Of a DNA stretch of 36,015 nt, positions 1 to 36,015 are shown one piece after another. The position numbers and the translations under genes are program-made. The notes beneath the pieces were generated by a model. The model was not told the origin of the DNA. It made no database searches and worked only from the letters and a program-made list of their open reading frames with translations. Position 1 is the first letter of the stretch. Each line of letters opens with the position of its first letter. The stretch comes from Deltaproteobacteria bacterium (GTDB lineage: Bacteria; Myxococcota_A; Bradymonadia; REDH01). Where the stretch lies: assembly GCA_007693585.1 (NCBI GenBank), contig REDH01000066.1, positions 1 through 36,015 on the forward strand. Direction: 5' to 3'.

Positions 1-1
1 G

Positions 2-814
2 ACCGCCGCACACCCGCACCCCCCAGAGAGCACCGGACCCACCACTGCACCACCCCCACGCCCCCCCTCCCACGACGGACTCCACCTCGTGATCGCCCTC
101 GACGGATCCTTCCCCGTCATGCACGCCGACCGCGGACCCTGGCTCTACCCGACCGCGGGACTCCTCCTCTCCGGCCGGCACGCCCGGCTCGACGTGCGCA
201 GCATGGCCCCCTTCGCCATCGGCGACGGCATCGTCGGCGCCGTGCGCTACCTCGCCACCGGAAGCAGCGAGCTCCCCCCACTCATGGGCGCCCTCAACCG
301 CCACAACGACCCGCCCGTCGCCATCCCCGCCCTCGCCGTCACCCTCGACGGACTCATCCCCCGCGACGACGGCGCCCACGGGATCCTCGGCGGAGAGTAC
401 CGCCTCGTGCTCGCCGGACGACCCTTCGAAGCCGACCTCTCCGGACCCGAGGAACCCCGGGCCGGCATGGACACCGAACGCACCGTCTCCTTCCTGCTCA
501 ACCAGGTCGCCCTGCGCGGCGGCCTCGCCGTGGACACCCGCGGCACACGCGTCCACGCCGTCGCCCTCGCCGGCAACGGCTTCGGCACCCTCTCCCTGTG
601 GAACCCCCTGCTCGGCCTCGAGTTCGCCGTCCACACCCCCGCCCGGGGCTGGGCCGGCTTCCACGCCCGGCTCCGCGGACAGGTCCAGCACGTCGGCTAC
701 GCCGGCTACGAACCCGTCAACCGGAGCGACGCACCCTTCTGGGACACCGACATCCGCGAGTGGACCCGCACCCTCTCCCTCGAGCTCGGCATGACCCTCC
801 GCCTGGGACGCTGA
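2..814 (+). CDS. Hypothetical protein, C-terminal part (5' partial)
   Basis: The frame is open from the window edge, so the start probably lies upstream; a GTG at 89 is the first start-like codon inside the window but has no ribosome binding site. The first ~25 visible residues are Pro/Thr-rich and look like a linker; from about position 70 the protein becomes an ordered domain with alternating hydrophobic and polar residues. Its last residues (LELGMTLRLGR) alternate as in a closing beta strand, so an outer-membrane or extracellular beta-rich domain is possible. I do not recognise a family. The gene is co-directional with the aminomutase downstream but is separated from it by a repeat tract. 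Confidence 0.6.
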   Translation, partial: TAAHPHPPESTGPTTAPPPRPPSHDGLHLVIALDGSFPVMHADRGPWLYPTAGLLLSGRHARLDVRSMAPFAIGDGIVGAVRYLATGSSELPPLMGALNRHNDPPVAIPALAVTLDGLIPRDDGAHGILGGEYRLVLAGRPFEADLSGPEEPRAGMDTERTVSFLLNQVALRGGLAVDTRGTRVHAVALAGNGFGTLSLWNPLLGLEFAVHTPARGWAGFHARLRGQVQHVGYAGYEPVNRSDAPFWDTDIREWTRTLSLELGMTLRLGR

Positions 815-962
815 CCCCACGCCCCGCACAACGCGCGCGGCTTGCACCCCCCTCCCGCCGAAGCTACCCGAAGGGGCGCTCGCCCCCGCGCGGAACCGAA
901 CCCTGCGGAGGATGCAACGCCAGACGGAACCGAACCGACGAAACACCGGAGCCCGTGCGAAT

Positions 963-1050
963 CGGAACCGCCACGACCCGGAACCGCAACGACCCGGAAC
1001 CGCAACGACCCGGAACCGCCACGAACCGCAAACGCCACGAACCGCAAACG
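963..1050. repeat. 16-bp tandem repeats upstream of the aminomutase gene
   Basis: Four units of CGGAACCGCMACGACC start at 963, 979, 995 and 1011 (the last ends in ACGAAC), followed by two units of CCACGAACCGCAAACG starting at 1019 and 1035, also in 16-bp register. Looser relatives (GGAACCGAACC, CCGGAACCGCC) occur on both sides, from about 893 to 1075. Because 16 is not a multiple of three, the array would change amino-acid sequence in every unit if translated, so I treat it as non-coding. The 309-bp gap 815-1123 otherwise shows nothing recognisable. Confidence 0.85.
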
Positions 1051-1123
1051 CCGCACACCGGAACCGCCAGCGGCCGGAGACGGCCGGGCGCGCCCCACAC
1101 AACCGCCTCCGCCAGACCACATC

Positions 1124-2473
1124 ATGCAGCACCCCCACCCCGCAGACGCATCCTCCCGCAAGCCCGACCCGTCCGCAGCGCACGCGGAACACCCCGCCCC
1201 GCCGCACACCACAGAGGACAATGCTGCCGCGAACAGCACCGGCGCGGACGCCCACCCCACCCCACCCCCCGAACCGGAACGCGCAACCGTCGCCCCCCCC
1301 GGACCCCCACTGCGCCGCGGCAAAGCCCACGGCGCCTGCCCCAACCCCAACGGCGGACCCGCAGGCCCCTGGACCGACGTCCCCGAAGACGACTGGAACC
1401 GATGGACCTGGCAGCAGGCCAACCGCCTGCGACGCCTCGACGACATCGACCGCGCCCTCCACCTCACCGACGACGAACGTGACGCCTTCGTGCGCTCCGC
1501 CAACCTCTTCGACGTCGCCGTCACCCCCTACTACGCCTCCCTCATGCGAACCGGGGACCCCCGCTGCCCCATCCGACTCCAGTCCCTCCCCCAGAAGGGC
1601 GAGCTCGCCCACTTCCCCTTCGAACTCGACGACCCCCTCGCCGAAGAAGAGCACATGCCCGTCCCGGGCATCACCTACCGGTACCCCGACCGCATCCTCT
1701 TCTACGTCACACACAACTGCCCGGTCTACTGCCGACACTGCACCCGCAAGCGAAAGGTCGCCGACCCCGGCTCCGCCGCCGCGCGTCTCCAGATCGAGGA
1801 AGGACTCCGCTGGATCGCACGCACTACCACCGTGCGCGACGTCCTCCTCAGCGGCGGCGACCCCCTCACCCTCTCCGACGACCGACTCCTCGACCTCCTC
1901 CACCGACTCGCCGACATCCCCCACGTCGAAGTCATCCGCCTCGGCACACGAAACCCCGTCACCCTCCCCCAACGCTTCACCCCCGAACTCTGCCAGCGCC
2001 TGCGCGACGTCCGACCCCTCTACGTCCACACCCACTTCAACCACCCCGCCGAGTGCAGCGCCGCCGCCGCCACCGCCCTCGAACGACTCGCCGACGCCGG
2101 ATGCGTCCTCGGAAACCAGATGGTCCTCCTGCGCGGCGTCAACGACGACCCCGCCACCGTCCTCGAACTCAACCGCTGGCTCCTCCGACACCGCTGCCGA
2201 CCCTACTACATCTTCCAGGCCGACATGGCCCGCGGCATCACACACTTCCGAACACCCCTCCAGCGCGGCCTCGACATCATCGAACACCTCCGCGGACGCA
2301 TCGGCGGCATGGGCGTCCCCCACTTCGCCATCGACCTCCCCGGCGGCGGCGGAAAAATCACCCTCACCCCCGAACACGTCGTCCACCGCGACGGAAACCA
2401 CTGGACCTTCCGCAACACCTTCGGACGAACCTTCTCCTTCGTCGACGCCGGCGCCCTCGAAGACGACCCCTGA
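1124..2473 (+). CDS. kamA: Lysine 2,3-aminomutase family radical SAM enzyme
   Basis: Radical S-adenosylmethionine, PLP-dependent enzyme that interconverts L-lysine and L-beta-lysine. The radical-SAM cluster motif CPVYCRHC is present (CxxxCxxC), followed by the SGGDPL glycine-rich motif. The PLP-lysine motif PGGGGK is intact, as is the aspartate two residues before it, and the QADMARGITHFRT segment keeps the second substrate-binding aspartate of the family. From ATG 1124 the protein is 449 residues, close to the ~416 of the clostridial enzyme, with a ~55-residue low-complexity N-terminal extension. The frame stays open back to a TTG at 842, but that stretch is the out-of-register repeat tract, so 1124 (or an internal start) is preferred; no Shine-Dalgarno is visible. 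No beta-lysine acetyltransferase (ablB) is adjacent, so an osmolyte role is not shown. The EF-P-modifying relative EpmB is the main alternative. Confidence 0.9.
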   Translation: MQHPHPADASSRKPDPSAAHAEHPAPPHTTEDNAAANSTGADAHPTPPPEPERATVAPPGPPLRRGKAHGACPNPNGGPAGPWTDVPEDDWNRWTWQQANRLRRLDDIDRALHLTDDERDAFVRSANLFDVAVTPYYASLMRTGDPRCPIRLQSLPQKGELAHFPFELDDPLAEEEHMPVPGITYRYPDRILFYVTHNCPVYCRHCTRKRKVADPGSAAARLQIEEGLRWIARTTTVRDVLLSGGDPLTLSDDRLLDLLHRLADIPHVEVIRLGTRNPVTLPQRFTPELCQRLRDVRPLYVHTHFNHPAECSAAAATALERLADAGCVLGNQMVLLRGVNDDPATVLELNRWLLRHRCRPYYIFQADMARGITHFRTPLQRGLDIIEHLRGRIGGMGVPHFAIDLPGGGGKITLTPEHVVHRDGNHWTFRNTFGRTFSFVDAGALEDDP

Positions 2474-2504
2474 ACCACCGCCGCGTCCCGCCTCGCCATT
2501 CGAC
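2469..2504. repeat. 36-bp direct repeat, copy 1 (covers kamA stop)
   Basis: Identical over 36 bases to 2543-2578, starting CCTGAACCACCGCCGCGTCC. Copy 1 includes the TGA stop codon of the aminomutase gene, so the second copy looks like a short tandem duplication of the gene's 3' end separated by a 38-bp unique spacer. Confidence 0.9.
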
Positions 2505-2542
2505 GATGCGGACCCACGGGTGCTCCGCGGCGCGCTGCGCGA

Positions 2543-2578
2543 CCTGAACCACCGCCGCGTCCCGCCTCGCCATTCGAC
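2543..2578. repeat. 36-bp direct repeat, copy 2
   Basis: Second perfect copy of the 2469-2504 sequence, 74 bp downstream, in the intergenic region before the CrtC/AttH-like gene. I saw no further copies in this window. Confidence 0.9.
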
Positions 2579-2610
2579 CGCGACCCCCTTGCACACGACC
2601 CGCCCTCATG

Positions 2611-2629
2611 CCACTGGTATGACCAGTGG
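2611..2629. promoter_or_regulatory. Perfect 19-bp palindrome, FadR/GntR-type operator candidate
   Basis: CCACTGGTATGACCAGTGG has two perfect 8-bp arms around ATG. Its core TGGTATGACCA fits the TNGTNNNACNA operator consensus of the FadR subgroup of GntR regulators, and CTGGTnnnACCAG is the core of enterobacterial FadR sites. An extended -10-like TGGTATGAC lies inside it, so a bound protein would block initiation. It is 41 bp before the ATG chosen for the next gene. The palindrome is certain; the regulator is inferred. Confidence 0.5.
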
Positions 2630-2670
2630 ACCATCTCGCCCTGCCACCCACACAACACCCCCGCGCGACC

Positions 2671-3681
2671 ATGACCCCCACCCACGACAACCGGCCCCGC
2701 CAGCGCCCCGAACGACCCGCCGTCGAAAGCTGGTTCCTGCGCGCCAACCTCCCCGGTCAGGCCCGCGCCCTCTGGCTCAAGATCACCACCCTCGGACACC
2801 CCGCCGAAGCCGGCGTCACCGAAGCCTGGTGCTCCCTCTTCGACGGCGACGACACCGCCGCATGGCGCACCACCGTGCCCTGGCCCAGCGCCTCCATCTC
2901 CGGCGGCGACGGCACCCCCGTCGCCCTGCGCGCCGCCGGCTGCGAATGGCACCTCGACGACCACGGCGGCTCCTCCCGCGGCCGCCTCACCGGCGACGCC
3001 GGCACCGTCGCCTGGGACCTCCGCTTCTCCCGCGTCGACGGTCCCCTCGGCGAACCCCTGTGCCTCCTCCCCTCCCGCCGCCTCGTCGACGGACCCCTCC
3101 CCCGCTCCAAGCTCCTCACCCCCTTCCCCGCCACCCGCGTCCACGGCACCCTCCACTGGAACGACACCCCCTGGGAGATCACCGACTGGATCGGCATGCA
3201 GGGCCACAACTGGCAGGACGCCCACGCCCCCGAATACGCCTGGGGACACTGCGTCTTCACCACCCCCGACGGCGCGCTCACCGGCCTCGCCGAAGGCGCC
3301 ACCGGCCGCATCCGCATCGCCGGCGTCACCACCCCCCGCATCTCCCTCCTCGGCGTCCGCCACGACGGCCGCACGTACCGCTTCGACACACTCGTCGACC
3401 TCTGGCGCCAGGACGGCGACATCGCCTTCCCCAACTGGACCCTCCGCATCCGCGGCGCCGACGGCGAGGCCCTCCTCGCCATGCGCGCCAACCCCACCCG
3501 CATGGTCTGCCTGGGCTACGACAACCCCGACCGCTCCCGCCGCTTCTGCCACAACTCCAAGACCGCCGCCGTCACCCTCCGCGTCCAGCCCGTCCGCGGA
3601 CACGGATTCGAGCTCGCCAGCACCGACGGCGGCGCCCTCGAATTCCTCCTCCCCGACGCCCACGTCCTCCCCGTCGTCTGA
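2671..3681 (+). CDS. CrtC/AttH lipocalin-like domain protein
   Basis: A 336-residue protein resembling the hydroxyneurosporene-synthase (CrtC)/AttH lipocalin-like family. Family-like features are the N-terminal ESWFLRAN...ALWLK segment and the central MQGHNW...YAWGHC segment. Members fold as paired lipocalin-like barrels and include carotenoid hydratases, but many act on unknown lipids; no carotenoid genes are seen here, so hydratase activity is not claimed. No signal peptide is apparent. ATG 2671 is chosen over GTG 2626 because 2626 falls inside the palindrome that probably overlaps the promoter. The GMC oxidoreductase 116 bp downstream is likely co-transcribed, suggesting action on a shared lipid or terpenoid substrate. 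Confidence 0.65.
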   Translation: MTPTHDNRPRQRPERPAVESWFLRANLPGQARALWLKITTLGHPAEAGVTEAWCSLFDGDDTAAWRTTVPWPSASISGGDGTPVALRAAGCEWHLDDHGGSSRGRLTGDAGTVAWDLRFSRVDGPLGEPLCLLPSRRLVDGPLPRSKLLTPFPATRVHGTLHWNDTPWEITDWIGMQGHNWQDAHAPEYAWGHCVFTTPDGALTGLAEGATGRIRIAGVTTPRISLLGVRHDGRTYRFDTLVDLWRQDGDIAFPNWTLRIRGADGEALLAMRANPTRMVCLGYDNPDRSRRFCHNSKTAAVTLRVQPVRGHGFELASTDGGALEFLLPDAHVLPVV

Positions 3682-3797
3682 GTCCTCCCCCGGCACCCCG
3701 GGGGCGCGATGACCTCCGCGGACGTCCCCGACCTCCCGCCCCCGGTCCCACGACTCCACCCCGGCCCCCCCGCCGCTCCCCGCATCACCGACCCACC

Positions 3798-6191
3798 ATG
3801 CCCATCAGCTTCCTCGAGACCATGGAGGGCCCCCTCGTCGACCGCGACGGGCGCGCCCATCACGCCGTCCTCGACCTGCGCTGCGAGAGCGGGCGCATCG
3901 CCTCCTTCACCCTCGACGGGCTCGCCCGCATCACCGGCACCTTCTCCGCAGGTCCCTGGGCCGACGCCGCCGCCTGCGAGGGCACCCTCGAGGTGCGACC
4001 CGTCCGCGGCCGGCGCCTCGGCTACACCGCCGAGTTCCGCGGCACCGACAACGCCCGCTACCGCCTCGTCGGCGTCAAGCACCCGAACCCCCTGCGGCCC
4101 CTCGCCTCCATGACCACCCTCCACACGCGGCTGCTCCGCGAGGGCGAGTGCGTGGCCGAAGGCATCCTGCGCTTCGAGTGGAACACCCTCGGCGCTTTCC
4201 TCGCCTCCTGGCGGCCCTGGCACGGCATGCAGACCCAGCCCATGACCGCGCCGCCCCGCCACCCCGACCTGCCCGGACCCGAACCGCTCGACCCCCTCGA
4301 GCGGCGCACCATGCACGCCCTCGGCGAGGCCCTGATCGCCCCCGGGGTCAAGGTCCCCCCGCTCGATGACGAGACCGTCGAGCAGGCGATCGCCATCCTC
4401 GCCTTCCTGCCCGGGCACCTCCAGCTCGTCTTCCGCGCAGCACTGCGCGCCCTCGACGCCGGCGCCCGGCTCCGCCATCGACAAGCCTTCGCCGCTCTGC
4501 CGCTGGACCGCCGACGCAACCTCCTGCGCGACGCCGAAGGCCTCGGGACCGCCGGCGCCGCCGCCACCCTGCTCCTCGGCATGCCCATCAAGAGCGCCCA
4601 CTTCGCACGGCGCGAGTACCTCGACGCCCTCGGCGTGCCCGACTACCGCAACCCCGTCCGAGAGAAGGAGCCGCGCTGGCTGCAAAACCACACCCCCGCC
4701 GAGGCCCTCGGTGAACGCGAAACCGTGGTCGACGCCGACGTCGTCATCATCGGCACCGGCGCCGGCGGAGGACCGGTCGCCGCCTCCCTCGCCGAGGCCG
4801 GGCTCGGTGTCGTCCTCCTCGAGGAAGGACACTACCACCGGCGCGAGGACTTCGCCGGGGACCCCGCCGAACGCCTCCTGCGCTTCTGGCGCGACGGCGG
4901 CGTCAACAGCACCATCGGCAACGCCCCCGTCGTGCTCCCCCTCGGCCGCATGGTCGGCGGCTCCACAGCCATCAACTCCGGCACCTGCTTCCGCACCCCC
5001 GACGACGTCCTGCAGCGGTGGCGCGACGAGGGGCTGCCCGAGGACTTCGCCCCCGAGAACTTCGCCCGATGGCTGGACCTCGCCGAGGCCGAACTGGGGG
5101 TCGAACCCGGCGACCCGGCCTGGCTCGGACGCATCGCCGAGGCGGTGGCGAAGGGCGCGGACGCCCTCGGCGGCATCCACGGACCCCTGCGCCGCAACGC
5201 CCCCGGCTGCGACGGACAGGGCCTGTGCGTCGTCGGATGCCCCACCGGCGCCAAGCGCTCCTCCGACGTGTCCTGGGTGCCCCGCGCCCTGAAGGCCGGC
5301 GCCGCCCTCTTCACCGGACTGCCCGTCACCCGCCTCCTCATGCGCGGGAGACGATGCCACGGCGTGCTCGCCACCGGACAGGACCGGCACGGCGCACCCC
5401 GCACCCTCGAGGTGCGCGCGAAGATCGTCGTCGTCGCCTGCGGCACCCTCCACTCCCCCGTGCTCCTCGCCCGCAACGGCATCCGCCTGCCGTGGCTGGG
5501 ACGAAACCTCTCCGTCCACCCCGCCGTGGGCGTCCACGCCCTCTTCCCCGAGAGCCAGGGCCAGCCCTGGCGCGCCATCCCACAGAGCTACGGCGTCGAG
5601 GGCCTCGTCGATCCCCGCGTGCGCTTCGAGGGCTTCGCCGGGCCACCGCAGCTCACCGCCCCCTCCATGACCCTCTTCGGCGAGGAGCTCACCCGCTGGA
5701 TGGACCGCTTCGACCACATCGGCCAGTACGGCTTCATGGTCTGCGACGACGGCAACGGACGGGTGGTGCCCGGTCCCGATGGACGCCCGCTCGTCCACTA
5801 CCATGTCGACCGCGAGGCCACCGCCCTCTTCCGCCGCGGCTCGGCCGTACTCTCCGAGATGCTGTTCACCGGCGGCGCGAGCGAGATCAGCACCGGCATC
5901 GACGGCGTCGGCGTCATCCGCTCCATCGACGAAGCACGAGCCATCGCCGCAAGACCCCTGCGCGCGCACCACTTCCGGCTGATGGGCTTCCACCCCCTCG
6001 GCACCTGCCGGATGGGCAGCCGGCCCGACCGAGGCGTCGTCGACCCCGACCACCGCGTCTGGGGCACCACCAACCTCCACGTCATCGACGGCTCCACCAT
6101 CCCCACGGGACTCGGCGTGAACCCCCAGATCACGATCATGGCCGCCGCCCTCCGCGCCGCCGAGGGCATCCGCGACCGGCTGGGCGGCTGA
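3798..6191 (+). CDS. GMC-family FAD oxidoreductase, long-chain alcohol oxidase-like
   Basis: A 797-residue flavoprotein with three parts. Residues ~1-150 form a beta-rich domain without clear family. Residues ~165-260 form a small helical domain like that before the catalytic part of fatty-alcohol oxidases. The GMC domain follows, with FAD-binding motif GTGAGGG at about 319-325. The segment GCDGQGLCVVGCPTGAKR (~470-487) is typical of the long-chain alcohol oxidase/dehydrogenase branch. The conserved active-site pair is present as His732 (HPLGTCRMG) and Asn775 (GVNPQ). Expected reaction: oxidation of a hydrophobic primary alcohol to the aldehyde. The frame is open far upstream, but ATG 3798 begins the first protein-like sequence. 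It probably shares a transcript with the lipocalin-like gene. Sterol oxidase activity is an alternative. Confidence 0.85.
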   Translation: MPISFLETMEGPLVDRDGRAHHAVLDLRCESGRIASFTLDGLARITGTFSAGPWADAAACEGTLEVRPVRGRRLGYTAEFRGTDNARYRLVGVKHPNPLRPLASMTTLHTRLLREGECVAEGILRFEWNTLGAFLASWRPWHGMQTQPMTAPPRHPDLPGPEPLDPLERRTMHALGEALIAPGVKVPPLDDETVEQAIAILAFLPGHLQLVFRAALRALDAGARLRHRQAFAALPLDRRRNLLRDAEGLGTAGAAATLLLGMPIKSAHFARREYLDALGVPDYRNPVREKEPRWLQNHTPAEALGERETVVDADVVIIGTGAGGGPVAASLAEAGLGVVLLEEGHYHRREDFAGDPAERLLRFWRDGGVNSTIGNAPVVLPLGRMVGGSTAINSGTCFRTPDDVLQRWRDEGLPEDFAPENFARWLDLAEAELGVEPGDPAWLGRIAEAVAKGADALGGIHGPLRRNAPGCDGQGLCVVGCPTGAKRSSDVSWVPRALKAGAALFTGLPVTRLLMRGRRCHGVLATGQDRHGAPRTLEVRAKIVVVACGTLHSPVLLARNGIRLPWLGRNLSVHPAVGVHALFPESQGQPWRAIPQSYGVEGLVDPRVRFEGFAGPPQLTAPSMTLFGEELTRWMDRFDHIGQYGFMVCDDGNGRVVPGPDGRPLVHYHVDREATALFRRGSAVLSEMLFTGGASEISTGIDGVGVIRSIDEARAIAARPLRAHHFRLMGFHPLGTCRMGSRPDRGVVDPDHRVWGTTNLHVIDGSTIPTGLGVNPQITIMAAALRAAEGIRDRLGG

Positions 6192-6220
6192 GGCAACCGA
6201 CCCGGAAAGGGCGCAGGACG

Positions 6221-6306
6221 CACAACGCGAACACCCCTGCCGGCCGTGGTCACGCAGGGGTGTCCATCACACGAACGAAGCGGACCGTCAGGCGGTCTCG
6301 TCCTCC
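6221..6306. repeat. ~86-bp direct repeat, copy 1 (terminator plus lipoprotein-gene 3' end)
   Basis: Near-identical to 6335-6420 at a 114-bp offset. It contains a hairpin and, on the minus strand, the last codons (EDETA and stop) of the acidic lipoprotein gene. The only clear differences within the unit are in the hairpin loop. Copy 1 thus carries a relic 3' end of a gene whose body is absent. Confidence 0.9.
6231..6263. terminator. Hairpin terminator, distal copy
   Basis: Perfect 10-bp arms ACACCCCTGC (6231-6240) and GCAGGGGTGT (6254-6263) with a 13-nt loop, between the converging GMC oxidase and lipoprotein genes. There is no strong T tract on either side, so termination is inferred from position and symmetry. 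Confidence 0.6.
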
Positions 6307-6334
6307 TCGCCGCCGCCGGCGGCGGCACAGGGCC

Positions 6335-6420
6335 CACAACGCGAACACCCCTGCCGGCCGTGGCCGTGCAGGGGTGTCCATCACACGAACGAAGCGGACC
6401 GTCAGGCGGTCTCGTCCTCG
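6335..6420. repeat. ~86-bp direct repeat, copy 2 (true 3' end of lipoprotein gene)
   Basis: Second copy of 6221-6306. Here the stop codon at 6402-6404 belongs to the intact lipoprotein gene on the minus strand, and the hairpin follows it as a terminator. Confidence 0.9.
6345..6377 (-). terminator. Hairpin terminator of the acidic lipoprotein gene
   Basis: Same 10-bp arms as the distal copy (6345-6354 and 6368-6377), 25 bp beyond the lipoprotein stop codon. The two hairpins in series may separate the converging transcripts. Confidence 0.6.
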
Positions 6421-6710
6421 TCCTCATCCTCGTCACCGGCGTCGGCTTCCTCGTCGTCGCCGTGCTCCTCCCCATCGTGGTCCTCGGCCTCCTCGTCGTC
6501 ACCGTGCTCTTCGCCGTGGTCCTCGGCGGCTTCCTCGGCGTGCTCCTCGGTGGCTTCCTCGCCGTGCTCTTCCTCGCCGTGCTCCTCGGCGGCCTCTTCG
6601 GCGGGGGCCGTGGCGGGCGCCTCGTCGGGGCTCTGGGTGCCACCGCAAGCGGCGAGGGATAGTCCGAGGGCGAACAGGATGGCGGAAAGCAATGCGAAAC
6701 GGTTCATCAT
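6402..6710 (-). CDS. His/Asp/Glu-rich lipoprotein
   Basis: A 102-residue protein starting MMNRFALLSAILFALG and continuing to a lipobox ending LAAC, so it should be exported and lipidated. After ~15 Pro/Ala/Thr residues the whole remainder is a low-complexity tail of Glu, Asp, His and Ala (HGEE, HGDDEEAEDH units), ending in a run of Asp/Glu. Such a tail could bind divalent cations or act as a charged surface layer; no enzyme domain is present. Two ATGs are adjacent (6710 and 6707); GGAG about 10 bases upstream supports this start. The gene converges on the GMC oxidase, and its 3' end is duplicated downstream. Repetitive GAG/GAC codons suggest slippage-driven length variation. Confidence 0.85.
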   Translation of the reverse strand: MMNRFALLSAILFALGLSLAACGGTQSPDEAPATAPAEEAAEEHGEEEHGEEATEEHAEEAAEDHGEEHGDDEEAEDHDGEEHGDDEEADAGDEDEDEDETA

Positions 6711-6816
6711 GATCTCGTTCTCCGGGCGAAGGGAGGGGGTGAAGGCCACAACCCCGACGGGGTCCCGGCCATCCGGCACGGCGAGCCTCTGACCCGCACG
6801 AACCGTGGAGCCGCTC

Positions 6817-6844
6817 AGAATGATGGGTTTTCGCACCGCGTCAA
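6817..6844 (-). promoter_or_regulatory. Candidate sigma-70-type promoter of the acidic lipoprotein
   Basis: On the minus strand TTGACG (6844-6839) is followed, after 16 bp, by CATTCT (6822-6817). The -35 is good, the -10 is weak. It lies about 107 bp before the lipoprotein start. Confidence 0.35.
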
Positions 6845-6895
6845 GAGATCATGACACCTTCGGCACGATCGTGGCCTTGGGAGCCCGTCGGGACC

Positions 6896-6924
6896 TCGAC
6901 AGTGCTCCGCCCCGTGCGTACCTG
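6896..6924 (+). promoter_or_regulatory. Candidate promoter of the glycine oxidase gene
   Basis: TCGACA (6896-6901), 17-bp spacer, TACCTG (6919-6924), about 40 bp before the ATG at 6963. A small hairpin, GCCCGC-GGA-GCGGGC (6928-6942), falls in the predicted leader. Confidence 0.4.
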
Positions 6925-6962
6925 CCCGCCCGCGGAGCGGGCTGCACGGATCCCGGAGACCG

Positions 6963-8093
6963 ATGACCCAGCGAATCCACATCGCCGGCGGCGGCATCAT
7001 GGGCATGGGCGCCGCCTGGAGGCTCGCTTCCGCCGGACTCGAGGTCGTGGTCCACGACCCCGCCGGGCCCGGCCAGGAGACGTCCCGCGCCTCGGCCGGC
7101 ATGCTCGCCCCCCGTGCCGAGGTCCGCCACGACGAAGAGGACCTCCTCGTCTTCGGCGCGCGCTCCCAGGCGATGTGGCCCGACTGGGTGGCGCGCCTGC
7201 GCGAGGAGACGGGGATCGACTGTGACCTCCGCAGCCCGGGGACCCTCGTCCTCGCCGCCGACGAGGACGAGCGCAGGGGCATCGAGCACCACCTGCGCTG
7301 GCTCGAGCGCATCGACGTGCCCTTCGATGCCCTCGACGGCGACGACATCCGGCGGCTCGAGCCCGACCTCTCCCACCATGTCCTGTCCGGCGCCCTCATC
7401 CACGGCGACGGCCAGGTCGACAACCGCGCCTTCCTGCACGCCCTCCACGTCCGCCTGCAGTCCCTCGGCGTGACCCTCCTCTCCGCGAGCCGCATCACCC
7501 GTGTGGTCGCCGACGGTGGGCGGGTCACCGCCGTCGAGACGGCCGACGGCGAGCGACACGACACCGACGCCGCCCTCATCGCCGCGGGAGCCTGGAGCCG
7601 ACAGGTCCGAATCGACGGGCTCCCTCCCCTGCCCGTTCGCCCCGTCCGCGGCCAGCTCCTCGCCTTCGGCGCGGCCGACCGACACGGCCAGCGGACCACC
7701 CTCCGCCATGCCATCCACACCCCGAACGTCTACCTCGCCCAGAAGGGGGACGGCACCATCCTCGCCGGCGCCACCATGGAGGAGCGCGGCTTCGAGCGCG
7801 AGACGAACACCGGGGCCCTCTACCTCCACCTGCGCGAGACCCGCCGCCTGATCCCCCAGGTCGACGAGCTCCCCCTCGAGGAGATCCGCATCGGCTTCCG
7901 CCCCACCACCCGCGACAATCGACCCCTCCTCGGCGAGACCCCCGTCCGGGGCGCCTGGTGCCTCACGGGCCACTTCCGCAACGGCATCCAGCAGGCCCCC
8001 GCGTCCGTCGACGCCGTCGTCGACCTCATCCTCGGCCGCACCCCTCCCGCGGACACACTCCCCTTCTGTCCCTCGCGATTCCTGAACCGCTGA
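6963..8093 (+). CDS. thiO: FAD-dependent glycine/D-amino-acid oxidase (ThiO-like)
   Basis: A 376-residue protein of the DAO family. The N-terminal dinucleotide motif GGGIMGMG follows the first beta strand and binds FAD. The SRASAGMLAP segment is typical of glycine oxidase ThiO. The C-terminal GFRPTTRDNRPLLG and TGHFRNGIQQAP segments match the conserved substrate/FAD-closing motifs of the family. ThiO oxidises glycine to iminoacetate for the thiazole ring of thiamine in aerobes. No other thi gene is nearby, so a general amine or sarcosine oxidase role cannot be excluded. The ATG has GGAG at a good distance. It appears to be monocistronic, with a gap of 236 bp to the next gene. Confidence 0.85.
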   Translation: MTQRIHIAGGGIMGMGAAWRLASAGLEVVVHDPAGPGQETSRASAGMLAPRAEVRHDEEDLLVFGARSQAMWPDWVARLREETGIDCDLRSPGTLVLAADEDERRGIEHHLRWLERIDVPFDALDGDDIRRLEPDLSHHVLSGALIHGDGQVDNRAFLHALHVRLQSLGVTLLSASRITRVVADGGRVTAVETADGERHDTDAALIAAGAWSRQVRIDGLPPLPVRPVRGQLLAFGAADRHGQRTTLRHAIHTPNVYLAQKGDGTILAGATMEERGFERETNTGALYLHLRETRRLIPQVDELPLEEIRIGFRPTTRDNRPLLGETPVRGAWCLTGHFRNGIQQAPASVDAVVDLILGRTPPADTLPFCPSRFLNR

Positions 8094-8241
8094 CCGCCTC
8101 CCCCACCGGTCCATCACACCCGTAAACGACCGCCCGGGCGGGCCATATGGCGCGCCAGATGTCCACCCCCCCCGCTCGGCCCAACCGCCGACGGTGCATC
8201 CATCGGACCGGACGCGCGGCCACGGCTCAGGCGTGCTCACA

Positions 8242-8258
8242 TGGCACGAGTGTTGAAT
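8242..8258 (+). promoter_or_regulatory. Sigma-54-like -24/-12 element
   Basis: TGGCACGAGTGTTGAAT matches the consensus TGGCACG-N4-TTGCW except that the -12 GC reads GA. The GG dinucleotide and 10-bp spacing are right. It lies 72 bp before the ATG of the diiron protein, inside a locally less GC-rich patch. The -12 mismatch makes it uncertain. The rest of the 8094-8329 gap holds only short palindromes (CCGCCCGGGCGG, GCCATATGGC). Confidence 0.35.
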
Positions 8259-8329
8259 CGTCGGTGGTCACTGCAACGGGCCCTTGCCCGTTCCTTCCCC
8301 ACGAATGTCCCCCAGCCCGGATCCTCGTC

Positions 8330-9511
8330 ATGCAGAACCACACCGCCGACAGCAGCGCCACCCTGGCGAGCCAGCCTGTCCAGATCGCGCCCAACACCTG
8401 GTGGGTCGGCAAGCGCCAGCCCGGCCAGATCTTCTACGCCAACCCCTACCTGCGCACCTTCCCCGAACGCGGAGGCAGCGACCCGAAGCCGGCGTTCCAC
8501 CTGCTGATCGACCCCGGCTCCAACAACGACTTCGCCGTGGTCCGCGCCAAGTCCGAGCGTGTCATCGGCAGCATCGACAAGGTCGGCGGCATCTTCATCA
8601 ACCACCAGGACCCGGACGTCGGCTCCGCCGTCGGACTCATGATGGGCCGCTACACCCCCCGCGCCCACGTGCTCTGCTCCGAGGACACCTGGCGCCTCGT
8701 GCAGTACTACAACATCCCGCGCGAGCGCTTCGTCCAGATGGAGCGCTTTCCCAACGGCATGTACTTCCCCAACGGCGAGGAGATCCTCCCCGTGCCGAGC
8801 CCCTTCTGCCACTTCGTCGGCGCGGTGATGCTCTACGACCCCCAGACGAAGGTCCTCTTCTCCGGGGACCTCTTCGGCGCCCTCACGGACAAGGAGGCCG
8901 AAGGACTGTTCGCCGACGAGAGCGATTGGGCAGGCATGCGCGCCTTCCACCAGATCTACATGCCCTCCAACCAGGCCCTGCGCTACGCCGTTCGCATGAT
9001 CCGCGAGAAGTGCCCGGACCTCGAAATGATCGCCCCGCAGCACGGGCGCGTCCTCCGCGGGGAGTGGGTGCAGGAGTTCATGCGCCGCATCGAGGCGCTG
9101 CCGGTCGGCCTCGACATCCTCGACGACCGCCAGGCCACCGATGACGAGCTCCGCGCGTGGACCACGGTCATGAACCGCGTCCTCGCCATGGCCGAGCCGT
9201 GGGTGCCCGATGCCCCCACCCTCCTCGCCGCGGACCCCGACCTGCGCGACCACCTGGAACGACACGCCGAGGGCCTGCGCGTCACCAGCATGGGCCGCGT
9301 CTGCATCGAGCGGGCCATCCGTCTGCTCTGCGACCGCCTGCCCGCCGAGGCCGCCGACCCGATCCGCTACGAGGCCGTCACCGCTGCCGGAGAGCTGGAC
9401 CTGCCGACCCCGAACATCGAACTCGACGAGGGCGACGCCCCGACCCCGGACGACAGCCCGCGCAAGACCCGAACCACCGGGCAGTTCGCGTTCGCCCGCA
9501 TCGGCGAGTGA
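8330..9511 (+). CDS. Metallo-beta-lactamase-fold diiron protein (flavodiiron/ODP-type), no flavodoxin domain
   Basis: A 393-residue protein with the diiron site of flavodiiron proteins. It has H92-x-D94-x-D96 (NHQDPD), His161 (PFCHFVGA), Asp180 (SGDLFG) 18 residues later, and His238 (PQHG). The H-x18-D spacing equals that of flavodiiron proteins, and the second carboxylate is Asp instead of Glu. Family members reduce O2 or NO, or act as oxygen-binding sensors (ODP). The usual C-terminal flavodoxin is replaced by ~120 residues of helical sequence followed by an acidic, Pro-rich tail, so it would need an external reductant or act as a sensor. The open frame reaches back to 8147, but that part is not protein-like; ATG 8330 is preferred. 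It converges with the App1-like gene, whose end is 12 bp away. Confidence 0.8.
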   Translation: MQNHTADSSATLASQPVQIAPNTWWVGKRQPGQIFYANPYLRTFPERGGSDPKPAFHLLIDPGSNNDFAVVRAKSERVIGSIDKVGGIFINHQDPDVGSAVGLMMGRYTPRAHVLCSEDTWRLVQYYNIPRERFVQMERFPNGMYFPNGEEILPVPSPFCHFVGAVMLYDPQTKVLFSGDLFGALTDKEAEGLFADESDWAGMRAFHQIYMPSNQALRYAVRMIREKCPDLEMIAPQHGRVLRGEWVQEFMRRIEALPVGLDILDDRQATDDELRAWTTVMNRVLAMAEPWVPDAPTLLAADPDLRDHLERHAEGLRVTSMGRVCIERAIRLLCDRLPAEAADPIRYEAVTAAGELDLPTPNIELDEGDAPTPDDSPRKTRTTGQFAFARIGE

Positions 9512-9523
9512 ACCAGGCGAACC

Positions 9524-10651
9524 CTACTCGAGGAACTGCAGCACCTTCTCCCGCAGGCGCGGCGGCTTGAACCGGCCGCTCCCCACCAGCGCCAGATAGT
9601 CCACGTCCTCGATCCACGGGGGCGTCGGCCGCTCGCGCACGTGCACCAGCTCGAGGGCCTCGCGGCTCGCTTCGAGGAATGCCGACGGCGGGCGCCCCAG
9701 GGTCTGCCCCGCCGCGTCCAGCTCGGCCTCCACCCGGGCGAAGAGCACCGGGCTCAGGAATCCGCGGCGCATCAGGTCCTGCACGCTGTTGGCGATGCGC
9801 GTCGGGGTGTACCCCTCGTCCTTGAGCGCCTCCAGCACGTGCAGCAGCGACCGCCCCGGGAGCTGCCCGTCGCCGAAGAGCACCAGGGACGCCTGGAAGT
9901 AGTTGAAGACCGGCACCACGCGGGCCCCGTAATCCAGAAAACGGCGAACCGGCGAGCGCCGGTCCAGGTGGATGATGATGCGGCGCACGCTGCCCTGGGC
10001 GGGACGCAGGGTGTCCTGCAGGGTGAGAATGCGGTCGATGTCCCGCGTGTAGACCCGGCACGCGACGAGGATGTCGAGCAGCCGGTCCGCGCCGATGCGG
10101 CCGGCGATCAGATCCCCGTACAGCGAGTAGATGTAGGCGTCGTGCTCGGCGTCGTCGCCGAAGAGCACCTCCTCCACGCGGTCGGCGTGGATGCGCGAGC
10201 GCAGGAGCGCCTCGAGCTTGTAGCCGACCTGCCCGCGCACGGCCCGAATCCGGAGCTTGAGCAGATTCTCGAGGTTGGGCTTGAGGATGAACTCCACGGG
10301 CTCGATGCCGTCCAGGCGCAACCGCTCGGTGAGCACCTTGCGCATCTGCCGCGGCGAGCCGCTGATGAAGGTCACGCGACGGGGCGCGAGCACCGTGTCG
10401 GGGTGGAGCAGCTCGCGCAGCAGGGTGCGCGCACCGGGAACGACCTGCTTCTCGTCGGCGCGCTGGCGGAAGGTGCGCACCAGATCACGGAACGTGTCGA
10501 ACTCCGTGCGCAGGTAGGTCTTGTCGAGATCCCAGCGGTAGTGGTGCAGGTGGCCACTCAGGCTCCGCGGCGCCGCGAGGGACCCGGGGGCGGATTCGGA
10601 GGCGGACTCGGAGGCGGGCGGCGCCTCCGCGGGCTCGATCGGCGAGGTCAT
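9524..10651 (-). CDS. HAD-superfamily protein, App1-like (phosphatidate phosphatase family)
   Basis: A 375-residue protein; the first ~30 residues are Ser/Ala/Pro-rich linker. The HAD nucleophile motif appears as WDLDKTYL (DxDxT). It is followed by FISGSPRQM, then a FILKP...VRGQVGYK segment with the conserved Lys, and LFGDDAEHDAYIY carrying the metal-binding acids. This order resembles the catalytic domain of App1/DUF2183 phosphatidate phosphatases, which dephosphorylate phosphatidic acid to diacylglycerol. The C-terminal ~150 residues are helical and unassigned. Its start overlaps the stop of the PlsX-like gene by 4 bp (ATGA), so the two are translationally coupled. Neighbouring a PlsX-like gene strengthens a lipid-phosphate role. 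The exact substrate is unknown. Confidence 0.75.
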   Translation of the reverse strand: MTSPIEPAEAPPASESASESAPGSLAAPRSLSGHLHHYRWDLDKTYLRTEFDTFRDLVRTFRQRADEKQVVPGARTLLRELLHPDTVLAPRRVTFISGSPRQMRKVLTERLRLDGIEPVEFILKPNLENLLKLRIRAVRGQVGYKLEALLRSRIHADRVEEVLFGDDAEHDAYIYSLYGDLIAGRIGADRLLDILVACRVYTRDIDRILTLQDTLRPAQGSVRRIIIHLDRRSPVRRFLDYGARVVPVFNYFQASLVLFGDGQLPGRSLLHVLEALKDEGYTPTRIANSVQDLMRRGFLSPVLFARVEAELDAAGQTLGRPPSAFLEASREALELVHVRERPTPPWIEDVDYLALVGSGRFKPPRLREKVLQFLE

Positions 10652-11658
10652 CGTGGGGTGTCCCGGGTGGCGTCGTCGAGGGCGCGCTGCACGTCGAGGC
10701 GGTCGATCTTGGCGGCCAGGCGGGCGGCGTTCACGAACGCGCGGCGACGCGCGCCGGACTGCAGGGTGATGACGGGGCGGGCGAGACCGAGGAGGGGCGC
10801 GCCGCCGTAGTTCTGCCAGTCGGTGAGCTCGCGCAGGGCCTCGATGCCGCCCCCGAGCATGGAGACGCCCATGCGCCAGCGAAAGCGCTTGCCGGCCCGC
10901 GCCAGGAGCTGCTCGGCGGTGGCGGCGAAGCCCTCGATCGTGCGGATGAGCAGCTCGCCGCTGTAGCCGTCGGAGACGACCACGTCGGCGTCGCCGAGCA
11001 GAATGCGGCTGCCGTCGGTGAGACCGGCGAAGGTGAACCGCTCTCCGGCGGCCTCGGCGAGCAGCGCGGCCGCCTCGGCGAGGCGAGGGGGGATGGCGTC
11101 CTCCTGTGAGGTGTTGGCGAGGAGGGCGACGCGGGGGGTCTCGTTCTCGGAGATCAGCCGGGCGTACACGGCGCCGAGAATGGCGTGCTCGAGGAGCACG
11201 GGGGCGGTGCTGTCGAGCTGGGCGCCGACGTCGAGGAGGAGGGCGAACGGGTCGTCGCGTTCACCGCGCAGCCGCACGGTGGGGTAGACGGCGGCGAGGG
11301 CGGGGCGGGTGACCCCGGGGAGGAGGGGCAGGATGTCACGGGCGTCCTGCAGCACGCGGTAGCGCGCCGCCGCGGTGACGACGGTGGAGCAAGGCAGGGC
11401 CGCGGCGTGCTCGAGGGTGGTGCGCAGGCCCCCGCCGTGCTCGGCGTCCTCGGCGTGAATGACGCGGAGCAGCTCCGCGTCGTGGGGGATCTCCTGAAGC
11501 GCCCGGGTGATCCGGGGCTCGTCGCCGACGACGCACAGGGGCGTGTCGAGATTGAGGCTGGCGAGGGCGGCTCCCTCGAGGGCCTCGTGTCCGGCGTCGA
11601 GGCCGTGGGTGACGTCGACGAGGATGGTGGTGCGGGTGTGCTCGGCGGCGCTGCGCAT
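10648..11658 (-). CDS. PlsX-like protein lacking canonical active-site motifs
   Basis: A 336-residue homologue of phosphate acyltransferase PlsX, which makes acyl-phosphate from acyl-ACP for phospholipid synthesis. Retained family segments are LLDVGAQLD, the NETPRVALL strand, VVVSDGYSGELLIRTIEG and NYGGAPLLGL. The N-terminal DAMGGDHAP motif is replaced by a DVTHGLDAGHEA stretch, and the SAGNTGA loop is replaced by TAAARYRVL. PlsX chemistry is therefore doubtful. It may bind acyl groups or phosphate, or act on another substrate. The gene begins 6 bp after the Clp stop codon and overlaps the next gene by 4 bp. It is likely a second copy beside a housekeeping plsX elsewhere; this is inference. 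Confidence 0.75.
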   Translation of the reverse strand: MRSAAEHTRTTILVDVTHGLDAGHEALEGAALASLNLDTPLCVVGDEPRITRALQEIPHDAELLRVIHAEDAEHGGGLRTTLEHAAALPCSTVVTAAARYRVLQDARDILPLLPGVTRPALAAVYPTVRLRGERDDPFALLLDVGAQLDSTAPVLLEHAILGAVYARLISENETPRVALLANTSQEDAIPPRLAEAAALLAEAAGERFTFAGLTDGSRILLGDADVVVSDGYSGELLIRTIEGFAATAEQLLARAGKRFRWRMGVSMLGGGIEALRELTDWQNYGGAPLLGLARPVITLQSGARRRAFVNAARLAAKIDRLDVQRALDDATRDTPR

Positions 11659-11664
11659 GGGTGC

Positions 11665-14619
11665 TCAGAGCTTGCGCGTGACGCGGGCGCGGCCGCTGGG
11701 GAGGGCGGGAACGACCGGAGGATCGCCGGTGGCGCTCGGCGGCCGGCCCCGGACGGCGGGGGTGGCGGTGCTGTCGGGGGCGGCGTCCGAGGCGGCGTCC
11801 GAGGCGGCGTCCGAGGCGGCGTCCGAGGCATCTTCGTCGCCGTGGAGGAGCCGCCGGGTGACGGGCTCGATGACCAGCTCGCGGAAGAGGGTCTCGAGGT
11901 GTTCGGTGGCGCCGTCTTCGGCAGCGCGGACGCGGAGGGTCTCGAGGATCTCCTCGTCGACGTCCAGGGGCACATCGAACTCGGCGCGAAGGCTCTGGCG
12001 CAGGTTCTCGAGCTGTTCGTCGATCCAGGCCTCGGCGTACCCCGAGCGGGCCTCGGCGGAGGTGAAGTCGACGAGGGTGACGCCAGCGCGCTCGAGGCGC
12101 TCGGCGAGGAGCTGATCCGCGCGGGGCAGGCGACTGCGCAGGGGGGGCGGCTCGCTGGTGCCGAAGCCGATGGACTGGGTGCGGGTGCTCTCGACGTCGA
12201 GGGTCAGGATGAAGGTCGCGTGCCGGGCGTCCGCGCGCAGCCCCCGGGTGTCGGCGAGCTCGCCGTCGCCGAGGAGGCGCAGGATGCGATCCTGCACGCG
12301 GGGGTGGGCGAGCTGGAAGCTCTGGAGGAGCACGACCGCGGCGGGGCGGCGGCGCAGCGGGGTGACGAGGGCGTCCTCGTCCTGGTAGCCAACGTATCCG
12401 GGGGCGGCACCGATGAGCCGGCTGAGGCTGTGGGCCTCCTGGTAGTCGCTCATGTCGAGGGAGATGACGGCGCGTTCGTCGCCGTGGAGCTCGCGAGCAA
12501 GGCCGCGGGCGAGGCGGGTCTTTCCGGAGCCGGCGGGCCCGATGAAGGCCATGGTGCAGGGCACGCCGGCGCCGTCGGCGCTGCGCAGCCGGCCCTGCAC
12601 GAGGGCGGTGGTGACCTCCGCGACGACCGCGTCGCGCCCGAGGGCGTGGTCGCGCAGGCGGCGGCGCAGGTCGGCCCACCAGCCGGGGCTGGAGGAGCGG
12701 AGGACCCGGTCGAGGGGAATGCCGGTCTTGCGGGCGACCTCGCGGGCCACGTCCTCGCGGTCGGCGGTGGGGCGGCGGGCGGGGGTGTTCCCTGCGGAGG
12801 AGGTGTCCCCTGCGGAGGGGGGGGAGTCCTCGGGCGCGGAGGGGTGGGCGGCGGCGTGTGCGGAGGCCACCGAGATGACCGCGTCCATGAGGACCTTCTT
12901 GGCCTTGTCGGGCAGGGCGGCCTCGGGCATGAAGCGGACGGAGAGGTCGATGGCGGCGTCGACGGCGTCGGGGGCGACGGTGACGCCGTAGGCCTCACCA
13001 TAGGTCGGCCCGAGTCCACCGAGGATCTCGGCGGTGAGGTCCCGCGACATCTCGGGGATGACGATGCGCTCGAACCGCCGCTGCAGCGCAGGATCCTGCT
13101 CGATCCACCGGTGGTACTCGGCCTCGGTGGTGGCGGCGACGACAGCGATGCGCCCGGAGGCGAGGGCGCTCTTGAAGTGGTTCGGCACCTCCGCGGGCTG
13201 GCCGGCCCCCAGACGGGGTGCGAACACGGCGTGGGCCTCGTCCATGAACAGGATGACGTCCTTCTCCGCCTCGTCGAGGATGGCGCGAATGCGGGCCTCG
13301 AGCTCACCGCGGTAGGAGGTGCCCCCGACAAGCCCGGCACCGTTGATCTCGATCACGCGCATGTTGCGCAGCCGCTCGGGCACCGTACCGGCAACGATGC
13401 GGCGGGCGAGGGCGACCGCGAGCGCGGTCTTGCCCACACCGGCCTCCCCGGTGAGGAGCGGATTGCGCTGCTCGGGGCGCAGGAGCACGTTGATGACCCG
13501 CTGCAGTTCCTCCTCCCGTCCACGGATGTCGGGCAGGCTACCCGCCCGCACCTCGGCGGTCAGGTCGCGGCCGAGCTGATCGAGCACCGGGCTGCCCTGC
13601 AGCGGAGCCTCGTCCGTGAACCCCGACCCCATCCCCGCGCCAGGCTCGTCGCGCTCCACCGCGTGGATCCGCGGCTCCCCGAGCTCCGAACGAAGCGGGA
13701 CGACGATCCCCAGGGTCTGCGCCAGGTCGAGGCTCGATCCGCCGTCGTCCAGAAACGCCTCCAGCAGCTCCGCCTCGCCGATGGTGTCCCCACCCCGCTC
13801 GAGCTTCTCCGACGCACCCACGATCATCCGCACCAGCCGCGGGGTCAGCGTGCGACGGCCCAGCGTGAACGCGGGCTGCGCCGGCTCGCGCCGGCCCACG
13901 ATGCGCATGAACTCGTCGTGCAGCCGCGTCGGCGTCACCGACGCCCGCAACGCCGCCCGGTACAGCGCACCCCCCTCCATCCGCGACAGCGACGCCATCA
14001 CGTGCGGCGTCCCCAGGAACGGCATCCCGGACTGCGACGCCAAACGCATCCCGTCCTGCAGAATCTCCCACATCGCCGTCGAGAACGCACCGCTGCGCAA
14101 CGAACCGTCCAGCTCGAACAGCCGCTCGTCCCCCGGCTGCGCGAGCTGCTTCAGCGCCCAGCGCACCGACGCCGAGTCCTGAAGCTCCGCACGCCAACGC
14201 ACCACGCGCACCAGATCCGCCTCCGACAGCCGCGTGCGCCCCGCCTCACGCGCCCACGCCATCGCGTCGTCCAGAATCCCGATCAGACCGAGCGAGAACT
14301 GGTCCAGATGAAGACCCGCCTCCCCCTCCCCACGCCGATCCACTCGACGCGCCAGCGCCTCAAGCTGCTCCACCAGCCCCGTCGCGTCGTCCCGGCCCCG
14401 CGCCACACGCGCGATCGAACGGCGCAGAGACGGATCCCCGCGCCGCAGCAACACGATGATCAGATCGATCGGCAGCATCATCGAGCGCTCCACCGTGCGC
14501 AGCCAGCCCACGCACGCCTCCAGCGCCTCCAGAGCCTCCGGATCGAAAAGGGAACGGTTCACCGCGCCGTCCTCCTGGAACAGCGACCTCGGCGCCTGCC
14601 CGTCCGTATCCGCGTCCAT
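11665..14619 (-). CDS. Clp-family AAA+ unfoldase with degenerate second ATPase domain
   Basis: 984 residues. Residues ~24-305 contain four helical repeats resembling half-units of Clp_N, i.e. two tandem Clp_N-like domains. D1 is canonical: Walker A GEAGVGKT at ~390, pore loop SYRG, Walker B ILFMDEAH (~456-463). D2 has Walker A GPAGSGKT (~694-701) and the GYVGYQDE pore loop, but Walker B reads VVLLQSFQLAH where DEIEKAH is expected. Both catalytic acids (~766-767) are lost, sensor-1 Asn is not evident, and the FRNRLD arginine-finger segment is altered. An IGF tripeptide (~817-819) sits where ClpA has its ClpP-docking loop. There is no ClpB-type coiled-coil middle domain. The C-terminal tail has an Ala/Ser/Asp repeat. 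ATG 14619 is preceded by GAGG. It is first in a three-gene operon. Codon use switches inside the gene (see findings). It should unfold or remodel proteins, possibly for ClpP. Confidence 0.9.
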   Translation of the reverse strand: MDADTDGQAPRSLFQEDGAVNRSLFDPEALEALEACVGWLRTVERSMMLPIDLIIVLLRRGDPSLRRSIARVARGRDDATGLVEQLEALARRVDRRGEGEAGLHLDQFSLGLIGILDDAMAWAREAGRTRLSEADLVRVVRWRAELQDSASVRWALKQLAQPGDERLFELDGSLRSGAFSTAMWEILQDGMRLASQSGMPFLGTPHVMASLSRMEGGALYRAALRASVTPTRLHDEFMRIVGRREPAQPAFTLGRRTLTPRLVRMIVGASEKLERGGDTIGEAELLEAFLDDGGSSLDLAQTLGIVVPLRSELGEPRIHAVERDEPGAGMGSGFTDEAPLQGSPVLDQLGRDLTAEVRAGSLPDIRGREEELQRVINVLLRPEQRNPLLTGEAGVGKTALAVALARRIVAGTVPERLRNMRVIEINGAGLVGGTSYRGELEARIRAILDEAEKDVILFMDEAHAVFAPRLGAGQPAEVPNHFKSALASGRIAVVAATTEAEYHRWIEQDPALQRRFERIVIPEMSRDLTAEILGGLGPTYGEAYGVTVAPDAVDAAIDLSVRFMPEAALPDKAKKVLMDAVISVASAHAAAHPSAPEDSPPSAGDTSSAGNTPARRPTADREDVAREVARKTGIPLDRVLRSSSPGWWADLRRRLRDHALGRDAVVAEVTTALVQGRLRSADGAGVPCTMAFIGPAGSGKTRLARGLARELHGDERAVISLDMSDYQEAHSLSRLIGAAPGYVGYQDEDALVTPLRRRPAAVVLLQSFQLAHPRVQDRILRLLGDGELADTRGLRADARHATFILTLDVESTRTQSIGFGTSEPPPLRSRLPRADQLLAERLERAGVTLVDFTSAEARSGYAEAWIDEQLENLRQSLRAEFDVPLDVDEEILETLRVRAAEDGATEHLETLFRELVIEPVTRRLLHGDEDASDAASDAASDAASDAAPDSTATPAVRGRPPSATGDPPVVPALPSGRARVTRKL
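11779..11826. repeat. 12-bp tandem repeat in the Clp C-terminal coding region
   Basis: Four perfect copies of GGCGGCGTCCGA (+ strand) encode the Ser-Asp-Ala-Ala repeats of the Clp tail on the minus strand. In-frame length variation between strains would be expected. Confidence 0.9.
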
Positions 14620-14723
14620 CCGCCTGCCTCGTGCTCGCCAACTCCCCCGGGACCTGCGCCCGGGACACACGCCCCCGCCACCCGCACCGGGTGGCCCGAC
14701 GCGCGCGACCGGTGGCCATGGCC

Positions 14724-14752
14724 TCAGGCTAGCCCCGACCGCAGCCGGTTGC
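14724..14752 (-). promoter_or_regulatory. Candidate promoter of the Clp/PlsX-like/App1-like operon
   Basis: On the minus strand TTGCAA (14752-14747), 17-bp spacer, TAGCCT (14729-14724), about 105 bp before the Clp start. The hexamers closely match those before the FGE-domain lipoprotein (TTGCCA, 17 bp, TAGCTT). Confidence 0.5.
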
Positions 14753-14766
14753 AAGCCGCCTGCGCC

Positions 14767-14795
14767 TTGCCGCCGACGCACCCCGTCGCTAACCC
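14767..14795 (+). promoter_or_regulatory. Candidate promoter of the UbiB-like operon
   Basis: TTGCCG (14767-14772), 17-bp spacer, TAACCC (14790-14795), 53 bp before the ATG at 14849. It lies back-to-back with the Clp promoter candidate, so one regulator could affect both operons. Confidence 0.4.
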
Positions 14796-14848
14796 CATGG
14801 ATCTCTCCCGTGGGGAATCCCCCCCGCTCCCCGCTCCCCAAACACCCG

Positions 14849-16156
14849 ATGTCCGACCGCCCCCCCACCCGCGGCAAGCGACTCTGGAAGCTCGCCTCCA
14901 TGTCCGCCTCCGTCGCCGGCGACTTCGCCCGCACACGCCTGCGAAACACCTTCCGCTCCCAGGAAGACGCCGAAGCCGACCAGCGCGAGAGCTTCCGACG
15001 CTCCGGCGAACGCATCGCCGAAACCCTCGGACAGCTCAAGGGCGCCGCCATGAAGGTCGGTCAGATGGCCTCCGTCGGCGCCGACCTCCTCCCCCGCGAA
15101 CTCTCCGACGCCCTCCGCGTCCTCCAGCGCGAAGCGCCCCCCATGCCCATCGAGGTCATCGAGGAACAGATCGAACGCGAATTCGGCGTCATCCCCGAAC
15201 GACTCTTCGCCTCCTTCAACCCCGAACCCTTCGCCGCCGCCTCCATCGGACAGGTCCACCGCGCCACCACCGACGACGGCGTCGAGGTCATCGTCAAGGT
15301 CCAGTACCCCGGCGTCGACGACTCCGTCGACACCGACCTCAACCACCTCCGCTTCGCACTGCGCGCCTCCGGAATGGTCGGACGCCACCACCGCGACGCC
15401 TTCGACCGGCTCTTCGAGGAACTCCGCTCCAAGCTCCACGAAGAACTCGACTACACCAACGAAGCCCACAACCTCCGACTCCTCCGCGAAGTCCACCGCG
15501 ACGACCCCTTCGTCCACCTCCCCGAAGTCATCGGCGAACGCTCCGCAAAACGCGTCCTCACCCTCTCCTTCGAAGACGGCACCCCCCTGCGCGAGGTCGA
15601 GGACACCTGGCCACAGGACCTCCGAAACACCATCGGCGCCAACCTCGTCCGCCTCCTCGCCCGACAGATCTTCGACGCCAGACTCATCCACGCCGACCCC
15701 AACCCCGGAAACTTCGCCTTCCGCGACGACGGCACCATCGTCCTCTACGACTACGGCTGCGTGAAGGCCCTCGACCCCGACACCATGGACGCCTGGGAAC
15801 ACGGCATCCGCGCAGGACTCCACGAGGACTACGAAGCCCTCGACGAAGCCCTCTTCCGCCTCGGAGCCCGACTCCCCGACTCCCCCCCCGTCGACGCCGA
15901 CTTCTACCGACCCTGGCGAGACATCATGCTCGAACCCTTCCTCGGCACCGACTACAACTTCGGCGAAGCCAGACTCCAGGAAAAGGCACGAAAGCTACTC
16001 CCCGACTTCTTCCGAAACATCCAGAGCTTCCAGCCACCCGTCGAGCTCGCCTTCCTCGACCGCACCATCGGCGGACACTACGGCACCCTCCGCCGACTCC
16101 GCGCCACCGGACCCTGGCGAGACATCGTCGCCCCCTGGATCGACCTCGACGCATGA
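14849..16156 (+). CDS. UbiB/ABC1/ADCK-type atypical kinase
   Basis: A 435-residue member of the UbiB family of protein-kinase-like ATPases, which support quinone or lipid metabolism at membranes. Diagnostic features are the KxGQ motif in the N-terminal extension (AAMKVGQMAS), the Ala-rich loop AAASIGQVH replacing the kinase Gly loop, the lysine of IVKVQYPG, catalytic HADPNPGNF, and the metal-binding DYG in place of DFG. There are no clear C-terminal transmembrane helices, so a soluble or peripheral form is likely. ATG 14849 follows no obvious Shine-Dalgarno. Its stop codon overlaps the start of the next gene (ATGA). It is divergent from the Clp operon across 229 bp. No ubiquinone or menaquinone genes are adjacent, so the substrate is unknown. 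Confidence 0.9.
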   Translation: MSDRPPTRGKRLWKLASMSASVAGDFARTRLRNTFRSQEDAEADQRESFRRSGERIAETLGQLKGAAMKVGQMASVGADLLPRELSDALRVLQREAPPMPIEVIEEQIEREFGVIPERLFASFNPEPFAAASIGQVHRATTDDGVEVIVKVQYPGVDDSVDTDLNHLRFALRASGMVGRHHRDAFDRLFEELRSKLHEELDYTNEAHNLRLLREVHRDDPFVHLPEVIGERSAKRVLTLSFEDGTPLREVEDTWPQDLRNTIGANLVRLLARQIFDARLIHADPNPGNFAFRDDGTIVLYDYGCVKALDPDTMDAWEHGIRAGLHEDYEALDEALFRLGARLPDSPPVDADFYRPWRDIMLEPFLGTDYNFGEARLQEKARKLLPDFFRNIQSFQPPVELAFLDRTIGGHYGTLRRLRATGPWRDIVAPWIDLDA

Positions 16157-17148
16157 CCACCCGAATCCTCCTCCTCTCCACACTCCTCCTCGTCACCACC
16201 GCCACCACCGCGCACGCCGAGGAACTCTGGCTCGTCCTCCCCCTCCAGGCCCGAGGCGTCGACGCACACCTCGCCGACGTCACCACCGACCTCCTCGTCC
16301 AGGACCTCCGCGCACGCGGCCGACAGGCACGACGCGCTCCCGTCGACTCCTGCGACGACACCGCCTGCGCTCGACTCGCCCTCGAACAGCTCGGCGCACA
16401 GCGCGCCGTCCACGGAACCCTCACCTCCCTCGGCGAACGCATCCTCCTCAATGTGACCGTCACCGCCCCCGACGGCCGCTCCATCGACCAGCAGCGCTTC
16501 AGCGTCGACCGACCCGAGGAGCTCGACCTCGCCTCCTCCCGCATCGTCGAAGCCCTCGTCACCGGACGACCCGTCGGCACCACCGCTCGGCTCGGCTCCG
16601 TCACCACCGAGGAAGCCCGACCCGACACACGACGCGAAGCCTGGCGCGGAACCAGCCTGCGACTCCACAGCGTCCACCCCCTCGGCAGCTCCATGGCCGA
16701 CGCAGGTCCCGGACTCGGCATCGACATCGGCTACGCATTCGAAGGACGACACTTCGCCCTCGAACCCCGCATCGGCGCACGCTGGAGACCCTCCCTCGAC
16801 GACGAACGCACCGGCGGCTTCCTCGAAGGCGTCCTCGACCTCGGCGCCCTCTGGATCCCCGGCACCGGCAACGTCACCCCCTTCCTCGGCGGCGGCGCCG
16901 GACTGCGATGGCTCCGCACCCCCTGGCTCGACTCCCGCACCCTCGGCACCATCCTCGTCACCGAGCAGCAGGAACGCGTCACCGACCACGGCTTCGGCAT
17001 CGGACTCCACACCCGCGCCGGACTCCTCCTCCTGCGCACCTACGCCTTCCGCATGAGCGGGCACGCCGAATGGAGCGTCGCCTTCATCGAAGCGCGCAAC
17101 CGCAGCGCACAGCACACCCTCTCCCTCGGCGTCGCCGCCCACTTCTGA
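16153..17148 (+). CDS. Exported protein: TolB/FlgO-like N-terminal domain plus outer-membrane barrel
   Basis: 331 residues with a Sec signal peptide (MTTRILLLSTLLLVTTATTAHA). Residues ~25-140 resemble the small periplasmic nucleotide- or peptide-like domain seen in TolB-N/FlgO-type proteins, including a Cys pair in SCDDTACARLALEQLG. The C-terminal ~165 residues show repeated amphipathic strands with Gly and aromatic residues and end in ...LGVAAHF, a terminal Phe typical of barrels inserted by Bam. The start overlaps the UbiB-like stop by 4 bp, so the two are co-translated. The family and function are not known to me; a surface or envelope-sensing role is inferred. Confidence 0.65.
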   Translation: MTTRILLLSTLLLVTTATTAHAEELWLVLPLQARGVDAHLADVTTDLLVQDLRARGRQARRAPVDSCDDTACARLALEQLGAQRAVHGTLTSLGERILLNVTVTAPDGRSIDQQRFSVDRPEELDLASSRIVEALVTGRPVGTTARLGSVTTEEARPDTRREAWRGTSLRLHSVHPLGSSMADAGPGLGIDIGYAFEGRHFALEPRIGARWRPSLDDERTGGFLEGVLDLGALWIPGTGNVTPFLGGGAGLRWLRTPWLDSRTLGTILVTEQQERVTDHGFGIGLHTRAGLLLLRTYAFRMSGHAEWSVAFIEARNRSAQHTLSLGVAAHF

Positions 17149-17163
17149 AGGACCCGACCCGCC

Positions 17164-17676
17164 ATGCACCGCGCACGCTCCCTCCTCATCGCCCTCCTCG
17201 CCTCCGGCACCACCCTCCTCGCCGCCTGCGACGACCTCGACGACGAGGGCCCGTTCCCCTCCGGCGCCTGCGAAGGACCCCCGGCCCCGGTGCAGGGCAA
17301 TTGGACCCTCCGCGGCGAGGGCGACAGACGCGACTGCATCGACGACGCCTTCAACGGGGCGTTCGACATCACCACCCCCGTCGCCGTGGCCGTCACCCTC
17401 GGCCAGGCCGAGGACGGCCCGGTGCCGTTCACCGGCACCCCGGTCGAGGGCGACGTTCCCCCGGGGTTCCGCTTCGACGGGGACGTGGAGGGCCCGTGCG
17501 TGCGCCTCGAGTATGCCGAGACCGTCCTGATCGACAACCAGCCGGAATCCCGGCGGCGGCTGCAGATGAGCTTCGTCGGCGTCGCGGGCGAGGAAGGCAT
17601 CGTGCGCGGCAGCTTCACGGGAACCGGACCGCTGGGATGCAGCACGCGGGGTACCTTCGAGGCGTTCGTGGACTGA
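17164..17676 (+). CDS. Hypothetical lipoprotein
   Basis: 170 residues with a lipobox signal peptide (LLAAC at residues ~19-23). The mature part begins with an acidic linker, then a likely beta-sandwich with four Cys spaced for two disulfides (SGACEG, RDCIDD, GPCVRL, GCSTRG). It begins 15 bp after the outer-membrane protein, with AGGA upstream of the ATG, and is the last gene of the UbiB-like operon. No family is recognised. Confidence 0.75.
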   Translation: MHRARSLLIALLASGTTLLAACDDLDDEGPFPSGACEGPPAPVQGNWTLRGEGDRRDCIDDAFNGAFDITTPVAVAVTLGQAEDGPVPFTGTPVEGDVPPGFRFDGDVEGPCVRLEYAETVLIDNQPESRRRLQMSFVGVAGEEGIVRGSFTGTGPLGCSTRGTFEAFVD

Positions 17677-17830
17677 GCGGCAGCGGAAACCGCGTCACGC
17701 CCGCCCGGGGAGACCACCACCGGACGGCTCCATGCGCGACACCCGGGACAGGTCGGGTGGAGCGAACCGCGAAGGGCGCGAGAAGACGGAGCGCCCAACA
17801 AGGGGATCGCTCTCGACGGCCGCACGGCAC

Positions 17831-17848
17831 GGCGGCGGCAGCGCCGCC
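17831..17848. terminator. Possible hairpin terminator between converging genes
   Basis: GGCGGCG-GCAG-CGCCGCC gives a 7-bp stem with a 4-nt loop, 11 bp beyond the beta-helix lipoprotein stop. There is no T tract. The hairpin is clear; a terminator role is a guess. Confidence 0.35.
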
Positions 17849-17858
17849 ACCGATGCGG

Positions 17859-20033
17859 TCAGGGCGCGACGCAGTCCTCGGGACCGTTGATGCCCTCGAA
17901 GGTGTTCGCCGTGCAGATGTCAGCGTTCACCGTGCTGTTCGAGTTGACGACGATGCCGGCGGCCTCGTTCTCGGTGGCTCGGCCGATGTTCCGGAAGGTG
18001 GCGTTGGTGACGGTGACGTCCGCCGTGAAACCCGAGGTGCGCCCGATGGCGAGACCGGCAGGAATGTTGACCCCGCTGAAGCTGCTGCGCCCCGCATCCT
18101 CGACGAGGATGTGGTCGATGATCGACGTGGCGCCGTCGGTGTTGCGCAGGAAGATCCCGTTCCACCATCCCGGTTCGGCGGTAGCCCCGACGAAGGTGAT
18201 CCGGTCGTCTGCCGTGCCCGTCATCTCGACGCGCCCTCCGTCCACGGAGAGCCCGCGCTCGGCGTCGAAGACGAAGGCGGTGCCCGCCTCGATGGCGATG
18301 TCGTGCTCGATGGTCGGGCTGCCCGTCACGCGATAGGGGACGCCAGGATTGCGCCAGGTGCCGTCGGTGCCCGTGGAACCGCCCCGAACCTCGATGGCAT
18401 CCACACCATTGCCGGTAAACGTGCTCGCCTCGTCGATGCGAACGAGAGCGGCGAGGACAACCGAGGCGGCGGGGCCGCCGTTGTCCTCGAAGATGAGGCT
18501 CTCCCAGCCGGTGATGGCGCCATTGCTGTGGGCGAAGAGCCCGTAACCGGCGCTGTTGCGGACGGTGACGTGCTCGAGGGCGACCGAGGCGTTGAACGAG
18601 CTTCGGGAGATGGCGATTCCGGCGGGTTCGACGGATCCATGCAGGGCGCTCTCGCCCGCGTACTCGACGACGAGGTGGGTGAAGCGGTTCTCGGGGCTGG
18701 TGCCGTCCCGCAGGAAGATGCCCTGCCACCAGCCCGCCTCGGGTTCGGTCGCGGAGAAGTGCACGGGAGCCCCGGCCGTGCCGTCGATGATGGTCGGTTG
18801 CCCATGGATCTCGACGCTGGCGGCATCGCGCATCAGGAACCGCGCACCGGCAGCGATGGTGATGGTGTCCGAACCGCCCAGCGTGAAGCTCGACGAACGA
18901 TACGGAACATCGAGAGCAGGGATCGTTCCGCCTTCGGACAGGGAGCCGCCGGTGAGAATGACGTTGTCCTGATCGTTGCCGGCGAAGGTGCTCTCGTCGT
19001 CGAGCAGGACGAGGTGGCGCGCGGCGATGGTCATCGGGATGGCATTTCCGGTCAGGGTGTTGCGCTCGAAGGCATTGAGCGTCGCACCGGAGTGGATGTG
19101 GATGCCGCTGCCGGCGTTGTTCTCGAAGGTGCTGTCCTGAACGCGCACGCCACCGCCGAAGGAGGAGCGTCCGAGGGTCAGGCCGGCAGGGTCGACGGAC
19201 CCGTGGAAGGCGGTGCTTCCCGCATTTCGGATGGTCACATGGAACAGGCGGTTGGTGGGCCGATCCGTGAGGATGTGCACCCCCTGCCACCAGCCGCGCT
19301 CATCCTCGGTGCCGCGCAGGACGATCGGCGCCTGCTCGGTTCCTTCGGCCCGCAGCGCACCGTCGTTCGTGACCGTGATCGCCGCGGCGTCCCGGAAGAG
19401 CACCGTGGTGCCCGCCTCGATGCGCAGCTCGGCCCGGACGTTCACCGTACCCGTGACCACGTAGGCCGGACACTCGCCCGCCTGCGATGCCCAGGTCTCG
19501 TCGCTCGAGATCGTGCCGGAGATCTCCACCGCCTCGGGGCATCCGGCCGTCTGGAACCCGGCGCTGTCGACGCTCTCGAACGCGCCCGCACGGACCACGA
19601 GCCGGATGCGGTACTCGCCGGGCCGATCAGGGGTGAACGTCGTGATCTCCGCCTCCGGATCCGCGATCGCCGCCACGCTGCCCGAGGGCCGCTCGCGCAC
19701 CGTCCACGAGAACATCAGCTCGTCCTCGGTGGTGTTGGTGGACGCAGACCCGTCGAGGGTGATCGGGGATCCGACCAGGAACGGACCCTCGAGCCCGAGA
19801 ATGTTCGCCTGGACCGTCCCGTCGTCGATGCCCGTGAGCTCGTCGGTATCGATCCCGGAGGAGGGGGGCTCCACGCCGGTGGGCAATCCCCCGGTCTGGC
19901 CCGGATCCGTGGGCACCCCGGTCTGGCCGGGCACCGTGTCTTCGGCGGTGGTCAGCTCGTCGCACGCCGTGAGGCCGAGGGCCAGCAACACGGCGAACGG
20001 CAGGGTCGTCCAGCGGGTGAATTGTCGCATCAT
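17859..20033 (-). CDS. Right-handed beta-helix lipoprotein
   Basis: 724 residues. The signal peptide MMRQFTRWTTLPFAVLLALG ends in lipobox LTAC. A Gly/Pro/Thr linker (~25-60) precedes a PKD-like Ig domain (~65-150, with SPITLDGSAS, FSWTV and PGEYRIRLVV). The remainder holds three similar modules of ~170 residues, each with an IEAGT(T/A)-like start, a GWWQG(I/V) or GWWNGI segment, a TIRNAG/VEYAG/VEDAG turn, a PAGL/PAGI-(G/S)RSS-like strand and an SG(I/Y)(H/F)-type turn. This is the signature of parallel beta-helix (PbH1) proteins. Such folds bind or cleave polysaccharides or act as adhesins; no catalytic residues are identified. GGAA precedes the ATG pair at 20033/20030. It ends with a Cys pair. 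Confidence 0.85.
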   Translation of the reverse strand: MMRQFTRWTTLPFAVLLALGLTACDELTTAEDTVPGQTGVPTDPGQTGGLPTGVEPPSSGIDTDELTGIDDGTVQANILGLEGPFLVGSPITLDGSASTNTTEDELMFSWTVRERPSGSVAAIADPEAEITTFTPDRPGEYRIRLVVRAGAFESVDSAGFQTAGCPEAVEISGTISSDETWASQAGECPAYVVTGTVNVRAELRIEAGTTVLFRDAAAITVTNDGALRAEGTEQAPIVLRGTEDERGWWQGVHILTDRPTNRLFHVTIRNAGSTAFHGSVDPAGLTLGRSSFGGGVRVQDSTFENNAGSGIHIHSGATLNAFERNTLTGNAIPMTIAARHLVLLDDESTFAGNDQDNVILTGGSLSEGGTIPALDVPYRSSSFTLGGSDTITIAAGARFLMRDAASVEIHGQPTIIDGTAGAPVHFSATEPEAGWWQGIFLRDGTSPENRFTHLVVEYAGESALHGSVEPAGIAISRSSFNASVALEHVTVRNSAGYGLFAHSNGAITGWESLIFEDNGGPAASVVLAALVRIDEASTFTGNGVDAIEVRGGSTGTDGTWRNPGVPYRVTGSPTIEHDIAIEAGTAFVFDAERGLSVDGGRVEMTGTADDRITFVGATAEPGWWNGIFLRNTDGATSIIDHILVEDAGRSSFSGVNIPAGLAIGRTSGFTADVTVTNATFRNIGRATENEAAGIVVNSNSTVNADICTANTFEGINGPEDCVAP

Positions 20034-20103
20034 GTCGTTCCGGAACAAATGGGTGGTGGGACTCGGCCGTGTCACCGGCCGAAGCGGGATGGCCCGAAGG
20101 GAC

Positions 20104-20132
20104 GACGTAGGAACGATGCGCGACCGGGTCAA
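20104..20132 (-). promoter_or_regulatory. Candidate promoter of the beta-helix lipoprotein
   Basis: On the minus strand TTGACC (20132-20127), 17-bp spacer, TACGTC (20109-20104), about 71 bp before the start. The -10 is weak. Confidence 0.3.
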
Positions 20133-20201
20133 ACCATCGACCGTGAATGAACGCCGGACGCACAGCTTCGGGTGAACTTCGACGAACCTTGCCCTGCCCC
20201 C

Positions 20202-20230
20202 TCGACAAGGCGCTACAGGTGGGTGACATT
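20202..20230 (+). promoter_or_regulatory. Weak candidate promoter of the dehydrogenase-kinase-peptidase operon
   Basis: TCGACA (20202-20207), 17-bp spacer, GACATT (20225-20230). If used, the tandem repeats at 20281-20397 would be transcribed as a ~170-nt leader. Confidence 0.28.
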
Positions 20231-20280
20231 GCCCGGGGGGACGCAAGGAACACGCCGACGCCGCGGGGGGCTCGACCCTG

Positions 20281-20397
20281 CCGACACGACACCGATCACC
20301 GACACGACGCCGATCACCGACACGACGCCGATCACCGACACGACGCCGTTCACCGACACGACGCCGTTCACCGACACGACACGACACGACACGACAC
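20281..20397. repeat. 18-bp tandem repeats running into a GACAC microsatellite
   Basis: Five units of CCGACACGACRCCGWTCA, starting at 20281, 20299, 20317, 20335 and 20353, are followed from 20371 by tandem ACGAC pentamers. The tract ends 16 bp before the dehydrogenase ATG. It occupies the downstream third of the 379-bp intergenic region 20034-20412. Confidence 0.9.
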
Positions 20398-20412
20398 CGG
20401 AGACTGTTGCCC

Positions 20413-21234
20413 ATGCGAAGCCTCGAGGGAAAGACACTGTTCATCACCGGCGCGAGCCGGGGAATCGGCAAGGCCATCGCCCTGCGGGCCGCCCGCGACG
20501 GAGCCAACGTCGTGGTGGCCGCCAAGACCACGGAGCCGCACCCGAAGCTCGAGGGGACGATCTTCACCGCCGCCGAGGAGATCGAGGCGGCCGGGGGAAG
20601 AGCGCTGCCGGTGAAGGTGGACATCCGCTCGGAGGAGGACGTCGACGCTGCGGTGGCGCAGGCGGTCGAGACGTTCGGAGGCATCGACATCTGCATCAAC
20701 AACGCGTCGGCCATCTCCCTGACGCCCACGCTGCAGACGGAAATGAAGCGCTACGACCTGATGCACCAGATCAACACCCGGGGCACCTTTCTGGTCTCCC
20801 AGCGCTGCCTGCCCCATCTGCTGAAGGCGGAGAACCCGCACATCCTGAACCTCTCGCCGCCGCTGAACATGGAGGAGCGCTGGTTCGCCCCCCATGTGGC
20901 CTATACCATGGCCAAGTTCGGGATGAGCATGTGCGTGCTCGGCATGGCCGGTGAGTTCCGCGAGCAGGGGGTCGGCGTCAACGCCCTGTGGCCACGCACC
21001 ACGATCGCCACCGCCGCCGTGCGCAACCTTCTCGGCGGCGAGGAGATGTGCCGCGCATCCCGCACCCCGGACATCATGGGCGAGGCGGCCTGGTACATCC
21101 TCACACGACCCTCGCGGGAGTGCACGGGGAACTTCTTCATCGACGACGAGGTGATGGCGTCGGAGGGCATCACCGATCTGACACCGTACGCCGTCGATCC
21201 CGAGGCCGAGCTGTTCCCCGACTTCTTCGTGTAG
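20413..21234 (+). CDS. Short-chain dehydrogenase, HSDL2-like
   Basis: A 273-residue Rossmann-fold oxidoreductase. The cofactor motif TGASRGIG (~12-19) and the INNAS motif are present, and the catalytic YxxxK is YTMAK. The segments LNLSPPLNM, WFAPHVAYTMAKFGMSMCVLGMA and NALWPRT are those of hydroxysteroid-dehydrogenase-like protein 2 (HSDL2), a peroxisomal or mitochondrial lipid enzyme in animals. The SCP2 sterol-carrier domain that follows in animal HSDL2 is absent. The substrate is unknown, probably a fatty-acyl or sterol-like hydroxy compound. ATG 20413 is preferred over TTG 20407 because GGAG (20399-20402) is then 10 bases away. The kinase gene follows after 26 bp. Confidence 0.85.
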   Translation: MRSLEGKTLFITGASRGIGKAIALRAARDGANVVVAAKTTEPHPKLEGTIFTAAEEIEAAGGRALPVKVDIRSEEDVDAAVAQAVETFGGIDICINNASAISLTPTLQTEMKRYDLMHQINTRGTFLVSQRCLPHLLKAENPHILNLSPPLNMEERWFAPHVAYTMAKFGMSMCVLGMAGEFREQGVGVNALWPRTTIATAAVRNLLGGEEMCRASRTPDIMGEAAWYILTRPSRECTGNFFIDDEVMASEGITDLTPYAVDPEAELFPDFFV

Positions 21235-21260
21235 CTCCTCCGAATCGCCCCGGCCGCGCC

Positions 21261-24200
21261 GTGCGTCCCGACCCCAGCCAGCCCGATGAACCCCTGCCCT
21301 CGACCGCCTCCCGGGGCCGGTTCGAGCGCCGTGGCATGCTGGGGCGTGGCGGCATGGGGATCGTGTGGCTGGCGTGGGACCGCGAACGCCAGCAGGAGGT
21401 TGCGCTCAAGCGGATGAATGACCTGCGGCCCGACCAGCTCCGGCGATTCAAGAATGGCTTTCGCGCCCTGCAGGACATCCGCCACCCCGGCCTGGCCCGG
21501 ATGTTCGAGCTCGGCACCGACGACGAGGGGCCCTACCTCGTCATGGAGCCGATCCATGGCGTCGACCTCCTGACCTACGTCCATGGCCCGGGCGAGATCA
21601 CCTTCGCGCCGCCTCCCCCCGAGCTCACCGATCCCGACCGGAGCACCTCGCGGGTCTTTCACGGCACCGAGCCCATCCAGCTCGCGGAGATCCGCGCCCT
21701 CCGGGCCCAGACCGGACCCATCGTGGTCACCGACCGGCGTCCGGTGCAGCGACGGCCCATCGACAGCGAGGCCGGCCTCGCGCTCACCCAGCCCATCGCC
21801 CCGGGCGAGGCCCGCCACCCCGGCAGCAGCGGCAGCGCCAGCACCGGAACGCTCCGCTCCCGGCCGCTGTCGGTCGACCACCGCAGGGAGCGCCGCAGCA
21901 GCGGCACCGAGTCCATCGAGCGCCCTCCCCTCAACCTTGCGCGGCTCGCCCACGTCCTGCCCCAGCTCCTCGAGGCCCTCCTCGCCCTCCATGCCCACGG
22001 TCAGATCCACCGCGATCTCAAGCCGCGGAATGTCCTCGTGGATGGCACCGGGACCCTCAAGCTGCTCGACTTCGGCGTCGTCGCCGAGAGCGGACGGCCG
22101 CTGCAGGGAACGCTCTGCGGCACCATCGGCTACATCGCCCCCGAGGAGTTCGGCGGCTCCCCTCCCGGACCCGCCTCCGACCGCTACGCCCTCGGCGCCA
22201 TCCTCTTCCGGATGTTCTCCGGGCGCGCCCCCTTCGAAGGCTCCCGAGCCGAAGTGCTCCGCCAGACCCTGCGCAGTCGCCCACCGCTCCTCGAGGACAT
22301 CGCCCCCTGGACTCCGGTGAACGTCGGAATCCTGGTCGACCAGCTCCTGCACCCCGTTCCCGCCGAGCGACCCGGCGGCGCCGAGATCGCCGCCGTCTTC
22401 CGACGGGAACTCGGCATGCGCCCCATCCAGACGGAGCGTCGTGACGCCACCCGGCTGCTCGACGACGGCCAGCAGACCGCGCATCAGCTCCTGCGCCACG
22501 TCCGCGCCGGAGACGATCAGCCCAGGCTCACGCTCCTCACCGGCCCCCGCGACAGCGGAAAAAGACTCGCCCTGAGGCGACTCGCCACCCTCGCCGAGCA
22601 GCAGGGCTGGTGCATCCTCTCCGGACGCGCCACCCCCGACGACCGCGTCCCCTACTCCGCCCTCGACGGCGTCGTCGACAGCCTCTCTCTCACCCTGCGC
22701 ACCGACCCCGACGACCTCACCGACCCCCTGCCCCCCGAGGTCCTCGCGGCGCGGCACGTGCTCGCCCACCTCTTCCCGGTCCTCCGCGACGACACCTTCC
22801 GCCGCCTCGATCCCCCACCGGACCGGCCCGCCATCGTCGCCGCGCTGCTGACCTGCCTCGGTCACCTCGCCGAGCGGCACGCCGGCGCCCTCATCATCCT
22901 GCACGACGTCCACCTCGTCGACGGCGACTGCGAACTCCTGCTGGAGGCCGTCCTCCGGAACCCGCCCCAAGGCCTCCGCATCGTCGCCTCCACGGTCCCG
23001 GGGATCTTCAGCGGCGGCGCCCCGAACGACCACGACCAGGCCGTCCCCCTCCTCCGCCTCCTCGTGCGGTCGCAGAGCGGACTGGCCCGGCCCGTCCCCC
23101 TCGCGCCGCCGTCCGTCGACGCCATCGCCCACCGCATCGCCCGCGCCATCCGCCAGCCCGAGGCCCACAACGCGCCCCGCGTCCGCGCCCTCGCCCGCGC
23201 CTGCCAGGGGCATCCACGGCTCGCCATCCTCGCCGGCCGGCTGCTCCCCCACCTCCCGGCCGACAACCTCCCCACCGACCTCTGGCGCGCCTGGGTGGAC
23301 CACGCACTCCCACGGATCACCGACCAGGCGCTCGACGTCCTCTCCCTCGTCACCGTCGCCGACCACCCCCTCACCACCGACACCGTACACGCCTGCACCG
23401 GGCTCGACCCCACCGTCGTCCGCGAGGCCATCGAGCTGCTGCGCGACGCCGCACTCGCCGATGTCGACGCCGGGTCCCGACCCGGACCCCGCCTCGGAGT
23501 CGCCAGCCCCCACCTGCGCCCGCCCCTCCTCGATGCCCTCGCGCCCGCACGGCTCCAGCGCGCCCGACGCGCCCTCATCGAACACCTCGAACACGCCCAC
23601 GCCCGCAACCTCCCGCGGCTCATCCGGCTCTACCTCGACGAGGGAAGGACCCTCGACGCCCAACGCGCGGCACGCGCCGCCGCCGAGGACGCCCGCCAGC
23701 GGCTCGCCTGGGACTTCGCCGCCGAAATGTTCGCCCTCGCCGCCGACAACCCAGAGCTCTCCGACGAGGAGCGCGCTCACCTCATCATCGAACGCGCCCG
23801 CTGCCACGACGCCAACGGCCTCTACGACGAAGCCGCCGAGCTGTGGAGTCGCGCCGCCACCTTCTCCGGGCTTCCCCGGGACATCGCCCGCACCGCACGA
23901 CGGGGCCGGGCGATCGCCCAGCTCGCCGCCGGACGCGCCGAGGACGTCGCCCGGGACCTCCCCGGCCTCCGGCTCGGACGCGACGACAGCCCTCCGATCC
24001 TGCAGCGGCTGCGAAGCATGTGGGCGAAGACCCTCTTTCTCACCGGCGCGCCCGCGTCGCGCTGGTGGCGGGACGTCACGGGAGGTCTGCGACTCGGGCC
24101 CGCACACAGCGAGGAGACCGAACGGGAAGGGACCCTCGACATCCGTCTCGCCGGGCTCGTGCTCTTCCATGACCCCGAACAGGGCATGGTCCTCCTCATC

Positions 24201-25268
24201 CGCCTCATGCGCCGGCAGGCCCGCTCCCGCAGCGCAGGACCCTTCTCCTACGGACTCGCCCTCCTCGCCTTCATCGCCTCCCACACCGACCGAACCCCCA
24301 AGGGCCTCCGGCGAGCAAGGCTCTATCGTCAGGCCGCCCGGCGAATCACCGAGCTCGCCGACGAACAGGCCCGCACCGACACCCTCCTGCTCGACCGCTT
24401 CCTCGAAGGACACCTCGCCCTGCGCAGCGGCCACTGGTCCGAGGCCATCGCCCACTTCAGCGCCGTCGACCAGGCCCTCCAGACCATCGGACACGGACCC
24501 ACCTTCGACCGCGCCCTCGTGTGGATCCAGCGCGGCCAGGCACTCCAGTGCAACCAGAACCCCGCGCTGCTCCAGGATCACAACCAGCGGCTCCGCCACG
24601 TCTTCACCCGCGTCGACTCACGCGCCATCCTCGGACACGCCGACCTCCTCGACGCCGCACTCGCCCGGTGGCGCGGATCGCCCGACGCCGCCCGACAGCT
24701 CCTCGACCACTGGCTCCATCGCCCCCCGGACGACCTCCAGCACACCCAGGACGTCTACGGCGCCTGCTGCGCACACCTCGCCCGCACCACCCTCGACCAC
24801 GACGCCCTCGGCACCGACCTCCCCCGACTCCACGAAACCCTCGACGTCGCACGCAGACGCGGCCTCGAACGACGCGCCGGATTCCACTTCATCGCCGGAC
24901 CCGCAGCGCTCGCCGAGGCCGCGGCCGTCCGGCTCGGACTCCGCATCGCCGAGCCCAGACGCGCCCGCAGACTCGCCCGCATCGCCCGACACTCGCCCCC
25001 CGGACACCACGGACCCGCCCACCGCGCACTCGCCTACCTCCACGACGCCGCCGGTCGACCCGAACGCGCCCTCGAACACCTCCGCGCCGCCGAAGAGAGC
25101 GCCCTGCGACACGAACAGCCACTCGACGTCGCCATCGCACGACACCAGCTCGGACGACGGCTCGGCGGAGACGCAGGCCTGGCCCTCTCCGCCCGCGCGC
25201 GGGAGACCTTCCGACAGGCCGGAGCCGCCGAGGCCCTCCTCGACGAAGACCCACGCGAACCGGCCTGA
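21261..25268 (+). CDS. Ser/Thr protein kinase fused to a P-loop ATPase and TPR-like region
   Basis: 1335 residues. The kinase domain (~20-410) has Gly loop GRGGMG, Lys50 (VALK), catalytic HRDLKPRN with Asp252, DFG Asp270 and IAPEE. Between hinge and helix E (~111-223) a ~110-residue Ser/Thr/Arg/Pro-rich insertion interrupts the fold. A PknK-type/STAND-like ATPase follows, with P-loop GPRDSGKR (~428-435), where the usual Thr/Ser after Lys is Arg, and a Walker B-like LIILHDVH (~545-552). The rest (~740-1320) is Ala/Leu/Arg-rich helical repeat sequence of TPR type. The whole is cytoplasmic, since no membrane helix is seen, and typical of signalling proteins of myxobacteria. GTG 21261 is chosen because no in-frame ATG precedes the Gly loop; there is no clear Shine-Dalgarno. 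The peptidase gene starts 6 bp after it, suggesting functional pairing. Confidence 0.9.
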   Translation: MRPDPSQPDEPLPSTASRGRFERRGMLGRGGMGIVWLAWDRERQQEVALKRMNDLRPDQLRRFKNGFRALQDIRHPGLARMFELGTDDEGPYLVMEPIHGVDLLTYVHGPGEITFAPPPPELTDPDRSTSRVFHGTEPIQLAEIRALRAQTGPIVVTDRRPVQRRPIDSEAGLALTQPIAPGEARHPGSSGSASTGTLRSRPLSVDHRRERRSSGTESIERPPLNLARLAHVLPQLLEALLALHAHGQIHRDLKPRNVLVDGTGTLKLLDFGVVAESGRPLQGTLCGTIGYIAPEEFGGSPPGPASDRYALGAILFRMFSGRAPFEGSRAEVLRQTLRSRPPLLEDIAPWTPVNVGILVDQLLHPVPAERPGGAEIAAVFRRELGMRPIQTERRDATRLLDDGQQTAHQLLRHVRAGDDQPRLTLLTGPRDSGKRLALRRLATLAEQQGWCILSGRATPDDRVPYSALDGVVDSLSLTLRTDPDDLTDPLPPEVLAARHVLAHLFPVLRDDTFRRLDPPPDRPAIVAALLTCLGHLAERHAGALIILHDVHLVDGDCELLLEAVLRNPPQGLRIVASTVPGIFSGGAPNDHDQAVPLLRLLVRSQSGLARPVPLAPPSVDAIAHRIARAIRQPEAHNAPRVRALARACQGHPRLAILAGRLLPHLPADNLPTDLWRAWVDHALPRITDQALDVLSLVTVADHPLTTDTVHACTGLDPTVVREAIELLRDAALADVDAGSRPGPRLGVASPHLRPPLLDALAPARLQRARRALIEHLEHAHARNLPRLIRLYLDEGRTLDAQRAARAAAEDARQRLAWDFAAEMFALAADNPELSDEERAHLIIERARCHDANGLYDEAAELWSRAATFSGLPRDIARTARRGRAIAQLAAGRAEDVARDLPGLRLGRDDSPPILQRLRSMWAKTLFLTGAPASRWWRDVTGGLRLGPAHSEETEREGTLDIRLAGLVLFHDPEQGMVLLIRLMRRQARSRSAGPFSYGLALLAFIASHTDRTPKGLRRARLYRQAARRITELADEQARTDTLLLDRFLEGHLALRSGHWSEAIAHFSAVDQALQTIGHGPTFDRALVWIQRGQALQCNQNPALLQDHNQRLRHVFTRVDSRAILGHADLLDAALARWRGSPDAARQLLDHWLHRPPDDLQHTQDVYGACCAHLARTTLDHDALGTDLPRLHETLDVARRRGLERRAGFHFIAGPAALAEAAAVRLGLRIAEPRRARRLARIARHSPPGHHGPAHRALAYLHDAAGRPERALEHLRAAEESALRHEQPLDVAIARHQLGRRLGGDAGLALSARARETFRQAGAAEALLDEDPREPA

Positions 25269-25274
25269 CGCCTC

Positions 25275-26243
25275 ATGCTGCGACTGCTCCTCGCTGCCCT
25301 CGTCGCCCTGCCCGTCAGCGCGCTCCTGTGGATCAACCCCGGCGTCCACCCCGCCTGGGCCGCCCTCCCCCCAGCCCTCACCCTCGCCATCGTCCTCCCC
25401 ATCGAACGCAGGGAGCGACGACGCCGCAACGTCCACGCCTCCGCCACCCTCGCCCCGGGCGTCCGCGCCTTCCTCGAGGACCACGTCGCCTTCCACCACC
25501 GCCTCGACCCCGACGAACAGGCCGAGTTCCACCGCCGCTGCGCCGTCTTCCTCCGCGAACAGCGCATCACCGGAGTCGGCGTCGAACTCGACGACGACAT
25601 CCGCGCCGCCGTCGCCGCCTCCGCCGTCATCCTCACCTTCGGACTGCGCGCCCCGTTCTGGGAAAACCTCCGAGAAATCCTCATCTATCCCGAACGCTTC
25701 GACCTCGACTACACCGTCGACGAGGACGGCGAGCTCCTCGGGCTCATGCACGACCAGGGCCCCCTCATCTTCGCCGCCGACGAGCTCGTCGACGGCTTCG
25801 CCCTCGGCGAGGACGGCGTCAACGTCGGCCTCCACGAATTCGCCCACGTCCTCGACTTCGAAGGCGGCGGACTCGACGGTGTCCCCATGCACCTCAACCC
25901 CGAGTCCGCACGCACCTGGCGCCGGCAGATCGTCGACAGCGTCCGCGCCGCACGCAACAACCCCGCCCTCTTCGAGCTCCTCGGTGACTACGCCTTCACC
26001 GACCAGGTCGAGTTCTTCGCCTGCATGACCGAATCCTTCTTCGAGCTGCCCGACCTCCTCCACCAGGCCGCGCCCGACCTCTACGACGTCATGCGCGACC
26101 TCTACCACCAGGACCCCCTCGCCCGACTCACCGACGAGGACCGCGCCGCCCTCCTGCACGATGACCCGATCGAGGACCTCCCCCCCGACGACCGCGACGG
26201 TCCCCCCGTCTCCTGGGACGACGACCACGACCCCTTCGGATGA
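25275..26243 (+). CDS. MtfA-like zinc metallopeptidase (M90) with N-terminal membrane segment
   Basis: 322 residues. Residues ~1-45 form one or two hydrophobic helices ending in the basic stop-transfer ERRERRRR, so the protein is membrane-anchored, unlike soluble E. coli MtfA. The peptidase part has HEFAH (187-191; HExxH) and a downstream VEFFACMTESFFE helix supplying the third ligand, as in M90. MtfA in enterobacteria is an aminopeptidase that binds the glucose regulator Mlc; no Mlc system is visible here. An acidic Asp/Pro tail closes the protein. It begins 6 bp after the kinase stop codon without its own Shine-Dalgarno, so translation is probably coupled. Confidence 0.88.
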   Translation: MLRLLLAALVALPVSALLWINPGVHPAWAALPPALTLAIVLPIERRERRRRNVHASATLAPGVRAFLEDHVAFHHRLDPDEQAEFHRRCAVFLREQRITGVGVELDDDIRAAVAASAVILTFGLRAPFWENLREILIYPERFDLDYTVDEDGELLGLMHDQGPLIFAADELVDGFALGEDGVNVGLHEFAHVLDFEGGGLDGVPMHLNPESARTWRRQIVDSVRAARNNPALFELLGDYAFTDQVEFFACMTESFFELPDLLHQAAPDLYDVMRDLYHQDPLARLTDEDRAALLHDDPIEDLPPDDRDGPPVSWDDDHDPFG

Positions 26244-26311
26244 CGCAGGCCCCGAATCCGGAGCACCGCAGCCCTGCGCACCCGAAGTACCCACACACAG
26301 TCACTTTTGCG

Positions 26312-26340
26312 TTGCCACACCTGCGCGAAACGGCTAGCTT
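26312..26340 (+). promoter_or_regulatory. Candidate sigma-70-type promoter of the FGE-domain lipoprotein
   Basis: TTGCCA (26312-26317), 17-bp spacer, TAGCTT (26335-26340), in a locally AT-richer patch. The -35 matches TTGACA at five of six bases. Predicted transcription starts near 26347, which argues against the earlier start codons at 26307 and 26349 for the gene downstream. Confidence 0.5.
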
Positions 26341-26456
26341 TCTCCGGTGTGAACGTTGTCAGCACGCGCCCCCGGACCGCCCGGCCTCCGCCGCAGGGCG
26401 TCCTCCGGAGGGGATGCCAACCCGTCCGGAGGTCCCATTCCGCAATCGTTCGGTCC

Positions 26457-29400
26457 GTGCCCCTCGTGTGCACCCTCGCCCTCCTCGCCGCCTGCGAGCC
26501 AAACACAACCACACTCCCCGAAGGACCGGAACCTTCCGCACCGCCCTCGACATCTCACCCCGCGCTCCTCGACGCACCCTCCGCCGCCACCCCCGGACTG
26601 CGCGTCCTCGGGACCTTCGCGGGCACCATCGACCCCACCGGAGGACCCTCCATGATTCACATGGTGGGCACCGACGACAAAAGCGCCGCGCTGCCCGGAT
26701 ACCGCGACGACCTCCGCCAGAACCGCGACGAAGGCGACTTCGACCAGCGACGCGCCGGTACCCTCCGCTTCCAGCAGGACGAAGACGCAAGCTCCTCCGA
26801 CCTCGCCGACTGCGAACAATACTGGCTCGACGGATGGAACACCACCGACTGGCGATTCGGCAACATCCCCGCAACACCCCCAGGACTACGCGAAACCTTC
26901 TTCGCCGATCTCGCCACCGGGGGACCCGGCGCACCCGAACCCGCTCCCTCCGGAAACACCTTCTGCACCGTCTTCCAGGTCCGCAACGACACCGGCCTCG
27001 ACATCCAGGACCTCTGGATCCTCATCGACGAGTTCACCCTCGACGGCGCACGCTCCTTCGTCCAGATCGCCCCCCGTGTGGTCCCGCTCCTCGCCGAGCC
27101 CGGCGTCTTCCTCCGACTCCAGCCCGACTCCGCGTTCGGCATGTTCAACTACGGCCCGCTCGCCGCCGACGACGGAAGCGGCGACGGGGAGGTCGTCGCC
27201 CACCAGTGGATGTTCTACCTCGGCGCCATCACCCCCCAGCCCTTCCGGCTGCGCGGACGACTCGTCGAGCTCCTCCACGAGGACTGCAGCACCACCTCCG
27301 ACGACAACGGAGACGGACTCGTCAACAGTGGCTGCGGCATCTTCCCCGCCGGAAACCCCTGCTTCACCGCCGATGACTGCCTCTCCAGCGGCTGCGCCGG
27401 CGGACAACCCGGAGACCCCGGAACTCTCGGCTCCTGCAACCTCAGCTCCGAGTCCGAACCCTGCCTCGACAACGACGACTGCGAGACGGGACTCCTGTGC
27501 GACGGCGCCGACCCCGGCGAAGGCCTCCCCGGAACCTGCTCGCCCCTCGGACCCTCCCTGCCGCTCGGCGCACCCTGCAACAGCGACCCCGAGTGCACCA
27601 GCACCCTGTGCGATCCCGTCGCCGGCGAGTGCCGCCAACCCCTCGGCGAAACATGCACCACCGGTATCGACTGCGCCACGGACCTCCTGTGCGACAACCT
27701 CGTCTGCACGCTCCCGCCCGCCCTCGGAGACGCGTGCGCAGACGACGGGGAGTGCCCGCCGGACGCCTGGTGCCCCACCGACACCGACGACCGCTTCTGC
27801 GCACCACGACCCATGATCGGCGGAACGACCATCCCCTTCCAATTCATCCCCACCGCCGGAGCGTCCTTCCAGGTCGGCTCTCCCGCAGACCCCCCCGAAC
27901 TCGGACGCTCCCCCCACGAACACCAGCGCTGGGCAGCCTTCACCCGCAACATCGCCCTCGCGCGCACACCCATCACCCAGGGACAGTGGCGCACCGTCAT
28001 GCTCGCGCACAACAGCCTCTTCGGAACCACCTACGGCACCAGCCCCTCCGGCTTCCTGCGCGCCGACATCACCGACTGGTCCCCCGCCGCCAGCACCTGC
28101 GACGACGACGACTGCCCCGTCGAACGCATCAGCTACTTCGACGCCGTCGTCTTCGCCAACGCGCTCTCCCGCCTCGAAGGGCTCGACGAGTGCTACACCC
28201 TCGACGGCTGCTCCACCGGAACCGGCATGATGGCTCCAGGGGGAGGCTGCGACTTCGGGGCCCCCACCTTCTGTACCGCACCCGACGTCTTCTCCTGCGC
28301 CTCCGTCACCTTCTCCGGCATCACCTGCAACGGCTACCGCCTGCCCACCGAGGCCGAATGGGAATTCGCCGCCCGAGGCGCCACCAGCGGCGCCACTCCC
28401 AACGGCGAACTGCGCACCGGACAACGATGCCCCGGAGACTTCGACCCCCTCGCCTCCATCGCCACCACCGCATGCAACTCCGGCGGACAACTCCCCCTCG
28501 TCGCCACACGAACCCCCAACAACTACGGTCTCCACGACATGCTCGGCACCGTCTGGGAGTGGATCACCGACCGCGTGCCCGATGACACCACCGGCGGCAT
28601 CGACCCCGTCGCCAACCTCGACGAAGGAGCATACGCCCACAAGGGCGGCAGCTTCACCGACCTCCCGCGCTTCGCGCGGGTGGCCGCACGCAACGCGACC
28701 ACGATCCCCTCCTACCGAGACATCAACCGCGGACTGCGACTCGCCCGCACCCTGCCCGCCGACGACAACACCGTCTGCGCCTACCCCCCCTTCCCCATCA
28801 ACGGCACCACCGGCGGCGTGATCGTCAACCCCCCGCTCGGACACGAAATCACCCACGAGTGCGAACCCGGATTCGCACTCGTCGGCACCCCCGTGCGCGC
28901 CTGCACCGCCACCGGAAGCTTCAGCGGAGAAACCCCGTCCTGCCTCCCCCTGCGCAGCCTCAGCCAGACCTGCTCCGACTCCGCCCAGTGCCCCGATGGC
29001 GCCTGGTGCACCACCGACGCCACCACGCCTCGCTGTGCACCCAGACCCGTCATCAACGGCATCGGTCTGCACTTCGCGCATGTGCCCTCCGCAGGACAGA
29101 TCTTCGACATCGGCTCCCCCGAGAGCGAGCCCCACCGACGCACCGGAACCATCCAGGGCGAAGAGCAGGCCACCGTCGAACTCACCCGAAACACATGGGT
29201 CGCCCGCACCCTCCTCACCAACGCCCAGTGGCGCGAGATCGCCAGCGCACACAACGACACCTTCGGCACCAACTGGCAGCTCCAACCCTCCTTCTTCACC
29301 GAAACCGGCGCCTGCCCCGATGACGAATGCCCCGTCGAACGCCTCAACTGGTTCGAAGCCATGGTCATCGCCAACGCGCTGAGCGCACTCGAAGGGCTCC

Positions 29401-29987
29401 CCGCCTGCTACGCCCTGAGTGGCTGCTCCACCGGCGGCGGTGGCAACGTGGTCGGCGCCGGATGCGATCCCGGAATCAACGCCTGCGCAAACACCCCCTC
29501 GGAACCGGGCGCCGTCTTCCAGTGCTCCACCGTCACCTACGGCGGTGTCTCCTGCGACGGCTACCGCATCGCCACCGAAGCCGAGTGGGAGTTCGCCGCC
29601 CGCGGCGGCGTCAATCAGGCCACCTACGCCGGACCCGTGCCCATCAGCGACGCCTGCTTCGCAACCCTCCCCGTCCTCGGAAGCATCGCCCGCTACACCT
29701 GCAACAGCACCGAAGCGCCAGGCACCGCGTACCCCGTCGCGCGCTACCTCCCCAACGCCTACGGACTCTTCGACATGCTCGGCAACCTCATGGAAATGAC
29801 CTACAACGCCAGCGGACCGCACGAGAGCGGCATCGACCCCACCGGACCTCCCTCCGGCATCAACCGCATCCGGCGCGGCGGCTGGGCCGGCACCGAAGTG
29901 CCCCGCGCAGCCTTCCGAAACAGCGCCCACCGCAACTCCCGAAACGTCTGGTTCGGCGTCCGACTCGTCCGCACCGTCGGCCCCTGA
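26457..29987 (+). CDS. Lipoprotein with two formylglycine-generating-enzyme (SUMF1-like) domains and a sushi-like domain
   Basis: About 1176 residues. A lipobox LLAAC follows a short hydrophobic stretch. Residues ~30-290 are an unassigned beta-rich domain. Residues ~300-450 are Cys-rich repeats (DDDC/DPEC/DGEC types). FGE-like domain 1 (~458-768) has GYRLPTEAEWEFAARG and NNYGLHDMLGTVWEW. A sushi/CCP-like module follows (~772-833, four Cys, HECEPGFALVG). FGE-like domain 2 (~868-1176) has GYRIATEAEWEFAARGG and NAYGLFDMLGNLMEM. Each FGE domain is preceded by the same CxxDxxxxxCAPRP motif, so the pair arose by duplication. Bacterial extracellular FGE-fold proteins are often binding proteins or non-heme iron enzymes; catalysis is unproven. 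The start is uncertain: GTG 26457 keeps the lipobox but gives a very short n-region, while GGAGGGG-ATG at 26414 is one base out of frame. Confidence 0.85.
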   Translation: MPLVCTLALLAACEPNTTTLPEGPEPSAPPSTSHPALLDAPSAATPGLRVLGTFAGTIDPTGGPSMIHMVGTDDKSAALPGYRDDLRQNRDEGDFDQRRAGTLRFQQDEDASSSDLADCEQYWLDGWNTTDWRFGNIPATPPGLRETFFADLATGGPGAPEPAPSGNTFCTVFQVRNDTGLDIQDLWILIDEFTLDGARSFVQIAPRVVPLLAEPGVFLRLQPDSAFGMFNYGPLAADDGSGDGEVVAHQWMFYLGAITPQPFRLRGRLVELLHEDCSTTSDDNGDGLVNSGCGIFPAGNPCFTADDCLSSGCAGGQPGDPGTLGSCNLSSESEPCLDNDDCETGLLCDGADPGEGLPGTCSPLGPSLPLGAPCNSDPECTSTLCDPVAGECRQPLGETCTTGIDCATDLLCDNLVCTLPPALGDACADDGECPPDAWCPTDTDDRFCAPRPMIGGTTIPFQFIPTAGASFQVGSPADPPELGRSPHEHQRWAAFTRNIALARTPITQGQWRTVMLAHNSLFGTTYGTSPSGFLRADITDWSPAASTCDDDDCPVERISYFDAVVFANALSRLEGLDECYTLDGCSTGTGMMAPGGGCDFGAPTFCTAPDVFSCASVTFSGITCNGYRLPTEAEWEFAARGATSGATPNGELRTGQRCPGDFDPLASIATTACNSGGQLPLVATRTPNNYGLHDMLGTVWEWITDRVPDDTTGGIDPVANLDEGAYAHKGGSFTDLPRFARVAARNATTIPSYRDINRGLRLARTLPADDNTVCAYPPFPINGTTGGVIVNPPLGHEITHECEPGFALVGTPVRACTATGSFSGETPSCLPLRSLSQTCSDSAQCPDGAWCTTDATTPRCAPRPVINGIGLHFAHVPSAGQIFDIGSPESEPHRRTGTIQGEEQATVELTRNTWVARTLLTNAQWREIASAHNDTFGTNWQLQPSFFTETGACPDDECPVERLNWFEAMVIANALSALEGLPACYALSGCSTGGGGNVVGAGCDPGINACANTPSEPGAVFQCSTVTYGGVSCDGYRIATEAEWEFAARGGVNQATYAGPVPISDACFATLPVLGSIARYTCNSTEAPGTAYPVARYLPNAYGLFDMLGNLMEMTYNASGPHESGIDPTGPPSGINRIRRGGWAGTEVPRAAFRNSAHRNSRNVWFGVRLVRTVGP

Positions 29988-30178
29988 TCCCCGCCCGAGG
30001 CACACCAAACGTCCTCCCCCGGTGCGTGGACAGCGCACACGAACCTGATCGAGGAGACCGAAGACGCCGGGTGCGACGCGCAACTGGATGTGCATGCCGT
30101 GCCAGCCAACCCAGGCATCGCGAGCGAGCACGACGCGGCGGTGCGCCTCGAAACCGGACGCGACGGACAGCGGCGAAC
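29988..30178. other. Intergenic stretch, no gene recognised
   Basis: Between the FGE-domain lipoprotein stop and the ATPase remnant I see no start with a Shine-Dalgarno, no hairpin terminator and no family-like translation in any frame. It may be decayed sequence of the AAA_14 gene. The 148 bp from 30422 to 30569 are likewise empty. Confidence 0.5.
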
Positions 30179-30421
30179 ATCGACCTGCCACGCGTCGAGC
30201 AGGCGCGGCGTCTCTCCGAAGAGCAGCAGCTCGGGGTCCAGCTCGACCAGTCTGCGTGCATCCGCGTCGGTGTCGAACGACACGACGCTGCGCGCACAAC
30301 GCCGGCCCGTCGCCGTCTTGCCGCAGGCCTTCGGACCTTCGATGACCACCGCCCCGGCCGAGCGCAGGCGGCGTTGAAGCTCCGCGTCGACGACGCGGTC
30401 GATGTCGTCGGAGGTGGCCAT
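30179..30421 (-). pseudogene. Remnant of an AAA_14/DUF4143-type ATPase gene
   Basis: From ATG 30421 the minus strand encodes 81 residues matching the start of AAA_14 ATPases: a helix DDIDRVVDAELQRRL, strand GAVVIEGPKACGKT (Walker A), and LLLFGETPRLLDAWQ, equivalent to the PRLIDEWQ signature. After DAWQVD the sequence loses family character. The reading frame then runs on without a stop until 29801, inside the opposite-strand lipoprotein gene. The full-length family is about 400 residues, so this is a 3'-truncated relic. These ATPases are frequent accessory genes. No toxin or partner gene is adjacent. Confidence 0.7.
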
Positions 30422-30569
30422 GGGCTGCAGGAGACACGGGATCGCAAGGACTCACGGGGCAGCATCGCCGACGCGTTCGACGGCACCGCCCGGGAACCGA
30501 TTGGTCACTTTTCGGCCCTCGCCGGAAACCGACTCCGGAGGGGTGGATCGCGGCCCCGCCCACTGCCGC

Positions 30570-32966
30570 TCAGCCCCGCTCACGCTCGGCGGCGGCGACG
30601 ACCTCCTTGACGCGCAGGAAGCTGTCGGGGGTGACGGAGATCGAGTCGATGCCGCGTTCGACGAGAAAGGCGGCGAACTCGGGGTGGTCGCTGGGGCCCT
30701 GTCCGCACAGGCCGATCTTCGCCCCGGCGAGCTGTGCGGCGCGGATGACGTGGCCGATCATCCACCTCACGGCCTCGTCCTGTTCGTCGAAGAGGGCGGC
30801 GAGGCCCTCGGAGTCGCGGTCGACGCCGAGGGTGAGCTGGGTGAGGTCGTTGGAGCCGATGGAGAAGCCATCGAAGCGCTCGGCGAAGGCGGGGGCGAGG
30901 ATGATGTTCGAGGGCACCTCGGCCATGACGTAGACCTCGAGCCCGTCGCGGCCGCGCTCCAGCCCGTTTTCGGCCATGACCTTGAGCACGCCGTCGGCCT
31001 CGGCGACGGAGCGGCAGAAGGGGATCATGACGACGACGTTCCGGAAGCCCATTTCCTCTCGGAGCCTTCGGATGGCGCGGCACTCGAGGTCGAAGCCGGG
31101 GCGGTAGCGCGGGGAGGTGTAGCGGGAGGCGCCGCGAAAGCCGATCATGGGGTTCTCTTCGGGCGTCTCGAAGGCGGCGCCGCCGAGGAGTCCGGCGTAT
31201 TCGTTGGTCTTGAAATCGCTCATGCGCACGATGCAGGGCTTCGGGTGCACGGCGGCGGCGATGCGGGAGAGCCCCCGGGCCAGCCGGTCGACGAAGAACT
31301 CCTCCTTGTCGTCGTATCCTGCGGTGAGCTCGGCGATTTCGGCCTTGGCGGCGGCGTCCTCGAGGCGGTCGAACTGCACGAGGGCCATGGGATGGGCCTT
31401 GATGTGGTTGGAGACGACGAACTCCATGCGGGCCAGTCCCACGCCGTCGGCGGGCAGGCGCCACCAGCGGAAGGCGGCGCCGGGGTTGGCGAGGTTGAGC
31501 ATCACTCGGGTGCGCGTCTCGGGGGCGCTGGACGGGTCGAGCTCCTCTTCGGTGATGGTGGCGTGTCCGGCGTGAACGAGCCCGGCGTCCCCTTCGGCGC
31601 AGTTGACGGTGATCTCCTGGCCGTCGTGGAGCACGTGGGTGGCGTCGCTCGTCCCGACGATGGCGGGCAGGCCGAGCTCGCGGCTGACGATGGCGGCGTG
31701 GCTGGTGCGTCCGCCGCGGTCGGTGACGATGGCGGCGGCGCGCTTCATGATCGGGACCCAGTCGGGGTCGGTGTTCCGGGTGACGAGGATGGCGCCGTCC
31801 TCGAAGCGGGCGATGTCGGCCACGTCCTCGATGAGGCAGACGCGGCCGGTGATGACCTGGTCGCCGACGCTGAGGCCCTTCGAGAGCACGGGGCCCTTGT
31901 CGGAGACGCGGAAGCTGCGGAAGGTGCCGGCGTCCTTGCGCGACTGGACGGTCTCGGGCCGGGCCTGGACGATGAAGAGCGCTCCGGTCTCGCCGTCGCG
32001 GGCCCATTCGATGTCCATCGGGCAGCCGTAGTGGTCCTCGATGACGCAGGCCCAGCGGCCGAGGGTGAGGATCTCGTCGTCGCACAGGACGAAACCCGCG
32101 CGCTCGGCCTTCGAGGTGGGCACGGTGCGGGTGGGCCGCTCCTCGTCGCGGGCGTAGATCATCTTGATCTCCTTTCGCCCGAGCCGCTTCTCGAGAATGG
32201 GCACGAGGGTGTCGTCGGCGAGGAGCGGCTTGAAGACCTGGTATTCGTCGGGGTCGACGAGTCCCTGGACGACGGTTTCGCCGAGCCCCCAGGCGGCGTC
32301 GATGACGGCGACGCGATCGAAGCCCGACTCGGTGTCGAGGGTGAACATGACGCCGGAGCCGCCGGTGTCGGCGCGGACCATGGCCTGCACGCCGACGGAC
32401 AGGGCGACCTTCATGTGGTCGAAGCCCTTCGCGACGCGGTAGCTGATGGCGCGGTCGGTGAAGAGGGAGGCGAAGCAGCGCCGGCAGGCGGAGAGGAGGG
32501 CGTCCTCGCCGCGGATGTTGAGGAAGGTTTCCTGCTGGCCGGCGAAGCTGGCGTCGGGGAGGTCCTCGGCGGTCGCCGAGGAGCGCACGGCGACGTCGGC
32601 GTTCACGCGGCCGATGCGGTCGCAGAGCTCGCGGTAGGCCGCGCGGATGGCCTGGGCGGTGTCCTCGGGGAAGTCGCCCCGGAGCACGGCGGCGCGGATG
32701 GCGGCGCCGGTCTCGGCGAGGGTGGCCTTGCCCGCCTCCAGGTCCTGCAGGAATCCGGCGATGCGGTCCGAAAGGCCGTTGGCGGCGACGAAGTGCCAGT
32801 AGGCGTCGGAGGTGGTGGCGAAGCCCGGGGGCACGGCCACACCCTTCGCGCCGAGGTGGCGCACCATCTCGCCGAGGGAGGCGTTCTTGCCCCCGACGCG
32901 GGGCACGTCGTCGCGGCCCAGCGCGTCGAAACCGATGATGTGTACGAAGTCTCCTGCGCTCTTCAT
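30570..32966 (-). CDS. ppsA: Phosphoenolpyruvate synthase
   Basis: A 798-residue pyruvate, water dikinase that converts pyruvate and ATP to PEP, AMP and phosphate for gluconeogenesis. The N-terminal ATP-grasp part includes GGKNASLGEM and VAVRSSATAEDLPDASFAGQQ. The swivelling phosphohistidine domain has GGRTSHAAIVSRELG with His423, equivalent to His421 of the E. coli enzyme. The C-terminal TIM barrel carries GLARMEF, IGFRGASRY, SIGSNDLTQL and the GLCGQGPSD segment with the active-site Cys. Length equals the usual ~790. ATG 32966 has a G-rich ribosome binding site (GAGGGGGGG). Codon use mixes G- and C-ending codons, unlike the C-rich neighbours. No PpsR regulatory kinase gene is adjacent. Confidence 0.97.
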   Translation of the reverse strand: MKSAGDFVHIIGFDALGRDDVPRVGGKNASLGEMVRHLGAKGVAVPPGFATTSDAYWHFVAANGLSDRIAGFLQDLEAGKATLAETGAAIRAAVLRGDFPEDTAQAIRAAYRELCDRIGRVNADVAVRSSATAEDLPDASFAGQQETFLNIRGEDALLSACRRCFASLFTDRAISYRVAKGFDHMKVALSVGVQAMVRADTGGSGVMFTLDTESGFDRVAVIDAAWGLGETVVQGLVDPDEYQVFKPLLADDTLVPILEKRLGRKEIKMIYARDEERPTRTVPTSKAERAGFVLCDDEILTLGRWACVIEDHYGCPMDIEWARDGETGALFIVQARPETVQSRKDAGTFRSFRVSDKGPVLSKGLSVGDQVITGRVCLIEDVADIARFEDGAILVTRNTDPDWVPIMKRAAAIVTDRGGRTSHAAIVSRELGLPAIVGTSDATHVLHDGQEITVNCAEGDAGLVHAGHATITEEELDPSSAPETRTRVMLNLANPGAAFRWWRLPADGVGLARMEFVVSNHIKAHPMALVQFDRLEDAAAKAEIAELTAGYDDKEEFFVDRLARGLSRIAAAVHPKPCIVRMSDFKTNEYAGLLGGAAFETPEENPMIGFRGASRYTSPRYRPGFDLECRAIRRLREEMGFRNVVVMIPFCRSVAEADGVLKVMAENGLERGRDGLEVYVMAEVPSNIILAPAFAERFDGFSIGSNDLTQLTLGVDRDSEGLAALFDEQDEAVRWMIGHVIRAAQLAGAKIGLCGQGPSDHPEFAAFLVERGIDSISVTPDSFLRVKEVVAAAERERG

Positions 32967-33047
32967 GGAAGCCCCCCCTCGGATCGATCCGGAAATGTGT
33001 GGAGTGCCTGGCCGACGACTGTCGGGCGGCCTCCGGGAATGAGCCGA

Positions 33048-33076
33048 TGGGTAGGATCGCGGGTGCATGCCCGCAA
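33048..33076 (-). promoter_or_regulatory. Candidate ppsA promoter
   Basis: On the minus strand TTGCGG (33076-33071), 17-bp spacer, TACCCA (33053-33048), about 82 bp before the ppsA ATG. The rest of the 295-bp gap (32967-33261) contains only the doubtful small frame at 33150 and a short AT-richer patch near 33162-33176. Confidence 0.35.
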
Positions 33077-33149
33077 GCGGAGGTGCGGGGGATGCGGGCG
33101 AGTCATCGTCCGGTGGCGGGAGGGGGGTCGGCGTGCGTGGAGGTCAGGG

Positions 33150-33383
33150 ATGACGAAGCGCTCGATATGGATACTTGCCGCGGGCGGCATGGTTGGGCAC
33201 GCTGCGTCAGGGTCGGGAGACGGCCGAGACGGAAGCGTGGCGGAGCAGGGGAGGCAGGAACATGAACGAGCACGTGATGTTTGCGCTCGCGGTGGGCGCG
33301 CTGGTGGCGGTGGCCGCGCTGGTGCTGCGGCGGATGGGGAAGAAGGCGGACACGGCGCACATCAGGCCGGACGAGAGCGGTGA
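33150..33383 (+). CDS. Doubtful small ORF with signal-peptide-like start
   Basis: ATG 33150 has an excellent GGAGG six bases upstream, and the first ~20 residues (MTKRSIWILAAGGMVGHAAS) look like a signal peptide. The remaining ~57 residues are Gly/Arg/Ala-rich, and from 33262 they overlap the better-supported pentapeptide gene in another frame. It may be a decayed gene start, a leader peptide, or chance. Confidence 0.2.
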   Translation: MTKRSIWILAAGGMVGHAASGSGDGRDGSVAEQGRQEHERARDVCARGGRAGGGGRAGAAADGEEGGHGAHQAGRER

Positions 33384-33822
33384 GGTGTCGGGGAGCTATC
33401 GTGGACTGAGCGGGGCGAACCTGAGCGGGATGGACCTCCAGGCGCTGGAGCGGCGGTTCGGAGACCTGCGAGGCCGGACCGCGCAGGGCCTGAAGCACGC
33501 GGACCTCCGCGGGGCGAACCTGAGCGACGCCCACCTCACGGCGGCCCAGATGCAGGGGGCCTTCCTGCAGCGCGCGAACCTCAAGGGCGCAACGCTTCTG
33601 CAGGCCGACCTGCGGGAGGCGGACCTCCGCGGCGCCGACCTCACCGGCGCCAGCCTGGTGGGCGCCAACCTCACGGATGCCCGGTACAACGACGCCACCG
33701 TCTTCCCGAAAGGCTTCGACCCCGACGAGCGGGGCATGGTTCGGGTCGCGCGCCTCGAGATCACCGACGACCACCCCGTCGCCCCCCGGCCCGCCGACGC
33801 CCCCGGGTCCGCGGAGGACTGA
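33262..33822 (+). CDS. Membrane-anchored pentapeptide-repeat protein
   Basis: 186 residues. A single N-terminal transmembrane helix (~5-22, FALAVGALVAVAALVL) is followed by basic RRMGKK, then about 13-15 pentapeptide repeats of A(D/N)LxX type (~55-150, for example GANLSG, ADLRG, ANLKG, ADLTG). These repeats fold as a right-handed quadrilateral beta-helix. A charged tail follows. The function is unknown; pentapeptide proteins include DNA mimics and adaptor proteins, but the membrane anchor favours a scaffold role. ATG 33262 is preceded by GGAGG, which decides the start over the in-frame codon at 33175. It stands alone, divergent from ppsA. Confidence 0.85.
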   Translation: MNEHVMFALAVGALVAVAALVLRRMGKKADTAHIRPDESGEVSGSYRGLSGANLSGMDLQALERRFGDLRGRTAQGLKHADLRGANLSDAHLTAAQMQGAFLQRANLKGATLLQADLREADLRGADLTGASLVGANLTDARYNDATVFPKGFDPDERGMVRVARLEITDDHPVAPRPADAPGSAED

Positions 33823-34016
33823 TCCTCCGGCAGGCCACGCCCGCTGCAGCGCCCGTGGCCGACAGCCACCAGCCCGGCAAGACTCCCTTCCGTGTCGGCG
33901 GTCACTCGGGTATGTCCCGGGTGCGAGATCCAGTCGTGTGGCGACCCCGCCCCACGAACCGCGCTGGCCATCCACGCGCCCGGCGTGACCCGTCCCCCAG
34001 CAGACACAGGTGCCCC

Positions 34017-36015
34017 ATGGCGACGACTCCGCTCCGCCTCCGCCCCGCCCACGCCCTCATTCCTGCCGCCTTCGCCGCTGCCGCGCTCCTCGCCTGCGCC
34101 GGCGAGGCGCCCGACGCGCCCGCCTCATCGCTGCACCACGGCCCGCTCCCCGAGGAGCCCGTCTACCTCGAACCCGGCGAGATCTTCCTCGTCGGCGCCG
34201 GCCTGGACACCTTCTTCCAGGACGACCGCGGCGTCATCCACATGGAGGACGGCGACCCCATGCACGGCCTCGGACTGCTGCTGGACGGCACCGGCGTCGA
34301 GCGCCTCACCGCCCGCGCCCTCGGCACCGACGGCGTCTGGACGGACTTCCGCCCCGTGGAGGTGACCTGGTCGGAGGGGGTCGCCCACGTGGCCCGCGTC
34401 CGCCTCGATGCCCCAGCCGTCACCATCGAGCTGGCGCGCAACGGCGCGCGCCTCGCCTTCGCGGGCCTCGAGCGCCTCACCGAACCCCTCGACCCCGAAG
34501 CACCCCTCGCCCGCGACCTCCCCCTCGCCACCAGCGAGCCCGTGGCCAAGAACCTGCCGAGCTGGATCATCCCCCGCGCCCAGTGGGGCGCGCGGAGCCG
34601 GGTCGGCTGCGGCGTCGCCCACAGCCCCCGCTTCCTCACCGTCCACCACACCGCCACCCCCAACAACGACTCCCTCTCCCCCGCCGCCCGCATGCGCCAG
34701 ATGCAGGCCTACCACATCGACGCCCTCGGCTGGTGCGACTTCGGCTACCACTTCACCGTCGGCATCGACGGCCGCGTCTACGAGGGACGCAACAACCACC
34801 GCCGCACCGGCTCCCACGTCGGCCGCCACAACACCGGCAACGTCGGCGTCAGCGTCGTCGGCAACTTCGTCTCCTTCACCCCCCGACAGGTGCAGCTCGA
34901 CGGCCTCGTCCGCATCTCCTCCTGGCTCGTCGGCCAGCACCCCATCCCCACCACCGCCTCCGGCATCCGCGGCCACCGCGACTGGCCCGGACACACCTCC
35001 AACGCCTGCCCCGGCGCCCGCCTCCACGCCTGGCTGCCCACCCTGCGCTCCGCCATCGCCGCCGGCGGCAACATCCCCCCCGCCTGCCAGAACGCCTGCA
35101 CCCCCGGCGCCACCCGCTGCCAGGGCAACGGCGTCGAACGCTGCGCCGACTTCAACAGCGACGGCTGCACCACCTGGGGCGGCTCCACCGCCTGCGGCTG
35201 CGGCGAGGAATGCACCGCCGGCGCCTGCGTCCGCGACCCCGACGTCTGCTGCCCCGCCGCCGTCCCCGACCCCATCGCCCGATTCGCCGACGTCCCCGCC
35301 TCCTCCTGGGCCGCCCCCGTCGCCGAACGCCTCGCCGAACTCGGCATCACCCAGGGCTGCCAGAGCGATCCCCCCTTCTTCTGCCCCTCCTGCCGACTCC
35401 CCCGCGGACAGGCCGCCGCCGTCCTCGTGCGCGCCGCCGACCTCGACCCCGTCCCCGCCGCCTCCCCCGTCTTCACCGACGTCGACGCCAACAGCTGGGC
35501 CCGCCCCTTCATCGAAACCCTCCACCGCAACTGCCACCTCGACGGCTGCTCCAGCGAACCCCTCCGCTTCTGCCCCTCCGACACCATCACCCGCGCCGCC
35601 TTCGGACTCGTCCTCCTGCGCGCCCTCGACCTCGACCCCGACCTCACCGGACCCTGCTGCCGACCCGGCGCCATCGAAGGCGGTGACCCCCGCTTCGTCG
35701 ACATGCCCGCCGACACCCCCCGCACCCGCGCCGCCCTCGCCCTCGCCGACAACGGCGTCTCCAGCGGCTGCCGCGCCGAACCCCCCACCTTCTGCGGCGA
35801 CTGCCAGGTCTCCCGCGCGCAGGCCGCCGCCCTCCTCCACCGCGCCTCCGGCCTCGACAACGTCGTCCCCGACCTCCCCACCTTCGTCGACGTCCCCCCC
35901 GACCACCGCTTCTTCGCCGAGATCGAGTCCCTCGCCGCCGCCGGACGCATCGCCGGCTGCTCCGCCGACCCCCTCGCCTTCTGCCCCGACGACCCCCTCT
36001 CCCGCGCACAGGCCG
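34017..36015 (+). CDS. PGRP/amidase_2 lipoprotein with Cys-bearing SLH repeats (3' partial)
   Basis: At least 666 residues, open at the window end. The signal peptide ends in lipobox ALLAC (~23-27). After a ~150-residue beta-rich domain comes an N-acetylmuramoyl-L-alanine amidase/PGRP domain (~183-345). Its features are a zinc His in LTVHHTAT, FGYHFTVGIDGRVYEGR, and GHRDWPGHTSNACPG supplying the second His and a Cys ligand, as in T7-lysozyme-type amidases. A Cys-rich linker (CTPGATRCQGNGVERC and onward) precedes at least four SLH-like repeats (from about residue 425: RFADVP, VFTDVD, RFVDMP, TFVDVP), each ending in GC...FCP and R(A/G)QA-like segments. Predicted action: cleaves cell-wall peptide from muramic acid at the surface, of self or of prey. 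AGG lies just upstream of the ATG. The gene becomes strongly C-rich after ~34.6 kb. Confidence 0.88.
   Translation, partial: MATTPLRLRPAHALIPAAFAAAALLACAGEAPDAPASSLHHGPLPEEPVYLEPGEIFLVGAGLDTFFQDDRGVIHMEDGDPMHGLGLLLDGTGVERLTARALGTDGVWTDFRPVEVTWSEGVAHVARVRLDAPAVTIELARNGARLAFAGLERLTEPLDPEAPLARDLPLATSEPVAKNLPSWIIPRAQWGARSRVGCGVAHSPRFLTVHHTATPNNDSLSPAARMRQMQAYHIDALGWCDFGYHFTVGIDGRVYEGRNNHRRTGSHVGRHNTGNVGVSVVGNFVSFTPRQVQLDGLVRISSWLVGQHPIPTTASGIRGHRDWPGHTSNACPGARLHAWLPTLRSAIAAGGNIPPACQNACTPGATRCQGNGVERCADFNSDGCTTWGGSTACGCGEECTAGACVRDPDVCCPAAVPDPIARFADVPASSWAAPVAERLAELGITQGCQSDPPFFCPSCRLPRGQAAAVLVRAADLDPVPAASPVFTDVDANSWARPFIETLHRNCHLDGCSSEPLRFCPSDTITRAAFGLVLLRALDLDPDLTGPCCRPGAIEGGDPRFVDMPADTPRTRAALALADNGVSSGCRAEPPTFCGDCQVSRAQAAALLHRASGLDNVVPDLPTFVDVPPDHRFFAEIESLAAAGRIAGCSADPLAFCPDDPLSRAQA

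Follow-up and report, generated by a model that had tools for sequence, protein, structure and literature searches.

In the window, the 36,015-nucleotide stretch of DNA analysed here, a gene for a degenerate PlsX homologue lies directly before a gene for an APP1-like phosphatase of the HAD superfamily, and it is this pair of genes, not the three-gene operon to which it belongs here, that is conserved across the phylum. PlsX ranks among the core enzymes of bacterial lipid metabolism and is a target for drugs. The homologue described here, PlsX2, belongs to a second PlsX clade and serves, by a narrow balance of probability, as a non-catalytic, PlsX-fold partner of an APP1-type lipid-phosphate phosphatase. 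The retained pairing across many families is a sign of a lipid-phosphatase pair, as yet undescribed, in which one partner is a dead enzyme, and the persistence under strong selection of a PlsX clade from which otherwise invariant residues are gone suggests a second job for the fold.

The trio is encoded on the minus strand in the order Clp-like, PlsX2 and APP1-like (Table 1), and reading of the window confirmed all three open frames as real. An earlier note on this DNA had taken the genes for one operon, which the coordinates of the open reading frames bear out: clp and plsX2 are 6 bp apart, and plsX2 and app1 share a 4-bp ATGA overlap. That note knew of no described system with this trio, and none was found in the open-access literature. 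On the app1 side, an ODP-family (flavodiiron-like) gene of metallo-beta-lactamase fold (8330-9511, plus strand) converges on app1 at a distance of 12 bp; upstream of clp lies a divergent ABC1/UbiB-like atypical kinase gene (14849-16156, plus strand), and after it comes a gene for a 331-aa protein that has no Pfam match. The window also encodes a large Ser/Thr kinase with AAA_16 and TPR domains (20988-25268), an M90 peptidase (25275-26243) and a pyruvate phosphate dikinase/PEP synthase-like protein (30570-33068, minus strand). The window is contig 11 of a genome (G000, family f1) that measures 4.97 Mb, is 97.7% complete and belongs to a class that is very probably the Bradymonadia.

Table 1. 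Genes of the operon and motifs of their products (window coordinates).
Feature	Position	Strand	Remarks
Clp-like two-ring AAA+ protein, 984 aa	11665..14619	-	extra N-terminal region; D1 intact; D2 degenerate, Walker A kept
D1 Walker A GEAGVGKTAL (residues 391-400)	13420..13449	-	intact
D1 Walker B VILFMDEAHAVF (residues 455-466)	13222..13257	-	intact
D2 Walker A GPAGSGKTRL (residues 694-703)	12511..12540	-	intact
D2 Walker B VVLLQSFQLAHP (residues 762-773)	12301..12336	-	both acids lost, DE to QS; LLDEIEKAHP in canonical paralogues
IGF tripeptide (residues 817-819)	12163..12171	-	ClpP-docking loop position; [IM]GF in 16/16 orthologues
PlsX2, degenerate second-clade PlsX homologue, 336 aa	10648..11658	-	
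DAMGGD position, here DVTHGL (residues 15-20)	11599..11616	-	
SAGNTG position, here TAAARY (residues 95-100)	11359..11376	-	
APP1-like HAD phosphatase, 375 aa	9524..10651	-	
HAD motif I DLDKT (D41, D43, T45)	10517..10531	-	D, D, T conserved 34/34
HAD motif IV region GDDAE (residues 165-169)	10145..10159	-	G-D-D and E conserved 34/34

PlsX2 is a clear member of the FA_synthesis family (PF02504, E 7.8e-38), yet it scores 135 bits against the plsX equivalog model TIGR00182, whose cut-off is 243.4 bits. The window protein does not carry the full GGD, SAG[N/H][T/S]G and DGFxGN residues of functional PlsX, and the loss of the GGD and SAGNTGA motifs reported in the earlier note is thereby upheld. A first scan of genome contigs with this protein returned only ordinary PlsX of other phyla. 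In our tree, ordinary PlsX (PlsX1) separates from the PlsX2 group with branch support 100/100, and families f2 and f19 carry both. The degenerate PlsX2 sequences form one subclade of 22 rows (families f1, f4, f5, f7, f12 and f37, and genome G232; support 99/97). In the alignment columns, the GGD Asp is found in 27/27 intact PlsX1 and PlsX2 sequences versus 2/22 degenerate rows, the SAGNTG Thr/Ser in 27/27 versus 0/22, and the DGFxGN Asn in 27/27 versus 3/22; the invariance of these three residues in the other rows suggests that they are catalytic. One alignment also included a B. subtilis PlsX sequence, which was excluded from every subsequent count and tree.

The LDxGA Asp, both DGFxGN glycines and the YGGAPLLG glycines are present in all 22 degenerate rows, and PlsX2 shares fold, length and the LDxGA, DGxxG and YGGAPLLG motifs with PlsX of known structure (1VI1, 6A1K, 1U7N), while differing from it in clade and in the missing Asp, Thr and Asn. 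A model of the window protein, of modest quality (mean pLDDT 63), best matches solved PlsX, with a TM score of 0.71 to 1VI1. The W-R-x-G-L tip that marks PlsX2 is also retained in the degenerate subclade and sits where B. subtilis PlsX has its membrane peptide (PMC6702220). The tip is conserved in sequence and its helical moment in the window copy does not exceed that of shuffled sequences, so that its amphipathy was dropped as proof of membrane binding.

These features bear on two alternative readings of PlsX2. One takes plsX2 for a decaying relic that survives only because it precedes app1 in the transcript; motif decay and the outright loss of PlsX from several Bradymonadia genomes are in line with it. 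Against it, dN/dS between close relatives within the degenerate subclade (family f5, the window copy being too distant, so that the figure is that of its relatives) is 0.03-0.13, about as low as for the phosphatase, fold and pocket glycines are invariant, and the linkage is long-lived, which makes a relic very improbable. The profile of degenerate PlsX2 is, on present sequences, that of a putative pseudoenzyme under selection. The other reading keeps PlsX2 as an enzyme of changed chemistry, for instance an acyl-CoA phosphotransacylase, with APP1 acting on its product in acyl-phosphate turnover or fatty acid release. Paired PlsX2 proteins with full motifs occur in families f2, f11, f25, f30 and f32, which makes it probable that the pair was catalytic at first; such an activity is also favoured by the glycines of the phosphate pocket, retained throughout the degenerate rows. 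We nevertheless regard it as rather unlikely for the window protein, in whose clade three invariant residues were lost together and whose genome has no AcpP above cut-off, FakB or PlsY. The series from intact to degenerate PlsX2 beside an invariant phosphatase makes the suggested second job of the fold testable.

The earlier note had raised the case of a genome with no other plsX; a second PlsX was indeed not found in the window genome, but PlsY, stand-alone FabD and AcpP above cut-off are absent as well. The only FabD-type (AT) domain lies within a 2161-aa frame, matches to ACP are weak, and searches of this genome for FakB/DegV found none; PlsB is present. Lacking PlsY, FakB, stand-alone FabD and an AcpP over the cut-off, and using PlsB, the genome is without the acyl-phosphate route, and no known enzyme that makes or uses acyl-phosphate is present in it. 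A housekeeping role for the window PlsX2 was considered and is probably to be rejected, the acyl-phosphate pathway being missing around it. With the FakAB-PlsX-PlsY pathway the genome thus shares one PlsX homologue and lacks FakB and PlsY; unlike PlsX, PlsX2 is paired with a phosphatase and not with fab genes, in a genome devoid of PlsY and FAS-II markers. Two genomes, G009 and G232, are exceptions, combining degenerate PlsX2 with an AcpP over the cut-off. In cultured members of the Bradymonadales FAS-II is incomplete and FadL abundant, and the Bradymonadia are predators (PMC7460792). Several genomes of family f1 (genus g2) and of family f3 have no PlsX, PlsY, FabD or APP1 and keep PlsB, and a complete loss of fatty acid synthesis is likely in those g2 and f3 lineages.

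The distribution of the pair was examined in a sample of 284 genomes spread over the phylum. At E 1e-30, 164 of them have an APP1 relative; PlsX relatives occur in 138. By the coordinates listed, at least 52 genomes of 12 families have plsX2 and app1 side by side on one strand, with plsX first and app1 downstream in 52/52 cases; such counts are lower bounds, the pair of genome G078, for example, being adjacent on direct reading and lying outside the 52. We read 24 loci besides the window directly: each contains both genes, the other neighbours vary from genus to genus, and no further conserved neighbour of the pair was found in these loci. Protein trees of PlsX2 and APP1 agree on their main groups, including one in which G000 and G232 join G002; the pair therefore travels together. 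The pair closest to that of the window (50% and 53% identity) belongs to G232, a genome of another class (family f34; G232:C46, L133), where it occurs without clp; its grouping with f1 in both trees is probably due to horizontal transfer. A virus collection searched with APP1 yielded nothing.

The linkage has exceptions. The genomes of family f7 have the two genes at separate places, and six f5 genomes have app1 but lack any PlsX, from which it follows that PlsX2 is not needed everywhere. In f7, and there only, plsX2 adjoins a gene for an unassigned 331-394 aa protein instead of app1 (L035:9373-10557, L036:9580-10575, L037:2269-3426, L038:7207-8220); this protein has no convincing Pfam match, the best being Frankia_peptide, below cut-off.

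The phosphatase shows none of the decay of its partner. The window protein matches APP1_cat (PF09949) with E 7.1e-9 and 36.2 bits, above the 27.1-bit cut-off, and all four HAD motifs are intact (RWDLDKTY, SGSP, K and FGDD), so that the DxDxT signature noted earlier stands. Residues D41, D43, T45, S97, S99, K124, K145, D166 and D167 are invariant in 34/34 APP1 sequences, which include those beside degenerate PlsX2 and those that stand alone. It shares with the APP1 phosphatidate phosphatases the catalytic domain, DxDxT, the motif II Ser, the motif III Lys and the motif IV Asp-Asp, and differs from them in being bacterial, in a C-terminal region particular to it, some 200 residues long and without a Pfam match, and in its PlsX2 partner. 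A model built without alignment (pLDDT 39.5) was left out of the evidence. Bacterial APP1-like proteins, formerly DUF2183, would here gain their first genetic partner; the open-access literature searched on DUF2183, on PlsX pseudoenzymes and on bacterial APP1 contained nothing on the plsX2-app1 pair. Yeast App1 is a phosphatidate phosphatase, according to work cited in PMC12357310, and by this analogy the substrate of the window enzyme would be a lipid phosphate.

Under the preferred reading of PlsX2 as a non-catalytic partner, the protein would no longer make acyl-phosphate and would instead bind an acyl ligand, a phosphate ligand or a membrane face, thereby positioning or regulating APP1, which, after the yeast enzyme, would dephosphorylate phosphatidate or lysophosphatidate. 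In fatty-acid-scavenging predators, the pair may steer prey-derived lipid between phospholipid and neutral lipid, which may help explain how predators unable to make fatty acids handle the lipids of their prey. A broader proposal, which we put forward tentatively, somewhat short of an even chance, is that of an undescribed, phylum-wide two-component lipid-phosphate phosphatase, in which the PlsX paralogue has a regulatory or membrane-placing function and has become a pure pseudoenzyme subunit in the fatty-acid-scavenging predators.

The Clp-like protein appears to be a separate matter. It has the two AAA+ rings of the Clp/Hsp100 proteins (Pfam AAA, AAA_2 and AAA_lid_9). Compared with canonical paralogues, D1 has intact Walker A, pore loop, Walker B, sensor and arginine fingers, and D2 keeps its Walker A and a GYVGY pore loop. 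The earlier note was right that D2 is without Walker B acids, with VVLLQSFQLAHP in place of the VLLLDEIEKAHP of canonical paralogues in related genomes, and the ring also lacks the arginine fingers and sensors of a catalytic D2: FRNRLD, the T-S-N sensor and the GAR-P sensor 2 are absent in 16/16 orthologues. The D2 Walker B is scrambled across these proteins, as EDID or EDFD in most of f5 and f7 and as KDFH, DGFN or QSFQ in f1. The ClpA/ClpC-type [IVLM]G[FL] loop is nonetheless present in D2 as IGF; such loops serve in ClpP docking (PMC9035409). The window protein shares with ClpC and ClpA (PDB 3J3S and others) the D1/D2 arrangement, the D1 motifs, the GYVGY pore loop and the IGF loop, whereas in its orthologue family the D2 Walker B, sensor 1, arginine fingers and sensor 2 are degenerate and the N-terminal region differs. 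Its top NCBIfam scores are to ClpB and ClpV (TssH), yet they reach less than half of the cut-offs. To our knowledge, neither of these families carries a ClpP loop, in contrast to the IGF of the window protein.

Clp orthologues (43-54% identity over about 920 residues) were found in 6/6 f1 genomes, in the f5 genomes searched and in 4/5 f7 genomes searched; only ordinary Clp proteins were found in the f2, f3, f4, f6 and f8 genomes searched. Within genus g2 their dN/dS is 0.06-0.09. The earlier note had gone further, proposing a conserved Clp-PlsX-APP1 module with the unfoldase in control of a lipid-phosphate or acyl-binding step, and here it does not hold: the trio occurs in 2/6 genomes of the family and at 0/23 other loci with the pair, and the Clp orthologue is conserved in the Bradymonadia independently of PlsX and APP1. 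One machine of three proteins, in which the pseudo-Clp would remodel PlsX2 or APP1 or deliver either to ClpP, therefore seems improbable to us, four f1 members having Clp with neither PlsX nor APP1 and the f5 and f7 genomes sampled having it away from the pair. It can call on the IGF loop, on the ClpP gene of the window genome and on the tight operon shared by G000 and G002, the only genomes in which clp adjoins plsX2-app1, which must be long-lasting because the proteins of the two are only 45-54% alike.

The Clp-like protein is better described as an independent, class-wide ClpA/ClpC derivative with a degenerate D2 and a conserved ClpP-docking IGF. Separate from the lipid pair, it would use D1 as its motor, with D2 as a non-hydrolysing ring whose IGF loop probably remains able to dock ClpP, and its place in the operon would be a local arrangement in two genera. 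With a degenerate D2 and a retained ClpP loop, the pseudo-Clp offers a second, separate test case for the purpose of D2. G002 and the pair-less genus g2 share the genes that lie upstream of clp, one for a transketolase and one for a 127-131 aa protein; the clp site is therefore ancestral, and the pair was either placed beside it or lost.
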